From contig CP121690.1 of assembly GCA_038396605.1 (NCBI GenBank), positions 1,520,500-1,584,499 on the forward strand: a stretch of DNA of 64,000 nucleotides. Reading direction: 5' to 3'. This DNA is from Eubacteriales bacterium mix99. GTDB lineage: Bacteria > Bacillota > Clostridia > Caldicoprobacterales > DTU083. The notes under the pieces were generated by a model, which made no database searches, was not told where the DNA came from, and saw nothing but the letters and a program-made list of their open reading frames with translations. Made by a program: the position numbers and the translations under genes. Below, piece by piece: positions 1-64,000 of this stretch (within the stretch, counting starts at the first letter, position 1; every line of letters starts with the position of its first letter).

Positions 1-7
1 CTATGTT

Positions 8-115
8 CTATCCCGATACATACCTAAAAATCATTGTTGGTGTGACTAATTTATAAATTTTGTCATTTATATTAAAGTCCCGATTTATAAGGCTAATGTC
101 ATAAAGGTCATCCAT
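8..115 (-). CDS. Possible 35-residue small protein
   Basis: A short minus-strand reading frame begins with ATG behind an AAAGGAGT-like ribosome site (complement of 125-132) and ends with TAG. The product starts MDDLYDISLINRDF and has no motif I recognise. It may be a genuine small gene or the remnant of a longer one cut by rearrangement. The only support is the ribosome site and the open frame, so confidence is low. Confidence 0.25.
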   Translation of the reverse strand: MDDLYDISLINRDFNINDKIYKLVTPTMIFRYVSG

Positions 116-422
116 ATACTTCACACTCCTTTAATAAAACAAATCCTTAACTTATTTCTTCGCATAAAATGTATTCAGCTTAACAAAATTTTATAAAGAA
201 TAATACAGCTTTATACATATAATTCCTCCAATTTCAAATGGTTGCTAAACTGAGAATCAGCCATGCTATAGGCGATTACTCAATTAGACTGCGAAATTAA
301 CCATTCAAACAAAATCCGGCTTATTCTTCCACTAAACATTATAATAGTAGCACCAAAGCCTCACAATGTCACTCCGTGCATTTTAACGAATTGTCAAGGA
401 CTTTTTTATTGAAAACAGAATA
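116..422. other. AT-rich intergenic stretch without a visible gene
   Basis: This stretch is visibly AT-rich and has stops in every frame. It lies downstream of tnpW, which ends at 423 on the minus strand. I see no hairpin with a T-run and no repeat that I can support. Confidence 0.4.
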
Positions 423-626
423 TTACATCCGGCTGATCTCGTTGCGGAGCATCCGCTTGATTTTGTCGCTCATGGTTTCCCGGCTGGTGGCGCTAAAATG
501 GATTTGTACCCGGTAAGTGGTTTTGCCAATTTTCTTCACAAGCACGGGGCATTCGTTCTCCTGTGCAATAAGGGAGACAACACTGTCGGACATGGTGGTG
601 CTGTTGACGGATTTTTCGTTATTCAT
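423..626 (-). CDS. tnpW: Transposon-encoded TnpW family protein
   Basis: The 67-residue product starts MNNEKSVNSTTMSDSVV and ends KRMLRNEI-SRM. Its central part, PVLVKKIGKTTYRVQIHF, is typical of the small TnpW proteins of Tn4451/CTn-type elements, whose biochemical role is not known. The ATG at 626 is chosen because GAAAGGAGCG lies just upstream on the minus strand; the frame stays open further upstream but without a ribosome site. Before the IS1182 insertion it lay about 115 bases downstream of the cysteine-rich VLP gene, so the two probably formed one transcript. Confidence 0.75.
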   Translation of the reverse strand: MNNEKSVNSTTMSDSVVSLIAQENECPVLVKKIGKTTYRVQIHFSATSRETMSDKIKRMLRNEISRM

Positions 627-739
627 AGGCGCTCCTTTCACAATCATCGAATGAGAATTTATCGACTGTTGGGGGCCGCCTTCCGGACCTTGGGATACAA
701 ACACACAGGTCCCCCGTTGACATGCACCCGAAAAGCCTT

Positions 740-746
740 GATTTAT
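740..746. repeat. Target-site duplication of left IS1182 copy (left arm)
   Basis: GATTTAT directly abuts the inverted repeat and recurs at 4036-4042 on the other side of the element. Confidence 0.85.
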
Positions 747-872
747 AAGGGCACTGAAAAATCCCTGGTTTTTAAAACCGAGGATTTTTTGGTGTATAAA
801 TATTCGAATAAACATCAGAGAAATTAATACAAAAAACGAGTATCACCGAGGAAACCAAAAAAACAGCCATAA

Positions 873-1462
873 TCAGGCCGGATTTGGATCCATTAACTTG
901 ACTATCCGCTTTACATTAACCACAAAAGCCGTAAAATATGTTTGCAATCGCATAGAGGCAAGACCCACGGAATCGGCTCTGCCGAGGCCGTGGGTCACTT
1001 TCATCTCCCCGTTCTTTTCTTCAATTCTATGCCGGACTTTCATTCGCTCCCGGAAAGCGTCGCTGTTTTCAAACGAAAGTCTTTGTCGGTTCTTCTCGCT
1101 TGGCTGCGTAATGTTGTAGCATTTTCCCTTTGATTTCCCCATACGGCACTGCCCACACATCGGGCATTTCTGGCACTTTTTTTTACTGAAAAAATAGTTC
1201 AGATATGTGTTCCCGTTTTCTGCTGTCCTTTTCTCAACCCGCATCGCAAGCTCACCTGCCGGACATTGAAGTAGTCCGGCGTCCTTGTTGAATGAGAATC
1301 CTTCATCAAGCGACGTTGCAGCTGCCGCTGCAACAGCGGAGTTCGTTCTCGCGTAAAGTGTCACGCCCTTTTCTTCGCAAACATCAAGGTTGTCCTTGCT
1401 GACGTAGGCCATATCGCCAATGGCTTCTTTTACAGCTACACCGTTGTTTATGGCTTTTTCAA
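873..1462 (-). pseudogene. IS1182 transposase, 3' part (left copy)
   Basis: This is the C-terminal portion of the IS1182 transposase, including the cysteine cluster KCQKCPMCGQCRMGKSKGK and the C-terminal DDE-domain end (HRIEEKNGEMKVTHGLGRAD). The residues are identical to the intact copy at 61879-63348. The reading frame is cut at TTTTTCAA (1455-1462), the target site of the IS4-family insertion. The remnant could be translated only from an internal ATG and would lack most of the catalytic core. Confidence 0.85.
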
Positions 1463-3049
1463 CTCAAACTTCGCAGTTTGAAAAGAGCGATGAACCTTGA
1501 AAATTCAATGAATCCTGGTAAAGATATAGCATGAGACCCTCGATTTTGGTATAATTGAATTGCTAAAAACAATCATAATCGGAGGCTCATGCTATGAATA
1601 AAAGTATAACACAAACCACCCAGGATGATAAGCAGAATTCATCAACTGTCCAAAGATTTTTCAAAAGATTTCATGTCGCGTCAGCATTAAAAGCAGCCAA
1701 TGCATATAAGGAAAAAGGATTTTCTGTAGCCCGAATCTTCCAGTATCTGTTTTTGTTGGCTTTCTCCAATCGCTCCATGTACATGAATCTTTTGACAGGA
1801 AAGAATGTGCCTGCTTTTGCAAAGGATACTGCCTACCGGTTCATGAGAATGGCACATATAAACTGGATGCGCTTTACGACAATCCTTTCTTGCAGAATCA
1901 TAAAGGATACGGTTGCTCCCCTTACAAGCGATGATCGGGTCAATGCATTGGTGATTGACGACTCCGTATTCGATCGTAATCGCTCCAAAAAGGTGGAGCT
2001 GCTTGCTAAGATATACGATCATGCAAAGCATGTCTATCTCAATGGATTTCGTATGCTCACATTGGGATGGACAGATGGAAACACCTTTCTGCCAGTGAAC
2101 AGTGTTCTCCTGTCCTCTGAAAAAGAGAAAAATCGTATTACGGAGGCAAGCCAAATGGATAAACGTTCCGTTGGATACAAGCGCCGTAAACTTTCCGTGA
2201 CAAAGGGAACGGAAGCAATGCTGGAGCTGTTGAAAACTGCAAAAGCAGCGGCTATTCCGGCGAAGTATGTTCTTTTTGACAGCTGGTTTTCTTCCCCGAA
2301 AACTCTTCATGCCGTAAAGGAAATTGGCTATGATGTAATTGGCATGGTGAAGAAATCCTCTAAAATGCACTTTGTCTATGAAGGAGAAAGCTTATCACTA
2401 CCCGATATTTACATGCGCAACAAAAAACGTCGCGGCAGGTCCCGGTACCTTCTTTCTGTCAGAGTGGATGTTGTTAAGGACGGGAAAGTTATCCCGGCTA
2501 AAGTCGTATATGTCCGCAACAAAAGAAAGAGGAAAGAGTACCTCTGCCTGATATCCACGGATCTGTCCCTGACGGAAGAAGAAATCATCCAGGTTTATGG
2601 AAAACGCTGGGATATCGAAGTCTTTTTTAAGGTCTGCAAAAGCTATTTACGATTAAGCAAAGAATGCAGATCTCTGTCATACGATGCAGTAACTGCTCAT
2701 ACGGCAGTTGTTTTCGCCCGATACATGATGCTCTCCATCGAAAACCGTGAATCACAGGATGAACGGTCTCTGGGTGAACTGTTTTTGTACTTCTCTGATG
2801 AAATGGCTGATATTACATGGATACAAGCATTTCATCTGCTTATGGACACATTCAAGGAAAAGCTATCCGATTATCTTGAATTATCCGAGAAGCAAATTTC
2901 TAGTTTAATGGATGCATTTATGAAAGCCCTTCCCCCAACATTGCTAAGAAGCCTAAAGGCCGCATAAATCAAGAGAATGTTTCTGGTTGATTCCTGCTTC
3001 TTGTTGAATTTTCAAGGTTCATAGCCTATATCCATATGCGAAGTTTGAG
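1463..3049 (+). mobile_element. IS4-family insertion sequence nested inside IS1182
   Basis: Inverted repeats CTCAAACTTCGCA (from 1463) and TGCGAAGTTTGAG (to 3049) bound a 1587-bp element. An 8-bp duplication TTTTTCAA lies at 1455-1462 and 3050-3057. Removing the element and one duplication recreates the sequence of the intact IS1182 copy across the junction, so the endpoints are firm. Confidence 0.9.
1594..2967 (+). CDS. IS4-family DDE transposase
   Basis: This 457-residue transposase cuts and rejoins the element ends. The family's catalytic pattern is visible: an aspartate in VIDDSVFDRN (about residue 122), one in FDSWFSSP (about residue 230), and the Y-R-E-K signature in YGKRWDIEVFFKVCK. 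A good ribosome site (CGGAGG) and a TATAAT-like box (about 1549) precede the ATG. It fills most of the 1587-bp element and looks intact, with no frameshift or internal stop, so it could be active. The IS4 assignment is from the motif layout; the subgroup is not determined. Confidence 0.85.
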   Translation: MNKSITQTTQDDKQNSSTVQRFFKRFHVASALKAANAYKEKGFSVARIFQYLFLLAFSNRSMYMNLLTGKNVPAFAKDTAYRFMRMAHINWMRFTTILSCRIIKDTVAPLTSDDRVNALVIDDSVFDRNRSKKVELLAKIYDHAKHVYLNGFRMLTLGWTDGNTFLPVNSVLLSSEKEKNRITEASQMDKRSVGYKRRKLSVTKGTEAMLELLKTAKAAAIPAKYVLFDSWFSSPKTLHAVKEIGYDVIGMVKKSSKMHFVYEGESLSLPDIYMRNKKRRGRSRYLLSVRVDVVKDGKVIPAKVVYVRNKRKRKEYLCLISTDLSLTEEEIIQVYGKRWDIEVFFKVCKSYLRLSKECRSLSYDAVTAHTAVVFARYMMLSIENRESQDERSLGELFLYFSDEMADITWIQAFHLLMDTFKEKLSDYLELSEKQISSLMDAFMKALPPTLLRSLKAA

Positions 3050-3937
3050 TTTTTCAAGTAAAACCGGCAATTGGGTACAGTCCGGTTCTCCGCCGTGCGT
3101 GACTTTAACCCCTGTTATAATACGTTCTTCGGTCATTGCAAGATGGTTTTTGTACCCGAAAAATGTGCTGGTCGCCGTTTTATGTCCGAAACGGGCATCC
3201 TCATCGGCTTTTGAGCGAATCTCACGTATGCGATCCGTGTCCAACAGTTCCTTTATACGCTCATATAATTCAATTAAACCGGTCTTTTCACTTTGCAGTA
3301 TATCTTCGCCAATATTTTCCAGCAACTGATAAGTATACTGAATCTCGTCCGCCAATTCGGCGGTTTCACTTGGCTTCTCAGGGAACTTTTCCGAAAGCTC
3401 TATCATCTCACGGTATATTTCACGCCGCAGCTGTTTACTCAAATCACGCAATACCTGTGTGACGGTTTTGGGGCGGGCATTTGCCGTAGTATGCGTCGAA
3501 TCCACAATAATCGCTGTGGATTTTATCAGCCCTTTTTCGATTGCTTGGCGTATCATTTCGCGCAACATTTCATCCAGTATATCTTCCGTTATGCGGGTCT
3601 TCCGGAATTTTGTGAGTAAGCTGGGGTCTATCATTTCGGCTTCCGGGTCTAAATTAAGAAAATACTTATACGCCATATCGGTCTGCGCACTGCTGATTAA
3701 CTTCTCGTCTGACAAGTCATACACTTTCTTCAGAAACATCAGCTTGAACATCATTTCGGGTTCTTTAGCCGGACGCCCAAAATTTTCACAATACTGCTTT
3801 CGCAACATTGGGTTCACAAAGCTGAAATCTATGCTTTCTTTGATTTTTCTCAGTATATGTTCTTCTGATACAACAATATCATACAGCCCCTGATAAGGGG
3901 ATAATGACATTTTTATCTGACTATTATCTCGCAGCAC
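3050..3937 (-). pseudogene. IS1182 transposase, 5' part (left copy)
   Basis: This is the N-terminal portion of the left-copy transposase, starting MLRDNSQIKMSLSPYQGL and running to the insertion point after LPVLLEK. It contains the family's N-terminal domain and the first aspartate region (IIVDSTHTTANARPK). It is identical in sequence to the right copy. After the IS4 junction a few foreign codons follow before a stop, giving a truncated product of about 303 residues without the complete catalytic triad. Confidence 0.85.
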
Positions 3938-4041
3938 TTTACTTCCCCCATTGCCTCGTTTCTATGAATAATTATACCATATATGCAAGAAAAAGTCCAA
4001 TTCTCAATCGAGAATCGGACTTTTTCAGTGCCCTTGATTTA

Positions 4042-4440
4042 TCAGACTTTTTCCTGCTCTAAATGCGTAAAAATTGTGTATCGTTTCCGCTGCCTTGCGG
4101 CCTCCTTGTGGTGGCGCTCCCGTCCGGCGCAGTCTTGGCAGTACTTCGCGCAGTTGGAGCCGGGAAGGAACAGTGCCCCGCATATGACACATCGTTTTCC
4201 ATCCTGTCGGTGAAATAGGGCGGTTTCCAGTTCCTTGTCCAACGGGAGGATAGCAGTTCGGAACCACCGACATAATAGAGAATAGGAAATGCTTTGAACG
4301 CAAACGCATTCCTCTCCGTCATCCAGAGCAATGCAGTTGCCATCATCGTAGTTGCAACACTTATGCACTAACTGACGCATTCGGCGGTACTGGTGGTAGT
4401 TCATGGTAGGACTAGGTTCATATGGCTCTGTCGTTTTCAT
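4042..4440 (-). CDS. Cysteine-rich VLP domain protein
   Basis: The 132-residue protein has a central motif pattern seen in the cysteine-rich VLP proteins of Tn1549-like elements: MRQLVHKCCNYDDGNC near the N-terminus, then CVCVQSISYSLLCRWF, and a C-terminal zinc-ribbon-like set RCVICGALF...NCAKYCQDCAGRER. The paired cysteines suggest a small zinc protein; the function is unknown. Its ATG overlaps the end of the upstream 44-residue frame by 23 bases, suggesting coupled translation. An IS1182 copy is inserted one base into the region after its stop codon, leaving the gene intact. Confidence 0.75.
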   Translation of the reverse strand: MKTTEPYEPSPTMNYHQYRRMRQLVHKCCNYDDGNCIALDDGEECVCVQSISYSLLCRWFRTAILPLDKELETALFHRQDGKRCVICGALFLPGSNCAKYCQDCAGRERHHKEAARQRKRYTIFTHLEQEKV

Positions 4441-4552
4441 CGGCGGATTGTTCCCTTTCTTCCGGCTTCATAGCTGCTCCGAGCGCTGGCGGTAAGGTCG
4501 GCTGGATAAGAATATGAATCGTGATAGTGACGGTCAAAACAAATTCTTTCAT
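4418..4552 (-). CDS. Small hypothetical protein upstream of VLP gene
   Basis: A 44-residue frame starts at an ATG behind a strong AAGGAGGT site (complement of about 4559-4567) and ends inside the start of the VLP gene. The product begins MKEFVLTVTITIHILIQPTLP, a hydrophobic N-terminal half that could sit in the membrane, and ends with a charged tail. I do not recognise a family. The ribosome site and the overlap with VLP argue that it is translated, possibly as a leader peptide for VLP. Confidence 0.5.
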   Translation of the reverse strand: MKEFVLTVTITIHILIQPTLPPALGAAMKPEEREQSADENDRAI

Positions 4553-4661
4553 AAGACAACCTCCTTGAAAGTCAAATATATTGTTAATTTTTCGTGCTGT
4601 GTATTGTATTTATCGTGCAAATAGCATATACTATAAATGCCAGTAAGAAGGAGTTGATGAT

Positions 4662-4940
4662 ATGGCTGGAAATACAACAAATATCAGCATCCGCATGGAT
4701 TCGGATTTGAAAGCGCAGGCTGACGCCCTGTTCGGTGAACTGGGCATGAATTTGACCACGGCTTTCAATATCTTTGTTCGCCAATCGCTCCGGGATGGCG
4801 GCATTCCCTTTGACATCAAACTTGATCAGCCCAACAAGGAAACGATAGCCGCCATGCTGGAAGCGGAAAGGATTGCAAAGGATTCGTCCGTGAAGGGTTA
4901 CACCGATCTGGACGAATTGTTTGCAGACCTGAAGAAATGA
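4662..4940 (+). CDS. RelB/DinJ-family antitoxin
   Basis: The 92-residue protein begins with a ribbon-helix-helix segment (TTNISIRMDSDLKAQADALF) characteristic of RelB/DinJ antitoxins, followed by a helical tail (KETIAAMLEAERIAKD...LDELFADLKK) that would wrap the toxin. An AGAAGGAG ribosome site precedes the ATG. Its stop overlaps the toxin start (4937) by four bases, the usual arrangement for a type II pair. In such pairs the antitoxin, alone and with the toxin, represses the shared promoter. The pair is transcribed against its minus-strand neighbours, and it probably helps keep the element in the cell. Confidence 0.85.
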   Translation: MAGNTTNISIRMDSDLKAQADALFGELGMNLTTAFNIFVRQSLRDGGIPFDIKLDQPNKETIAAMLEAERIAKDSSVKGYTDLDELFADLKK

Positions 4941-5227
4941 GAAAGACAAAGTATACGGTCAAGGTCACCACGCAATTCCGAAAGGATTACAAGTTGGCAA
5001 TGAAGCGCGGCCTAAAAATCGAATTGCTGGAAAAGATTGTTACATCACTGGCGACGGGTACGCCACTGCCGGAGAAAAACAAAGACCACGCGCTTTCTAG
5101 CGATTGGGCCGGGCACCGGGAATGCCATATTCTCCCGGATTGGCTGCTGATCTACCGCATCGAAAACGATGTACTGGTATTGACTTTGGCTCGCACCGGA
5201 ACGCACAGCGACTTATTCGGAAAATAA
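4937..5227 (+). CDS. YafQ-family toxin (RelE/ParE superfamily mRNA interferase)
   Basis: The 96-residue protein shows the YafQ layout: TVKVTTQFRKDYKLAMKRG near the N-terminus, the WAGHRECHILPDWLLIYR core, and a C-terminal RTGTHSDLFGK. The two core histidines and the aspartate (HRECHILPD) plus the C-terminal histidine match residues used by YafQ for ribosome-dependent mRNA cutting. It is translationally coupled to the DinJ-like antitoxin just upstream. A strong hairpin terminator follows. Confidence 0.85.
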   Translation: MRKTKYTVKVTTQFRKDYKLAMKRGLKIELLEKIVTSLATGTPLPEKNKDHALSSDWAGHRECHILPDWLLIYRIENDVLVLTLARTGTHSDLFGK

Positions 5228-5232
5228 CGGAG

Positions 5233-5264
5233 CGCCGTATGGGGAAACCTATACGGCGTTTTTT
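5233..5264 (+). terminator. Rho-independent terminator of the toxin-antitoxin operon
   Basis: CGCCGTAT and ATACGGCG form an 8-bp perfect stem around a 10-base loop, followed by six T. It starts a few bases after the toxin stop codon and ends at the 3' end of the minus-strand relaxase remnant, so it separates converging transcripts. Confidence 0.8.
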
Positions 5265-6654
5265 ACCGCTCAGGTTCCTGTTTTCGATCTCTGAACTTTT
5301 CAGACCGAGCAAGCTCATCGGCGGTCTTGCGGATTTTCTCCACGGCTTGAATGTCCGCGCGCATGGCCTTCATTTTTTGATAGAACGCCTTTTCATTGAT
5401 GGTCAGGTGCTCCGCTTCGGCCCGCCATTCCTTCGGCGTAATCTTTTCGCCGGACGCTTTCAGCCCGTCCAGATACCGCGTAGCGGCGTCATACAGGGCG
5501 AGTCCCGCCCGGTACGTTTCCCGTGTTTTCGGTTTTAGGGCGGCAAGCCTTTGATGGGAAACCCTGTTTTCGGAATACTGCTTCCACATGGCAAGCCGTT
5601 CGTCCAGTTGGTCGATCTGCCGCCCGATAGCCGCAATCTCGCCGCGCAGAGTGTAATACTGCGTCTGCATGGCGGTCACTTTTGCGTGAAGCTCCGGCAT
5701 GGAGGAAATGCCGTTTTCCTGCAAAAAATTGAACAGGGCGGCGCTCTCTTTGAGCGCCTTTACCTTGCCGTAGCGGGTTGTCGGTTTCGCTGCGGCCTGC
5801 GCCTGTTGAAGCTGTTCCCAAACGCTCCGCTTTTCTTCCGGCTTCGCCGCCTGCTGTTTCGACCAGTTGTAAAGCCGGGTGATCCGGGCCTTGATCTCTT
5901 TAAGAAGTCGGTTCTGCGCGGCGATTTCCCGGTTGACCACGCCCTTCTCGGTGGGGATGCCCCGGCGCTCCATCTGCGTGGCGGCGACGCCCATGTGAAC
6001 GGTGGGCACCTTCTCGATGCCCTGCCGGGCGTAGCTGCGGTGGTCGATACGCTGCGGCAATTCTTTTTGCTCCAACGCTCGATTCGCATACTCGGCCCAT
6101 GCCGCCCGCCACGCTTCAGCCTTGCCCGGATCGTTCCAGTTAGTGGTATTGACCCGATGGCTTTTGAAATCGCCACCGGGGAGCCGGATGCGCTGGCCGC
6201 GCCCGTCGAGGTCGTATTCCTTTCGGCATTTCGCGCCCCATTCGCCGTTCTCTTTCAACGAGCGGAGGGTAAGTATGATATGAGCGTGCGGGTTCCCGTC
6301 GCCCTTGTCGTGGATGGAAAAATCCGCGCACATACCGGAAGATACAAAAGTGTCCCGGACATAGGTGCGGACAAGCCGGATTTGTTCCTCCCGGTCAAGC
6401 TCGACGGGCAGGGCGATTTCGATCTCGCGGGCAAGCTGGGCGGCGCGGCTTTTCTCAATTTTTTCCACGCTGTTCCAGAGGGTGGAGCGGTCGGAAAATC
6501 CCGGCGGGGCATGGGTTGGGATAAGGATTTCAGAATGTACCACGCCGCCCTTTTTCGTATAATCGTGCGTGATGCCGTCCTACTCGTTTGTGAGCTTCTG
6601 GCCAAGCTGACGAATTTCCTTCCGTATGGTTTGCGGCTCTTGTGATGATTGCAT
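5263..6654 (-). pseudogene. MobA/MobL-family relaxase, N-terminally lost and carrying a stop codon
   Basis: From 6543 down to 5263 a 426-residue frame matches MobA/MobL relaxases: HSEILIPTHAPPGFSDRSTLW, the metal-binding HDKGDGNPHAHIILT motif, and a long coiled C-terminal part. The family normally begins about 40 residues earlier with a conserved strand and the nicking tyrosine. Here the upstream codons read KLTNE-stop-DGITHDYTKKGG: a TAG (complement of 6580-6582) stands where the family has tryptophan, a single G-to-A change. Further upstream the sequence (from ATG at 6654) no longer resembles a relaxase. The protein therefore probably cannot nick DNA. The GTG at 6543 has no good ribosome site. 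Confidence 0.75.
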
Positions 6655-6669
6655 TGTATTCAATGTTAT

Positions 6670-7101
6670 TCACTCCATCCATTTTTTCTTTTCAAAGTAA
6701 TGCCGGAGATTTTTCACACCTTTTCTTACGGAATCGCAAACGCCGCTGCTGTTTACGCCTTCGGTGCGGGCAATGTCCACTTTTTTCATACCAAGAATGT
6801 AATGCGCATACACACGTCGCGCCTGAATGGGCGGCAGATGTTCAAGAGCTTCATAAAGCTGTTGCATCGAAACTTTTTGCATCAGAATTTCTTCGGGTGA
6901 CGGTTCCGTGTGAAGAATGCTGTTTTCAATGCCGTCGTTGCAATCCAACGAATAGTAGGCTTTGTGATACCAAGCCCGGTGGTGATAGTTGTCTTCCTGC
7001 CTTTTCGCCAATAGAAATGCTTCAGCAATTTCATCGCTGACCTCGACGGGATGATCTTCTGTAAGGAACGGGTAGTATTTGCGCAGATTGATGGTTGGCA
7101 T
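6670..7101 (-). CDS. RNA polymerase sigma-70-like protein (region 4 type)
   Basis: The 143-residue product starts MPTINLRKYYPFLTED and ends in a sigma region-4-like helix-turn-helix (LEHLPPIQARRVYAHYILGMKKVDIARTEGVNSSGVCDSVRKGVKNL). Such proteins are common beside the mobilisation genes of conjugative elements and are presumed to direct transcription of element genes. The ATG at 7101 is favoured by a GGAGG site eight bases upstream; an upstream ATG would add 29 residues with no ribosome site. It ends 15 bases before the start of the relaxase remnant, so they may have been co-transcribed. Confidence 0.7.
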   Translation of the reverse strand: MPTINLRKYYPFLTEDHPVEVSDEIAEAFLLAKRQEDNYHHRAWYHKAYYSLDCNDGIENSILHTEPSPEEILMQKVSMQQLYEALEHLPPIQARRVYAHYILGMKKVDIARTEGVNSSGVCDSVRKGVKNLRHYFEKKKWME

Positions 7102-7214
7102 ACGGTTAACCTCCAAACAGCAAAAGGGGCAGACAGATTGAAACTGCCTGTCCCTTTTGCTTGTCTGATAGAGCAAAAAGCCCTTCACCGGTTAGCCTGA
7201 AAATACGTTTTCGA

Positions 7215-7619
7215 TTACTCTGGATGCAAAGCGCATTTTACTTTTTTTCTGACCGCTTCGATGCTTCTCAAAACAGCAGACTTGGAACAGCCGTAGATGT
7301 TACCAATCTGGGAACAACTGAGCCCTTCTAAAGCGTAAAGCAGAAACCGATAACGCTGTTTTGCCGTGCAGCTTTCCAACGCCGTCGTAATCTCCCGAAG
7401 GGTTTCTTTTCGGCAAAGCCAATCCTCCGGCGTTTCATAGTAGCTCCGGCTGCATTCATGGGCGACAATGTATTCGTCAAACTCGCGTCCGTCCCAATGA
7501 CGTCGCTGCTCATGAAACAGGTTTTCGGTTTTGTGATCGGCCCGATCAAGATATTCTCCGACTTCGACGGACACTTCCACGTTTACGCTTTGTCCGTACA
7601 TTTTGATATGGACATCCAT
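7215..7619 (-). CDS. Sigma-70 region 4-like helix-turn-helix protein
   Basis: The 134-residue product starts MDVHIKMYGQSVNVEVSVEVGEYLDRADHK, a short beta-rich N-terminal part, and ends with an HTH of sigma-70 region 4 type (LESCTAKQRYRFLLYALEGLSCSQIGNIYGCSKSAVLRSIEAVRKK). The start at 7619 is supported by AAAGGACGG upstream on the minus strand. With its downstream neighbour it makes a pair of small sigma-like regulators in the same direction, probably controlling the element's excision or transfer genes; the targets cannot be read from the sequence. Confidence 0.65.
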   Translation of the reverse strand: MDVHIKMYGQSVNVEVSVEVGEYLDRADHKTENLFHEQRRHWDGREFDEYIVAHECSRSYYETPEDWLCRKETLREITTALESCTAKQRYRFLLYALEGLSCSQIGNIYGCSKSAVLRSIEAVRKKVKCALHPE

Positions 7620-8082
7620 AGTTTTTCCGTCCTTTCTGAATGTTTTGAAAATCCAGAAAAGACGGTGGGAGACGAACGGCAGCGAGACTGAATATCGGGA
7701 CATATTAAAAATGAACATAAAAAGGCACCTTTGCAGGAGAGCCCCTGAAAGGTGTCATCTGAAAAAAGAGCGCAGTAGTGGACTATAAATTGATATAGCT
7801 TTTTTAAGACTATGTAGAAGAGTGGTTTTGGTTACATATGGTCGTCACGGTAAGGTGGCGGCCCTTGATAAATAAAAATCAGCGACTTTGGATGCATAGA
7901 ATCCTCCTGTTCCAAAGCCACCGTGGTAAAAAGGACGCAATTATTACGCCCTCACTACTCTCTTCTTCAAAAGCAAAAAAGGCGGCTTTGATTTTTATTT
8001 CAAAACTGTCTTATGGCAATTAAAATTTAGCTATAACAACTCTGCCGCCATAACAACGGTTCGTTTTCGTTGGAAAATTGCT
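7620..8082. other. Intergenic region with several inverted repeats
   Basis: No coding frame stands out. At 7721-7757 GGCACCTTT and AAAGGTGTC form an imperfect hairpin. AAATAAAAATC (7870-7880) pairs perfectly with GATTTTTATTT (7990-8000), enclosing a smaller CTTTGG/CCAAAG pair. The region lies after the minus-strand ABC exporter genes and before the sigma-like gene, so it should hold the exporter's terminator and the sigma gene's promoter, but I cannot place either with confidence. Confidence 0.4.
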
Positions 8083-8841
8083 TTATAGACTTGTCTCCTT
8101 TTTTAATCTATGCAATGCCCACGAAAAGCTGATCAGGCATAGAACGGCGAGTAGAAGGATGGCCAAGATTACATCATGGGCAACAATGTTTCCCTGTAAA
8201 ATCAAATTTCGTAAAACATTGATTACATGAGTAAACGGGTTCAGATTGACCGCGATTTTAAGTCCCCCGGATAATTTATCTTCTGGAAATAACGCTGTGC
8301 TGAGGAAAAAGATCGGCAAAACAATCGCGTTCATCACGGTTTCATAAAGGACTTCATTGGGAAGGCACAGGCTGATTGCGTAAGTTAACCCTGCCATAAA
8401 GAAAGCCGTCAGAAAGACAAGCAAAATAATTATAAGCAGTCCCCAAAATCCCGAAGCGATTTTTACCGAGAAAAACAGGCTGACAACGCACATAATGGCT
8501 ACTTCAATAAAGGTACATAATACCGCTTCCAATACCTGACCGAGTACAATTGAGCTTCTTTGAACCGGGGCAATCAATATCCGGTAAAAGCTGCCGTCCG
8601 TCTTCATAAGGTAATTCATAATTCCACTGCTGCTGCAAGTCCCGAAGCTCACCAATACAATCAGTCCGGGGAGAATAAAAGCCGTATAGTTTTGGATTCC
8701 AATGCCCTGCATCGCTTGTCCGGCGACGGCGCTATATAAAACCAGCCAAAGCATAGGCTGCAAAATGGTAATCACGATCGTGAAAGCGTTGTGGAAACGC
8801 CACTTTATGTCTCGCCCAAGTAAAGTTAAAACGCCCATCAA
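8083..8841 (-). CDS. ABC-2 type transporter permease
   Basis: This 252-residue integral membrane protein has about six hydrophobic segments and the ABC-2 signature region around LYETVMNAIVLPIFFLSTALFPEDKLSGG...NLNPFTHVINVLRNLIL. It pairs with the ATPase encoded directly upstream, whose stop overlaps its start by four bases. ABC-2 permeases of this size (DrrB-like) export drugs, lipids or polysaccharides out of the cell. The linked AraC and GyrI-like genes suggest a small-molecule substrate sensed by those proteins, but the identity is not visible. Confidence 0.85.
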   Translation of the reverse strand: MMGVLTLLGRDIKWRFHNAFTIVITILQPMLWLVLYSAVAGQAMQGIGIQNYTAFILPGLIVLVSFGTCSSSGIMNYLMKTDGSFYRILIAPVQRSSIVLGQVLEAVLCTFIEVAIMCVVSLFFSVKIASGFWGLLIIILLVFLTAFFMAGLTYAISLCLPNEVLYETVMNAIVLPIFFLSTALFPEDKLSGGLKIAVNLNPFTHVINVLRNLILQGNIVAHDVILAILLLAVLCLISFSWALHRLKKETSL

Positions 8842-9788
8842 CTGGCCTCCTTTGCATCTTCACCGGTTAACCTGATAAAAACATCTTCCAGAGTGGGCTG
8901 CATTATTTCGATACCCAGAAAAGGAATATCATGCTCCAACAGCCACCGGTTTGCTTTTTCCAAATCGGCATGGCCGTTTTTTAGGCCGGTGATAATTTTA
9001 TCATGGCGCAAGTCCGATTCTTTCAATTCAATCACGCTTTTTAACGGCTCAAAACAGTTTTTAGCTTCTTCTTTCGATGGAAAGTTAATTTTCAGCATAT
9101 CCTGACGCAAGTATTCCCGGAGAGCATTCGGGGAACCCTGAATTACCTCTTTCCCGTTTTTCATGATGCAGATGGTATCGCTTAGCTGATCGGCTTCTTC
9201 CAGATAGTGAGTTGTTAAAAAAATCGTAGTGCCAAAATCGTTTCTGATTTTCTTTAACATATCCCACATTGCCATGCGGGATTGAATATCCATACCGACG
9301 GTTGGTTCGTCCAAAAACAGAACTTGGGGCTTTGACATCATATTAAGCGCAATATCTAGCCGCCGCTTTACCCCGCCGGAATAAGACGAAACCGGATATT
9401 TCAAATATCGTTCCAAACCAAAACAGGAAATTAACGATTTCATGCGTTTTTGTGCTTCCGGCTTCGGCACCCGATAAAGCCTGCTTTGAAACATCATGTT
9501 TTCCGTAAGAGACAGGTGTGAATCAATGGAAGTGCGCTGCGCTACACAGGAAATTTCCGTGCGGATTGCAGCCGCCTCATGGGCCGCGTCTTTTCCAAAT
9601 AGAATCACGCTGCCGGACGTAGGGCGTAGGAAGGTGGTTAACACGTTGATAAGGGTCGATTTTCCCGCGCCGTTTGGCCCCAGTAGAGAGAAAATCTCAC
9701 CTTCGTTTACCGTCAGAGTAAGACCATCCAGCGCCTGTACCCCATTCCTATATTTTTTCACTAAATTCTTGACACTGATAGCGGTCAT
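8838..9788 (-). CDS. ABC transporter ATP-binding protein (DrrA-like)
   Basis: This 316-residue ATPase powers the permease encoded next. Visible motifs are Walker A GPNGAGKST (37-45), the signature SYSGGVKRRLDIA, Walker B VLFLDEPTVGMD and the switch histidine in TTHYLEEAD. The C-terminal extension of about 90 residues (EYLRQDMLKINF...GIEIMQPTLEDVFIRLTGE) is typical of drug-export ATPases of the DrrA/CcmA group. It follows the GyrI-like gene by one base and overlaps the permease gene, so the cassette is one operon read right to left. Confidence 0.9.
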   Translation of the reverse strand: MTAISVKNLVKKYRNGVQALDGLTLTVNEGEIFSLLGPNGAGKSTLINVLTTFLRPTSGSVILFGKDAAHEAAAIRTEISCVAQRTSIDSHLSLTENMMFQSRLYRVPKPEAQKRMKSLISCFGLERYLKYPVSSYSGGVKRRLDIALNMMSKPQVLFLDEPTVGMDIQSRMAMWDMLKKIRNDFGTTIFLTTHYLEEADQLSDTICIMKNGKEVIQGSPNALREYLRQDMLKINFPSKEEAKNCFEPLKSVIELKESDLRHDKIITGLKNGHADLEKANRWLLEHDIPFLGIEIMQPTLEDVFIRLTGEDAKEAS

Positions 9789-9789
9789 C

Positions 9790-10245
9790 TTAATCCTCCC
9801 TGATAGGGAACTGAATTTCTGTAATGTATTTACTCGGGTTCCCTTTCAAAAACATTCCGGGGCCTTTGACGTAAACCTCACGGAACGGCGGCTGTAATTG
9901 TAGCTTATGATCTGCGGCGTATCGGCTGATTGCTTCATAAGCATGTGGTAGGGTTTCATACGGGCCGGTATGCGTCGTACATACCGCCTTGACAGAAGGT
10001 ACTTCTTTTATTTCAATTCCATTGCCGATGGGAGTTTCCTCAGTTGGTACGCATAAATCCATTTCGCCCATTTTCGTTTCCGGGTTCATCACATAGTAGC
10101 AGAAAAACGGTGCACCGTTTGACCTTCCTTGAATCGACTTAAAAACATTAGGAAAAAATTTATTTGCTTCGGCTGCAATTCCTTTGTAGTGCATGAACGC
10201 AACACGAACCGGTTCAATATTTCTGATTTCAATCTGATAATCCAC
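9790..10245 (-). CDS. GyrI-like/effector-binding domain protein
   Basis: The 151-residue protein is a stand-alone GyrI-like small-molecule-binding domain (two beta-strand/helix repeats): it opens with [18 protein letters not shown] and ends with the typical [27 protein letters not shown]. Such domains bind drugs or cationic compounds, either fused to AraC/MerR regulators or alone as sequestering factors. The gene lies four bases after the AraC gene, which carries a related domain, and directly before the exporter genes, so it may hold or present the exporter's substrate. Confidence 0.8.
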
Positions 10246-10249
10246 TTTC

Positions 10250-11116
10250 TCAATTCTCCTTTTCTTTTTTTACCGCAATCCAAACTTCGGAGTGCCCCGC
10301 CCTCGGGCTTTCCTCGCTGATCGGATAAACTTCAATATCCGGCAGTTCTGCGTAAGTATAGCCTGAGAATGGAAGCCACTCTGTAAGAAAGCGTCTGAAA
10401 ATACTTTGAATGGATTCTTTGAAATACCCGTCGCTCTCAAAAATCACCCATGTCGCCGCTGGAATTTCATACTCAAACATATCTTTTGGCACAGGCTTAT
10501 CGGTTGCCGCCGCTATGTAATAATAAATTTCGTCGGGGCTTTGACATGCGGTAATTCCCAGTACACCTTTCGGGGACTGATTCGATAGATGGCAGATTTC
10601 AGGAAACTTGCTGCTCTTTAATGCCTTTTCCCAGAAAGGCGGGACGTTCTTTTTGTTTTCTTCCATATCCAACGTTAGAGGAATACGGATGCCTACAATG
10701 CGCATGGCTCTTTTCTCTTCGACCCGATAGGGCATAACATTACCTCCCGTAATTTTGACTGAAAACCGAATAGGCGGGTACGCATTCAATACGCTTCCCT
10801 GCGCTTTTGCAGAGATTGGGGAAATTCCATGTACACTCTGAAATGCCCGGTTGAAGGATGTGGGGGAAGTATAGCCATATTTGAGTGCCACATCAAGGAC
10901 TTTACTGTCTGTCGTTTGCAATTCAAATGCCGCCTGCGTCATTCTCCGACGCCGGATATATTCAGATAACGGAATACCAGCCACATAGGAAAACATCCGC
11001 TGAAAATAGTAGGTGGAGCAACATGCAATTTTAGCAGCTTCTTCATAAGAAATCTCACCAGCTAAGTTCCTTTCGATGTATTCAATGGCCTTGCTCAGAT
11101 TCTTCAGCCATTCCAT
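10250..11116 (-). CDS. AraC-family regulator with effector-binding domain
   Basis: In this 288-residue regulator the DNA-binding domain comes first: two AraC helix-turn-helix units span about residues 8-105 ([50 protein letters not shown]). A GyrI-like ligand domain follows at about 125-285 and ends [12 protein letters not shown]. This is the Rob/SoxS-with-ligand-domain layout known from BltR/Rob-type drug responders. It heads the operon leading to the GyrI-like protein and ABC exporter, and most likely activates it when it binds a compound. The region 11117-11285 upstream should contain its promoter. Confidence 0.85.
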
Positions 11117-11285
11117 TTCTTCACCTTCCTGCGATAATCATACAGCATTAAAAAATCTTAATCCTCGCTTTTGATGTCCTGTTTTGTAAACTCCACTTTA
11201 GCGCATTAAAATTTTTATATCAAGTCAATCGATTCCATAAAGTCATTTTGAAAGTTCAGTTGATTACATTTCTGTCTGTAGAATA

Positions 11286-12827
11286 TTATGGGCAGCCGGC
11301 ACTTTGCGAACCAGTATGTGAAATCCTTTTTCGACTTTTAGTTGAAGCCATAGTTGCTGGAACCTTTAACTCCGTTTTCGGTAGATTGCTGGCTGGAATA
11401 AACACACCCTTTGCCATGTCCTCAGTACGCAAGGCAGCTTTTCTGGCCTCAATCTCGGCCTTTTTTGCCGTCTTGATTTTATCCTCATATCGCTTTTGTG
11501 CTCCATTGGCCTTGCGGCGCAAATAATTCTGGTGTAGCCTGTCCCGGCGTTCCTCATCCTTGCGCAGTGAATCCTGTTCCTCAGGGGTGAGGCGGACTTC
11601 CCCGAAGTGGGGCGGTACATATTTCCCTACAAAATTAAAATAGATTTCTACTTCCTGCGTAGTGTCCTGACAGCCCTTGCGGTCCCGCTCATGAACAACG
11701 ATTTTTTCCACAAACTCATTAAGCATGGTGGTAGTCAGGGTATCGAAACTCTCGTATTTGTCGATCAGGGCAATAAATTTTTCTGCGGATTGCTGTTTGT
11801 GCTCATAAACGGCAACGGTCTGTTCCAGTTCTTCAATCTCACTGGAAAGCTCGTCCTGCTCGTCGGCGTACCGGGCGTCAAGGGTGGCGAAACGCGCTTC
11901 CGGCAGCTTGCCGAGAACCTTATCCTCATAGATTTGGCATAACAGCTTTTCCAGCTCTCCAGACCGCCTTTTTGCTTCTGCCAGCCGTTTCTTTTTCCGC
12001 GCAATGCCGCTGGACTGCTGAGTAACCTGTGCTTCCCGCACCGTCTGGATAAACTCGGCGCAGTCATTCTTGGAATACGCCGCGATAGCCCGGAGCGTAT
12101 CGGCAATCAGGGTCATGATCACGTCGGCGTTGATGCGGTGCTGGGTGGAGCAAAGCGTCCCGACAGGGACCTTGCTGTATTGGGAACAGGTATACTGAGG
12201 GATGCGCTTTCCGTTGTTGGTGCGGTGGACGTACATTTTGCCGCCGCAGTCGGCGCAGTACATGAGGCCGGTCAGGGGATGGGTTTTCCCCCAGCCATCC
12301 GGGTAGCGTCGAACGTTGCCCCGGATGCGCTGCACGTTGTCGAAGGTTGCCTGGTCGATGATGGCCTCATGGGTGTTTTCAAAAATTGTCCATTCACTTT
12401 CATTGACATAGTGACTTTTCTTGTCTTTGAAATGCTTGCGGGTTTTGAAATTGACCGTGTGATCGAGATATTCCCGTTTCTTGAGGATGTTAACGATAGT
12501 GGATGAACCCCAGCCGTAAATATCCTTGAATGTCTTATTTTTATTCACACCCTCGCCGTGCCACGCCAAATGAGCGGAAGGAATTTCCACCTTGTCGGCG
12601 GTCAACTGTTGGGCGATCTGGTACGGGCCGTGGCCGTCCATCGTCATAGTAAAAATATGGTGCACCACAGCGGCGGCTTCCTCGTCCACAATCCACCTCT
12701 CCCGCTTTTCATCCCATAAGTACCCGTAAATGACCGTTCCGGTCAGATGCTTGCCGGTCATGCCCTTGGCCTTGAAAACTGATTTGATTTTCCGGCTGGT
12801 ATCCCTGACAAAAAATTCGTTGAACAT
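11286..12827 (-). pseudogene. Large serine recombinase (TnpX-like) lacking the catalytic domain
   Basis: The 513-residue frame matches the middle and end of large serine recombinases: the FVRDTSRKIKSVFKAKGMTGKHLTG linker, the recombinase domain (GYLWDEKRERWIVDEEAAAVV...), the zinc ribbon MYCADCGGKMYV...YTCSQYSK, a coiled coil, and the C-terminal DUF4368-like region. The first 120-140 residues, which carry the active serine (usually in a Y-x-R-x-S motif), are absent. Upstream of 12827 the sequence turns directly into the parA leader. It can therefore bind DNA at best. It may once have been the element's integrase, broken by recombination at this junction. Confidence 0.75.
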
Positions 12828-12963
12828 GCGTTATTCGGGAAGGTGAAAACGAAAAAGCAAAAACTCAGTATTCATGCGGGTTTGCGGCGAAGTGGCTCTC
12901 GGCCAAACCCTCTCTTAAACCTAAAAAAACCGGCTGAATGACGAATTGCATATCATTTTAGGA

Positions 12964-12989
12964 CGTTCCTGTTATGGAACGCCCTTTTT
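12964..12989 (+). terminator. Short hairpin with T-run in the parA leader
   Basis: CGTTCC and GGAACG flank a six-base loop and are followed by five T, just before the parA ribosome site. The stem is short, so this could be a terminator, an attenuator or chance. A similar GTTCC/GGAGC plus T-run arrangement precedes the gene at 14790. Confidence 0.4.
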
Positions 12990-13016
12990 CTATTTCAGCG
13001 GGAGGTGAAAAGTCAA

Positions 13017-13835
<819 letters not shown>

Positions 13836-14789
13836 TATTTTCTCCACGGAGGAAACCCGCAAGGATGAAAAACGGGAAAAAGTCACAGATATGCCGTTTT
13901 CGGAGCTGCACCCGTTTCCCGACCATCCGTTTCAGGTACGGGACGATGATTCTATGAAAGAAACCGTGGAGAGCATCAAGGAATACGGCGTGCTGGTTCC
14001 CGCCATTGTCCGTCCCCGCGCGGAGGGCGGCTATGAGCTGATTTCCGGCCACCGGCGCAAACACGCCTGCGAGTTGGCAGGGCTTCTCACCATGCCGGTG
14101 ATCGTCCGCGATCTGGACGATGACGCCGCGACCATTATCATGGTTGACAGCAACATCCAGCGTGAAAACATCCTGCCGAGTGAACGGGCCAAGGCGTACA
14201 AAATGAAGCTGGATGCCATAAAGCGGCAGGCTGGCCGACCATCGAAAGAAAATGCGCCGCAAGTTGCGGCTAATTTCCGAAGTGATGATGAAGTAGCGAA
14301 AGGAGCCAATATCAGCGGTGATACTGTGCGCCGGTATATCCGGCTAAACGAGCTGACACCGCAGCTTCAGCAGATGGTGGACGATAAGAAAATCGCCATG
14401 ACCCCTGCCGTGGAACTGTCGTACCTCAAGCCGGAGGAACAGACGCTTTTACTCGATACCATCGAAAGCGAACAGGCCACCCCCTCGCTCTCACAGGCCC
14501 AGCGGCTGAAAAAATTCAGCGCGGAGGGCCATTTGAACGAGGACAGTATGCTTGCCATTATGTCGGAGGAAAAGAAACCGGAGAAAAACGACCTGACCAT
14601 TAAGGCGGATAAGCTCCAGAAATATTTTCCCAAGTCGTATACCCCGCAGCAGATGGAACAGGTCATCATACGGCTGCTGGACGGATGGCAGAAAAAGCGG
14701 CAGCGGGATCAGGAAAGGTAAAATAACCGTCGTTTCAGACGTTCCGAAAGGAGCGCCTTTTTTCATGTCTTGATTAAGGAGGAAACCGC

Positions 14790-15377
14790 ATGACAACTGA
14801 AAAAATCAATGAGAGCAAACGCGGGAAGGAGGATAAAAAGAAAAAACGCAAATGGCCGTACATTCTTGCGATTCTTCTGCTGTTGCTGCTTCTCCTGCTC
14901 CTTTTGCTGCGGAGCTGCGGAAATCAGCATCCATCCCCGAACCCGCCGCCGTCCAGCTCCGTTCCCTCGTCGTCCGCTCCGTCGCTGGACGATACTGGCA
15001 GTGCGGAGCCGGGAAGCAGCAGCACCCCGTCGCGGCAGGAAATCCTGTCCCGGCTTCAAAAGCAGGAAGTCACCGTCACCGACAAGGTGAGCGCGCAGGC
15101 GTCCTTTTCCAACGGGGCCAAAGACAGCACCGGCACATGGGAAGTGGAAAACCCGTCCTCCAACACCGTCATTATGCAGTGTGAAATTGTGCTGAACGGC
15201 GAAACCATAGCGAAATCCGCGCCAATCTATCCGGGACAACACATCGACGGCCTTACTCTTTCCCGCCAGGTTGCACCCGGGAATTACAGCGTGACCGCAG
15301 TAATCAAGTATTATAACAAAACAACCAAAGCGTATCTCGGCATGGCCGACTACAAAATCCGTCTTTCCGTTTCGTAA
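14790..15377 (+). CDS. Single-pass membrane protein with extracellular domain
   Basis: The 195-residue protein has a charged cytoplasmic N-terminus rich in lysine (residues 1-22), one leucine-rich transmembrane segment (about 24-40), a Ser/Pro-rich spacer and a beta-rich outer domain (TGTWEVENPSSNTVIMQCEI...NYSVTAVIKYYNK). The outer domain resembles the small Ig-like domains of Firmicutes membrane proteins. No enzyme motif is seen. It begins a three-gene block of exported proteins between parB and rep, in the same direction and with short gaps, so it probably acts with the two surface proteins that follow. Confidence 0.6.
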   Translation: MTTEKINESKRGKEDKKKKRKWPYILAILLLLLLLLLLLLRSCGNQHPSPNPPPSSSVPSSSAPSLDDTGSAEPGSSSTPSRQEILSRLQKQEVTVTDKVSAQASFSNGAKDSTGTWEVENPSSNTVIMQCEIVLNGETIAKSAPIYPGQHIDGLTLSRQVAPGNYSVTAVIKYYNKTTKAYLGMADYKIRLSVS

Positions 15378-15424
15378 TCAGCCGGACGGTCCGGTTGATA
15401 TAAAAATTTATAGGAGGCTTCTCA

Positions 15425-16015
15425 ATGAAAAGCAAACTCAGAAAGGTTCTCGCGGGCATTATCACTTTTGCCGTGCTCGGCGTCACGGCGGCAGTCCCGG
15501 CGTTTGCCGCCGACAAGACCGACACCGGCACGGGCAGCGTCACGGGGAACGTGACAATCAACGGCTCCATTTCGCCGCTGACCATTTCCGTCACCCATCC
15601 GATCAACGTGGCCTACGCCATCAGCCCGGACGCCGAAACCTTCACCGCGCCCGACATCACAGTAACCAACAACACCAAAGTCGCGGTGATCGCCACGGTG
15701 GAATCCTTGAAAGCCGCTTCGGGCGGCTCGCTTACCTTCACCGACGTCGATCCGTCCGCAAAAGCGTGGCGTTCTCTCAACCTCGCGGATTCCAAAAAGT
15801 ACATCGCGCTCGGTATTGCGGCAAAAGGCAATTCCGGCTGGAACAGTGGCTACAGCGCTTCCACCCATTGGGCGGTGAACGATTCGCCGTTGCAGGTTGG
15901 GACGCTGAATCCGAGCACTTCCGGTGCGCTGTCCCTGACGGCGGACTACGGCCTCGCGTTCGACGGGGCGTACACGGCCAACCATCAGCTTGTTTTCCAG
16001 TTCCAGCTTGCATAA
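15425..16015 (+). CDS. Secreted surface protein with WxL-like beta domain
   Basis: The 196-residue protein has a clear signal peptide (MKSKLRKVLAGIITFAVLG, cleavage after AFA) and a beta-sandwich domain: ISVTHPINVAYAIS, FTAPDITVTNNTKVAVIATVESL, then SLTADYGLAFDG...HQLVFQFQLA. The domain is homologous to the C-terminal 150 residues of the next protein. It resembles the spacing of WxL-type wall-binding domains, though no W-x-L is present. There is no LPxTG motif. A ribosome site AGGAGG precedes the ATG. It is likely an exported partner subunit of the larger surface protein. Confidence 0.6.
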   Translation: MKSKLRKVLAGIITFAVLGVTAAVPAFAADKTDTGTGSVTGNVTINGSISPLTISVTHPINVAYAISPDAETFTAPDITVTNNTKVAVIATVESLKAASGGSLTFTDVDPSAKAWRSLNLADSKKYIALGIAAKGNSGWNSGYSASTHWAVNDSPLQVGTLNPSTSGALSLTADYGLAFDGAYTANHQLVFQFQLA

Positions 16016-16032
16016 AAACAAAAGCGCGGGAA

Positions 16033-16055
16033 TTGGCCGGGATTTTCCCGGCCAA
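16033..16055 (+). promoter_or_regulatory. Strong intercistronic hairpin
   Basis: TTGGCCGGGA and TCCCGGCCAA form a perfect 10-bp stem around a 3-base loop between two surface-protein genes. There is no T-run, so it is more likely an mRNA-stabilising or processing structure that sets different levels of the two products than a terminator. Confidence 0.5.
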
Positions 16056-16082
16056 CCTTCCACGCCGAAAGGAGGCTTCTAT

Positions 16083-17945
16083 TTGAGGCAATCATTCAGG
16101 CGGCTGTTTCTCGTGCCTTTGCTTGCCGCCGGTTTTCTTTTGTCCGGTTTTTCTTCCAGCGTCACGGCCTCCGCCGCGTCGGTTTTGACACTGACCGCGA
16201 CGCCGAACCCGTCCGGGAATTATGTGGCGCTGAACTGGACGAACGGCGACAAAAGCCAGCCGTACAGCTATATGCTCTATTCCAAATCCGCGCATGAATC
16301 AACCTTTCAGAGCATCCCCGCCAAAGACCGCGCGAAGGTGCTGAACATCTATCCCATTGTTGCGCCGACCGTTTCTTTTACGACGTGGCAGGGCAAGAGC
16401 TACACCCTGCCGAAGTCGGCTTCCCTGAAAATGTGGATGGAAACGCCGAATGAGTACGATTCCAAGGGCTACGGCAAGGGCCTTATCTCCGTGGATACCG
16501 TATCGATTTCCGATTTCAACGCGAACCCGGACGCTTACCTGAAAAATGCGGACGGCACCTATAAATACGACGTGCTGTATTTCGGCGCGTGGGACGCTTT
16601 CGCAAGTCAGGATTTATCCGCTGCGGCAGAGAGTAAAACCGACGCCTTTATCAAGACCGGGCGCGGCGTCCTGTTCGGGCATGACACGATGGTAGATAAC
16701 GATCGAATTTCCATGCCGAATTTTTTCAAGCTTGCCCACTACTGCAATATTCAGACCATCCCAAAATACACGATACTCGGTGGCACACAGATCAAGGTTT
16801 CCAAAAAGGGCCTGCTCACCAACTACCCGTGGAAAATCGGGGACATGGGCACGGTTCTGAATGTTCCGATGTCCCATTCCAATCAGCTTGCTTTCGGGGA
16901 CGTGTGGATGACGTATCAGCCACCCTACACCTATAGCGGCAGCGCGAAGGCAACCGGCTCCGGCGGACAGGGCACCAACACCTTTTATCTGACAAGCTGG
17001 TCGAACTGTGCCATGATTCAGACCGGCCATTCCAATGGGGAAGCCACGCCGGACGAACAGCGCGTTACGGCAAACACCCTGTTTTATCTTGCTCAGATTA
17101 CGACCGACACAAGCTGGAACGACCACAAGGGGCAGGATTTGGACGTTCCGGACAAACCGGTCATTTCAAGCGTCACGCACAATTCCGACCGGACGCAGTA
17201 TACCGTCAATTATTCTTCTCAAGACAACGCCACAGGCTATCAGTATTATGTGCAGGCTACCGGACAGAACGACGGCGCGAAATATGATTCCCCGGTCATT
17301 TCCACTTCTTTGGGAACTGGGATGAAAGGCTACTCCATCGTGGTGGACGATAAAACGGATACCACCCCGGATGGAAACATTACGACCACCTCGGACAGCT
17401 ACACTTTTTCCCGCCCGTCCGGCAGCAGCTTTTACATCCATATCGCCGCCGTGGACAATGCCGGAAATGTTTCATCCGTTACCCATTATCCCGTGGACGA
17501 ACTGGTGTCCGTTACACACCCGGTCAGCATCAGCTACGCCATTGATCCGAACAGCAGTACGCCGTTCACCGCGCCGGACATTCCGATTACCAACCATTCC
17601 ACCTTTCCCGTCCGGGTTTCCATCGCGGGGCTGAAAGCGACATCGAAAATCAGCGACGCCGTCCCCACGTCCTATTCGGACTGGAACAGTCTGACGACGG
17701 CGCAAACCGGAAGCGGAATCGCACTCGGCGTGGGGATCGGCAAAACAGCCGGTTCCGGCTGGACGAAGGTTGACCGGGACACTCCCATTTATAGGGACGA
17801 CCTCGCGTCGGAAGTGTCGTTGGGAACACTCGGCGCAAATGGAGCATCGGGGAATCTGGCGCTTACCGCTAAATTCGGTTTAGCCTGGGCGAACGCGCGA
17901 ACCGTTTCCCATGAGCTGATCCTAAATTTTCAGATTGGCAATTAG
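16083..17945 (+). CDS. Large secreted surface protein (DUF5057-like, WxL-like C-terminus)
   Basis: The 620-residue protein starts at a TTG behind AAAGGAGG (16069-16076). A signal peptide covers about residues 1-33. The middle part includes KVLNIYPIVAPTVSF, YDVLYFGAWDAF and TGRGVLFGHDTMV, which recalls DUF5057 surface proteins with a glutamine-amidotransferase-like fold. Fibronectin-like segments follow, and the final 150 residues (VSVTHPVSISYAIDPNSSTPF... to ELILNFQIGN) repeat the domain of the preceding protein. No sortase motif is present. I infer an adhesin-like or mating-contact role; the function is not known. Confidence 0.6.
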   Translation: MRQSFRRLFLVPLLAAGFLLSGFSSSVTASAASVLTLTATPNPSGNYVALNWTNGDKSQPYSYMLYSKSAHESTFQSIPAKDRAKVLNIYPIVAPTVSFTTWQGKSYTLPKSASLKMWMETPNEYDSKGYGKGLISVDTVSISDFNANPDAYLKNADGTYKYDVLYFGAWDAFASQDLSAAAESKTDAFIKTGRGVLFGHDTMVDNDRISMPNFFKLAHYCNIQTIPKYTILGGTQIKVSKKGLLTNYPWKIGDMGTVLNVPMSHSNQLAFGDVWMTYQPPYTYSGSAKATGSGGQGTNTFYLTSWSNCAMIQTGHSNGEATPDEQRVTANTLFYLAQITTDTSWNDHKGQDLDVPDKPVISSVTHNSDRTQYTVNYSSQDNATGYQYYVQATGQNDGAKYDSPVISTSLGTGMKGYSIVVDDKTDTTPDGNITTTSDSYTFSRPSGSSFYIHIAAVDNAGNVSSVTHYPVDELVSVTHPVSISYAIDPNSSTPFTAPDIPITNHSTFPVRVSIAGLKATSKISDAVPTSYSDWNSLTTAQTGSGIALGVGIGKTAGSGWTKVDRDTPIYRDDLASEVSLGTLGANGASGNLALTAKFGLAWANARTVSHELILNFQIGN

Positions 17946-17969
17946 GTGGTAGAGGTAGCTCCAAATCTC

Positions 17970-18179
17970 TTATAAATCAGAAGCATGTTGTGATCTGGCG
18001 TTATAGTCATCAATGCGACCATAAATTACTTTGAATGCATTGGCATAGCCGTCAGAATTCGTTTTAGAACTAATTGATGATGGGTGAAAAGCATTACCGG
18101 TATGATCGTTTTGGGCTGCAAATGCGGAGAAAACGATAGGAACACCTATCATAAGCAAAAGTGCTATTAATCTTTTCAT
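17970..18179 (-). CDS. Small exported protein
   Basis: The 69-residue frame starts MKRLIALLLMIGVPIVFSAF, a convincing signal peptide, and continues with a 45-residue polar mature part (AQNDHTGNAFHPSSISSK...). GAAGGACG lies upstream of the ATG. It is read opposite to its neighbours. I do not recognise a family. The base composition is more AT-rich than the flanking genes, suggesting a separate origin. Confidence 0.45.
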   Translation of the reverse strand: MKRLIALLLMIGVPIVFSAFAAQNDHTGNAFHPSSISSKTNSDGYANAFKVIYGRIDDYNARSQHASDL

Positions 18180-18449
18180 AATGAACACGTCCTTCGAGAC
18201 CTATTGTTTTCAAAGAGGGTCGCAAATATGTAAAAATCAAATTTTAACAATTGATACTTTTGATTTCAAATTTCTATATGTAGATCTACTAAGAGAGGTA
18301 ATGCCGAACCAAAAGGATGGCCTTGCCTCCTATTTCTGCGAAAGGGAAGATAAATATGCCTAACAATTCAGATCTGACCAAATTTCGAGAGTTGGCTCTC
18401 AGCTTCACGATTTCGAACTGAATTGTCCGTACAGAAGGGAGTGATACAA
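18180..18449. other. AT-rich spacer before the replication gene
   Basis: A 60-codon plus-strand frame (18181-18363) exists but lacks a ribosome site and family features. The stretch probably carries the promoters of the minus-strand exported protein and of the rep gene. Nothing more specific can be supported. Confidence 0.35.
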
Positions 18450-19331
18450 ATGGCGGTTTTTCGTGTGGAACGGACGCGGGATTACACGGTTATGAGCAAT
18501 CATCATCTGAAAAACAGGGCCTTGACCCTGAAAGCAAAAGGGTTGCTGTCCATGATGCTCTCCCTTCCGGACGATTGGGATTACACCACAAGGGGCCTTG
18601 CCTCTATCTGCCGCGAGGGAGTGGACGCCATCGGAAAAGCGCTCAAGGAGCTGGAAAGCGCGGGCTATATGGAGCGCCGACAGCTTCGCGGTAAAGACGG
18701 ACGCATCACGGATACCGAGTACACCATCTATGAGCAGCCGCGCAAGCCACCGGATACGCCTTTGCCGGATACGGATTCACCAGATACGGAAAAGCCGTAT
18801 CTGGATAACCCGGATATGGAAAAACCGGATACGGAAAACCCCGCGCAATTAAATACTAAGGGAACTAATATCCCTAAAAAATCAAATACGTATGGAGTAA
18901 ATACGTATCCATCCAATCCGGCAGACCGAAAGCCGGAAGCCGATGCACCGGCTGATTCGATGGATGCGGCGGATGCCTACCGCGAAATCATCAAAGAGAA
19001 TATTTCCTACGACGTCATGCGGCAGAAATGCGACCAGGAAAGGCTGGACGAAATCGTGGGCATCCTGCTCGACACCGTGTGCAGCCGAAAAAAGGAAATC
19101 CGGATCGCCGGTGAGAATATGCCCGCCGAAACGGTAAAAAGCAGGCTTTTGAAGCTCGACGACAGCCATATCGAATACGTGCTGGACTGTTTAGACAAGA
19201 ACACCACTGATATCCGCAATATCCGAAGTTACATTCTGACCGCGCTGTATCAGGCTCCGACCACCATCAGCAGCTACTACTCGGCGCTGGTCAATCACGA
19301 CATGTACGGAAGCGGCCCGCCCGGACATTAG
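18450..19331 (+). CDS. Replication initiator-like protein (HTH plus DUF6017)
   Basis: This 293-residue protein has a winged-helix N-terminal domain (YTVMSNHHLKNRALTLKAKG..., DDWDYTTRGLASICREGVDAIGKALKELESAGYM), a proline/aspartate-rich linker at about 100-150 and a C-terminal DUF6017-like helical domain (YREIIKENISYDVMRQ...NIRSYILTALYQAP). This layout, related to RepA_N and DnaD-like proteins, is found next to ParA/ParB in CTn-type elements and plasmids. The ATG at 18450 follows GAAGGGAG; an in-frame start at 18423 lacks one. The linker-coding DNA carries regular repeats that may be the replication origin. Confidence 0.75.
   Translation: MAVFRVERTRDYTVMSNHHLKNRALTLKAKGLLSMMLSLPDDWDYTTRGLASICREGVDAIGKALKELESAGYMERRQLRGKDGRITDTEYTIYEQPRKPPDTPLPDTDSPDTEKPYLDNPDMEKPDTENPAQLNTKGTNIPKKSNTYGVNTYPSNPADRKPEADAPADSMDAADAYREIIKENISYDVMRQKCDQERLDEIVGILLDTVCSRKKEIRIAGENMPAETVKSRLLKLDDSHIEYVLDCLDKNTTDIRNIRSYILTALYQAPTTISSYYSALVNHDMYGSGPPGH
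18750..18835 (+). repeat. Six iteron-like 15-bp repeats inside the rep gene
   Basis: Copies of CCGGATACGGA or close variants begin at 18750, 18765, 18780, 18795 (inverted: CCGTATCTGG), 18810 and 18825, exactly 15 bp apart. They encode the PDTxx linker of the initiator. A visibly AT-rich stretch with an AGGGA/TCCCT inverted repeat follows at about 18849-18890, and TACGTATGGA/TACGTATCCA after that. Iterons next to an AT-rich unwinding region, inside the initiator gene, is the origin layout known from RepA_N plasmids. Confidence 0.6.
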
Positions 19332-19379
19332 TCAATTCAGGAAGGAGCAATGTCACCAAGATTTGCAGTGTAAAATCAA

Positions 19380-19408
19380 AGGCCGACAGTTCTTCATTAA
19401 ACTGCCGG
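19380..19408. terminator. Imperfect hairpin between rep and arsC
   Basis: CCGACAGTT and AACTGCCGG pair with one mismatch across a short loop, between the converging rep and arsC genes. It could stop transcription from either side, but the T-run is poor. Confidence 0.35.
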
Positions 19409-19424
19409 CAGACATGCTAAGTCT

Positions 19425-19820
19425 CTATTTCAATGATTTTGCTAAGTCTGTAATTTTACCCTCAATGGTATGCATTACGGAAATGAACTCTGCGTCACTT
19501 TTCCCCGTTGGGTCAGGCAGTCCCCAATCCTCACGGTGATTACACGGCAGATATGGACATTCCACATTGCAGCCCATTGTAACAACCACATCCACGGGAG
19601 GGAGTGCCTCAAGCAGCTTCGGACGCTGACTTTGTTCCATATTGATTCCATAGAGTTGCTTCATAAGGCGAACTGCATCGGGGTTTATGCGGCCTTTCAG
19701 TTCCGTGCCAGCGGAATAGCTTTCAAAGATATCGGCGGCGAGGTGTTTTCCCAGTGCCTCGGCGATTTGACTTCGACAAGAGTTATGGACGCAGATAAAG
19801 GCTACCTTTGGTTTACTCAT
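19425..19820 (-). CDS. arsC: Arsenate reductase, low-molecular-weight phosphatase type
   Basis: This 131-residue enzyme reduces arsenate to arsenite using thiols. The active-site loop CVHNSCRS (residues 10-17) has the nucleophilic cysteine and P-loop arginine. The redox cysteines occur in MGCNVECPYLPC, matching the thioredoxin-coupled ArsC of Staphylococcus/Bacillus type, and the DP pair appears in WGLPDPTGKSD. It is the last gene of the minus-strand operon, 21 bases after the thioredoxin-like gene. A GGACGG ribosome site precedes the ATG. Confidence 0.95.
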   Translation of the reverse strand: MSKPKVAFICVHNSCRSQIAEALGKHLAADIFESYSAGTELKGRINPDAVRLMKQLYGINMEQSQRPKLLEALPPVDVVVTMGCNVECPYLPCNHREDWGLPDPTGKSDAEFISVMHTIEGKITDLAKSLK

Positions 19821-19841
19821 TGAAAACCGTCCTTATAAAAT

Positions 19842-20192
19842 TTATCTGACTTTTTGCAGTATCTTCACAACTTCTTCGGCCTTTAAAACCTTGCCGTAAG
19901 AAACTACCTTCCCGTCGATCACAAGGGCGGGCGTTGACATGACACCATAGGCAGCAATTTGTGAGAAATCGGTCACATGGTCAATCGTCGTATTCATGCC
20001 GAGTTGCTCCAGCGCTGCTTTAGCAGCCGCTTCTAGCTGGTTGCATTTTGCGCATCCGCTTCCAAGCACTTTCACACTTGCGCCCTCGGTTTTAGCGCTT
20101 TCAGCCTTTGCCATGCTTCCCGCATTGCAGTTTCCTCCGCAGCAGCAGGAGGTTGTTTCTTCTTCTTTCTTTCTGAACAGTGACATATTCAT
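19842..20192 (-). CDS. Thioredoxin-like small redox protein
   Basis: The 116-residue protein has a cysteine-rich start (TTSCCCGGNCNAG) and a thioredoxin fold of the glutaredoxin-like redox-active-disulfide-2 type: VKVLGSGCAKCNQLEAAAK with CxxC at 47 and 50, cis-proline region GVMSTPALVIDGK, ending VVKILQKVR. It is always near the DUF318/ArsP permease in arsenic and methyl-arsenic operons and may reduce the permease, the ArsC cysteines or bind arsenite through its thiols. The extra cysteines at the N-terminus favour metalloid binding. Confidence 0.85.
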   Translation of the reverse strand: MNMSLFRKKEEETTSCCCGGNCNAGSMAKAESAKTEGASVKVLGSGCAKCNQLEAAAKAALEQLGMNTTIDHVTDFSQIAAYGVMSTPALVIDGKVVSYGKVLKAEEVVKILQKVR

Positions 20193-20221
20193 TACGCTCC
20201 TTTATCAGTTGATGTTATTGG

Positions 20222-20983
20222 TTAGCAGCAATTACTCCCGCAGGAGCATGCTGATTTACTGGCTTTCCCCTCGTAAAAAGTTTTCAGATTGTCCGGCAGT
20301 TTATAGTCGCCGCAGGTACAATCACCTGTTGTTCCGAATATGGTTTTCAGAATTGCCTCGGCAAGCATCTCTTTGGGAGGCACTTCATAACTTTCCCCAT
20401 TGTATTCAAATATTCGGCAGTCAACATCAGTTCCGCTGATTTCGCTGCAGCATCCGCAACTGTTTTCTTTTACGAACCCGCAAATATCCTGACCGTTTAC
20501 ACGGATCGTCGGAGAGGAAAGAAACCTAAACCGTTCGGCAAACTCCGCCGTCTTCATCTCGATCTTGTTATACTCGATATCAAAACCGGCAAGCCGCAGC
20601 GCGGGGGTAAGCGTCTCCATTACTTCATCAAGCACAGCGTCCGTTCCGATGCAGCGGTTACAGGTCTGCAAATCAAGATAGAGATACTCAACGACAATTT
20701 TCTTTTCAGAAGATGTTTCGCATCCGCAGGAACAGCAGGCTTCTTTGGATTCCTGTGCGCCGTTCGGCGGTGTCCAACCGGTATCGTCACCAACATAGGT
20801 AATCGCGCCGACCGGACAGCAATTTCCGCAGCCGTGGCAATGGTCAATGCAGGCCTCCGGATTTTTTACTACGGGTGACGGAGCCTTTGAGGGATCATAG
20901 ACACCGTGGGAACACTTTGCAGCACAAGTGCCGCACTCTGCGCAGGTCAGATAGTCAATAACAGGATACCATGTCTTTGCCAT
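20222..20983 (-). CDS. Ferredoxin-like protein with DUF2703 and cysteine-rich tail
   Basis: The 253-residue protein has two parts. Residues 1-65 hold two 4Fe-4S-type cysteine clusters (CAECGTCAAKC and CHGCGNCCPVG). Residues 95-205 match DUF2703 (VEYLYLDLQTCNRCIGTD...FLSSPTIRVNGQDI), a domain found in arsenic operons. The C-terminus (SACSCGSNCC) adds vicinal cysteines suited to arsenite. It may hand electrons or metalloid to the neighbouring permease or reductase; the mechanism is not established. A strong AGGAGG precedes the ATG, and the gene starts 13 bases after the permease stop. Confidence 0.8.
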   Translation of the reverse strand: MAKTWYPVIDYLTCAECGTCAAKCSHGVYDPSKAPSPVVKNPEACIDHCHGCGNCCPVGAITYVGDDTGWTPPNGAQESKEACCSCGCETSSEKKIVVEYLYLDLQTCNRCIGTDAVLDEVMETLTPALRLAGFDIEYNKIEMKTAEFAERFRFLSSPTIRVNGQDICGFVKENSCGCCSEISGTDVDCRIFEYNGESYEVPPKEMLAEAILKTIFGTTGDCTCGDYKLPDNLKTFYEGKASKSACSCGSNCC

Positions 20984-20996
20984 AACACTTTCCTCC

Positions 20997-22010
20997 CTAT
21001 ATGATAAATCCCTGAATCGCGTTAAAGAAGTAGCCTACCATAATAATGCCGACCGTACAAATTGCAATGAACAGCGCCAGCAGCTTTGGCTTCACTGCTT
21101 TGCGCAGCATGATTATGGACGGCAGGGACAGCGTGGTAACGGCCATCATGAATGAGAGGATTGTGCCAAGCTGCGCCCCTTTGTATAACAGTGCCTCCGC
21201 AATTGGAATTGTGCCAAAGATATCTGCGTACATCGGAACACCGATCAGGGTTGCCAAAACGACGCCAAAGGGATTTTTGCTTCCCAGCACAAGCGACACC
21301 CATTCTGCCGGAATCCAGTTGTGAATGACCGCGCCGATGCCGACACCAACTAAAATATAGGGAAACACTTTTTTGAATGTAGACAGCATTTGCTCCTTGG
21401 CATAAATCAGTCGGTCTTTTTTTGTCAGGTCCGGCGATTCAATGTCCACGCTGCCCGCTGACAGGATAAAGCTTTCAACATACCGTTCCATATGCAGCTT
21501 CTCAATAATCGTGCCTCCGACAACCGCGACAATCAGCCCAACAATAACATAAATAATTGCTACTTTTGCACCGAAAATGCTCATCAACAGAAGCAGCGAT
21601 CCGAGATCCACCATCGGGGAAGAAATCAGGAACGAGAACGTCACACCAACCGGAAGCCCAGCTGATGTAAACCCGATGAACAGTGGTATAGAGGAACAAG
21701 AGCAGAACGGCGTCACCGTCCCAAGGAGCGCCGAAATGCAGTTCGCCCAGACACCGTGGAAACGACCGAGAATCCGTTTACTGCGCTCCGGTGGGAAGTA
21801 ACTTTGAATATAGCTGATGAGAAAAATCAGGAAACACAGAAGTATCGTAATCTTAATTACGTCGTACAAGAAAAATTCAATGCTCCCGCCCAGCCGTGCC
21901 GACGTATCAAGTCCAATAGCGGATAGGCCTCTTCCAATCAGCCCATCCAGCCACTTCATGGCAAGGATCTGATACTGGAAGAAATCCCAAATTGCTTTTA
22001 GTATTTGCAC
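20997..22010 (-). CDS. ArsP-like permease (DUF318 family)
   Basis: This 337-residue membrane protein has eight to ten hydrophobic segments and the conserved TPFCSCSSIPLFIGF motif of the DUF318/ArsP permeases, which export trivalent (methyl)arsenicals. A soluble loop at about 185-225 separates two halves, the second repeating the G-V-P-M-Y pattern (LIGVPMYADIFGTIPIAEALL). Translation appears to start at GTG 22010. The first 16 bases of the gene repeat the last bases of arsR, and an ArsR-type palindrome lies in the 90-base gap upstream. Confidence 0.85.
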   Translation of the reverse strand: MQILKAIWDFFQYQILAMKWLDGLIGRGLSAIGLDTSARLGGSIEFFLYDVIKITILLCFLIFLISYIQSYFPPERSKRILGRFHGVWANCISALLGTVTPFCSCSSIPLFIGFTSAGLPVGVTFSFLISSPMVDLGSLLLLMSIFGAKVAIIYVIVGLIVAVVGGTIIEKLHMERYVESFILSAGSVDIESPDLTKKDRLIYAKEQMLSTFKKVFPYILVGVGIGAVIHNWIPAEWVSLVLGSKNPFGVVLATLIGVPMYADIFGTIPIAEALLYKGAQLGTILSFMMAVTTLSLPSIIMLRKAVKPKLLALFIAICTVGIIMVGYFFNAIQGFII

Positions 22011-22047
22011 TGGATAAAAACCTCACTTTCGATAAAAGGACAATCAC

Positions 22048-22063
22048 ATCAAAATATTTTGAT
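22048..22063. promoter_or_regulatory. ArsR-type operator between arsR and the permease gene
   Basis: ATCAAAATATTTTGAT is a perfect 16-bp palindrome. A near-identical palindrome lies upstream of arsR. ArsR repressors bind such AT-rich dyads, so the permease and downstream genes may have a second, separately repressed promoter. Confidence 0.7.
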
Positions 22064-22100
22064 GTATTCTGCTCTAAAAAAGCCATCGCCCGGATAGCTT

Positions 22101-22424
22101 TTAGTATTTGCAGCAAATGCAGCCAATATTCTCTTTGGCTACTGCGTTGGGCGTTGTCAATTCTTTCAGTAGAGTACCAGCATAAGCGCTGCCCTTTTCA
22201 CTGATTTTGTAATGCGTCCATTTGCCTTCCTGACGGCTCTCCACAATACCCGATTCAACCAGAATCTTCATGTGATAGGAAAGCCCCGACTGCCCCAAGT
22301 CCAATTGTTCCAACAAAACGCAGGCGCATTTTTCCCCGCCGCGAAGAAGCTCAAGTATCCTTAAACGTTTTTCATCGCACAATGCTTTGAACACTTTTGC
22401 GTGTTTCTCATAAGCGGTTGCCAA
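22101..22424 (-). CDS. arsR: ArsR-family metalloid-responsive repressor
   Basis: The 107-residue winged-helix repressor begins MATAYEKHAKVFKALCDEKRLRILELLRGGEKCACVLLEQLDL. The CAC pair in the helix after LLRGGEK is placed like the arsenite-sensing cysteines of ArsR, and the recognition helix is GQSGLSYHMKIL. Three extra cysteines close the protein (GCICCKY) and could complete the metal site. It is the first gene of the minus-strand arsenic operon. Palindromes lie just before it and just after it, pointing to autoregulation. Confidence 0.9.
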   Translation of the reverse strand: MATAYEKHAKVFKALCDEKRLRILELLRGGEKCACVLLEQLDLGQSGLSYHMKILVESGIVESRQEGKWTHYKISEKGSAYAGTLLKELTTPNAVAKENIGCICCKY

Positions 22425-22437
22425 GTTATCGCCTCAC

Positions 22438-22453
22438 ATCAAAATTATTTGAT
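22438..22453. promoter_or_regulatory. ArsR-type operator upstream of arsR
   Basis: ATCAAAATTATTTGAT, a 16-bp dyad with a 4-base asymmetric centre, sits 14 bases before the arsR start, where a repressor would block the operon promoter. It shares both half-sites with the palindrome at 22048-22063. Confidence 0.7.
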
Positions 22454-22594
22454 ATGTTATTAGTATATGTGTCAAATCAAGTTTTGTCAATATGAAATAC
22501 GTAATATCATTATTCAGTTTACGGCCCGCCCGGACGGTAAACGTCTCGCGCGGGCTGTTATCCCCGACAAAAATCGGAAAGGAGTAATTTTTCC

Positions 22595-22960
22595 ATGAAA
22601 CGACCCCTCGCATACATCACCGCCCCGTGGGGCGGAAACGAAATCGAGAACACCGAGGACGCGGCGCGGTACTGCCGCAAAATTTACGACGCGGGCTTTT
22701 CGCCCGTCTGCCCGGTTCTGTTTCTGCCGCTTTTCCTCAACGACGCCATCCCGCAGGAGCACAAGGACGGCGTGGACATTGCCTGCAACTTCTTGCGCCG
22801 CGCCCATGTGCTGGTGGTCTGCGGCAGAAACGTGGACGAAACCGTAAAAAACGACATCGCCACGGCGGAACGGCTGCATATCACGGCCACCACGCTCGAC
22901 GGCATTCTCACCGTTAAGGGACAGGGCCGGGAAAAAGACGCAGAAAAGGAGCGGAGATAA
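22595..22960 (+). CDS. DUF4406 domain protein
   Basis: The 121-residue protein begins RPLAYITAPWGGNEIENTEDAARYCRKIYDAGFSPVCP and continues HKDGVDIACNFLRRAHVLVVCGRNVDETVKNDI. This is the DUF4406 fold, distantly like nucleoside 2-deoxyribosyltransferases, with the loop after the first strand and the conserved D and C-G-x-x-x-D regions. It is a regular companion of the transfer genes in Tn1549-like elements, with no proven role. It starts behind GGAAAGGAG and opens the transfer operon; the next gene starts one base after it. Confidence 0.75.
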   Translation: MKRPLAYITAPWGGNEIENTEDAARYCRKIYDAGFSPVCPVLFLPLFLNDAIPQEHKDGVDIACNFLRRAHVLVVCGRNVDETVKNDIATAERLHITATTLDGILTVKGQGREKDAEKERR

Positions 22961-22961
22961 C

Positions 22962-23174
22962 GTGCCGGATTATCAGAAAATGTATCACTCGCTGTTCAAC
23001 GACGTGACCGACGCCATTTCAAAGCTCCAGCAGGCGCAGCAGAAAACCGAGGAAATGTATATGGACAGCAAGGAAACCATCCTCACCCTTTTTTTGAAAA
23101 AGAGCGAGGAACGGAAAAATGACCGGAAACCGGCTCCGGCAAAGAAAAAGCCGCCTTCCCACGATGAACGATGA
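22962..23174 (+). CDS. Conserved small protein of CTn transfer region
   Basis: The 70-residue protein starts at GTG behind AAAGGAGCGG (MPDYQKMYHSLFNDVTDAI) and is mostly helical and charged (KLQQAQQKTEEMYMDSK...), with a lysine/proline tail. Small coiled proteins of this kind lie between the DUF4406 and PcfB genes in related elements. Function unknown; it probably makes protein contacts. Confidence 0.65.
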   Translation: MPDYQKMYHSLFNDVTDAISKLQQAQQKTEEMYMDSKETILTLFLKKSEERKNDRKPAPAKKKPPSHDER

Positions 23175-23210
23175 TGAAAGGCGGTTTTCACATGACAGGA
23201 GGTGCTTTGC

Positions 23211-23702
23211 TTGCAGGAAGAAATCGAAAACCGCTCCGTGACGCTCATCATCAGCGGCGCGAAGCTCACGGGCCGAGTGCTCAAAACGGCGATTGCCAAG
23301 TATCTGGCCCACCGGAAGGAGAAGAAAAGCGCCAAGACCCGCGCCGGTCCCGTGGTTCCCCACGGCAGGCAGACGGTGAAACAGCTTGTCGGGCAGAACG
23401 CTGGCGTGTCGAACATCGAAATCACCGACAGCAACGTCCGCTCCTTTGATCGCGTGGCACGGAAATACGGCGTGGATTACGCCGTCAAAAAGGACCGAAG
23501 CGTGTCGCCGCCCAAATATCTTGTCTTTTTCAAGGCACGGGACGCGGACGCTCTTACCGCCGCTTTCACCGAGTTCACGGCGAAAACGGTGAACCGGACA
23601 AAAAGGCCCTCCGTCCTCACGCGGCTCCGTCAGTTCAGGGATCTGGTCAAAGCGAATACCGTTGACCGGGTGAAGCATAAGGAACAGGAGCGAGCGCGAT
23701 GA
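23211..23702 (+). CDS. PcfB family protein
   Basis: The 163-residue protein starts at TTG behind AGGAGG (23197-23202) with LQEEIENRSVTLIISGAKLTGRVLKTAIAKYL, the hallmark of PcfB, followed by the YGVDYAVKKDRSVSPPKYLVFFKARDADALTAAF region. PcfB acts with the coupling protein (PcfC/VirD4) in pCF10-type conjugation, and the next gene is that coupling protein. Its stop overlaps the start of the virD4 gene (ATGA), so the two are translationally coupled. Confidence 0.85.
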   Translation: MQEEIENRSVTLIISGAKLTGRVLKTAIAKYLAHRKEKKSAKTRAGPVVPHGRQTVKQLVGQNAGVSNIEITDSNVRSFDRVARKYGVDYAVKKDRSVSPPKYLVFFKARDADALTAAFTEFTAKTVNRTKRPSVLTRLRQFRDLVKANTVDRVKHKEQERAR

Positions 23703-25489
23703 GCGAGAAAACAAGAAAGCTGCTCCTGATGAATCTGCCGTATCTGTTCGTCGCGCTGTTCGCCACCAAGTTCGGGCAGGCGTGGCGGCTGGCCACAGGC
23801 GCGGACGCTTCCCATAAGCTCCTGAACATAATGGACAGCCTCACCGCCGCCTTTGCCTCGCCGCTACCGAGCTTTTATCCGGCCGACCTTGGCGTGGGCG
23901 TTCTTCTCGCCGCCACCCTCCGGCTGGCGGTTTATGTTAAGGGCCGGAACGCCAAAAAGTTCCGCAGAAATGTGGAGTACGGTTCCGCCCGCTGGGGAAA
24001 AGCCGAGGACATCAAGCCATACATCGACCCGGTGTTTGAAAACAACGTCATTCTCACGCAGACGGAACGGCTCACGATGAACAGCCGACCAAAGGACTCC
24101 AAGACGTCCCGGAACAAAAACGTGCTGGTCGTCGGCGGCTCCGGTTCCGGCAAGACGCGATTTTTCATCAAGCCGAACCTGATGCAATGCGATTCCAAGG
24201 ATTATCCGACGAGCTTCGTGGTCACGGACCCGAAGGGCAGCATCGTCGTGGAGTGCGGGAATCTCCTGCGGCGCAGGGGCTACCGCATCAAAATTCTCAA
24301 CACCATCAACTTCAAAAAGTCGATGCACTACAATCCCTTCGCGTACATTCATTCGGAAAAAGACATCTTGAAACTGGTCACGGCGCTCATCACCAACACC
24401 AAGGGTGAGGGCAAGGAAGGAGACGATTTCTGGGTGAAGGCCGAAACGCTCCTTTATACGGCGCTCATCGGCTACATCCATTATGAGGCCCCAGTCGAGG
24501 AACAAAATTTCGCAACGCTGATCGAATTCATCAACGCCTCAGAAGTTCGAGAGGATGATGAGGAATTCAAAAATCCCGTGGATCTCATGTTCGAGGCTCT
24601 GGAAAAGGAAAAGCCAAATCACTTCGCTGTCCGGCAGTATAAAAAATATAAGCTAGCGGCGGGCAAAACAGCGAAGTCGATTCTTATTTCCTGCGGCGCA
24701 AGAATGGCCCCGTTCGACATTCAGGAGCTTCGTGACCTGACGGCCTACGACGAGTTGGAGCTGGACACGCTGGGCGACCGTAAGACCGCCCTGTTCATCA
24801 TTATTTCCGATAATGATGACACCTTTAATTTTTTGGTTTCGATGGCCTATACGCAGCTTTTCAACCTGCTGTGCGAAAAGGCCGACGACGTGTACGGCGG
24901 GCGCTTGCCTGTCCATGTCAGGTGTTTGCTTGACGAGTTTGCCAACATCGGGCAGATCCCCAAATTTGAAAAGCTGATTGCCACCATCCGCAGCCGCGAA
25001 ATCTCGGCTTGCCTTGTTTTGCAGGCGCAGAGCCAGCTCAAGGCCCTGTACAAAGACAACGCCGACACGATCATTGGCAACTGCGACAGCGCCATTTTCC
25101 TCGGCGGCAAGGAACGCACAACTTTGAAGGAACTGACCGAATCTCTTGGGAAAGAGACGATCGATACCTACAACACCGGCGAAAGCCGTGGCCGTGAGGT
25201 TTCCCACAGCCTTAATTATCAAAAATTGGGGAAGGATTTAGCTTCGGTCGATGAGTTGTCTGTCCTTGACGGAGGCAAGTGCATCCTCCAGCTTCGCGGC
25301 GTTCGGCCTTTCCTTTCGGACAAGTACGATATCACAAAGCATCCGAACTACAAATACCTGTCCGACTATGATCCCCGCAACGCTTTCCATATTGAGAAGT
25401 TCCTGTCCACCAAATTGAAACCGAAGCCGGACGATGTGTTCAACACGTATTCCGTTGACCTCTCCGGGGACCCCAAAGCCGCAGAATAG
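23699..25489 (+). CDS. VirD4/TraG-like conjugative coupling protein
   Basis: This 596-residue inner-membrane ATPase recruits the relaxase-DNA complex to the transfer channel. Two hydrophobic segments lie near the N-terminus (about 8-25 and 50-80). Walker A is GGSGSGKT at about 145-152. Walker B (RCLLDEFANIGQIP) is near residue 410, and ILQAQSQLKALY-type residues follow (LVLQAQSQL). It is full length for the CTn VirD4 group. A coupling protein of this kind plus PcfB marks this as a self-transmissible, not only mobilisable, element. Confidence 0.95.
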   Translation: MSEKTRKLLLMNLPYLFVALFATKFGQAWRLATGADASHKLLNIMDSLTAAFASPLPSFYPADLGVGVLLAATLRLAVYVKGRNAKKFRRNVEYGSARWGKAEDIKPYIDPVFENNVILTQTERLTMNSRPKDSKTSRNKNVLVVGGSGSGKTRFFIKPNLMQCDSKDYPTSFVVTDPKGSIVVECGNLLRRRGYRIKILNTINFKKSMHYNPFAYIHSEKDILKLVTALITNTKGEGKEGDDFWVKAETLLYTALIGYIHYEAPVEEQNFATLIEFINASEVREDDEEFKNPVDLMFEALEKEKPNHFAVRQYKKYKLAAGKTAKSILISCGARMAPFDIQELRDLTAYDELELDTLGDRKTALFIIISDNDDTFNFLVSMAYTQLFNLLCEKADDVYGGRLPVHVRCLLDEFANIGQIPKFEKLIATIRSREISACLVLQAQSQLKALYKDNADTIIGNCDSAIFLGGKERTTLKELTESLGKETIDTYNTGESRGREVSHSLNYQKLGKDLASVDELSVLDGGKCILQLRGVRPFLSDKYDITKHPNYKYLSDYDPRNAFHIEKFLSTKLKPKPDDVFNTYSVDLSGDPKAAE

Positions 25490-25530
25490 CGGTTTTTTTC
25501 ATTTTCAAAATCAGAATTGGAGGTAATATT

Positions 25531-25746
25531 ATGAGTTTCTTTCATTCCGCAATCGGCGTTCTTCAGACCCTCGTGATCGCCCTCGGCGCGGGCCTTGCCA
25601 TTTGGGGCGCGATCAATCTTCTGGAAGGTTACGGCAACGACAATCCGGGAGCAAAATCGCAAGGCATTAAACAGCTCATGGCGGGCGGCGGCGTAGCCCT
25701 GATCGGCATTACGCTGGTTCCGCTGCTCTCCAACCTTTTCGGCTGA
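25531..25746 (+). CDS. Maff2 family small membrane protein
   Basis: The 71-residue protein has two hydrophobic helices (LQTLVIALGAGLAIWGAINLL and LMAGGGVALIGITLVPLLSNLF) around the polar turn EGYGNDNPGAKSQGIKQ. It is the Maff2 family, TrbC/VirB2-like in size and layout, probably a pilin-like or channel component. An ATTGGAGG ribosome site precedes it. The gene lies between virD4 and the TrbL-like gene, the usual position. Confidence 0.85.
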   Translation: MSFFHSAIGVLQTLVIALGAGLAIWGAINLLEGYGNDNPGAKSQGIKQLMAGGGVALIGITLVPLLSNLFG

Positions 25747-25819
25747 TAATCCGCGTAAAAGAAATTCTCCGCACCCTTCCGTCGGAAGCGAGAGGGCGCG
25801 GAAAAGGAGGTGATGCCGC

Positions 25820-26689
25820 TTGGATTTCATCAAGCAGCAGATTACCGAATGGCTGAAAGAAATACTCGTCGGCGGCATCATGAACAACCTGTCGGGCATG
25901 TTCGACAACGTGAACAGCCAGGTCGGGCAGATCGCCTCTCAGGTGGGAACGACGCCGCAGGCATGGAACACCGGCATTTACAACATGATCCGGACCCTGT
26001 CCGAAAACGTCATGATGCCCATCGCGGGCCTGATCCTCGCGTTCGTCATGACGCTGGAACTGATTCAGATCATCACCGACAAAAATAATTTTCACGACAT
26101 CGAAACAGCCGTTTTCTTCCGTTGGATTTTCAAAACGGCCTGTGCCATCCTCATCGTGACCAACACATGGAACATCGTCATGGGCATATTCGACGTGGCG
26201 CAAAGCGTGGTCAACAGCGCGGCGGGGATCATCGTTTCCGACACGTCCATCGACATCAGCTCCGTCACGGCAAACCTTCAGACGCGGCTCATGGCAATGG
26301 ACCTCGGCCCCCTGTTCGGACTGTGGTTCCAGAGCATTTTCGTGGGCTTTACCATGTGGGCGCTCACAATCTGCATTTTCATCATCGTGTACGGGAGGAT
26401 GATCGAGATCTATTTGGCCACTTCCATCGCGCCGATCCCGATGGCGACGATGCTGAACCGGGAATCGGGCGGCATGGGTCAGAACTATTTGCGTTCCCTG
26501 TTAGCGCTGGGATTTCAGGGCTTTCTCATCATCGTCTGTGTCGCGATTTACGCCGTTCTGGTAAAAAGCATCAGCGTGAGCACGGATATCAGCAAGGCGA
26601 TCTGGACTTGTATGGGCTACACGGTGCTGCTGTGCTTTACGCTCTTTAAGACCGGAAGCCTTGCAAAATCAATTTTTAACGTGCATTGA
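25820..26689 (+). CDS. VirB6/TrbL-like conjugation membrane protein
   Basis: The 289-residue protein has six or more hydrophobic segments (MPIAGLILAFVMTLELIQII; IFKTACAILIVTNTWNIVMGIF; ALTICIFIIVYGRMIEIYL; FLIIVCVAIYAVLV). The VYGRMIEIYLATSIAPIPMATM region is typical of the CTn TrbL-like proteins, which form the inner-membrane channel. Translation starts at TTG behind AAAAGGAGGTGAT. It fits the block Maff2-TrbL-DUF3848-PrgI-VirB4. Confidence 0.85.
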   Translation: MDFIKQQITEWLKEILVGGIMNNLSGMFDNVNSQVGQIASQVGTTPQAWNTGIYNMIRTLSENVMMPIAGLILAFVMTLELIQIITDKNNFHDIETAVFFRWIFKTACAILIVTNTWNIVMGIFDVAQSVVNSAAGIIVSDTSIDISSVTANLQTRLMAMDLGPLFGLWFQSIFVGFTMWALTICIFIIVYGRMIEIYLATSIAPIPMATMLNRESGGMGQNYLRSLLALGFQGFLIIVCVAIYAVLVKSISVSTDISKAIWTCMGYTVLLCFTLFKTGSLAKSIFNVH

Positions 26690-26705
26690 CGGAGGTGATA
26701 TTTCA

Positions 26706-27113
26706 ATGCAGGACAAATTACAGGAGCTTTTTGACCGGCTGGACGCCAACCTTGAGGATTTTCGGAAAACGTGGGAAGCCAGCGATAAGGCAAAGCTGAT
26801 CGACGGCTCCCGTGAGATCACCGCGATTAAGGATGCCCATTACTATCTGACCGAAAGTCACGGCTTTGAACAGGAGAAAATCGACTATCTTCTCCTGTTT
26901 GAAAACCCTTTACAGGTCGTCGCGGACAAGTGGCTGGAACGCACGGAAGACCTGAGCAATTTCAGCTTCGCGCTCGACGAGGTGTTTGACAAACAGGACG
27001 CGCTCCGGGATTACGAACGGAAGGAAAAGCCGTCCGTTCTGGAACAACTTCATCATACCGCCGAGACTGCCGGGAAAACCGCGCGCCCGACAAAAGAACA
27101 GGAGGCGCGATAA
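26706..27113 (+). CDS. DUF3848 family protein
   Basis: The 135-residue acidic helical protein begins MQDKLQELFDRLDANLEDF and contains the DUF3848 core (AHYYLTESHGFEQEKIDYLLLFENPLQVVADKWLER). The ATG at 26706 is preceded by CGGAGGTGAT, while a longer in-frame start lies within the previous gene. The role is unknown; it lies between two structural channel genes. Its stop is directly followed by the PrgI start. Confidence 0.75.
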   Translation: MQDKLQELFDRLDANLEDFRKTWEASDKAKLIDGSREITAIKDAHYYLTESHGFEQEKIDYLLLFENPLQVVADKWLERTEDLSNFSFALDEVFDKQDALRDYERKEKPSVLEQLHHTAETAGKTARPTKEQEAR

Positions 27114-27569
27114 ATGGCCTACGTTCCCGTCCCCAAGGACCTGACCGCCGTGAAAACGAAGGTTCTGTTCAATTTAACAAAACGGCAGCTTGTCTGTTTC
27201 AGCGGCGGCGCGCTTGTTGGCGTACCGCTTTTCTTTTTGCTCAAAGGGCCTGCGGGTTTCAGCACCGGAGCAGCTTCCTTTTGCATGGTGCTCGTCATGC
27301 TGCCGTTTTTCCTGATGGCCGTCTATGAGAAAAACGGCCTGCCGATGGAAAAAATCGTCCGCAACATTGCCCGTGTGCTGTTTCTCCGGCCAAAACAGAG
27401 GCCCTATCAGACCAACAATTTTTACGCCGTGCTCGCGCGGCAAAGTAAACTCGACAAGGAGGTGCATCGGATTGTCGGTAAAAAAGCAAAAACCGACCAT
27501 GAATCGGTCATTGTCTCGCGCCGAGAGGCGTCAGATCGAAGCTGCCGTCGCAAGGGCACGGCAGACTGA
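27114..27569 (+). CDS. PrgI family protein
   Basis: The 151-residue protein has the PrgI pattern: VPVPKDLTAVKTKVLFNLTKRQLVCF, two transmembrane helices (GGALVGVPLFFLLKGPAG and ASFCMVLVMLPFFLMAVYEKNG), then PMEKIVRNIARVLFLRPKQRPYQTNNFYAVL. PrgI-like proteins are VirB3-like inner-membrane subunits next to VirB4. The last 98 bases overlap the start of virB4 in another frame. Confidence 0.85.
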   Translation: MAYVPVPKDLTAVKTKVLFNLTKRQLVCFSGGALVGVPLFFLLKGPAGFSTGAASFCMVLVMLPFFLMAVYEKNGLPMEKIVRNIARVLFLRPKQRPYQTNNFYAVLARQSKLDKEVHRIVGKKAKTDHESVIVSRREASDRSCRRKGTAD

Positions 27570-29877
27570 TAAGAAAAAGCAGTCGGCGCAGGACAGCATC
27601 CCGTTTCAGCGCATGTTCCCGGACGGAATCTGCCGCGTGACCGACAGCTATTACACAAAAACCGTTCAGTTTCAGGACATCAACTATCAGCTCAATCAGA
27701 ACGAGGACAAAACCGCCATTTTTGATGGCTGGTGCGATTTTCTCAACTATTTCGACAGCTCCATTAAATTTCAGCTTTCATTTCTGAATCTCTCCGCAAC
27801 GCGGGACAGCTTTGCGAAAAGCGTCACCATCCCGCCGCAGGGCGACGATTTCGACAGCCTGCGCTCGGAGTACACGGATATGCTCCGGAACCAGCTTGCC
27901 AAAGGCAACAACGGCCTCATCAAAACCAAGTACCTGACTTTCGGCATCGAAGCGGACAGCCTGAAAGCGGCCAAGCCCCGTCTGGAACGCATCGAGATCG
28001 ACATTCTGAACAATTTTAAACACCTCGGCGTGACAGCCGCATCTCTGAACGGTGCCGACCGTCTGCGGCTCCTGCACGACATCTTCCGCATGGACGCGCC
28101 GGAGCCATTTCGCTTTTCGTGGGACTGGCTGGCCCCTTCCGGCCTTTCCGTCAAGGATTTCATTGCCCCCAGCTCGTTTGAGTTTAAAAGCGGAAATATG
28201 TTCGGCATGGGGCGTCAGGTTGGTGCGGTATCGTTCCTGCAAATTCTCGCTCCGGAGCTGAACGACCGGATGCTAGCCGATTTCCTCGACATGGAATCCA
28301 GCCTCATCGTCACCATGCACATCCAGTCCATCGACCAGGTGAGCGCCATCAAGACGGTGAAACGGAAAATCACGGACCTCGATTCCATGAAGATTCAGGA
28401 GCAGAAAAAGGCCATTCGTTCCGGTTACGACATGGACATCATCCCCTCTGACCTTGCCACCTACGGAGAGGAAGCAAAAAAGCTGTTGCAGGATTTACAG
28501 AGCCGCAACGAGCGCATGTTCCTCGTGACCTTTCTCGTTCTCAACGTGGCCGAGAACAGGCAGCGGCTGGACAACAACGTGTTTCAGGCAAGCTCCCTCG
28601 CACAGAAATACAACTGCGCGCTGACTCGGCTCGATTTCCGTCAGGAGGAAGGGCTGATGAGCAGCCTGCCGCTCGGCTTGAATCAGGTGGAAATTCAGCG
28701 GGGCCTGACCACATCAAGCACCGCTATTTTTATTCCCTTTACCACGCAGGAGTTGTTCCAGACCGGGCGCGAGGCGCTGTACTGCGGGCTGAACGCCCTG
28801 TCCAACAACCTCATCATGGTGGATCGGAAACTGCTGAAAAACCCGAACGGCTTGATTCTCGGCACACCGGGCGCTGGCAAATCCTTTGCCGCCAAGCGCG
28901 AAATCGTCAACGTGTTTCTTGTGACTGCCGACGACATCATCGTCTGTGACCCGGAGGCTGAATACGGCCCGCTGATCGAACGTCTGCACGGGCAGATCAT
29001 CAAAATATCGCCCGCGTCCACCGATCACATCAATCCGATGGATATCAACCTCAACTACTCCGAGGAAGAAAACCCGTTATCTTTGAAATCGGACTTCATC
29101 CTGTCGCTCTGCGAACTGATCGTCGGCGGCAAGGAGGGTTTGCAGCCGGTAGAAAAAACGGTCATCGACCGCTGCGTCAGGCTGGTGTACCGGGATTACC
29201 TGAACGACCCGCGCCCGGAGAACATGCCGATTCTGGAAGATTTGTATAACGAGCTGCGGCGGCAGGACGAAAAGGAAGCACAGTACGTCGCCACGGCGCT
29301 GGAAATCTACGTCACCGGCTCCCTCAACGTGTTCAACCACCGCACGACCGTGAATGTGAGAAACCGGGTCGTCAGCTACGACATCCGGGAGCTTGGCAAG
29401 CAGCTCAAAAAAATCGGGATGCTCATCGTGCAGGATCAGGTTTGGAACCGCGTCACCGTCAACCGGGCCGTGGGGAAATCCACGCGATACTATATCGACG
29501 AGTTCCATCTGCTCTTAAAAGAAGAACAGACCGCCGCCTATTCCGTGGAAATCTGGAAGCGGTTTCGCAAGTGGGGCGGCATCCCGACCGGAATTACGCA
29601 GAACATAAAGGACCTTCTTTCCTCAAGGGAAATTGAAAACATTTTTGAAAACTCGGATTACATCTATATGCTCAATCAGGCGTCCGGTGACCGGCAGATT
29701 TTGGCCAAGCAGCTCGGCATTTCGCCCCACCAGCTTTCCTACGTCACCCATTCCGGCGAGGGCGAAGGGCTGCTGTTTTACGGCAACGTCATTCTGCCGT
29801 TTATTGACCATTTCCCGAAGGACACGGAGTTGTACCGCATCATGACCACCAAGCCGCAGGAAGTGGCGGCGACATGA
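27472..29877 (+). CDS. VirB4-like conjugation ATPase
   Basis: This 801-residue ATPase drives assembly and substrate transfer in the type IV channel. The TTG at 27472 is chosen because AAGGAGGTG sits seven bases upstream, and the protein then reads SVKKQKPTMNRSLSRAERRQIE, the family start. Walker A (GTPGAGKS) is at about 464-471 and Walker B (YYIDEFHLLL) near 673. The N-terminal DUF87-like half (FPDGICRVTDSYYTKTVQFQDINYQL) is also present. It is full length, and its start lies inside prgI, so the two are coupled. Confidence 0.95.
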   Translation: MSVKKQKPTMNRSLSRAERRQIEAAVARARQTDKKKQSAQDSIPFQRMFPDGICRVTDSYYTKTVQFQDINYQLNQNEDKTAIFDGWCDFLNYFDSSIKFQLSFLNLSATRDSFAKSVTIPPQGDDFDSLRSEYTDMLRNQLAKGNNGLIKTKYLTFGIEADSLKAAKPRLERIEIDILNNFKHLGVTAASLNGADRLRLLHDIFRMDAPEPFRFSWDWLAPSGLSVKDFIAPSSFEFKSGNMFGMGRQVGAVSFLQILAPELNDRMLADFLDMESSLIVTMHIQSIDQVSAIKTVKRKITDLDSMKIQEQKKAIRSGYDMDIIPSDLATYGEEAKKLLQDLQSRNERMFLVTFLVLNVAENRQRLDNNVFQASSLAQKYNCALTRLDFRQEEGLMSSLPLGLNQVEIQRGLTTSSTAIFIPFTTQELFQTGREALYCGLNALSNNLIMVDRKLLKNPNGLILGTPGAGKSFAAKREIVNVFLVTADDIIVCDPEAEYGPLIERLHGQIIKISPASTDHINPMDINLNYSEEENPLSLKSDFILSLCELIVGGKEGLQPVEKTVIDRCVRLVYRDYLNDPRPENMPILEDLYNELRRQDEKEAQYVATALEIYVTGSLNVFNHRTTVNVRNRVVSYDIRELGKQLKKIGMLIVQDQVWNRVTVNRAVGKSTRYYIDEFHLLLKEEQTAAYSVEIWKRFRKWGGIPTGITQNIKDLLSSREIENIFENSDYIYMLNQASGDRQILAKQLGISPHQLSYVTHSGEGEGLLFYGNVILPFIDHFPKDTELYRIMTTKPQEVAAT

Positions 29878-29911
29878 GCGTCCGCGTTCGGCGGGACAGG
29901 AGGTGACTGTG

Positions 29912-31639
29912 ATGGAAAAGCGAGCGCCCCGCCTGCAATTTACGAAGGAGGAACGCGCCGACCCTGTATTGAAAAAATCTGTCCGCAGAGAGCAGAAAGC
30001 GGCGGCAAAAGCGGATCAGGCGCAGGCAAAAATACCGAAAAAGAAAGTCCTTCGTAAGCAGCGCACCTTTGATAAGCCTACGGGTAAAACAAAGATGCGC
30101 TTATATTTTGAGGAAGCGGACAAGAAAAAGCCGTCCAAGTTCACCCACGCCGTCCGGGACGCGCCCGGAAACACCGTTCTGATGCAGTTTCATCGGGAAA
30201 TTCGGCAGTCGGAGGATGAAAACGTTGGCGTGGAGGCCGCGCATAAAAGCGAGGAAACCGCCGAAACGGGCGGGCGTTTGGTTCGCAGCGCCCACCGCTC
30301 CCACAAGTTGAAGCCATACCGGAAATCGGTCAAAGCGGAAAAACAGCTTGACCGCGCCAACCTCGGTTACTTACAGAAAAAGGCCGCACGGGACGATCCT
30401 CAGCCCTCCGGCAATCCTTTGGCCCACTGGCGGCAGAAGCGGGTCGTCAAAAAGCAGTATGCCGCCGCGAAACGGGCCGGACAGTTTACAGGTTCAGCCG
30501 GAAAAGCTGCCCAAAACACTTCTAAAGCAGCAAAGACGGCGGCACGGCAGGGCAAGCGGGCGGCGGCTTTTGTCGGGCGGCACCGGAACGGCTTTCTGAT
30601 CGCCATAGGCGTTTTTCTGGTGCTGGTTCTGCTCCTGAATATCCTATCCTCCAGTTCAGTTCTGCTGGAAGGGGCGCTGTCCGGCGTTACTATGTCCACC
30701 TATCCTTCCACGGACGATGCCATGCTCGGCGCGGAGGCCGCTTACGCCCAAAAGGAAGCAGACCTTCAGGACGAGATCGATCATTATGAGCAGCAGCACC
30801 CCGGCTATGACGAATATCATTATACGCTCGACAAAATCGGGCATGACCTCTATGTGCTGATCTCCATTCTGACCGCGTGGCACGGCGGCGAATGGACGCT
30901 GGATGAAGTCCGGGACATGCTTTCTACTCTGTTCTCAAAAGAATACCAACTGACGCAGACCGTGGAGACGGAAACCCGCTACCGCACGGAAACGGATACC
31001 GTAACGGACCCGGACGGCACGACGCACACCGAAACCCGTCAGGTTCCCTATCCCTACACCATTTGTAACGTGAAGCAGCACAACGAGGATCTGTCCCATC
31101 TTCCTATTTCCATCATGAACGAGGATCAGGTCGGCGTGTACTCGATGTACATGTCTACGCTCGGCAATCGGCCCGATCTGTTCCCCGCGTCGGCCTATCC
31201 GAACGCCTCCACCGTCAAGAAACCCACGGAGTACGACATTCCCCCGGAGGAAATGACGGACGCGCGGTTTGCCGCCATGATGACGGAAGCACAGAAATAC
31301 ATCGGCTATCCCTACGTTTGGGGCGGCAGCAGCCCGAAAACCTCGTTCGACTGTTCGGGTTACGTGTCGTGGGTGATCAATCACAGCGGATGGAACGTGG
31401 GACGGCTGGGGGCGCAGGGCCTCTGCAATATCTGCACTCCGGTTTCTCCCGCCGACGCAAAACCCGGCGACCTTGTTTTCTTTGAACACACCTACGATAC
31501 CGACGGCGTGACCCATGTGGGCATCTACGTCGGAAACGGCATGATGCTCGCGGCGGGCGACCCCATCGGCTACTCGAACCTCAATACAAGCTACTGGCAA
31601 ATCCATTTTCTAACATTTGGGCGTTTACCGAATCCATAA
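29912..31639 (+). CDS. C40 (NlpC/P60) peptidase, CD1108-family mobile element protein
   Basis: The 575-residue protein has a long basic cytoplasmic N-terminus (1-215), one transmembrane segment (about 222-240), a coiled middle region (DLQDEIDHYEQQHPGYDEY) and a C-terminal NlpC/P60 domain with the catalytic Cys481 (SFDCSGYVSW) and His535 (VTHVGIYVGN). It would cut peptidoglycan to let the transfer channel pass, like VirB1/Tn916 Orf14. The ATG at 29912 follows CAGGAGGTG. It sits directly after virB4, as in CTn elements of C. difficile. Confidence 0.9.
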   Translation: MEKRAPRLQFTKEERADPVLKKSVRREQKAAAKADQAQAKIPKKKVLRKQRTFDKPTGKTKMRLYFEEADKKKPSKFTHAVRDAPGNTVLMQFHREIRQSEDENVGVEAAHKSEETAETGGRLVRSAHRSHKLKPYRKSVKAEKQLDRANLGYLQKKAARDDPQPSGNPLAHWRQKRVVKKQYAAAKRAGQFTGSAGKAAQNTSKAAKTAARQGKRAAAFVGRHRNGFLIAIGVFLVLVLLLNILSSSSVLLEGALSGVTMSTYPSTDDAMLGAEAAYAQKEADLQDEIDHYEQQHPGYDEYHYTLDKIGHDLYVLISILTAWHGGEWTLDEVRDMLSTLFSKEYQLTQTVETETRYRTETDTVTDPDGTTHTETRQVPYPYTICNVKQHNEDLSHLPISIMNEDQVGVYSMYMSTLGNRPDLFPASAYPNASTVKKPTEYDIPPEEMTDARFAAMMTEAQKYIGYPYVWGGSSPKTSFDCSGYVSWVINHSGWNVGRLGAQGLCNICTPVSPADAKPGDLVFFEHTYDTDGVTHVGIYVGNGMMLAAGDPIGYSNLNTSYWQIHFLTFGRLPNP

Positions 31640-31663
31640 ACAAACAGATTGGAGGAATCAACC

Positions 31664-31909
31664 GTGAATCCGAAATTCAAGAAAATCGACGCCGAGTATG
31701 ACAAGAACGCGGCGAAAATCTCTGCGCTGCAAAACCGGCAGAAGGAACTGAAAAAGCAGCGCCGGGAACTGGAAAACCTCGATATTGTCGGCCTTGTGCG
31801 GGGCATGGGCATGACGGCGGAGGAACTGTCCGCGCTCATGAAAGCATCCCGCGAAAACCGGCCCGTATCCGATCAAAAGAAACAGGAGGAACATCATGAA
31901 GAAATCTAA
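31664..31909 (+). CDS. DUF4315 family protein
   Basis: The 81-residue protein starts at GTG behind TTGGAGG with NPKFKKIDAEYDKNAAKISALQ, a coiled coil (KISALQNRQKELKKQRRELEN) followed by LVRGMGMTAEELSALM. This is DUF4315, a conserved small protein between the C40 peptidase and DUF4366 genes. Its role is not known; the coiled coil suggests a protein partner. Its end overlaps the next gene by 14 bases. Confidence 0.85.
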   Translation: MNPKFKKIDAEYDKNAAKISALQNRQKELKKQRRELENLDIVGLVRGMGMTAEELSALMKASRENRPVSDQKKQEEHHEEI

Positions 31910-32651
31910 AATCCGCATATTCGTCTGCCTGATGGCCGCCGTGTCCTGCACGGCGGCTTTTTCCGTCAACGCTCTCGCCTACAGCACAGGGACTACCTCT
32001 CCGACTTTGAGCAGCTCCAGCACCGCGCAGAGCAGTACCGCATCATCGTCGGCCTCGTCCGCAACGTCAACATCGTCTGAAACATCTCTCAAGCCGCTGA
32101 CGCCGGACGGCACCGGGACGGTGATCGACAACGTGACCAATGAGGACGGCAAGGAGTTTTTCACGATTACCACGCCGAGCAAGCACGTCTTTTACCTGAT
32201 TATCGACCGCCAGAAAAACGCCGAGAATGTCTATTTTCTTGATGCCGTTACGGACAAAGATCTGCTTGCGCTGGCAAAGAGCGACAACGAGGACGTATCC
32301 GGTTCTTCTTCATCCAAGACCCTTTCCACCCCGGAGACATCCTCTGCGCCTACTGCACCAGCATCCACGGCTTCGCCCACCTCTCAGCCGGAAAAGCAGA
32401 ACGGCAGTGCCGGAATCGCGGCGATTGCCGTACTTGCAGCCGTTCTCATCGGTGCGGCGGTCTGGTTCTTCAAATTCCGCAAGCCGGGTAAAAAGGACAA
32501 GAACAAGCCCGACCCGGACGATTACGACTACACCGAGGACGGGGATGAGGAATCTGAGTCGGATGATGAGCCGGAAGCTCCTGACGAGGAAACAGCGCAA
32601 AAAGACGGTTCTGAATCATCCGGCGGTGAAACGGAGCGTGATGACGAATGA
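31896..32651 (+). CDS. DUF4366 family exported membrane protein (CD1107-like)
   Basis: The 251-residue protein has a signal peptide (MKKSKIRIFVCLMAAVSC...ALAY), a Ser/Thr-rich spacer, the DUF4366 core (DGTGTVIDNVTNEDGKEFFTI...HVFYLIIDRQKNAENVYFL), a second Ser/Pro spacer, a transmembrane helix (AAIAVLAAVLIGAAVWFFKF) and an acidic cytoplasmic tail. It is an element-specific surface protein of the transfer apparatus; the molecular function is not known. Its AUG overlaps DUF4315, indicating coupling. Confidence 0.85.
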   Translation: MKKSKIRIFVCLMAAVSCTAAFSVNALAYSTGTTSPTLSSSSTAQSSTASSSASSATSTSSETSLKPLTPDGTGTVIDNVTNEDGKEFFTITTPSKHVFYLIIDRQKNAENVYFLDAVTDKDLLALAKSDNEDVSGSSSSKTLSTPETSSAPTAPASTASPTSQPEKQNGSAGIAAIAVLAAVLIGAAVWFFKFRKPGKKDKNKPDPDDYDYTEDGDEESESDDEPEAPDEETAQKDGSESSGGETERDDE

Positions 32652-32809
32652 CCTTTTTCACTAACAGCCCTTTTGAGCGGATGATGGTGCAGAAGCCGCA
32701 GTACAGGCAGGAGGAACGGTTTCCCGCCCCGCCGAAAGGCCGTCCTGATCATTCCCATAACTGTTACCGCGACCTTATCATAACATCGAAAGTTAGCAAG
32801 CCGGAGTGA
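32648..32809 (+). CDS. Small CTn protein with altered C-terminus
   Basis: This 53-residue frame, starting inside the end of the DUF4366 gene, reads MTFFTNSPFERMMVQKPQYR and PAPPKGRPDHSHNCYRDL. It matches the short proline-rich protein found at this position in related elements, which normally ends soon after C-Y-R-D-L. Here ten further residues (IITSKVSKPE) follow and the frame ends in a terminator, so the natural end was probably lost when the AraC cargo was inserted. Confidence 0.6.
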   Translation: MTFFTNSPFERMMVQKPQYRQEERFPAPPKGRPDHSHNCYRDLIITSKVSKPE

Positions 32810-32825
32810 TAATGTTCCGGCTTGT
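32797..32825 (+). terminator. Rho-independent terminator before the AraC gene
   Basis: CAAGCCGGA and TCCGGCTTG form a 9-bp stem around a short AT-rich loop, followed by TTTT. It ends transcription of the transfer genes before the inserted regulator. Confidence 0.65.
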
Positions 32826-32955
32826 TTTGGATGAATCTGAATGATATGATGTTTATAAACGTCATATTAAATCTGTGGACAAAAGATAACAGAAAAAATC
32901 GGGAACAGCCACTTTGAAAGTAATAAGATAGAAGCACAGGCAAGGAGATGAGTCC

Positions 32956-33813
32956 ATGGGCTGGGTTGAATGCATCGGTAAAGCCATCAGCTATATTGAG
33001 GACAATATCACTGACGAACTGACAGTTGAAAAGATTGCAAAGCAGGTAATATTATCACCTTTCTATTTCCAAAAAGGATTTGCCATGCTTTGCGGTTTTA
33101 CGGTCGGAGAGTATATCCGGGAACGCAGGCTTACTCTTGCCGGCAGCGAGCTTGTTTCCACAGACGAAAAAATCATTGACATTGCGCTCAAGTACGGTTA
33201 CGACTCGCCGGACAGTTTTACCAAAGCATTTACCCGTTTTCATGGCGTCACACCGACTGCCGTTCGAAAAGACGGAGCAATGATTAAGTCTTTTGCTCCG
33301 CTGAAAATCAAATTTACTTTGGAAGGCGGCTATGTTATGGATTACAAGATTGTCGAAAAAGATTCATTCACGGTTATGGGAGCAGCCAGTACATTCAAGT
33401 ATGACGGTGCGAAAACAGAAATTCCTAAGTTTTGGATGGAACTCCATCAGCCCGGAAAAGAGCGGGTCGTATGCGGAATGTATGGAATCAGTATTGACGA
33501 GAGTATGGGATCGGATGAATTCGAGTATCTGGTCGCAGACAATTACAATCCGGCCGCAGAAATTCCGGAAGGCTTTATTACAAAGGTCATCCCCGCATAC
33601 ACTTGGGCTGTTTTTGCTTGCAGAGGCGGAATGCCCCAGTCTTTACAGGATGTAAACAAAAAAATCTTCTCGGAATGGCTGCCGAACAGTAAAGACTATG
33701 AAATTGCGGCGGGCTACAATATCGAAATGTACAGTGATCCTGCCGAGTATTCCAAGGGAATTCAGGATGAGAAATATTACAGCGAGATATGGATTCCCGT
33801 CAAAAAGAAGTAA
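32956..33813 (+). CDS. AraC-family regulator with GyrI-like domain
   Basis: The 285-residue regulator has N-terminal AraC helix-turn-helix units (VEKIAKQVILSPFYFQKGFAML; IIDIALKYGYDSPDSFTKAFTRFHGVTP) and a C-terminal effector domain beginning YKIVEKDSFTVMGAASTFKYD. It has the same layout as the regulator at 10250-11116. No transporter or enzyme gene is attached, so its target is elsewhere or it is cargo left behind. It sits between DUF4366/small-protein genes and topB, bounded by terminators on both sides. A promoter probably lies in the AT-rich 32830-32950 stretch. Confidence 0.85.
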   Translation: MGWVECIGKAISYIEDNITDELTVEKIAKQVILSPFYFQKGFAMLCGFTVGEYIRERRLTLAGSELVSTDEKIIDIALKYGYDSPDSFTKAFTRFHGVTPTAVRKDGAMIKSFAPLKIKFTLEGGYVMDYKIVEKDSFTVMGAASTFKYDGAKTEIPKFWMELHQPGKERVVCGMYGISIDESMGSDEFEYLVADNYNPAAEIPEGFITKVIPAYTWAVFACRGGMPQSLQDVNKKIFSEWLPNSKDYEIAAGYNIEMYSDPAEYSKGIQDEKYYSEIWIPVKKK

Positions 33814-33856
33814 TCCGACAAACGGCGTAATTCCGGTTATGGAGCTATATACTCAA

Positions 33857-33887
33857 GGGCAATCGAGAAATCGGTTGCTCTTTTTTT
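33857..33887 (+). terminator. Rho-independent terminator of the AraC gene
   Basis: GGGCAATCGA pairs with TCGGTTGCTC around a GAAA tetraloop and is followed by seven T. It lies just before the topB ribosome site. Confidence 0.75.
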
Positions 33888-33916
33888 GTGTGCCAATGCA
33901 TGAAAGGAGAAAAAAT

Positions 33917-35977
33917 TTGAAGCTTGTAATCAGTGAAAAGCCCTCGGTTGCCCAAAGTATCGCCGCCGTGATCGGCGCTAAGCAGCGCGGCAACGGGTTT
34001 CTGGAGGGTAACGGCTACCTCGTTTCATGGTGCCTCGGCCACCTCGCGGAGCTGGCAAGCGCCGACGCCTATGATAAAAAATACGCCAAATGGCGGCGTG
34101 AGGATTTACCCATTCTGCCGGAGAACTGGCGGTTCACCGTAAGCGGGGATAAACAAAAGCAGTTTGCTATTCTCCGCGACCTGATGCACCGCGACGGTGT
34201 GGATGAAATCATCAACGCCTGCGACGCCGGACGCGAGGGCGAACTGATCTTCCGCACCGTGTACGACATGGCGGGCTGCTCCAAGCCGATGAAACGGCTT
34301 TGGATTTCGTCGATGGAGGACGAGGCCATCCGTCAGGGTTTTGCCAACCTGAAACCGGGCCGGGATTACGACGGGCTGCATCAGTCCGCGCTCTGCCGGT
34401 CCAAGGCAGACTGGCTGGTGGGTATCAACGCGACACGCTTGTTTTCCGTCCTTTATCACCGCACTCTTAACGTCGGGCGCGTCATGTCCCCGACGCTGGC
34501 GCTCATCGTGCAGCGGGAAGCTGAAATTTCCGCATTCCAGCCGGAGCAGTTCTATACGGTCAGCCTCGACTGCGGCGACTTCACCGCCACCGGCGACAAG
34601 TTCAAACAGAAACCGGAGGCCGAAGCCATTGCCGCCGCCTGCAAAGGAAAAACAGCTACTGTCAAAGCCGTGGAACGAAAAGAAAAGTCCGAAAAGGCTC
34701 CTGCGCTCTACGATCTGACCACTCTCCAGAGGGACGCTAACCGTCTGCTCGGCTACACGGCCCAGCAAACGCTGGACTATCTGCAATCCCTGTATGAAAA
34801 GAAGCTCTGTACTTATCCCCGCACCGACAGCCGGTTTCTGACGAACGACATGGAAGGGACCGTCTCGGCGCTTACTTCCGTCGCCGCCGCGATCTACGGC
34901 GCGGATATTCCCGAAAAGATCAATGCCGGTCAAATCTGCGACAGCGCGAAGGTCAGCGACCATCACGCCGTCGTTCCCACCTCCGGTGCGGGAAAAGCGG
35001 ACAGTTCCGCGCTGCCCGCTGGGGAGCGTGAAATTCTGCGGCTTGTCTCCCAGCAGCTTCTCTGCGCGGTCAGCAGTCCGCACCAATACGCTGAAACCGC
35101 CGTCACACTGGACTGCGCCGGATATGACTTTACCGCCAAGGGCAAAACGGTTCTCGTTCCCGGCTGGAAAGCTTATTTGCATGAACAGGCCGACAAGCCA
35201 TTGCCGGAACTGGCAGAAGGGCAAAGTATCCCGGTTGCCTCCGCCTCCGTAAAAGAGGGCAAAACCTCGCCGCCCAAGCATTACACGGAGGACACACTGC
35301 TTTCCGCGATGGAGACGGCGGGCGCGAAAGAGATGCCTGACGATGCGGAGCGTAAGGGCCTCGGCACCCCCGCTACCCGCGCGGCCATTCTGGAAAAGCT
35401 CGTCACCACCGGCTTTGTGAAACGGAAAAAGGCCAAGAAAACCGTCAATCTTATTCCGTCTCAGGTAGGTGTTTCCCTCGTCACTGTCCTGCCGGAGCAG
35501 CTTCAATCCCCGCTGCTGACCGCCGAATGGGAAAACCGGCTCAAACAGGTGGAGCGCGGAGAACTGGAACCGGACGCTTTTATTAACGGGATTTCATCCA
35601 TGCTCCGGGAACTGGTGAAAACCTATGCGCCAGTCAAGGGCGCGGAGGTGCTGTTTCCCTCCGGACGCGAGATAATCGGAAAATGCCCCCGCTGCGGCGG
35701 CAGCGTGGCTGAAAGCAAGAAAGGCTTTTTCTGCGAAAATAGTAGCTGTCGTTTCGGGCTTTGGAAGGACAACCGGTTTTTCGCCGCCAAGAAAAAGGCG
35801 CTGACAAAATCCGTCGCCGCTGCGCTCCTGAAAGACGGGCGCGTGAGGCTCACCGGCTGTTATTCTGAAAAAACCGGCAAAGCCTATGACGCCACGGTGA
35901 TTTTGGAGGACACCGGGGAGCGCGTCAATTTCAAGCTGGAATTTGATTCGGGGACGAAAAAGCGTGGCGGATCATGA
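33917..35977 (+). CDS. topB: DNA topoisomerase III (type IA)
   Basis: This 686-residue enzyme relaxes or decatenates single-stranded DNA junctions, useful when transferred strands are processed. The Toprim domain starts LVISEKPSVAQSI with the acidic NACDAGREGELIFR motif. The catalytic tyrosine is Tyr300 in LCTYPRTDSRFL, and the C-terminus has a zinc finger (CPRCGGSVAESKKGFFC). Translation begins at a TTG behind GAAAGGAG; the longer frame upstream is not supported. It is full length. TopB in this position is a hallmark of Tn1549/CTn-like elements. Confidence 0.95.
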   Translation: MKLVISEKPSVAQSIAAVIGAKQRGNGFLEGNGYLVSWCLGHLAELASADAYDKKYAKWRREDLPILPENWRFTVSGDKQKQFAILRDLMHRDGVDEIINACDAGREGELIFRTVYDMAGCSKPMKRLWISSMEDEAIRQGFANLKPGRDYDGLHQSALCRSKADWLVGINATRLFSVLYHRTLNVGRVMSPTLALIVQREAEISAFQPEQFYTVSLDCGDFTATGDKFKQKPEAEAIAAACKGKTATVKAVERKEKSEKAPALYDLTTLQRDANRLLGYTAQQTLDYLQSLYEKKLCTYPRTDSRFLTNDMEGTVSALTSVAAAIYGADIPEKINAGQICDSAKVSDHHAVVPTSGAGKADSSALPAGEREILRLVSQQLLCAVSSPHQYAETAVTLDCAGYDFTAKGKTVLVPGWKAYLHEQADKPLPELAEGQSIPVASASVKEGKTSPPKHYTEDTLLSAMETAGAKEMPDDAERKGLGTPATRAAILEKLVTTGFVKRKKAKKTVNLIPSQVGVSLVTVLPEQLQSPLLTAEWENRLKQVERGELEPDAFINGISSMLRELVKTYAPVKGAEVLFPSGREIIGKCPRCGGSVAESKKGFFCENSSCRFGLWKDNRFFAAKKKALTKSVAAALLKDGRVRLTGCYSEKTGKAYDATVILEDTGERVNFKLEFDSGTKKRGGS

Positions 35978-36282
35978 AACTTACGAAATATGAGCGGGAA
36001 ACGATCATCTGCTATAACGAGGAAGAAGCGACGGCCAGCGTTTACACACACAACAAAAAACTTATCCAAAAGCTCAAACGGCTCTCTGAGAAATACCCCG
36101 ACAAAGTGAAACCGGAGCGCCCGGAGCATCGCGGGGCCGTCAGCTACCTTGTTCCCAAACGCTGTGTTTCTGTCCGGGAACCATACAGCGACCGGCGGCG
36201 CGAAGCCGACAGTTTACGGGCCAAAACAGCGAAAATGCGCCCTCCCGACAGATTAACTATTAAAAGTCAAGTCCGAAACTGA
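35974..36282 (+). CDS. Small conserved CTn protein (often annotated as chaperone-like)
   Basis: The 102-residue protein starts four bases before the topB stop with KLTKYERETIICYNEEEATASVYTHNKKLIQKLKRL, followed by HRGAVSYLVPKRCVSVREPY, a pattern known from short proteins after topB in related elements. The C-terminal 15 or so residues (PPDRLTIKSQVRN) do not continue the family's basic tail and lie next to the IS110 insertion, so the natural end may be lost. Confidence 0.55.
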   Translation: MKLTKYERETIICYNEEEATASVYTHNKKLIQKLKRLSEKYPDKVKPERPEHRGAVSYLVPKRCVSVREPYSDRRREADSLRAKTAKMRPPDRLTIKSQVRN

Positions 36283-36367
36283 GGATGGTGATCGAAAAGA
36301 AGATGGTTCAAAAATGTATAGCAAAGCGAGGTCCTATCAAAGTTTCACACCAGCTATTGAGTGAAAG

Positions 36368-37543
36368 CTATGCTGCCAGGTGATAAGATTCTCCGGACTT
36401 TTCTAAGGCGTAAATGAGCCGTACCAGCTTTTTGGCAGCATGGGAGATTGCGACATTGTAGTGCTTGCCCTCTGCTCGTTTCTTAGCAAAGTAGGAAGAA
36501 AACGTCGGAACCCAAAGGCAAACATACTTTGTGGCATTAAATATGGCATAACGTAGGTATCTGGAACCCCGTTTTTCCATGTGGGCATAGCAATTTTTGA
36601 GTTGCCCGGACTGGTAGGTAGAGGGCGAAAGCCCGGCGTAGGCCAGAATTTTATCCGGAGAGTCGAACTGGGAGAAGTCTCCTACCTCAGCCAGAATCAT
36701 AGCACCCATCTGAGTACCAATGCCGGGAACGGTGGTAATAGGTGAATGAATCTTATCCATAATGTGTTGGATGGCGGACTCAATTTCCCCAATCTCGGTA
36801 TCCAGTTCCCTGATAAGCCGGATGGTATGCTGCAGCTCCAGCGATTTCGCCGGCATCACAGAACCGACGGAATTTCTGGCAGCATCACGGATTTTTACGG
36901 CCATGTCCCGCCCATAGCGGCCTCTGGAAGCGTCATGTAAAAGTGTTTTCAGCCGCGTCAGATGAGCTTCCGCAATCTGTTTGGCTCCTGGAAATTTCTC
37001 CAGCAAGGTATAAACGGAAACTATGTGAAGCGTCGGTACCAACTTTTCCAGTTCAGGAAAGAGAATGCAGACCAGACGGGAAATTGATTGCTTAAGCTGG
37101 CCACGCTCCTTCACCTTGTCAAAACGGTACCTCGTCAGTGACTTCAATTCCTCATTGTGGTATGCTGTATTTGTGTAGGGCTTGAGGCCTAAATCAGACA
37201 TAAGCATAGCCGCAATCGTTCGTGCATCGACACGGTCTGTCTTCGTCTTTCTGAGACTGAGGCTTTTCCGGTAAAGGTTAGTGTGCAGGGGGTTCAGGAC
37301 ATAGGTGGGAAGACCATTGTCAAGAAGAAACCCAAGGATGTTGTAGCTGTAATGTCCGGTAGCCTCAAGCCCTACTTTTATTTTGTCTTGAGTCGAGGAG
37401 CAGCTTCGGATTTTCTGCAGCAGACTCTGGAACCCCTCTAGGCTGTTCGGGATGGTGAACACATCCGCGAGGACTTCCCCTTCTGAATTGATAATAAAGC
37501 AGTCGTGCTTATCCTTGGCAACGTCGATTCCAACAGAAATCAT
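36368..37543 (-). CDS. IS110-family transposase
   Basis: The 391-residue protein has the DEDD-type N-terminal domain: GIDVAKDKHDCF, GLEATGHYSYN and KTKTDRVDARTIA. Its C-terminal domain (VPGIGTQMGAMILAEVGDF...AGLSPSTYQSGQLKN...KRGSRYLRYAIF) contains the serine used in IS110 recombination. The ATG at 37543 is preceded by CGGAGG. The frame continues 79 codons further upstream but those codons overlap the non-coding end and show no family features. It appears intact. Confidence 0.9.
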   Translation of the reverse strand: MISVGIDVAKDKHDCFIINSEGEVLADVFTIPNSLEGFQSLLQKIRSCSSTQDKIKVGLEATGHYSYNILGFLLDNGLPTYVLNPLHTNLYRKSLSLRKTKTDRVDARTIAAMLMSDLGLKPYTNTAYHNEELKSLTRYRFDKVKERGQLKQSISRLVCILFPELEKLVPTLHIVSVYTLLEKFPGAKQIAEAHLTRLKTLLHDASRGRYGRDMAVKIRDAARNSVGSVMPAKSLELQHTIRLIRELDTEIGEIESAIQHIMDKIHSPITTVPGIGTQMGAMILAEVGDFSQFDSPDKILAYAGLSPSTYQSGQLKNCYAHMEKRGSRYLRYAIFNATKYVCLWVPTFSSYFAKKRAEGKHYNVAISHAAKKLVRLIYALEKSGESYHLAA

Positions 37544-37770
37544 AGCAAGACCTCCGACGGTAAGATTGTGATGCTGCTTCCACAGGGCGCTTTGCTCTTG
37601 TAACCTTGTTCCACATAAACCGTCTGGCGGTATTTTAATTAACAAAAATGCAAAGGGCTGTGGTTGGAACCTGTCGGGAACCATCTGGTGGTAGGAGCAT
37701 ACAACCAATCCACAGCATCCTTTACAGTGTAGCACAAGTCCTTGGAGAGGGCCCTTAATAACTACTACTC
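37544..37770 (-). ncRNA. Probable IS110 bridge-RNA region
   Basis: In IS110-group elements the long non-coding end upstream of the transposase encodes a structured RNA with target-binding and donor-binding loops. Here about 230 bases precede the transposase on its own strand and match this position and length. I can see inverted segments but I have not been able to assign the two loops by eye, so this is a location-based prediction. Confidence 0.45.
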
Positions 37771-37810
37771 TATAATACAAGGAGCATACGCTTCGAAAAT
37801 GAATAACGGG

Positions 37811-37860
37811 CGCGCTCCCGTATAGGTTTATCCCGGCCTGTGCGGGGGTGCGCTTTTTTC
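37811..37860 (+). terminator. GC-rich leader hairpin before the LtrC-like gene
   Basis: GCGCGCTCCCG and the complementary CGGGGGTGCGC form a GC-rich stem enclosing about 20 bases, followed by TTTTTT. The structure lies between the IS110 end and the ribosome site of the next gene and may act as an attenuator or terminator. Confidence 0.45.
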
Positions 37861-37889
37861 AATTCTATGATCTGCGAAAGGAGCACACT

Positions 37890-40316
37890 ATGGCCGAAAA
37901 AAATAAGGAACGGCTGAAAGAAATCACCGACAGCATCGAACAGGGTATCCAAAGCCTGTTCCAGAGCGACCGATACGCGCAGTATCTCCGCACCATGTCC
38001 CGTTTTCACCGATATTCCGTCAACAATACCATGCTGATTTATATGCAAAAACCGAACGCCACTTTGGTTGCGGGCTTTAATAAATGGCGCGATCAGTTCA
38101 GCCGAAACGTCATGCGGGGCGAAAAAGGCATCAAAATCATCGCGCCCACGCCGTTCAAAAAGAAAATCGAGGAAGAAAAGCTCGACCCGGACACCAAAAT
38201 TCCCATGCTGGATGCGGACGGCAAGGTCATCATGGAGGAAAAGGAAATCAAAATCCCCATGTACAAGGTGGTATCGGTCTTTGACGTATCGCAGACCGAA
38301 GGAAAGACACTGCCGACGCTTGCAAATGATCTCATGGGGAACGTGAAGCAATATGAGATTTTCATAGAGGCGCTGCGGCGTTCTTCTCCCGTTCCGCTTG
38401 CTTTTGAAACGATGGAACCGAATACGGACGGCTATTTCAGCGAAAAAGGCCAGCGCATCGCCATTCGGTTGGGCATGAGCGAAGTGCAGACCATCTCCGC
38501 TGCCGTCCACGAAATCACCCATGCTACGTTGCACAACTATGAACAGGTCCGGCTTGCCGCCGCCAAAGGCGACGAAACCGCCGAACCGCCCAAACCGAAG
38601 GACAGGCACACCGAAGAAGTGGAGGCCGAGAGCGTTTCCTACGCCGTCTGTCAGTATTACGGCATCCAGACCGGCGAAAACAGCTTCGGCTATATCGCAT
38701 CCTGGAGCAAAGGCAAGGAACTACCGGAGTTGCGGGCCTCTCTGGAAACCATCAATAAAACCGCTTCCGGCCTGATCTCCAATATCGACCAAAACTTCCT
38801 CGAGGTTCTGAAAGAGTATGATACCGTTCTGGAACAGTTCGCCGCGGACGCATACTGGTACACGGCTTCCGTCATGGAGCCGCCGTTCCCTCTTAACTCC
38901 ATTGAAGAAGAAGTCCCGGCTACCGTGGAAGATTTGAAAAGCGGTTACGGAAAAGACACCCGTACGGCCATTTTCAATGCCGCCAAGGTCGAGGGCGCGG
39001 CGTCCCCGGATGAACTTCTGCGGCGGCTGGACGAAATTGAAAAAATCTACCCGCCGAGGGAAACCGAGGCGATGTATCTTCTGGACAATGCCTCCTATCT
39101 TTATTTGAAGGAAAATGAGGACGGATACGGCTATACTCTTTACAATAAGGAGAGCCTGCGGGAAACGGCAAACGGGTTTGCCGATGAGGGCGTCAGCTCC
39201 ATTCCGACCGCTTATGAACAGGCGCTTGCCCTTGAACACCTGGCCCCCGCAACCTCGGAAAAGGTGCCGCTTGACATTCTAAACGAGATTGCCGCCGTGC
39301 GTGAACAGGATGTACAGGGATATATCCGTAAAAATAATTTAGGCGATCATGAACAAGCTGAACCGGAACCGAAAGTGGCGGATATGCTGCCGGACGCACC
39401 GGAGCTGGCGCTCGACGAATACCCCATGCCGGATTCGGAATTGACCGTGGCCGATCTGGAAGCCTGCGGGTATCTGGACGGCGATCTGCTGCCCCTCTCC
39501 AAAGGCCGGGCACTGGAGCTTTTTGAGCAAGACCTCACCGTTTACATGATTGAGGACGGCGGCGCGAGTATGGCGTTCGACCCTGATGAGATTCAGGCGC
39601 ACAGCGGCCTGCTCGCCGTGAGCCGCGAGGAATGGGAGGAAAGCCGGGAGTTCTCCAAAGCCATAGAGGACCGGATGAAGTATCAGGAACAGCGGGAATC
39701 CGCTTTTCTGAAAACCTCTCAGGACGCTTTCGCCATCTATCAGGTCAGGGACGGCGACGAGCTGCGGGACATCCGGTTTGAACCGCTCAGTTGGCTGGAA
39801 TCCAAAGGCATTTCCGTGGATCACGGAAATTATGATCTTGCCTATACCGCCCCTCTCACCGATATGGGTAATACAGAGGAAAAACTGGCTGTTTTGTGGG
39901 ACAGGTTCAACAACGATCATCTTGCCGATTATCACCGGCCGAGCCTGTCCGTCAGCGACATCGTTGCGCTAAAGCAAAACGGCGTTGTATCCTGTCATTA
40001 CGTGGACAGCTTCGGTTTTCAGGAGATTCCAGATTTTCTGAAACCGGAAAATTACCTGAAAAGCGCGGAGATGTCGATGGAGGACGATTACGATATGATC
40101 GACGGCATTATCGACAACGGAAAAAATTCCACCGTCGCGGAGCTGGAACAGCAGGCCAAAACCGGTCAGCAGATCTCCCTTCTGGAGCTTGCCGAGGCGT
40201 CGCGGCGGGAAAACGACGAAAAGAAAAAATCCGTCGTGGAACAGCTCAGGAACCAACCGGTCAGCCGGGAACACAAAAAAACAGCGTCCGACAGAGGCGC
40301 GGAAATGGAGCGGTGA
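37890..40316 (+). CDS. LtrC/ArdC-like antirestriction-metallopeptidase protein (YodL, DUF4316)
   Basis: This 808-residue polyvalent protein has an N-terminal ArdC-type single-strand-binding domain (about 1-130: YAQYLRTMSRFHRYSVNNTMLIYMQ...VMRGEKGIKIIAP) and a zincin-like metallopeptidase motif HEITHATLH at 207-215. A middle region matches DUF4316-like sequence (LTVADLEACGYLDGDLLPLSKGRALELFEQDLTVYMI), and a YodL-like segment (FAIYQVRDGDELRDIRFEPLSWL) comes near residue 615. ArdC-type domains enter the recipient with transferred DNA and counter restriction. The ATG at 37890 follows GAAAGGAG. Confidence 0.85.
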   Translation: MAEKNKERLKEITDSIEQGIQSLFQSDRYAQYLRTMSRFHRYSVNNTMLIYMQKPNATLVAGFNKWRDQFSRNVMRGEKGIKIIAPTPFKKKIEEEKLDPDTKIPMLDADGKVIMEEKEIKIPMYKVVSVFDVSQTEGKTLPTLANDLMGNVKQYEIFIEALRRSSPVPLAFETMEPNTDGYFSEKGQRIAIRLGMSEVQTISAAVHEITHATLHNYEQVRLAAAKGDETAEPPKPKDRHTEEVEAESVSYAVCQYYGIQTGENSFGYIASWSKGKELPELRASLETINKTASGLISNIDQNFLEVLKEYDTVLEQFAADAYWYTASVMEPPFPLNSIEEEVPATVEDLKSGYGKDTRTAIFNAAKVEGAASPDELLRRLDEIEKIYPPRETEAMYLLDNASYLYLKENEDGYGYTLYNKESLRETANGFADEGVSSIPTAYEQALALEHLAPATSEKVPLDILNEIAAVREQDVQGYIRKNNLGDHEQAEPEPKVADMLPDAPELALDEYPMPDSELTVADLEACGYLDGDLLPLSKGRALELFEQDLTVYMIEDGGASMAFDPDEIQAHSGLLAVSREEWEESREFSKAIEDRMKYQEQRESAFLKTSQDAFAIYQVRDGDELRDIRFEPLSWLESKGISVDHGNYDLAYTAPLTDMGNTEEKLAVLWDRFNNDHLADYHRPSLSVSDIVALKQNGVVSCHYVDSFGFQEIPDFLKPENYLKSAEMSMEDDYDMIDGIIDNGKNSTVAELEQQAKTGQQISLLELAEASRRENDEKKKSVVEQLRNQPVSREHKKTASDRGAEMER

Positions 40317-40317
40317 T

Positions 40318-40536
40318 ATGTTTACAAACGATGAAATTAATCTGATGTGCATTTACAATACCGGAACGCGGGAGAGCCTGATTGCGGAGTTGACGCAAAT
40401 GCGCGGCTATCTCGGCACGGAGGAAACGGAGCTTCTGGCCCTGACGGATTCCGCGCTGGGAAAGCTCCGGGGCATGAGTGATGAGGAATATGTCTCGCTT
40501 GACCTGTTCCCGGACTTTGACGTGGAGACTGAATAA
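40318..40536 (+). CDS. Transposon-transfer assisting (TTRAP) family protein
   Basis: The 72-residue protein starts MFTNDEINLMCIYNTGTRESLIAEL and contains LTDSALGKLRGMSDEEYVSLDLFPDF. Its length and motifs fit the TTRAP family of CTn elements. The ATG follows ATGGAGCGG and begins a few bases after the previous stop, so it is part of the same operon. It is presumed to aid transfer; the mechanism is not known. Confidence 0.8.
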   Translation: MFTNDEINLMCIYNTGTRESLIAELTQMRGYLGTEETELLALTDSALGKLRGMSDEEYVSLDLFPDFDVETE

Positions 40537-40651
40537 ATAGCTTTGCTCGTGCGGCCAATGAGATTCTACAGAATGTGTGATATACTTATAGCAAAGATTT
40601 GAGCTGAAAAGTATTTATAATTTATGAAATCAAAGCAAAAGAAGGTGCCGT

Positions 40652-41347
40652 ATGTCCGATGTTTGCTATCTAAAAGATCATGTCAGTTTTTTTGCAAGCT
40701 ATCGTTCACCGGAGCGGCACAGCCACTTTGCAAAACACCTGATCTTTTCCCAAGGCGGCACATTCGACTGTATTGTGAACAACGACCGCTTCCAATGCAC
40801 GGGGGTTTGCATCGACTCCGGCACGGAACATACCATTCGGAATGAGCATGGAAACATATTTGTGATGCTGATTGAGGAAACCAGCGAGCTTTCGCAGATA
40901 CTGCGGGGCCGGTATCTGCGCGGGAATCCATACGCCGTAATAGTAGGTGATATTCTTGGAAGTACACGGAATATTCAAGAGGCCGATGCCCGCGTACTTG
41001 AAGCATGTGCGCCCGCCGCGCACATGGCATCTGCGTACGACGCGCGGATTGCCGGTGTACTTCGAGAAATTGATTCCCGAGAAAGCATTGACGATGATAT
41101 CGTAAAGGAGCTTTGTTCGGTTGCCTGTCTCTCGCAGAGCAGACTATCTCACCTTTTCCGCGAACAGGTGAAAATTTCGCTTGCAAGCTATCTGGTTATG
41201 GCAAAAATGGAAAAGGTGCTTACTTACCTGATAAACGGCGAAAATATTACGACGGCATCGATTCATGCTGGATTCAGCAGCTCTTCGCATTACGCCGCCA
41301 CCTGCAAAAGGATATTCGGAATCACTTGCACCGACTTTACAAAATAG
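40652..41347 (+). CDS. AraC-family regulator (cupin-type N-terminus)
   Basis: This 231-residue regulator has a small beta-rich ligand domain (SYRSPERHSHFAKHLIFSQGG...CIDSGTEHTIRNEHGNIFVMLIEET) and a C-terminal AraC DNA-binding domain (IDDDIVKELCSVACLSQSRLSHLFREQVKISLASYLVMAKMEKV; ITTASIHAGFSSSSHYAATCKRIFGI). It is 65 bases upstream of an alpha/beta hydrolase gene in the same direction and probably controls it. Together they are a small cargo unit between the TTRAP and methylase-helicase genes of the core. Confidence 0.85.
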   Translation: MSDVCYLKDHVSFFASYRSPERHSHFAKHLIFSQGGTFDCIVNNDRFQCTGVCIDSGTEHTIRNEHGNIFVMLIEETSELSQILRGRYLRGNPYAVIVGDILGSTRNIQEADARVLEACAPAAHMASAYDARIAGVLREIDSRESIDDDIVKELCSVACLSQSRLSHLFREQVKISLASYLVMAKMEKVLTYLINGENITTASIHAGFSSSSHYAATCKRIFGITCTDFTK

Positions 41348-41412
41348 CATCTATTTGAAAGCCTTCCGTTTCTGTTTGTACTATGATAAAAACAGGACAG
41401 GAGGCTTTTTAC

Positions 41413-42588
41413 ATGGAAGAAAAAATTGTATTCAAGAAAGGAACATACCAGTTAAATCGCGACCCAAATTACAATTTTCAGTTGAACCGCGTAATCAACT
41501 GGAACGACGGGGAGCTTTCGGATATTGAGTCTATCGCGGAAAAGATAACCGACAGCGCCAGTTGGAAAAAGGAATTGATCCTACTCGGTGACAAGGCAAT
41601 GGAAGAAGGGCGCACGAAAAACGCCATCGCTTACTACCGCATGTCTGAATTTTTCATGTACGACAATGATAGAGACAAGCTGAAGTATTACCGTCTGGCG
41701 ACCAAACTTTTTTATGAGTACTATGATGATTATTTCAAAAGCGGCAAAGTGGAACGGCTTTCCGTGCCATATGAGGGAATAGCACTTCCCGTTATGCACA
41801 CCAGAGCCGTTGGCGAGAGGAAAGACACGATTTTGTTTCATGGCGGGAACGACAGTTATTTTGAAGAATTTTTCTTTCCTATGCTGTATTTTGCCGAAAA
41901 CGGATATGAGGTCTATCTTTTTGAAGGTCCCGGTCAGGGCGGCGTTTTGAGAGAACAGGGAAAGCACTTTACCTATCAGTGGGAAAAGCCGGTAAAGGCG
42001 ATTCTGGACGCACTGGCGCTCAATGATGTTACGATTATCGGGGCTTCGCTTGGCGGAATGCTTGCTCCCCGCGCGGCGGCATTCGACAATCGTATCCGGC
42101 GCGTGATCGGCTGGTCGATTTTTCCTAATTTTCTGTCAGTGGGATTGTACGCCGTTCCAAAACCCCTTTGGGGCGTTATGAGATGGGTGATCCGGCACAA
42201 CCTTGGCTTTACCGTAAACAGAAAGCTAAAAGGAATGATGAAAAAGGAGCAGACTTTCGACTGGGCATTCCGGCACGGAATGTATGCGTATGAGGCAAAG
42301 ACGCCGTTTGAGTATCTGAAAAAACTCAACAACTATCAGATGGTGGATGTTGGCAGTCGGATTAGACAAGATGTTCTTGTCATAGGCGCCCGGAAGGATC
42401 ATTTTATTGCGACCGAACTCTACAAACAGGAACTCGATGCGCTGATCAATGTTCGTTCCCTTACTTTTCGGCTTTTTACAGAACAGGAAAGCGCCGAAAA
42501 TCACTGCAACTGCGGCAACTCAAAACTGTGCTTTGATACGATGATGAGCTGGATCGATCAGATAAAAAAGAAGGATAATGAATCATAA
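41413..42588 (+). CDS. Alpha/beta hydrolase (FrsA-like)
   Basis: This 391-residue enzyme has an N-terminal helical cap (AEKITDSASWKKELILLGDKAMEEGRTKNAIAYYRMSEFF) and a hydrolase core: HGGNDSYFEEFFFPML oxyanion region, nucleophile Ser212 in GASLGG, the acid in VIGARKDHFI and a C-terminal His in AENHCNCG. The layout matches FrsA-like and pseudooxynicotine-hydrolase-like proteins that cleave esters, amides or C-C bonds of small molecules. The substrate is unknown. The ATG follows AGGAGG, and a strong terminator follows the gene. Confidence 0.8.
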   Translation: MEEKIVFKKGTYQLNRDPNYNFQLNRVINWNDGELSDIESIAEKITDSASWKKELILLGDKAMEEGRTKNAIAYYRMSEFFMYDNDRDKLKYYRLATKLFYEYYDDYFKSGKVERLSVPYEGIALPVMHTRAVGERKDTILFHGGNDSYFEEFFFPMLYFAENGYEVYLFEGPGQGGVLREQGKHFTYQWEKPVKAILDALALNDVTIIGASLGGMLAPRAAAFDNRIRRVIGWSIFPNFLSVGLYAVPKPLWGVMRWVIRHNLGFTVNRKLKGMMKKEQTFDWAFRHGMYAYEAKTPFEYLKKLNNYQMVDVGSRIRQDVLVIGARKDHFIATELYKQELDALINVRSLTFRLFTEQESAENHCNCGNSKLCFDTMMSWIDQIKKKDNES

Positions 42589-42630
42589 ACTGTAGCGAGA
42601 AATTAAAAAAGCTTATAGAGCGATACCTGA

Positions 42631-42657
42631 GAGCAGCCTTCGGGCTGTTCTTTTTTT
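42631..42657 (+). terminator. Rho-independent terminator after the hydrolase gene
   Basis: GAGCAGCC and GGCTGTTC form an 8-bp stem with a TTCG tetraloop followed by seven T. It ends the regulator-hydrolase unit before the next core gene. Confidence 0.85.
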
Positions 42658-42687
42658 GCTTCAAAGACCGAAAGGAGGACTTTTAAT

Positions 42688-45600
42688 ATGCCAAGCACGG
42701 TAACGGCTCTGGCACAGATGGCCGACCACGCGGCGACGCAGATTACCGCCAGTCATGAAAGCTGGACGGATTTTCTGAAAACCGCCGCGCGGCTCTACAA
42801 ATATCCCTACCATGAGCAGCTCATGATCTATGCCCAGCGCCCCGACGCAACGGCTTGCGCCGGATATGAGCTTTGGAACGAAAAAATGCGTCGGTATGTC
42901 CGGCGCGGCAGCAAAGGGATTGCGCTCATCGACGCCTCCGGCGACAAGCCGAGAATCCGGTACGTCTTTGATATTTCCGACACGGGAAGCCGGGACGATT
43001 CCTGCCGCCCGTACCTTTGGCAGTACCGCCCGGAGCATGAGGACGCGGTTGCGGCGGCTCTGGAACAGGAGTATGAGGTTTCCGGCGAAAAGGGCCTTGC
43101 CGACCAGTTGGAACAGATCGCCGGACAGATGGCAAACGAATATTGGCAGGGCCATCAGTACGATATTCTTCACACCATTGACGGCAGCTTTTTGGAGGAA
43201 TATGATGAGTTCAACATCGGAGCGCAGTTCCGAAGCGCCGCAGCCGTCAGCATCACTTACGCGGTTTTGTCCCGCTGCGACCTCAACCCCGACGAATACT
43301 TTGAGCATGAGGATTTTCTGAGCATCTTCGATTTCAACACGCCCGATACCGTCGCCGCCCTCGGCACGGCGGTCAGCGAAGCAAGCGAACGGGTGCTGCG
43401 GCAAATTGAAGTCACTGTTAAAAATCAGGAACGCGAACATCTCGCGGAAAGGAGCGCCACACATGGAGAACAGCCTGACTTACACGAAGAACGGGGATTA
43501 CCTGATTCCGGACCTGACGATCACGGAGCAGACGGAGAGCATCGGCAAATACGGGAGGATGCGGAAGAATTACCTGAAGGAGCACCGTCCGGTCCTGTAC
43601 AACAGCCTGCTTCTGTCGGAGAAACTGTACCCGCACCTGCTGGAAATCGAGCGGACGGCGACGGCGCGGCTGGAGCACATAATGCCGGAACTGATGAAAT
43701 CGGCGGGCGTGACGGAGAGCCTGAAAGCATCCGACCCGATGCGCTGGGTGGGACTTATGAACGACCTGAAAGCGCAGGCCGAGGAAACGATTCTGACGGA
43801 GCTTATTTACAGCTAAGTTTCTTCCCGTCGGAGCAGGAACAAATACAGCGAATCAACGAAGCGGAGAGCGAAAAGCCCTCCGCTTTTTCCATGACCGCGC
43901 CGCAGAGACCCGAAAAACGCGCTACGGTTCAGGCCGACATTGACGCCGCCCTTCGGGAATGGAACGGCGATATTGAGAGCAAACACGCCGTTGCCGAATA
44001 TATGCGGGAACACGCCCGCGACAAGGACACGGCGGCTTTTCTGCGCGCCGAATACGGCGACAATCTCCCGGCCTTTCCCGTAACCGTGGACCACACATCG
44101 ACTGATCTGCCTTGGCCGAAGGTGCAGCGGCGAATCGCCCAGCTCATCCGGGATGAACGTTTTTACACACAAGAAGAACAGCCTGTGCCGCCCGATCTAA
44201 GCGGCCAGCCAATCACCCGCAGCGGTGACACCATTGAGAACGGTATCACTTTCCATAATGTGGTCTTGACGCTTTCCGGCGAGCAGAGGGATGATGTCCA
44301 GCGGGCAATTCCCGAGAACGCCGCCCCGCCCTACAAGGTGGGCGATACGGTATTTCTGGACGATAAACCCTTTGAAATCACTGAAATCAGGGACTACGAC
44401 ATCCAGCTCCGCGACCCGGCGCTTGCCTATCCCATCTTCCGCGCCGAAAGCCGGGAGAACTTTGAAAGTTTGCTGCGGCAGGATTCCAGGAACGGTCCCA
44501 TCACGGAGTTTCTGGCTGCGGACTTGGAGCGCACGGACGCCGATCTGCGGGAAGCCCTGACTTCCGGCCTGCTGGAACAGCGGGGCAAGGAGCATATCGC
44601 GGGGTACTTCCGCGAAAACGAGGGCAACACCCGCGTGGCCCAGCGCCTTTCCGAAACCTACGCCGGTACTTCCGATACGATGGAGCTGACCACCGGCGAT
44701 ACAGCGGATTTCTTTGCCACCACCACGGGGTTCGAGGTCGATATCCACGACAAGTTTAACAGCAAGCGGAGCGCCCGTTGGGAAGAAATCGCCCCAATTC
44801 TCCGCACCCTGTATCAGCGGGAACAGGACGGCTTTTCCCATGAACCGGTCCTGCGGGAGCCTGCCAATCTGGACGGTAAGCCGTCCTATGAAGTTGGCGA
44901 TCACGCGGTGCTGGATTACGGCGGGCAGGAGCTGTCCGGCACCGTGGGGTACGTCGGGGAAAAGGATGTGCGCATCGACACCGGCCCCTATTCGTGGAGC
45001 CATGAGGTGGTCAGCCGCGACGCCTTTGAAAACGGCATCCGGCAGGATGAACGCAACGCCGCCCTGTTTACGCCGGAGCAGCCCGCCGCCGAAAACTTCC
45101 GCATCACCGACGATCATTTGGGCGAGGGCGGCGCGAAAACCAAGTACGGGCACAATATCGCCGCGATCCGCACCCTAAAACAGATTGAGGCCGAGGGCCG
45201 CACGACGACGCCGGAGGAACAGGAAACGCTCTCCCGCTATGTCGGCTGGGGCGGCATCCCGCAGGCGTTCGACCCGAATAATGCCGCATGGTCAAAGGAA
45301 TACACGGAGCTGGTCAGCGCGCTGACCGCCGAGGAATACGAAATGGCACGGGCCTCCACGCTAAACGCCCACTACACCAGCCCCACGGTTATCAAGGCGA
45401 TTTATGAGGCCGTAAAAAATCTCGGCTTTCAGACCGGCAACATTCTGGAACCGGCCTGCGGCGTCGGCAATTTCTTCGGCCTGCTGCCGGAGAGCATGGC
45501 GGCGTCCCGGCTCTACGGCGTAGAGCTGGACAGCATCACGGGCCGGATTGCCAAGCAGCTCTATCCAAACGCCAACATCACCGTGGCGGGCTTTGAAACC

Positions 45601-48600
45601 ACCGACCAGAAAGACTTTTTCGACCTTGCCGTGGGCAACGTGCCGTTCGGCAGCTATAAGGTTTCCGACCGGGCCTACGACAAGCTCGGTTTTCCGATCC
45701 ATGAGTACTTCTTTGCCAAAACGCTCGATCAGGTGCGTCCGGGCGGCGTGATCGCGTTTGTCACCAGCCGCTATACGATGGATAAACAGTCGCCGGAGGT
45801 GCGGCAGTACATCGCGCAGCGCGCGGACTTGCTGGGCGCGATTCGTCTGCCCAGCAACGCTTTCAAGGCCAATGCCGGAACGGAAGTCACCACTGACATT
45901 CTCTTTCTTCAAAAGCGCGACCGGCCCATTGTCATCGAGCCGGACTGGGTGCATCTCGGCCAGACCGGGGACGGCATCCCCGTGAACAGCTATTTTGCCG
46001 ATCATCCCGAAATGGTGCTGGGGACCATCAAATGGGATGATAAGATGCACGGCGATAAAAAGGAAACAACCTGTGAGCCGTTTCCCGATACTGATCTTTC
46101 CGAACAGCTCCACGAGGCGGTTTTCCATATTCAGGGACAGATGGCCGAAGCGGAACTGCCGGATCTCGGTGAGAACGAGGAAATCGACGATTCCATCCCG
46201 GCAGACCCCGACGTAAAAAACTATTCCTATACCGTCGTGGACGGCAAGGTGTACTACCGGGAAAACTCCCGTATGGTGCGGCCTGAGCTGAACGAGACGG
46301 CCAAGGCCCGCGTCATGGGCATGGTGGATCTGCGGGACTGTGTGCAGAAGCTCATCAACCTCCAGTTGGATGAATACACGGCAGATGCGGCGATTTTTCA
46401 GGCACAAGCGGAGCTGAACCGGCTCTACGATGCCTTTTCCGCGAAATACGGCCTCATCAACTCACGCGGCAACAGCCTCGCGTTCGCGGAGGATTCCTCG
46501 TATTATCTGCTCTGTTCTCTGGAAGTGATCGACGAGGACGGCAAGTTGGAGCGTAAGGCCGACATGTTTTCAAAGCGCACCATCCGGCAGAGAAAAATCG
46601 TCACTTCCGTGGACACCGCGTCGGAAGCTCTCTCGCTCTCTATCGCGGAAAAGGCACGGGTGGACATGGACTACATGGCATCCCTCACCGGCAAAACGCC
46701 GGAGGCACTGGCCGACGAATTGCGGGGCGTCATTTTCCGCGATTTGGGCGAACAGGACCCGGCAAGCGTTCCGAAAGCCTTTTACAATCTGGAGAAAATT
46801 CCGTTCGTCACCGCCGACGAATACCTTTCCGGCAACGTGCGCCGCAAGCTGCGGCTGGCGAAAGCTCTCGCGGAAATGCGGCCCGATCTCGCGGAGAAAA
46901 TCGCCCCCAATATCGAAGCGCTGGAAGCCGCGCAGCCGAAGGACCTCGACGCTTCGGAAATCAAAGTGCGCCTCGGCGCGACGTGGATTGACAAGGGGTA
47001 CATCCAGCAGTTCATGGAGGAACTGCTCAACCCGCCGTCCGGTGTGCGCGACGGCATCCGGGTAAACTATTCCTCGTTTACGGCGGAATGGTCTGTTTCC
47101 AATAAAAGCAGCGTCGGGTACAACAACGTGGCGGCTTATGTCACCTACGGCACCGACCGTGCCAACGCCTACCGGATTCTGGAGGATAGCTTAAATCTCC
47201 GGGATACGCGGATTTACGATACCGTGACCGACCCGGACGGCAAGGAGCGCCGCGTCCTCAATTCCAAGGAAACCACTCTCGCCCAGCAGAAACAGCAGGC
47301 CGTCAAGGACGCTTTCCATGACTGGATTTGGAAAGACCCGGAGCGGCGTCAGGCCCTGACGAAAAAATACAACGAGCTGTTCAATTCCAGCCGCCCGCGT
47401 GAATACGACGGGCGGCATCTTGTATTCCCCGGCATGAACCCCGAAATCAAACTGCGGGAGCATCAGCTCAATGCTGTGGCGCACCAGCTTTACGGCGGGA
47501 ACACCCTGCTGGCGCATGTTGTGGGCGCGGGCAAGACCTACGAAATGATTGCCGCCGCAATGGAGGGCAAGCGGCTGGGGCTGTGTCAAAAATCTCTGTT
47601 CGCCGTGCCGAACCATCTGACGGAGCAGTGGGCTTCCGAGTTTCTGCGGCTGTATCCTTCCGCGAATATCCTTGTCACCACACGAAAGGATTTTGAGAAG
47701 CGCAACCGCAAAAAGTTCTGCGCCCGGATTGCCACCGGCGACTATGACGCGATCATCATGGGACACAGCCAGTTTGAAAAAATCCCCGTCTCGCTGGAAC
47801 GCCAAAAGAGGCTCATTCAGGAGCAGATATGGGAAATTGAAAACGGGCTGGAAGAACTCAAAGACAGCGGCGCGGAGCAGTTTACCATCAAACAGTTGGA
47901 GCGTACCAAAAAGGGACTTGAGGCACGGTTGAAGCGGCTCAACGACAACTCCCGCAAGGATGATGTCGTGACCTTTGAGCAGCTCGGCGTGGACCGTCTG
48001 TTCGTAGACGAAGCACACAACTACAAAAATCTGTTTCTCTACACGAAAATGCGCAACGTGGCGGGCCTCTCCACCACCGACGCGCAGAAATCCAGCGATA
48101 TGTTTCTGAAATGCAGGTATCTCGACGAGATCACGCACAGCCGGGGCGTCGTGTTCGCCACCGGGACGCCGGTCAGTAATTCCATGACCGAGCTTTACAC
48201 GATGATGCGTTACCTCCAGTACGAAACCCTGAAAAAGCGGAACCTCGTCCATTTTGATTGCTGGGCATCCACCTTTGGGGAAACCGTGACGGCCATTGAA
48301 CTGGCCCCGGAGGGAACCGGCTACCGGGCGCGGACGCGCTTTGCCCGGTTCTACAATTTGCCGGAGCTGATGCTGCTGTTCAAAGAGGCAGCAGACATTA
48401 AGACCGCCGACCAACTCAATCTTCCTACGCCGAAAGCCGTGTACCACAACGAAGTCGCGCAGCCCTCGGAGCTTCAGAAGGAGATGGTGAAAAAACTCTC
48501 GGAGCGCGCCGCCGCCGTCCATTCCGGCAACATCGATCCTCACATAGACAACATGCTCAAAATCACGTCGGACGGGCGCAAGCTCGGCCTCGATCAGCGC

Positions 48601-50070
48601 GTCATCAATCCGATGCTTCCCGACAATCCCAACAGCAAGGTCAATATGTGCGTCAACAATGTGTTCCGCTTCTGGCACGACGGGCTGGATAAAAAGCTGA
48701 CCCAGCTTATTTTCTGCGACATTTCCACACCCAAGGGCCGCGCCGCCGCCAAAGAAAACCGGGCGGTCCGAGCCGGTGGAAGGCTCGCGGGCAGCACGGA
48801 GCTTCACGCTTTGCAGGATGCTACGCCGGAGGCTGACGCACCGGAACCGTTCAGCGTTTACTCGGACATCCGGGATAAGCTCATCGCGCGGGGCGTCCCC
48901 GCCGGTGAGATCGCGTTCATCCATGATGCCGATACCGAAGTGAAGAAAAAGGAACTGTTCGCCAAGGTGCGCGCCGGTCAGGTGCGCGTCCTGATGGGCA
49001 GCACCGCCAAGATGGGGGCCGGGATGAACGTGCAGGACCTCCTGATCGCCTCCCACGATCTGGACTGCCCGTGGAGGCCGGGAGATTTGGAGCAAAGATC
49101 GGGCCGAATCATCCGGCAGTACAATACCAACCCCGAAGGGCATATTTTCCGTTACGTCACCGAAGGGACATTCGATTCGTACCTCTGGCAAACTGTGGAA
49201 AATAAGCAAAAATTCATCTCGCAGATCATGACCAGCAAAAGCCCCGTCCGTTCCTGTGAGGACATCGACGAGACGGCGCTTTCCTATGCCGAAATCAAGG
49301 CCCTGTGCGCCGGGGACGAGCGGATCAAGGAGAAGATGGACCTCGATATGGATGTGGCCAAGCTGAAACTGATGAAAGCCAACCATCAGAGCCAACAATT
49401 CCGGCTGGAAGACAATCTGCTCAAATATTTTCCGGAGGAAATCGAACGGAATAAAGGCTTCGTCAAAGGTTTGGAAACGGATATGGCGACGCTGGAAGCA
49501 CATCCGCATCCCAAAGACGGCTTTGCCGGGATGGTGGTGCGGGGCGATTCCCTCACCGACAAAGACAACGCCGGTGCCGCTATTCTCGAAGCCTGCAAAG
49601 AAGTCAAGGGATTGGAACCGATGGAAATCGGCAGCTATCGGGGCTTTACCATGTCGCTGTCCGTGGAGGGGTTCGGACAGGATTTTATCCTTACCCTCAA
49701 AGGGCAGATGACCCACCGCGTCACGCTCGGCACGGACGCGCGCGGCAATCTGATCCGTATCGATAACGCCCTTTCCGACATGCCGAAGCGGTTGCAAAAT
49801 GTCCACTCCCAGCTTGAAAATCTACATTCACAGATGGATGCGGCAAAGGCCGAAATTGGCAGGCCGTTCCCGCAGGAGGCGGAGCTTGCGCAAAAGAGCA
49901 CCCGCCTCGCGGAACTGAACGCGCTGCTGGACATTGACAGCCGCGCGCCCACCCAGCGGCAGGTGTCGGAAGTTCTGGAGAAAAGCGAAAGGCCCTCCGT
50001 GCTGGAGAGCCTGAAAACGCCCTGCGTCTGTGGGACGGGTAAAAAACTGAAACATGAGTTGGCCCGATAA
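42688..50070 (+). CDS. Giant methylase-helicase polyvalent protein (2460 residues)
   Basis: The N-terminus (WTDFLKTAARLYKYPYHEQLMIYAQRPDATAC) is an ArdC-like polyvalent domain, followed by a disordered, charged linker at about 250-390. An N6-type methylase core follows, with motif I ILEPACGVGNFFG at about 919 and a VPFG motif IV near 985. A SNF2/DEAD-like helicase comes next: Walker A HVVGAGKT at about 1609, Walker B VDEAHNYK near 1773, and the helicase C motifs MGAGMNVQ (about 2107) and QRSGRIIRQ (about 2137). Proteins of this type are standard in Tn1549-like elements and may protect or repair entering DNA. A different protein, TnpV, is encoded in another frame within the linker. Confidence 0.9.
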   Translation: MPSTVTALAQMADHAATQITASHESWTDFLKTAARLYKYPYHEQLMIYAQRPDATACAGYELWNEKMRRYVRRGSKGIALIDASGDKPRIRYVFDISDTGSRDDSCRPYLWQYRPEHEDAVAAALEQEYEVSGEKGLADQLEQIAGQMANEYWQGHQYDILHTIDGSFLEEYDEFNIGAQFRSAAAVSITYAVLSRCDLNPDEYFEHEDFLSIFDFNTPDTVAALGTAVSEASERVLRQIEVTVKNQEREHLAERSATHGEQPDLHEERGLPDSGPDDHGADGEHRQIREDAEELPEGAPSGPVQQPASVGETVPAPAGNRADGDGAAGAHNAGTDEIGGRDGEPESIRPDALGGTYERPESAGRGNDSDGAYLQLSFFPSEQEQIQRINEAESEKPSAFSMTAPQRPEKRATVQADIDAALREWNGDIESKHAVAEYMREHARDKDTAAFLRAEYGDNLPAFPVTVDHTSTDLPWPKVQRRIAQLIRDERFYTQEEQPVPPDLSGQPITRSGDTIENGITFHNVVLTLSGEQRDDVQRAIPENAAPPYKVGDTVFLDDKPFEITEIRDYDIQLRDPALAYPIFRAESRENFESLLRQDSRNGPITEFLAADLERTDADLREALTSGLLEQRGKEHIAGYFRENEGNTRVAQRLSETYAGTSDTMELTTGDTADFFATTTGFEVDIHDKFNSKRSARWEEIAPILRTLYQREQDGFSHEPVLREPANLDGKPSYEVGDHAVLDYGGQELSGTVGYVGEKDVRIDTGPYSWSHEVVSRDAFENGIRQDERNAALFTPEQPAAENFRITDDHLGEGGAKTKYGHNIAAIRTLKQIEAEGRTTTPEEQETLSRYVGWGGIPQAFDPNNAAWSKEYTELVSALTAEEYEMARASTLNAHYTSPTVIKAIYEAVKNLGFQTGNILEPACGVGNFFGLLPESMAASRLYGVELDSITGRIAKQLYPNANITVAGFETTDQKDFFDLAVGNVPFGSYKVSDRAYDKLGFPIHEYFFAKTLDQVRPGGVIAFVTSRYTMDKQSPEVRQYIAQRADLLGAIRLPSNAFKANAGTEVTTDILFLQKRDRPIVIEPDWVHLGQTGDGIPVNSYFADHPEMVLGTIKWDDKMHGDKKETTCEPFPDTDLSEQLHEAVFHIQGQMAEAELPDLGENEEIDDSIPADPDVKNYSYTVVDGKVYYRENSRMVRPELNETAKARVMGMVDLRDCVQKLINLQLDEYTADAAIFQAQAELNRLYDAFSAKYGLINSRGNSLAFAEDSSYYLLCSLEVIDEDGKLERKADMFSKRTIRQRKIVTSVDTASEALSLSIAEKARVDMDYMASLTGKTPEALADELRGVIFRDLGEQDPASVPKAFYNLEKIPFVTADEYLSGNVRRKLRLAKALAEMRPDLAEKIAPNIEALEAAQPKDLDASEIKVRLGATWIDKGYIQQFMEELLNPPSGVRDGIRVNYSSFTAEWSVSNKSSVGYNNVAAYVTYGTDRANAYRILEDSLNLRDTRIYDTVTDPDGKERRVLNSKETTLAQQKQQAVKDAFHDWIWKDPERRQALTKKYNELFNSSRPREYDGRHLVFPGMNPEIKLREHQLNAVAHQLYGGNTLLAHVVGAGKTYEMIAAAMEGKRLGLCQKSLFAVPNHLTEQWASEFLRLYPSANILVTTRKDFEKRNRKKFCARIATGDYDAIIMGHSQFEKIPVSLERQKRLIQEQIWEIENGLEELKDSGAEQFTIKQLERTKKGLEARLKRLNDNSRKDDVVTFEQLGVDRLFVDEAHNYKNLFLYTKMRNVAGLSTTDAQKSSDMFLKCRYLDEITHSRGVVFATGTPVSNSMTELYTMMRYLQYETLKKRNLVHFDCWASTFGETVTAIELAPEGTGYRARTRFARFYNLPELMLLFKEAADIKTADQLNLPTPKAVYHNEVAQPSELQKEMVKKLSERAAAVHSGNIDPHIDNMLKITSDGRKLGLDQRVINPMLPDNPNSKVNMCVNNVFRFWHDGLDKKLTQLIFCDISTPKGRAAAKENRAVRAGGRLAGSTELHALQDATPEADAPEPFSVYSDIRDKLIARGVPAGEIAFIHDADTEVKKKELFAKVRAGQVRVLMGSTAKMGAGMNVQDLLIASHDLDCPWRPGDLEQRSGRIIRQYNTNPEGHIFRYVTEGTFDSYLWQTVENKQKFISQIMTSKSPVRSCEDIDETALSYAEIKALCAGDERIKEKMDLDMDVAKLKLMKANHQSQQFRLEDNLLKYFPEEIERNKGFVKGLETDMATLEAHPHPKDGFAGMVVRGDSLTDKDNAGAAILEACKEVKGLEPMEIGSYRGFTMSLSVEGFGQDFILTLKGQMTHRVTLGTDARGNLIRIDNALSDMPKRLQNVHSQLENLHSQMDAAKAEIGRPFPQEAELAQKSTRLAELNALLDIDSRAPTQRQVSEVLEKSERPSVLESLKTPCVCGTGKKLKHELAR
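43463..43816 (+). CDS. tnpV: Transposon-encoded TnpV family protein, nested in the giant gene
   Basis: This 117-residue frame lies entirely inside the 2460-residue gene in another reading frame. It has its own ATG behind GGAAAGGAGCG. The protein reads LTYTKNGDYLIPDLTITEQ, GKYGRMRKNYLKEHRPVLYN, LLEIERTATARLEHIMPELM and DPMRWVGLMNDLKAQAEETI, the familiar TnpV pattern of CTn elements. In the host frame the same DNA encodes a disordered Gly/Asp/Pro-rich linker, so the pressure for coding seems to fall on TnpV. The function of TnpV is unknown. Confidence 0.8.
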   Translation: MENSLTYTKNGDYLIPDLTITEQTESIGKYGRMRKNYLKEHRPVLYNSLLLSEKLYPHLLEIERTATARLEHIMPELMKSAGVTESLKASDPMRWVGLMNDLKAQAEETILTELIYS

Positions 50071-50091
50071 AGAAACAGCTCCCGCACAAAA

Positions 50092-50346
50092 TTATTTTGT
50101 GTTGGAGCCGTCATTCTGAGCGGCCTTTTCCCTGCGTTTCTGCTTTTGCTCGGATTTTTTCCGGCGTTTTTCATCTATCTCATGCAGCCAAACGCTGACC
50201 GGCGCTTTCCACGGTTCGCTTTTATTCGGGATGTTTTTCACAAGGCTGCGCGGGTTCAGGCCGAGGCGTTTGGCAAGCTCAATATCCTCATTGTTCAACC
50301 GGCATTTCTTTTTCGCGTCTTGCCACATCTGTTCGCTGTATGCCAT
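50092..50346 (-). CDS. Conserved small CTn protein, reverse strand
   Basis: The 84-residue basic protein starts AYSEQMWQDAKKKCRLNNEDIELAKRLGLNPRSLVKNIPN and ends in a lysine-rich tail. Proteins with this N-P-R-S-L-x-K-N-I-P motif occur next to the methylase-helicase gene in related elements, likewise in the opposite orientation. The lysine-rich character suggests nucleic-acid binding. The ATG is preceded by GGGGGTG. It is the only minus-strand gene in this part of the core. Confidence 0.65.
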   Translation of the reverse strand: MAYSEQMWQDAKKKCRLNNEDIELAKRLGLNPRSLVKNIPNKSEPWKAPVSVWLHEIDEKRRKKSEQKQKRREKAAQNDGSNTK

Positions 50347-50413
50347 TCGCACACCCCCATCTCATATCGCAAATTATATCATAAATCAGGCCAAAAGAAT
50401 CAGGAGGTTTCAT

Positions 50414-51178
50414 ATGAATACGATACCCGTATACAAATATCCCGCCGCCTATGCGCGGGAAAATAATGAGCTGGAACAATACCGCGCGTCCCACAAAGCG
50501 AACGTAGCCTGTAAGAACGCAATTGAAACGGCTATCCGGGACAATTACCGAGATAACCGTCTCGGTAAGGATGGCGTAAAACAGGTTGCCGATCAGTTCG
50601 GTTACGAGCGAATGTTTTATGTGTTGGCGAATACGGCGCAGAGAAAAGATTTCGACGGGCGCATTTCCCGTGACAACAAGGATTGGGCGAAAACCATTCC
50701 CGTCTTTGAAGATAAGGACTATTTCGGGGATGACCGGCGCTCAGAGTTTGAAGTGGATTCGTGCAACCCCGGCCTCACGGATATTTTCATCGACGAGGCG
50801 CGGCGCGAATATTTGTTGACCCAGCCTCTGACCAAAGAGGACATTCAGGCGGAGGCCGCGCAGCTGCTCCAGCGTCTGCAATCCGAACGTGAGCCGAACA
50901 GTCCCAGCGGGACGCATTTCATGGCGCAGCTCTCGCTGGATTTTCTGATTCGCGCTTCCACCAAAGATCAGGACCGGCTGTTTGCCATGCTGCCGTTCAA
51001 GTCTCTGTCGTTCTCCGCACTCAAGGATCGGAAAGGAATTTTCGCGCTCATTCAAAAAGATGAAAACCGCGACCAGCCTCTTCGCAAGCGCAAGCCATCT
51101 GTCCGAAAAAAGCTGCAAAAAACACAGGCCGAGGCAAAGTCGCCTGCCTCATCCAAGGGCAAAGAAATGGAGCTGTAA
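50414..51178 (+). CDS. DUF3849 family protein
   Basis: The 254-residue protein starts at an ATG five bases after CAGGAGG. It begins TIPVYKYPAAYARENNELEQYRASHKANVACKNAIETAIRDNY and contains ADQFGYERMFYVLANTAQRKDFDGRISRDNKDWAKTI, the DUF3849 core. The middle and C-terminus are charged. It is a constant neighbour of mobC and the relaxase. The function is unknown; it may accompany DNA processing. Confidence 0.8.
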   Translation: MNTIPVYKYPAAYARENNELEQYRASHKANVACKNAIETAIRDNYRDNRLGKDGVKQVADQFGYERMFYVLANTAQRKDFDGRISRDNKDWAKTIPVFEDKDYFGDDRRSEFEVDSCNPGLTDIFIDEARREYLLTQPLTKEDIQAEAAQLLQRLQSEREPNSPSGTHFMAQLSLDFLIRASTKDQDRLFAMLPFKSLSFSALKDRKGIFALIQKDENRDQPLRKRKPSVRKKLQKTQAEAKSPASSKGKEMEL

Positions 51179-51179
51179 C

Positions 51180-51518
51180 ATGGCGAATCGCAACCGGAAA
51201 ATTCAGCTCAAATTTCGTGTCACTCCGCAGGAGCGTGAAATGATCGAACAGAAGATGGCGCAGCTCGGCACCCGAAACATGGCGGCATATCTTCGTAAAA
51301 TCGCTATCGACGGGTATGTCATCAAGCTGGAACTGCCGGAGCTGAAGGAGATGGTTTCCCTCCTGCGCCGGTCCAGCAACAATCTGAACCAGCTCACTAA
51401 ACGAGTGCATGAAACAGGGCGCGTTTACGACGCGGATTTGGAGGATATCGTCCAGAATCAGGAAAGGCTGTGGCAGGCGACCACTGATATTCTCGCCGTG
51501 CTTGCAAAAATAAAATAG
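51180..51518 (+). CDS. mobC: MobC-like relaxosome accessory protein
   Basis: The 112-residue protein has an N-terminal ribbon-helix-helix (RKIQLKFRVTPQEREMIEQKMAQLGTRNMAAYLRKIAIDGYVI) and a helical C-terminal region (LVSLLRRSSNNLNQLTKRVHETG) typical of MobC. It binds near the transfer origin and assists the relaxase. Its ATG overlaps the DUF3849 stop. In related elements the relaxase follows at once; here about 12 kb of restriction genes and insertion sequences intervene before the relaxase start at 63827. Confidence 0.85.
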   Translation: MANRNRKIQLKFRVTPQEREMIEQKMAQLGTRNMAAYLRKIAIDGYVIKLELPELKEMVSLLRRSSNNLNQLTKRVHETGRVYDADLEDIVQNQERLWQATTDILAVLAKIK

Positions 51519-51537
51519 GGGCGTATGCCCCGAAAAG

Positions 51538-51577
51538 TGGGGCGGTTTACACCATGTAAGCCGCCCTTCTGTTTTAT
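51538..51577 (+). terminator. Hairpin terminator after mobC
   Basis: GGGCGGTTTAC and GTAAGCCGCCC pair with one mismatch across a short loop, followed by TTCTGTTTT. It would stop transcription out of the DUF3849-mobC genes and marks the edge of the AT-rich island. Confidence 0.7.
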
Positions 51578-51706
51578 GACCATATTCAGTATTAAATTGG
51601 TAATCAGCCATTATTGGTAGATAAAAAACTTCACAGTAGTTACACAGACCTATCTGCAACCGGAAAATTATTATCTTGTTTTAAATTTATTAGCTTGATT
51701 TTGTTG

Positions 51707-51748
51707 GTTTCACACAATATAATATATATATATTATATTGTGTGAAAC
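51707..51748. repeat. 42-bp perfect palindrome upstream of the restriction-modification operon
   Basis: The left arm GTTTCACACAATATAATATA is followed by TA at the centre and then by its exact reverse complement, ending TGTGTGAAAC. It lies 121 bases before the HTH gene that heads the restriction-modification operon. It could be the operator of that HTH protein, a bidirectional terminator or an ancient insertion joint. Confidence 0.8.
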
Positions 51749-51868
51749 TTGTTGAATGCATTGGTAAAACTTTGGACCTGTTCCTTATAGGTAACAGTTT
51801 ATTGGACATGAAATCCTATTTTATTAAAGGGCTTCCCTTTTTTCGGAACAACTCAGGAGGATGGTTCG

Positions 51869-52084
51869 ATGGATTACATCTCTGCCGCTCAAGCAGCCAA
51901 AAAATGGGGTGTATCTGTGCAAAGAGTACAACTCCTTTGCAAACAAGAAAGAGTCAAAGGAGTTGTACGTTTTGGACATACTTATTTAATACCTCAAGAT
52001 GCGGAAAAACCTAAAGACGCTAGAATAAAGAGTGGAAAATATATTGAATTAAAAAACAAAACAAAAGATGGAGATAAAAGGTAA
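51869..52084 (+). CDS. Helix-turn-helix protein heading the R-M operon (possible controller)
   Basis: The 71-residue protein starts behind CAGGAGG and has an excisionase/MerR-like winged helix: MDYISAAQAAKKWGVSVQRVQLLCKQERVKGVVRFGHTYLIP. Its TAA is directly followed by the ATG of the methyltransferase, so the two are tightly linked. Many type II systems start with a small regulator (C protein) that delays the endonuclease, and this position fits, although this HTH is of another type. The palindrome upstream is a possible binding site. Confidence 0.65.
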   Translation: MDYISAAQAAKKWGVSVQRVQLLCKQERVKGVVRFGHTYLIPQDAEKPKDARIKSGKYIELKNKTKDGDKR

Positions 52085-52597
52085 ATGCGATATTTGGGTT
52101 CAAAAGCCAAGGCTATAAATTTCATCCGGGAAACGGTTGAAAAAACGTATGGCGATATGAAGGACGCTACAGTTGCAGATTTGTTCGCTGGAACAGTTGT
52201 TGTAGCAGAAATGTTCAAATTGTATGGCGCGCAAGTAATAACGAATGACTACATGTCCTTTTCGTATGCAAGACAGATAGCAAAAATTAAGTTAAATAAT
52301 GAACCACAATGCGAAATTTCCTATCATGATGCCATTGAAAGACTTAATAATATCAAAGGGGAAAAAGGGTTCTTTTATAAAGAATACACACTTGAAGGGA
52401 CTAAAGAAGGCGTATACCAACGAAATTACTTTTCACCAGAAAATGCTATGCGTATAGATGCCATGCGTAAGTGCATTGAAGAATGGAAGGACAAAAGTAA
52501 AATCGATGAAGATATGTTTTATCTACTGTGTTCTGATCTCGGCAATGCTGTAGCCTGCGTATCGAACATATCCGGCACATATGGGGCTTTTTTAAAA
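52085..52597 (+). pseudogene. D12-class adenine methyltransferase M1, 5' part
   Basis: These 171 codons hold the AdoMet-binding half of a D12-class (alpha) N6-adenine methyltransferase: motif X RYLGSKAKAINFI at the start and motif I VADLFAGTVVVAEMF, with motif II ITNDYMSFSYA. The frame is cut at TTTTAAAA by an IS1595-family element. Joining 52597 directly to 53727 restores a single open frame of 339 residues (…GAFLKK+DDPRKF…) with no extra or missing base. Without its catalytic half this part is inactive. Confidence 0.85.
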
Positions 52598-53718
52598 AAA
52601 TCCCCTAATGCATAGTGTTGCTTGATTACGTTTCAACATCAGTATTAGTAGCATAGAATTCTCTATACCTTAGCAATCTGGGATTTTGAAATCCCAAATT
52701 TATCACACGCTCTACTTTTTCCAACAATTCGGCTGGCGGGTTTGTGACAAACGCAAACAAGTTCAGATATCCTTGTATGTCCTCGCGTTTGAAGCCGCTG
52801 TGAGAATTCAGGAAGTTTTTAAGTATGGCGTGAACGCGGTTGACCGGATTCATAGGGTTCACATTGTCAGGCATCCCTTTTAAGGATTTAGAAGGATGCA
52901 CTACGCTTTTCAGCGAAAGCTTCTTAATCAGGCGGCTGTGCGAGGTGTCGCCGTCATGGATTAAGAGCGACCCTTGTCTGATATGTTCCCCGAATGCCTC
53001 AAATGTCCTCTTTTGCGAAGGTTTGCCCGTGCCCTCCAGCAGAACCACACTGTTTTTCTTGTCTGTGGCAACGCCAATGCAGAGCTGGTTCACAGACAGC
53101 CCTCTCAGCTTGTCGCCGTTGTCCTTCCGCACCATGTCTTCCGCCCGGACGGAATAGAAGGTTTCGTCGAGCCAGATGTCGCCCGACAGGACGACCCCGT
53201 CCTGCACCCCTTCGAGCGTCAAGAAGAGCTTCTGAAGCCAGTATCTGGACGTTCTGAATGCGTTTTTGTTGTTCCAGGAGTCAGCGGTGATGCTTACGTG
53301 GTGGAATAAATTTAAGCAGTAGTCAGTCCATTCGCTGATTGGGATCCGGTGTTCATCGAAAATCGTGCCCGTAGTGGGCAGGAAGGTTTTGCCGCAGATG
53401 CACATATAGCGTTGCACCCCGCTGCGCGTATGGCCGCTCTTCTTAAAGCCTTCCGCCCCGCAGTATGGGCATTTAGCGGGGATGTGGGAATTAATCATCT
53501 CGGCTTCGCAACTATCGGCAACCTTCTGATGGCGGCTTTCGTAGCTGGCAATGTAGCGTCCCTGCAAAAATTTCTGTGTCGCAGTCATGTTTTCAGTCCC
53601 TTCCCATGGCGTTTTCCTGCGTGATTTCGCCCGTTCCATTCTATCCCTCCTGCATTTCCGTATGACGAAAGCATATCATACGAACAACAGAAAAGCAACA
53701 CTATGCATTAGGGGATTT
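52598..53718 (-). mobile_element. IS1595-family insertion sequence in methyltransferase M1
   Basis: The 1121-bp element has inverted repeats (AAATCCCCTAATGCATAGTG at the left, the complement at the right) and an 8-bp duplication TTTTAAAA at 52590-52597 and 53719-53726, the duplication size typical of IS1595. It carries a single transposase gene on the minus strand. Because the site is a T-run/A-run, the exact ends were chosen as the only position giving an identical 8-bp duplication with symmetric repeats. Confidence 0.85.
52626..53639 (-). CDS. IS1595-family (ISXO2-like) transposase
   Basis: The 337-residue protein has an N-terminal zinc ribbon (CPYCGAEGFKKSGHTRSGVQRYMCICGKTF) and an ISXO2-like DDE domain: first aspartate in GDIWLDETFY, second in LLIHDGDTSHS, and the third position region VNRVHAILKNFLNSHSG. 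This layout is specific to IS1595. It looks intact. It is transcribed opposite to the methyltransferase it interrupts. Confidence 0.9.
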   Translation of the reverse strand: MERAKSRRKTPWEGTENMTATQKFLQGRYIASYESRHQKVADSCEAEMINSHIPAKCPYCGAEGFKKSGHTRSGVQRYMCICGKTFLPTTGTIFDEHRIPISEWTDYCLNLFHHVSITADSWNNKNAFRTSRYWLQKLFLTLEGVQDGVVLSGDIWLDETFYSVRAEDMVRKDNGDKLRGLSVNQLCIGVATDKKNSVVLLEGTGKPSQKRTFEAFGEHIRQGSLLIHDGDTSHSRLIKKLSLKSVVHPSKSLKGMPDNVNPMNPVNRVHAILKNFLNSHSGFKREDIQGYLNLFAFVTNPPAELLEKVERVINLGFQNPRLLRYREFYATNTDVET

Positions 53719-53726
53719 TTTTAAAA

Positions 53727-54233
53727 AAAGATGACCCCAGAAAATTTAAACCAATAGAACTTATACCGATAGATTTTATAGATAACGGAAAACAGAATGA
53801 ATGCCATAAGAAAGATATCTTTGAAATCATAGACGATGTTGAAGGGGACATTCTTTACCTAGATCCGCCTTATAATAGCCGCCAGTATCCACCTTATTAT
53901 CATATTCTTGAGACAGTAACAGACTATGACGCTCCACAGATTTATGGAATTACCGGTAGACGCCCTTATCAGGATAAATTATCTCCTTTTTGTATGAAAG
54001 ATAAGGCTTTTTCCGCCTTGCTTGATATTATAAAACGTGCAAAATTCAGACATATTTATGTTAGCTATAATACAGATGGAATTATCGATTATAAAGAATT
54101 TGGAAAAGCCTTAGAACAATTCGCTGATGTAACGTTGTTCTCAAAGCCATTCCGGCGATACAAATCAAACTCCAATGGGAATAATAAGGAAAGTTTAAAG
54201 GAGATTATTATATATGCCGAAAAAAGGACCTGA
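53727..54233 (+). pseudogene. D12-class adenine methyltransferase M1, 3' part
   Basis: This segment carries the catalytic motif IV, DPPYNSRQYPPYYHIL, and the end of the D12-class domain (ISYNTDGIIDYKEFG-like: HIYVSYNTDGIIDYKEF). It has no start of its own near the insertion and continues the frame of 52085-52597 exactly once the IS and one duplication copy are removed. Its end overlaps the start of the second methyltransferase gene by 20 bases, so the original operon was translationally coupled. Confidence 0.85.
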
Positions 54234-55104
54234 AAAAAAAATAGGGGTAAATGGCATTGATATGGGTGAACGCGGCGTCTATGATAAACGCAATAAACTA
54301 AATGAACTGACTGGTAAGGAATGGGTATATTTCACTAACTCAGTTTGGATTACAGGGTATAGTCCAACTGCAAAAGAGAATATTGGATTGAAAATACGAA
54401 AAATACATCCTTCGCCCAAACCACCGGGCCTTATCAAGGACATCATTGAGTTTTTTACAAAAAATGATGGGAAAATACTTGATCCGTTTGTTGGCGTTGG
54501 TGGAACACCTCTTGGTGCAGCACTCGCATCTGGTAACCGCACCTCTATTGGCATTGAATTAGAGCAAAAATATATTAACGCCTATAAAAAAGTATGTGAA
54601 ACAGAACATATGCGAGAAATGACTATTATTCATGATGATGCGCGAAACATGCTTAACCATCCAGAAGTTACGGATGAAACTTTTGATCTTATTATTGCAG
54701 ATCCACCATATTCAGACATGATGGCACGTGAGCGAACTGGAACACGTAAAAAACTGTATAATGACAGTTCGGCTATACCATATACCGACAAGGAAACCGA
54801 CCTTGGAAACGAAGCATATGAAGATTTCCTTCCTGATTTAAGAGACATTCTCACTAAGGCATTCTCACGTTTGAAAAATAAGGGCTATATGGTGGTTTTT
54901 TGTAAGGATTTTCAACCACAACCAGATCATCCGAATCTGCTTCATGCAGATATAATTTATGAACTTTGTAGAATAGATCATTGTGTATATCGTGGAATGC
55001 GAATATGGCATGATCAAGCAATGTCGCTATACCCATTTGGATATCCATATTCATTTGTTATGAATCAAATACACCAGTATATATTGATATTTAGAAAGGA
55101 GTAG
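54214..55104 (+). CDS. DNA methyltransferase M2 of the type IIS system
   Basis: This 296-residue enzyme is of the N4-cytosine/N6-adenine family. Motif I is DPFVGVGGT (90-98) with the acidic GIELE after it, and catalytic motif IV is DPPYSDM (163-169). The motif order (I before IV) is the reverse of the common beta class. Type IIS enzymes with asymmetric sites need one methyltransferase for each strand, so M1 and M2 probably divided that task. It is intact and starts behind AAAGGAG. Its gene ends six bases before the endonuclease gene. Confidence 0.85.
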   Translation: MPKKGPEKKIGVNGIDMGERGVYDKRNKLNELTGKEWVYFTNSVWITGYSPTAKENIGLKIRKIHPSPKPPGLIKDIIEFFTKNDGKILDPFVGVGGTPLGAALASGNRTSIGIELEQKYINAYKKVCETEHMREMTIIHDDARNMLNHPEVTDETFDLIIADPPYSDMMARERTGTRKKLYNDSSAIPYTDKETDLGNEAYEDFLPDLRDILTKAFSRLKNKGYMVVFCKDFQPQPDHPNLLHADIIYELCRIDHCVYRGMRIWHDQAMSLYPFGYPYSFVMNQIHQYILIFRKE

Positions 55105-55110
55105 TAGTTT

Positions 55111-56100
55111 ATGTCTGAAACATCAGAAGCGAGTCGATCCTACGAAGGTGAAGGCAAATTATTAACTAACTATGGTTGGGTGCAAAACACGTCTAATCTC
55201 TCAACCGTCAGAGATACAGTCGAGCTTGTTAGCGAGGAAGGGATGAACCACAATGCGCTCATGCGTGCAATTAAGTTACAAAGGGAAGCAGACGGAAAGA
55301 GACTGAATAAATGGACTTGGGATGCAAGATGCCGCTGTAAGGCAGTATGCGCAACTGGTATGGTGGAATTAGATCGCCGATTGGAAGGATACAAGCTGAC
55401 TGAACTTGGAAAAGAGTTAATTGCTGCTCCTAAAGCGAACATAACAATCAACGGTAAGCGTGCATTATCGCAGGAAGAGATTGGGATCTTTCAAAAAGGG
55501 TTACTTACTAACCCACCAGTTGTACGGGTTTTGACACTGCTTAATGATAATCGAAAAAGTGGAAAAGGGTCAATGACTAAATATGATGTCGGTGCTGAGC
55601 TTGGCTTTGTTGGCGATATCGGTTTTACACATTATGATGCGGAGTTCGTTGTTGTAAGTAATAAGAGTTTCAATGATATGGAAGGTGATTCGGACAAATG
55701 GGCTAGAACAGTTTTAAGTTGGCTTAAACAGGTCAACTGGGTTGTAGATGGTCCGAAAATAGAATGCTGCGGTAGAAAACTTCCCTCTTTCACAACAACG
55801 CCTGATATTGACAAAGTGCTTCAATATTCAGCAAAATCGTCAACAAAATATATCCCTATTGAAATGTTATGCTCCGATCATCATCCCTTTACACATTTAA
55901 TACAGCGTAGGCGTGCAGCAATCCTTGAACAGTTAGAACATGTACCTTATATGGAAAAATCTAAACTTGTAGATAATATCAATGCACAGAAGATTGAGAT
56001 AGATGAACAGCAGGTAGATTTTGATATCATTAATCTTCAGCAAGCTGGAATTACAATTTTCAAGGAGCAATCATATTATAAGCTTTGTGACAAGATTAAA
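55111..56100 (+). pseudogene. FokI-like type IIS endonuclease, DNA-recognition part
   Basis: These 330 codons match the DNA-recognition half of FokI: NYGWVQNTSNLSTVRDTVELV (FokI: GWVQNPGKF...), NPPVVRVLTLLNDN...MTKYDVGAELGFVGDIGFT (FokI: YPPAIRILTLLEDG..TKFDLGKNLGFSGESGFT) and DSDKWARTVLSWLKQVNWVVDG (FokI: SSDKYARMIGGWLDKLGLV). The frame is cut by an IS66 element at AGATTAAA. If translated across the IS border the product reads only a few more codons. The intact ancestor would have been about 533 residues, near FokI's usual 580. Confidence 0.8.
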
Positions 56101-56107
56101 GTAACCG

Positions 56108-57640
56108 TCAAGCCAAGGGTGACACCTTCCATGGCATAAGGGTTTTAGGATCGACGCCGTTCGGGGCTTGAGTGAAAATCTTCGTGAGATATTCAAACGG
56201 CACAAGCCCGTTTTCTCTGGCGGAAACGATCAGGCTGTAATAAACCGCGCTAGCTCTCGCGCCGTTAGGGGTATTGGAAAACAGCCAGTTTTTGCGTCCC
56301 ATCACAAAGGGACGGATCGAATTTTCAGCGCGGTTGTTGCTGATTTCAAGCCTGCCGTCCAATAAATAAGCTCTGAGATATTTGCGCTGGCTCTGCGCAT
56401 AATAGACCGCCTTGCCCAGCAGGGACTTTGGCAGCGCGCGAAGCGAATCGGCCCATGTGAAAAAAGCCTCCATCATCGGTTTGGAGAGTTGTTCACGCTT
56501 TTCCCGGCGTTCTTCCGGGGACAGCAAAGCAAACTGTTTCTCAAAATGAAACAGCCTGTTACAGTAGGCGATCCCTTTTTGGGCATCGGACGATTCACGT
56601 TTTTCTTTCGGCAGCGTTTGCAGCGCCTCGTCGAACTTTCGGCGCAGATGCGCCCAACAGCCCACAACGGTAATCCGGTCAGGGAGTTTGTGATAGCCGT
56701 CATAACCGTCCGTATGGAGAAAACCCGAAAAATCTTTCAAAAAGGTTTCCGGGTGGGTATACTTTCGGTCCCTTTGGTAGTCATACAGCACAATTTGGTG
56801 TTCCGCCTCGCCGCTTGTCCGGTAAAGCCACATATAACTCTTGCTCCGGGCGGGCTTGCCGTCCTCATGCAGCACTTGGAGGGTGGTTTCGTCTGCGTGA
56901 AGGACCTGATGCTCGCATAGCTGCCGTTTCATCTCTTTGTATATCGGCTCCAGCCAACCTTCACTGGCTTTTACGAGCCAATTCGACATCGTCTGACGGG
57001 AAAGCAGAATGCCGTTTTGTGCCCATTCCCGCTCCTGCCGGTAAAGCGGGCTGCCCATCACAAATTTCTGCACAGCGATGTGGGCGACCGATTCGGGCGA
57101 TGCGAAACCGCCTTTGATGACGGGTTCCGGCATGCTCGCCTTGACGATCGGCACACGGTCGGAAGATTCCTCGCAGTGCCGGCAGGCGTAAATATGCCGT
57201 ACATGGCGGACAAGCACGGCTTTTGCCGGGATGATTTTCAGTTCCTCGCGCACCTCTTCGCCCATCTTGTGCAGAGGACAGCCGCAGTCAGGACAGACAC
57301 GTTTTTCTTCCGGCAGCTCATGCAGGATGACCTCGACGGGCAAATCTTCCGGCAGCTTGTCGGTGGTCAGACGGGTCTTCCGGCGATAATGCGCTTTGAC
57401 TTTAGTGATCTCCGGCTCCGGTGCGGTCAAATCGGCGGTTTCCTCCGCTTCGTTGAATAAGCACAACTGTCCGTTGTCCGTCTGCTCACTGGACGCGCCA
57501 AATCGTTTGTGTCTGGCAAGTCGAAATTGTTCCGTCAGCCACTCTACCTGCTGTTTCAGCTCGGCAATCTGCTCCGCCTGCTTGAGAAAATTCTCATAAA
57601 CATGCAGCGGAATTTCAACTGTTTTCTCTCGCTTTTCCAT
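56108..57640 (-). CDS. tnpC: IS66-family transposase TnpC
   Basis: This 510-residue DDE transposase contains the N-terminal leucine-rich region (EQIAELKQQVEWLTEQFRL), the zinc-ribbon pair CPDCGCPLHKMG...CRHCEES, the catalytic aspartate in HADETTLQVL, the second one in HTDGYDGYHKL, and the C-terminal glutamate region NNRAENSIRPFVMGRKNW. It is the last gene of the element, ending seven bases inside the left inverted repeat. It appears complete. Confidence 0.92.
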   Translation of the reverse strand: MEKREKTVEIPLHVYENFLKQAEQIAELKQQVEWLTEQFRLARHKRFGASSEQTDNGQLCLFNEAEETADLTAPEPEITKVKAHYRRKTRLTTDKLPEDLPVEVILHELPEEKRVCPDCGCPLHKMGEEVREELKIIPAKAVLVRHVRHIYACRHCEESSDRVPIVKASMPEPVIKGGFASPESVAHIAVQKFVMGSPLYRQEREWAQNGILLSRQTMSNWLVKASEGWLEPIYKEMKRQLCEHQVLHADETTLQVLHEDGKPARSKSYMWLYRTSGEAEHQIVLYDYQRDRKYTHPETFLKDFSGFLHTDGYDGYHKLPDRITVVGCWAHLRRKFDEALQTLPKEKRESSDAQKGIAYCNRLFHFEKQFALLSPEERREKREQLSKPMMEAFFTWADSLRALPKSLLGKAVYYAQSQRKYLRAYLLDGRLEISNNRAENSIRPFVMGRKNWLFSNTPNGARASAVYYSLIVSARENGLVPFEYLTKIFTQAPNGVDPKTLMPWKVSPLA

Positions 57641-57704
57641 GCTCTAATTATACCGTAAAAACCGCATGGAATCAAGAAAAATCGGCTTTTTCGCACCCGA
57701 TATT

Positions 57705-58058
57705 TTACGAAATTTTACGTTCGGAAACCTCGCTTCGGCTGAGCTTCTTTGCAAGCCTTGCACTGTCAATCAGACAGGATAATTCTTCGCTGTTCAGCGC
57801 CATTGTCGCTTCTCCATCCGACGACGGCCAACGGAAATGTCCGCGTTCCAGCCGCTTGAAATACAGCCAGAAGCCGTCGCCGTCCCATTCAAGTATTTTT
57901 ATGCGGTCACGGTTTCGGTTGCAGAAAACGAACAGCGCATCGGCGAAAGGGTCCAGAGAAAAGCTCTGCTGCACAAGCGTCATCAGCCCATTGATGGATT
58001 TCCTCATGTCCGTGCATCCGCAGCACAGATACACGGGCTTTTCGTCGAAGCGCATCAC
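57705..58058 (-). CDS. tnpB: IS66 accessory protein TnpB (Orf2)
   Basis: The 117-residue protein has the IS66 Orf2 pattern: VYLCCGCTDMRKSINGLMTLVQQSFSLDPFADALFVFCNRNRDRIKIL and WLYFKRLERGHFRWP. It is needed for transposition in IS66 elements, though its role is not resolved. Its start overlaps the end of tnpA by four bases. Confidence 0.92.
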   Translation of the reverse strand: MMRFDEKPVYLCCGCTDMRKSINGLMTLVQQSFSLDPFADALFVFCNRNRDRIKILEWDGDGFWLYFKRLERGHFRWPSSDGEATMALNSEELSCLIDSARLAKKLSRSEVSERKIS

Positions 58059-58414
58059 AGCGACCTCAGTACGCGGCAGACCTTCGCCAGCAGTTCCAAA
58101 TCCGTCGAAGCAGTTACCTTGATATGACAGCCGCCGATTTCGATGGTCAGTATACTTTCGGCAGCAGCGGCAAGTTTAGGCTCCTCAAGCTGCGTCCATC
58201 CGTTCGGCACAAGCCCACCCTCGCCGCCTTGTTTCTCCAACAGCCCCCTACAGGCAGCTTCCCGTACTTTCTTCTGTCTGTAGTAATAGGTGGCTTTGCT
58301 GATTCCCTTTTCTTCGCAGAATGCGTTTACGGTCTGCCCGCTGGCTATCCGTTCTTTTACCTCTTCACCCCAGCCCGACAGCCGGAACCTCGTCACAATT
58401 TTTTGTGTATCCAC
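58055..58414 (-). CDS. tnpA: IS66 accessory protein TnpA (Orf1)
   Basis: The 119-residue protein begins with a helix-turn-helix (WGEEVKERIASGQTVNAFCEEKGISKATYYYRQKKVRE) and has the beta-strand tail ILTIEIGGCHIKVTASTDLELLAKVCRVL of IS66 Orf1. It is the first gene in the element and overlaps tnpB, so the three genes form one transcript starting in the right-end region. Confidence 0.9.
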   Translation of the reverse strand: MDTQKIVTRFRLSGWGEEVKERIASGQTVNAFCEEKGISKATYYYRQKKVREAACRGLLEKQGGEGGLVPNGWTQLEEPKLAAAAESILTIEIGGCHIKVTASTDLELLAKVCRVLRSL

Positions 58415-58537
58415 TCAATTCACTCCAATTTGCTTCAAAACACTTCTTAGAGCGTTTTGAACTCTTTTGAAGTAAATTGTACCCTTTCTGACGCCTTTCC
58501 TGCAATGTGACGGCCGGGTTGACGGTTACAGATTAAA

Positions 58538-59149
58538 CTGGATAAACCAATTGTAATTGCAGCTAGTGAAGCCAACCGTGTGAATAAAATTGAGAAGAAG
58601 ATAGAAGAAAAGGTGACAAAATATAATGGCACTATACCGTCGCGAATCGTCGGAGACCTTATTCGCTATGGCTATGACGGCAGAAATTCTTCGACCCTAT
58701 TTGAAATGACAGTAAATGATATGTTTAAATTATTGGGATATGAATCTGAGCATCTTGGTGAAGGAAAAGGACGTGTCGCAGATGTAATTTCAAAGTACAG
58801 AAGCCATTTGTATGCGAAATCATACGGACTTATCATCGACGCAAAAGCTTACGAAAAGTACAACTTCCCAGCAAGTGATATCAGAAAGATGAAAGAATAC
58901 ATTTCTTTGCATGGAGAACAACTTCTTGCAGATAGAATTCCAAGACATGCATTTGCTTTTGTAAGCATGGATTTTACTAATGACGAGACTGCATTAAGCG
59001 AAATTGCAAACGATACGGCAGTCAATAGAACATCAATAACAGTTGATACCCTTTTGGAACTTGGGGCTATGGTGGCAACGCAACAAGTGAATATTGCTGA
59101 TATTTATGATTGGTATGTAACAAATAAAAGGTTTTCAATTGCGGTATAG
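58538..59149 (+). pseudogene. FokI-like type IIS endonuclease, cleavage part
   Basis: This is the nuclease half of the same endonuclease (203 codons after the IS66 right end). The FokI cleavage-domain pattern is clear: FEMTVNDMFKLLGYESEHLGEGKGRVADVISKYRSH and YGLIIDAKAYEKYNFPASDIRKMKEYI. The catalytic Asp of RVADV and the D-x-K of IIDAKAY (FokI D450, D467, K469) are conserved with 19 and 2 residue spacing. A GTG at 58580 could start a fragment, but there is no recognition domain to guide it, and toxicity would be uncontrolled. Confidence 0.85.
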
Positions 59150-59190
59150 GCTAAGTTTTGCCTACGTGTTTGGCTGCTTTTAAAAAGTAT

Positions 59191-59220
59191 AAACCACAAA
59201 GTCATCTGGCTTTGTGGTTT
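59191..59220 (+). terminator. Terminator after the endonuclease gene
   Basis: AAACCACAAAG and CTTTGTGGTTT form an 11-bp perfect stem around TCATCTGG, followed by ATTTTAT. It closes the restriction-modification operon. Confidence 0.75.
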
Positions 59221-59368
59221 ATTTTATCTAATAAAATCAAGCATTGGATATAAGTCAAAATGGTAAAGGCATTTTTAAAGAAGATATATCGATTTATGGT
59301 CGTATCCTTGCAAAAAAATATGCGGCGCGTTATGGTGGTATCAGAAATTCAAGAAGGGGGCCGATACT
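59221..59368 (+). pseudogene. Possible 3' remnant of a gene upstream of the CD1845-like gene
   Basis: A plus-strand frame without start reads ALDISQNGKGIFKEDISIYG, then RILAKKYAARYGGIRN, and ends with TGA overlapping the next ATG. It looks like a natural gene end rather than chance, as it stops exactly at the start of the CD1845-like gene. In related elements the relaxase gene precedes this membrane protein, so it may be the tail of a lost relaxase; I cannot confirm the family. Confidence 0.3.
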
Positions 59369-59659
59369 ATGAGGCTGATACTGAAAATACTCGTCGCTCC
59401 GGTCATCGTGGTGCTGACCGTTTTCGTCTGGATCTGTGCGCTGGTGCTCCGCTGTTCGGCCATTGTGTTCGGCCTTGCAGGAACGGTCCTTGGCATCTTC
59501 GGTGTGCTGGCGCTGATCACTCATCAGGTTACAAACGGGATCATCCTACTGGTGATAGCATTTCTCGTCAGTCCATGCGGAATCCCCATGGCGGCGGCGT
59601 GGCTGCTCGGCAAAATACAGGATTTGCGGTATGCGATTCAGGACCGGGTTTACGGCTAA
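59369..59659 (+). CDS. CD1845-like small membrane protein
   Basis: The 96-residue protein has three hydrophobic helices (VAPVIVVLTVFVWICALVL; AIVFGLAGTVLGIFGVLALI; IILLVIAFLVSPCGIPMAA) and the ending WLLGKIQDLRYAIQDRVYG, as in the CD1845-type proteins encoded after the relaxase of CTn elements. A GAAGGGGG ribosome site precedes the ATG. It is core-like in base composition, unlike the AT-rich island before it. The role is unknown. Confidence 0.75.
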   Translation: MRLILKILVAPVIVVLTVFVWICALVLRCSAIVFGLAGTVLGIFGVLALITHQVTNGIILLVIAFLVSPCGIPMAAAWLLGKIQDLRYAIQDRVYG

Positions 59660-59835
59660 AAAGAGTCTAGAAATTAAATGGCGCAGAGTTTTTGGAAAGC
59701 TCCGCGCCATTTTATCAATTGTAAGGAGTCTACGTATTAAACATAATGGGAACTTCAAGATCAACGACTGTAATTCCCGGCTTCTTATCTGTTTTGACCC
59801 ATGGATAATATTCATATCTCAGGAACTTGTCGTCC

Positions 59836-60621
59836 TTATATATCTGCCTGAACTTGACCATCTGTATCGTCATTTTTAATCGTTTTCTCTACATAGTCCA
59901 GCATGCCTTCCAATGCGTCATGGTAGAACATCTCCACATCGTCTGTTTTCTTTGCGATAAAAACATAGCCGACGTCCTCCTTTTTCTTATACACGACAAG
60001 AATCCGTTCGCCCTGCTTATTATCGTAATAGGCATACTTCTCAGCGCCGTCTGTGTATTCAGCGTGATATTTAACTTTGAGTCCTTCCTTTCTTGCCATG
60101 AGGAACAGGACGTATGAGTACAATTCCCGATTGATGGAGTTCGTCTGTGTCCTCGTAAGAAGCAGGATATCATCGCTGTTATTCCTCCGAATGAATTTCT
60201 GTGAGCTCATGAACACCCATTCATTCTGAGGATCTTTTTTACTAGCGTCATTCGTATACACACAGTCAAGAATCTCCGGGAGCTTTACAAAGTACTGCTT
60301 CCACCTGTCATCTTCATCAAATGTCTTCCGATCGATGATTTCTTGCAGCTGCTCGGTTACCGGCCTGTCAACGACAATATCGTCCATCAGCATTTTCAGA
60401 TAATCACGCTTCCCGGTGTTGTCATCTCTCAGAAGTCTCTTGAAGCCATAATCACGATCTGTGTTATCCAAAAAGCTCTGACGTGCCTTTCCCGGAGGCA
60501 ACATATAGCTGTATTTGCCGCCATAGCACAGCAAAGCTCTTCTGAACAGTGCCTTATCTTCAATTTCGCTACGAACACCATCCGTATCAAACGGCAGGGT
60601 GATCTTACCGAGGTAATTCAT
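59836..60621 (-). CDS. Hypothetical protein, C-terminal half of a frameshifted gene
   Basis: The 261-residue frame includes ALFRRALLCYGGKYSYMLPP, RDYGFKRLLRDDNTGKRDYLKMLMDDI, WKQYFVKLPEILDCVYTND and LLLTRTQTNSINRELYSYVLFLMARKEG. I do not recognise a named family, but the segment order feels like the end of a larger nuclease- or ATPase-associated protein of phage-defence type; that is only an impression. The same frame extends upstream without a start through KQYEEQDKDAVVLPEDAQIL to about 60740, so the natural protein began in the preceding gene. Confidence 0.55.
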   Translation of the reverse strand: MNYLGKITLPFDTDGVRSEIEDKALFRRALLCYGGKYSYMLPPGKARQSFLDNTDRDYGFKRLLRDDNTGKRDYLKMLMDDIVVDRPVTEQLQEIIDRKTFDEDDRWKQYFVKLPEILDCVYTNDASKKDPQNEWVFMSSQKFIRRNNSDDILLLTRTQTNSINRELYSYVLFLMARKEGLKVKYHAEYTDGAEKYAYYDNKQGERILVVYKKKEDVGYVFIAKKTDDVEMFYHDALEGMLDYVEKTIKNDDTDGQVQADI

Positions 60622-61472
60622 GAAGGATGCATAATAGCCGCTTTCGCTGTTAACACCGGACAGAATCTGCGCGTCCTCCGGCAGTACAACAGCATCCTTA
60701 TCTTGCTCTTCATACTGTTTAAGTAGTGAGAATCGAAATTTTCAAGAAGCATAACCTCCAGGAATGACGAGAAGGAAAATATGTACAGCGCCAATTGATA
60801 ATCGTTTAAGCGGGCCATTGTCTTGTTTAATGTAGCTTTGACTTCCTGATCGCTATGGAACAGAGTTTTTTTACTGAGCGCCTTTGTAAGCTGCTCACGA
60901 TAAAGTATAATGCTCTGCTCAGCCTCGCGCTTAATATCCTGAACTAAAATATGTTTGTGGTCTTTGTATTTATCGTTGTCCCAATTGAATTTATAGTTGT
61001 TCAGAACATCAGCTAACACATTAAGGTTACCCTTGAGCTTTGCTTCCTCTTTCAATTCTAAGAAGGCAAGTATCTCTTTTTGCGCTTCATGGATAGCGTC
61101 TAGTTTCTTTTCAACCGCCATAATAGCTACTGCCATACAAAGCATAGTTGGATCAAGTGGTATCTGCGTCATTCTAGCAAGACCGCCACCAACGCCACCA
61201 TTGGCTGCTTTAAGATTACCAATAAACTGACCGCCACTTTGAAACATAGTCTTTCCCGCAGTATTAACAAAGTACAGACCACTTTGTCCAGCACCGCTCA
61301 CTGCATAGCTTACAAGCTGTGTTAAGGGTTGGAAAGCTACACCCAATGCAGCTGCTTTCTCAATAGGGAACTTCTGCGTTTCAGTCATATCGATATTCAT
61401 TTTTACAAGCTCTGACGGAGGATAATATTCAACATCCATCATTGCTTGAACAAGTGCGTTTTTATTTTCCAT
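60618..61472 (-). CDS. Hypothetical protein, N-terminal half of a frameshifted gene
   Basis: The 284-residue frame starts behind AGGAGGAACCC with MENKNALVQAMMDVEYYPPS. It contains a glycine-rich segment (GNLKAANGGVGGGLARM), a hydrophobic stretch (LDPTMLCMAVAIMAVEKKLDAI) and a long coiled region. After LEVMLLENFDS the last 35 residues are arginine- and cysteine-rich and unlike the rest, while a neighbouring frame continues sensibly into the next gene. A one-base shift near 60720-60742 probably split one gene of about 540 residues. Function unknown. Confidence 0.55.
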   Translation of the reverse strand: MENKNALVQAMMDVEYYPPSELVKMNIDMTETQKFPIEKAAALGVAFQPLTQLVSYAVSGAGQSGLYFVNTAGKTMFQSGGQFIGNLKAANGGVGGGLARMTQIPLDPTMLCMAVAIMAVEKKLDAIHEAQKEILAFLELKEEAKLKGNLNVLADVLNNYKFNWDNDKYKDHKHILVQDIKREAEQSIILYREQLTKALSKKTLFHSDQEVKATLNKTMARLNDYQLALYIFSFSSFLEVMLLENFDSHYLNSMKSKIRMLLYCRRTRRFCPVLTAKAAIMHPS

Positions 61473-61773
61473 TATGGGTTCCTCCTATATCAAGTCTATA
61501 ACAGCGCTTGCAAATTTCGCGTTTTTCTCTGACATCTATCCTATAGCCTACATCCAATCCGACCACACAACCCCGCCAAATTCAAAAACCATCAATCCTG
61601 TACACTCGCGGAGCCAAAAAAACACAAAAACATCTATCTTGACCACACGCCGAACACCGACATCAATATCGTCCACTCGCGTCCGAAATTGGCCCTCTGG
61701 ACTGATTACCTCAAAGCGATATTTTGGCGGTTTCGGCTCACCGGTTTTTTGCCCTCAAACCCCGAAAGCACCA
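61473..61773. other. Region upstream of the unknown gene, left of IS1182 right copy
   Basis: No convincing gene. The region holds the ribosome site (61480s, complement) of the minus-strand gene and a C/A-rich stretch with short repeats (ACACTCGCGG; CCACTCGCGTCC). A 105-codon plus-strand frame here lacks a ribosome site and runs into the IS, so I leave it out. Confidence 0.35.
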
Positions 61774-61780
61774 GCATTAC
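61774..61780. repeat. Target-site duplication of right IS1182 copy (left arm)
   Basis: GCATTAC directly abuts the inverted repeat AAGGGCACTG and recurs at 63475-63481. Confidence 0.85.
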
Positions 61781-61815
61781 AAGGGCACTGAAAAAGTCCG
61801 ATTCTCGATTGAGAA

Positions 61816-61845
61816 TTGGACTTTTTCTTGCATATATGGTATAAT
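61816..61845 (+). promoter_or_regulatory. Promoter of the IS1182 transposase
   Basis: TTGGAC and TATAAT are separated by 18 bases, 33 bases before the GTG start. The same sequence lies in the left copy on the other strand. Confidence 0.65.
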
Positions 61846-61878
61846 TATTCATAGAAACGAGGCAATGGGGGAAGTAAA

Positions 61879-63348
61879 GTGCTGCGAGATAATAGTCAGA
61901 TAAAAATGTCATTATCCCCTTATCAGGGGCTGTATGATATTGTTGTATCAGAAGAACATATACTGAGAAAAATCAAAGAAAGCATAGATTTCAGCTTTGT
62001 GAACCCAATGTTGCGAAAGCAGTATTGTGAAAATTTTGGGCGTCCGGCTAAAGAACCCGAAATGATGTTCAAGCTGATGTTTCTGAAGAAAGTGTATGAC
62101 TTGTCAGACGAGAAGTTAATCAGCAGTGCGCAGACCGATATGGCGTATAAGTATTTTCTTAATTTAGACCCGGAAGCCGAAATGATAGACCCCAGCTTAC
62201 TCACAAAATTCCGGAAGACCCGCATAACGGAAGATATACTGGATGAAATGTTGCGCGAAATGATACGCCAAGCAATCGAAAAAGGGCTGATAAAATCCAC
62301 AGCGATTATTGTGGATTCGACGCATACTACGGCAAATGCCCGCCCCAAAACCGTCACACAGGTATTGCGTGATTTGAGTAAACAGCTGCGGCGTGAAATA
62401 TACCGTGAGATGATAGAGCTTTCGGAAAAGTTCCCTGAGAAGCCAAGTGAAACCGCCGAATTGGCGGACGAGATTCAGTATACTTATCAGTTGCTGGAAA
62501 ATATTGGCGAAGATATACTGCAAAGTGAAAAGACCGGTTTAATTGAATTATATGAGCGTATAAAGGAACTGTTGGACACGGATCGCATACGTGAGATTCG
62601 CTCAAAAGCCGATGAGGATGCCCGTTTCGGACATAAAACGGCGACCAGCACATTTTTCGGGTACAAAAACCATCTTGCAATGACCGAAGAACGTATTATA
62701 ACAGGGGTTAAAGTCACGCACGGCGGAGAACCGGACTGTACCCAATTGCCGGTTTTACTTGAAAAAGCCATAAACAACGGTGTAGCTGTAAAAGAAGCCA
62801 TTGGCGATATGGCCTACGTCAGCAAGGACAACCTTGATGTTTGCGAAGAAAAGGGCGTGACACTTTACGCGAGAACGAACTCCGCTGTTGCAGCGGCAGC
62901 TGCAACGTCGCTTGATGAAGGATTCTCATTCAACAAGGACGCCGGACTACTTCAATGTCCGGCAGGTGAGCTTGCGATGCGGGTTGAGAAAAGGACAGCA
63001 GAAAACGGGAACACATATCTGAACTATTTTTTCAGTAAAAAAAAGTGCCAGAAATGCCCGATGTGTGGGCAGTGCCGTATGGGGAAATCAAAGGGAAAAT
63101 GCTACAACATTACGCAGCCAAGCGAGAAGAACCGACAAAGACTTTCGTTTGAAAACAGCGACGCTTTCCGGGAGCGAATGAAAGTCCGGCATAGAATTGA
63201 AGAAAAGAACGGGGAGATGAAAGTGACCCACGGCCTCGGCAGAGCCGATTCCGTGGGTCTTGCCTCTATGCGATTGCAAACATATTTTACGGCTTTTGTG
63301 GTTAATGTAAAGCGGATAGTCAAGTTAATGGATCCAAATCCGGCCTGA
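61879..63348 (+). CDS. IS1182-family transposase (intact)
   Basis: The 489-residue transposase starts at GTG behind GGGGGAAG (MLRDNSQIKMSLSPYQGL; an ATG nine codons later is possible). It has the IS1182 N-terminal domain (FGRPAKEPEMMFKLMFLKKVYDLSDEKLI), catalytic aspartate regions IIVDSTHTTANARPK and AIGDMAYVSKDNL, a cysteine cluster KCQKCPMCGQCRMGK and the C-terminal glutamate region RHRIEEKNGEMKVTHGLGRA. It is probably active, since both copies are still identical and target duplications are perfect. Confidence 0.93.
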   Translation: MLRDNSQIKMSLSPYQGLYDIVVSEEHILRKIKESIDFSFVNPMLRKQYCENFGRPAKEPEMMFKLMFLKKVYDLSDEKLISSAQTDMAYKYFLNLDPEAEMIDPSLLTKFRKTRITEDILDEMLREMIRQAIEKGLIKSTAIIVDSTHTTANARPKTVTQVLRDLSKQLRREIYREMIELSEKFPEKPSETAELADEIQYTYQLLENIGEDILQSEKTGLIELYERIKELLDTDRIREIRSKADEDARFGHKTATSTFFGYKNHLAMTEERIITGVKVTHGGEPDCTQLPVLLEKAINNGVAVKEAIGDMAYVSKDNLDVCEEKGVTLYARTNSAVAAAAATSLDEGFSFNKDAGLLQCPAGELAMRVEKRTAENGNTYLNYFFSKKKCQKCPMCGQCRMGKSKGKCYNITQPSEKNRQRLSFENSDAFRERMKVRHRIEEKNGEMKVTHGLGRADSVGLASMRLQTYFTAFVVNVKRIVKLMDPNPA

Positions 63349-63481
63349 TTATGGCTGTTTTTTTGGTTTCCTCGGTGATACTCGTTTTTTGTATTAATTT
63401 CTCTGATGTTTATTCGAATATTTATACACCAAAAAATCCTCGGTTTTAAAAACCAGGGATTTTTCAGTGCCCTTGCATTAC

Positions 63482-63826
63482 CGGGCTTTTCGCACACCCA
63501 TCAGTTTACCCTAGACATCAATACCACGCACTCAACGTGCTCAGTTTGTAGAGACATGTCCGCCATTCTATAGAATTGATTATTCTTATATCCGTTCTCA
63601 TAAGTTGCCCATTATTGCTATTGTTTACACTGAACCGTAAACTTTATGATAGCTTATTTCTATTCGGCAAATTATTACATATATTATAGCAGATTAAATA
63701 ACAATTTGTAAGGTGTCCACATGCCTGTGCCTTAAAAAGAAATATTCGAGATTAGCTGGTCATTTCCTGCATGTTTTTCAGGAAGCTCTTTATAGCTTCC
63801 TTTTTATTTTATAGGGAGGAGTGTTT
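63482..63826. other. AT-rich region upstream of the relaxase gene
   Basis: No gene is visible. A hairpin AGGAAGC/GCTTCCT followed by TTTTTATTTT lies at 63779-63810 and could terminate incoming transcripts just ahead of the relaxase ribosome site AGGGAGGA. The transfer origin may lie in this stretch or before mobC, but no convincing nick-site repeat could be identified by eye. Confidence 0.45.
63779..63810 (+). terminator. Hairpin with T-run before the relaxase gene
   Basis: AGGAAGC and GCTTCCT pair across an eight-base loop and are followed by a long T-rich run. Confidence 0.65.
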
Positions 63827-64000
63827 ATGGCAACAACGCGGCTGATGCCGCTGCATACCGGCAAGGGCCGGAACGTCGGAACAGCAATTAGCGACATCAT
63901 CGACTATGCAGAGAATCCGGAGAAAACGGATTACGGCAGGCTCATCACCGGCCACGAATGCGACAGCCGCACAGCCGACGCCGAGTTCCTTTTTTCCAAA
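63827..64000 (+). CDS. Relaxase (MobA/VirD2-like), start only
   Basis: The first 58 residues are visible: MATTRLMPLHTGKGRNVGTA, then SDIIDYAENPEKTDYGRLIT and GHECDSRTADAEFLFSK. This is the start of the relaxases encoded after mobC in CTn elements, with the N-terminal strand and the segment (DYAENPEKT) that precedes the catalytic tyrosine region. The gene continues beyond the window. GGGAGGA six bases before the ATG is a good ribosome site. It would nick the transfer origin with MobC, and it is probably the working relaxase of the element because the one at 5263-6654 is broken. Confidence 0.85.
   Translation, partial: MATTRLMPLHTGKGRNVGTAISDIIDYAENPEKTDYGRLITGHECDSRTADAEFLFSK

What the first reader, a model, noticed from the sequence alone, without database searches (positions are those of the whole stretch)
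59836..61472. Unrecognised large gene, probably frameshifted, beside the restriction island
Two overlapping minus-strand frames read as one protein of about 540 residues once a one-base shift near 60720-60742 is allowed. I recognise no family. The neighbourhood (restriction system, mobile element cargo) and a C-terminal region that resembles nuclease-associated proteins make a defence role possible, but this is an impression only.
Basis: partly seen in the sequence, partly recalled or inferred. Interest (0 to 1): 0.6.

Follow-up and report, generated by a model that had tools for sequence, protein, structure and literature searches.

The report
Two broken genes joined end-to-end
What looked like one unknown frameshifted gene is the front two-thirds of one gene joined by a rearrangement to the back third of an unrelated restriction-type gene, so it is most likely dead wreckage in a decaying defence island.

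Summary
The two overlapping minus-strand frames are real, but they are not one gene split by a one-base shift. The first frame (61472 to about 60712) is the first ~253 residues of an unnamed family whose intact members run 385-410 aa. The second (about 60711 to 59836) is the last ~290 residues of a GmrSD-type (DUF262) protein whose intact relatives run ~690-745 aa. A three-way alignment puts the join at 60711 (range 60698-60714). Identity to a close relative of the first gene falls there from 94% to 28%, and identity to a relative of the second rises from 28% to 69%. Neither missing part was found in the genome. The same join occurs in a second assembly (MAG UBA5454, 99.96% over 2.4 kb), so it is not a read error. 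The neighbouring FokI-like restriction gene is also broken, by an IS66 element with an 8-bp target duplication. Best reading: a chimeric pseudogene made by deletion or rearrangement. The only lead is the unnamed family, carried by phages and found beside restriction and BREX genes.

The parts
60712..61472 (-). Remnant A: first ~253 codons of an unnamed 385-410 aa protein family, truncated (intact relatives have ~140 more residues)
   Evidence: 93% identical to L017 over 214 shared codons (200 of 214), 47/30/31% to three intact relatives; relatives aligned
60698..60714 (-). Fusion junction (best single position 60711)
   Evidence: Three-way comparison L017 / window / L020; same join in G009:C80
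59836..60711 (-). Remnant B: last ~290 residues of a GmrSD_N/DUF262 protein; the N-terminal ~460 residues, including the GmrSD_N domain, are missing
   Evidence: 37% and 33% identity to C-terminal parts of annotated DUF262 proteins; aligned to P0006 and P0007; tblastn of the full relatives hits the window only from residue ~520 on
60618..61472 (-). Open frame 1 as listed: remnant A plus about 31 foreign residues read out of frame
61481..61486 (-). AGGAGG ribosome-binding-like site before the start of remnant A (remnant A may still be translated)
   Evidence: sequence
61781..63474 (+). IS1182-like element just upstream of remnant A (transposase 61879-63348; 7-bp flanking repeat GCATTAC)
56101..58529 (-). 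IS66 element inside the FokI-like restriction gene; 8-bp target duplication AGATTAAA at 56093-56100 and 58530-58537
55111..56139 (+). FokI-like restriction gene, 5' part (recognition domains); the reading frame runs on into the IS66 end
   Evidence: Pfam FokI_dom_2 E=2e-15
58580..59149 (+). FokI-like restriction gene, 3' part (cleavage domain)
   Evidence: Pfam FokI_cleav_dom E=1e-11

Best explanation
The feature is a chimeric pseudogene. A rearrangement, most simply a deletion between two genes lying in the same orientation on a mobile defence-type island, joined codon ~253 of gene A (an unnamed phage- and island-borne family) to about codon 460 of gene B (a GmrSD/DUF262 protein of the kind found as the second gene of a tandem DUF262 pair). 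The join is out of frame, so two partly overlapping frames appear. Shown: the identity of both halves, the join, the absence of the missing parts, and the presence of the same join in a second genome. Inferred: that the event was a deletion, that the ancestral genes were neighbours, and that neither remnant works. Gene B lacks the GmrSD_N domain that carries the QR, DGQQR and FxxxN motifs; gene A lacks its last ~140 residues. The island piece was later passed between members of different genera of one family (inferred), and IS insertions broke the neighbouring restriction system.
For: Remnant A matches only gene-A relatives, all without GmrSD sequence, and the match stops at residue ~258. Remnant B matches only the C-terminal thirds of DUF262 proteins. 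The breakpoint is sharp: 94% to 28% against L017, 28% to 69% against L020. The A5 profile finds one place in the genome, matching only model positions 8-274 of 396. The single GmrSD_N hit in the genome is a complete, different 594-aa gene 1.26 Mb away. The same junction is in MAG UBA5454, a different genus, whose other DNA hardly matches the window. The adjacent FokI-like gene is split by IS66 with a target duplication.
Against: Remnant A keeps a good ribosome-binding site and start codon and differs from L017 mostly at silent sites (pN/pS 0.23, 33 changes), so it has not visibly decayed since the split; a truncated product could be made. Remnant B and L020 also differ mostly at silent sites. 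No genome with the two genes adjacent and intact was found, so the deletion is not shown directly. Only two assemblies carry the join.
Confidence: 0.93

Rival explanations
1. One gene of ~540 aa carrying a recent frameshift or a sequencing error.
For: Two overlapping frames in the right order and orientation.
Against: No relative spans both halves: relatives of each half continue into their own unrelated sequence at the join. The same sequence is in a second assembly.
Confidence: 0.02
2. A functional hybrid made by programmed -1 frameshifting at C_TTA_AAC, just before the join (about 60721-60728).
For: The heptamer C TTA AAC stands in the right phase to move from frame 1 to frame 2 (sequence).
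Against: The same TACTTAAACAG is present in intact L017, where the -1 frame is interrupted by stops, so it was inherited rather than evolved for the fusion. The heptamer is not the canonical X XXY YYZ. The GmrSD_N domain is missing, so the product would be a fusion of two truncated proteins. No known RNA family is found here.
Confidence: 0.02
3. Remnant B is a standalone gene, a C-terminal-only relative of DUF262 proteins kept by selection; L020 also has only this part (330 aa).
For: L020:5626-6618 is 78% identical and also lacks the N-terminal domain; differences are mostly silent (pS 0.86, pN 0.12).
Against: The two fragments start at different points, with unrelated DNA upstream in each (L020: a marR-MATE locus; no clear ribosome site). 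The other relatives examined are full-length DUF262 proteins. Selection before truncation explains the silent bias equally well.
Confidence: 0.06
4. Remnant A alone, as a truncated 284-aa protein, still works (for example as a dominant-negative or as a short form of the family).
For: Intact ribosome-binding site and no internal stop; the helical core predicted with fair confidence in the relative L018 (roughly residues 161-256) lies within the retained part.
Against: Loses ~140 residues with positions conserved across relatives and gains about 31 foreign ones.
Confidence: 0.06

Closest known systems
GmrSD / DUF262 (PF03235) type IV restriction-like proteins, second gene of tandem DUF262 pairs such as WP_079466116.1 and WP_134211892.1
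   Same: Remnant B aligns to their last ~240-290 residues, with blocks such as LFxRxLLxxG, SFL, DRD, KRL, WxxYF, ILLL and YSY conserved
   Different: The GmrSD_N domain with the QR, DGQQR and FxxxN motifs is absent; the frame begins inside an unrelated gene
Unnamed 385-410 aa family (hypothetical proteins; distant members AUV56561.1 of Faecalibacterium phage FP_oengus and WP_121614390.1)
   Same: Remnant A aligns over residues 1-~253, 93% to L017 and about 30-47% to others
   Different: C-terminal ~140 residues lost
FokI-type IIS restriction system (neighbour, not part of the feature)
   Same: FokI recognition and cleavage domains either side of IS66
   Different: Gene interrupted by IS66; one methylase gene interrupted by an IS1595-type element

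Membership tests
GmrSD (PF03235 / DUF262) | GmrSD_N (ParB/Srx-like) domain with the DGQQR motif (PMC4619093) | tested here: not met
   Pfam scan of P0001 finds no GmrSD_N; tblastn of full relatives finds only the C-terminal part in the window; the genome's only GmrSD_N is a different complete gene elsewhere
GmrSD (PF03235 / DUF262) | GmrD (DUF1524, HNH) nuclease domain, present in classical GmrSD | tested here: not met
   No match in P0001; the closest full-length relatives also show no DUF1524 match
GmrSD-type protein, C-terminal region of the tandem-pair kind | Sequence similarity to the C-terminal third of annotated relatives | tested here: met
   E=9e-17 and 1e-11 to DUF262 proteins; invariant columns. 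So: a remnant of a member, not a working member
Unnamed 385-410 aa phage/island family | Full-length alignment including the C-terminal ~140 residues and terminal FDxENxYI stretch | tested here: not met
   Alignment stops at residue ~253-258
Unnamed 385-410 aa phage/island family | Conserved N-terminal and central region (DPTxLxMA...KKLxxIxExQxEI...NYKxNWDN...YQLALY...SSFLEVMLLENF) | tested here: met
Known anti-phage defence systems (PADLOC) | Match to a PADLOC model | tested here: not met
   No match for either half at E<=1

The most novel reading that the evidence does not exclude
The intact form of remnant A is an unrecognised accessory defence or superinfection-exclusion family of Clostridia-type bacteria and their phages: carried as opposite-strand cargo between phage terminase and portal genes, next to AIPR and type III-like restriction genes, near BREX genes, and once fused to a NUDIX domain beside a PLD-helicase-DUF3427 gene.
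Probability: 0.3. Interest if true: 0.4.

Novelty: new member of a known kind. Interest (0 to 1): 0.14.

Why it matters
It removes a false lead: a supposed new 540-aa defence gene is two gene remnants fused, and annotating it as one frameshifted protein would create a spurious family. The useful by-product is an unnamed protein family, recurrent in phages and in some defence neighbourhoods, that can be tested using its intact members elsewhere.

Tried and rejected
Pfam, NCBIfam, PHROGs and PADLOC scans of both halves gave no reliable match; the weak Phage_hub_GP28 and MnuA hits are below cut-off. PDB sequence search with both profiles: nothing significant. The structure model of an intact remnant-A relative had mean pLDDT 45 from four sequences, so no fold search was run on it. 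Rfam: nothing at 58400-64000. The search for a B relative in viral contigs found none; in genome contigs only UBA5454 and L020. The idea of programmed frameshifting was dropped because the heptamer is inherited from gene A.

Full report
OBSERVATION. The whole 1637-base stretch is single-copy in its genome of 3.13 Mb.

TWO UNRELATED HALVES. A search of 148 related genomes with the second half found only the genome itself and one other (G009); the first half found these two and three more, in which the match stops at query residue 258-262 while the host frame goes on to 391-417 aa. Those relatives (L012, L013, L008) are intact proteins of 390-407 aa without any GmrSD sequence. The second half matches, in plasmid records, only the C-terminal parts of annotated DUF262 proteins; these are 745 and 716 aa, carry Pfam GmrSD_N at their N-terminus, and are the second of two tandem DUF262 genes. 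Remnant B starts at about residue 460 of them.

THE JOIN. Two closer relatives fix the breakpoint. L017 (viral contig) matches the first half at 93% of 214 shared codons and continues past the join as a normal member of family A. L020 (Lachnospiraceae MAG UBA1066) matches the second half at 78%. In the 100 bases before 60711 the window is 94% identical to L017 and 28% to L020; in the 100 bases after it is 28% and 69%. The best single breakpoint is 60711, with near-equal scores from 60714 to 60698. The overlap that suggested a one-base shift is the chance continuation of each frame into the other gene.

NOT AN ERROR. The MAG Firmicutes bacterium UBA5454 (G009, contig DIQU01000024.1) has the same join, 100% identical over 231 bases and 99.96% over 2399 bases. 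This genome is of another genus of the same family, and other parts of the window hardly match it (one search is an empty answer without a positive control), so the piece was either transferred recently or, less likely, misbinned. Its contig begins and ends within a few bases of the IS66 and IS1182 ends seen in the window, which suggests the same flanking insertions (inference).

MISSING PARTS. tblastn of the full DUF262 relatives finds only their C-terminal parts in the window. The one GmrSD_N domain in the genome belongs to a different complete 594-aa gene at 322.6 kb. The profile of family A finds only this truncated copy in the genome. By PMC4619093 the QR, DGQQR and FxxxN motifs of GmrS lie in the domain that is missing, so remnant B is not expected to act as a GmrSD enzyme as that paper describes it.

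SURROUNDINGS. The neighbouring restriction system is real but broken: FokI recognition domains at 55111-56139 and FokI cleavage domain at 58580-59149 flank an IS66 element bounded by an 8-bp duplication AGATTAAA. A D12 methylase (52085-52615) is cut by an IS1595-type element with perfect 18-base terminal repeats. An IS1182-like element stands at 61781-63474. The reading of a decaying island fits.

FUNCTION OF THE PARENTS. Family B: predicted type IV (modification-dependent) restriction, from the family's literature (PMC4619093). Family A has no reliable Pfam, NCBIfam, PHROGs or PADLOC match and no PDB relative (NCBIfam and PADLOC were tried on remnant A only). Ten of 391 genomes of the class carry it, the window's genome included. 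Carriers and neighbours: phage contigs L018 (close to a terminase gene, opposite strand) and L023 (just after DNA polymerase A, same strand), phage FP_oengus between terminase and the portal gene region, opposite strand; beside AIPR and a type III-like restriction pair; a few kb from brxL and pglZ; fused to a NUDIX domain and next to a PLD-ResIII-DUF3427 helicase. Other members sit among ordinary genes or next to transposases. This makes an accessory role in phage-host conflict possible, at about 0.3, and untested.

SELECTION. Remnant A against L017: pN 0.030, pS 0.132. Remnant B against L020: pN 0.12, pS 0.86. Both show past selection as coding sequence; they do not tell whether selection continued after the join.

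VERDICT. Ordinary: a chimeric pseudogene.

Noticed in passing
window 56093-58537: IS66 element inserted in a FokI-like restriction gene with a clean 8-bp target duplication AGATTAAA.
   Followed up: yes
window 52085-54233: D12 adenine methylase split by an IS1595-type element (terminal repeats 52600..53716); a probable 3' piece of the methylase is at 53994-54233.
   Followed up: partly
window 729-4036 and 61781-63474: Two copies of the IS1182-like element in the window in opposite orientation; the first copy is itself interrupted at 1462-3051 by another repeated element.
   Followed up: partly
L040:8426-10057: Member of the unnamed family A fused to an N-terminal NUDIX domain, directly next to a PLD-ResIII-helicase-DUF3427 gene.
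   Followed up: partly
L034:5623-6675 (Faecalibacterium phage FP_oengus, AUV56561.1): Distant family A member encoded on the opposite strand between the terminase and the portal region, a typical position of phage cargo genes.
   Followed up: partly
L020:5626-8421: Another N-terminally truncated DUF262 fragment beside an apparently truncated Eco57I-type methylase, in a different order of genes.
   Followed up: no
L011 (G009:C80): UBA5454 contig has an additional IS (with an IS66-type transposase ORF) inserted at the position of window 59246-59255, absent from the window.
   Followed up: no
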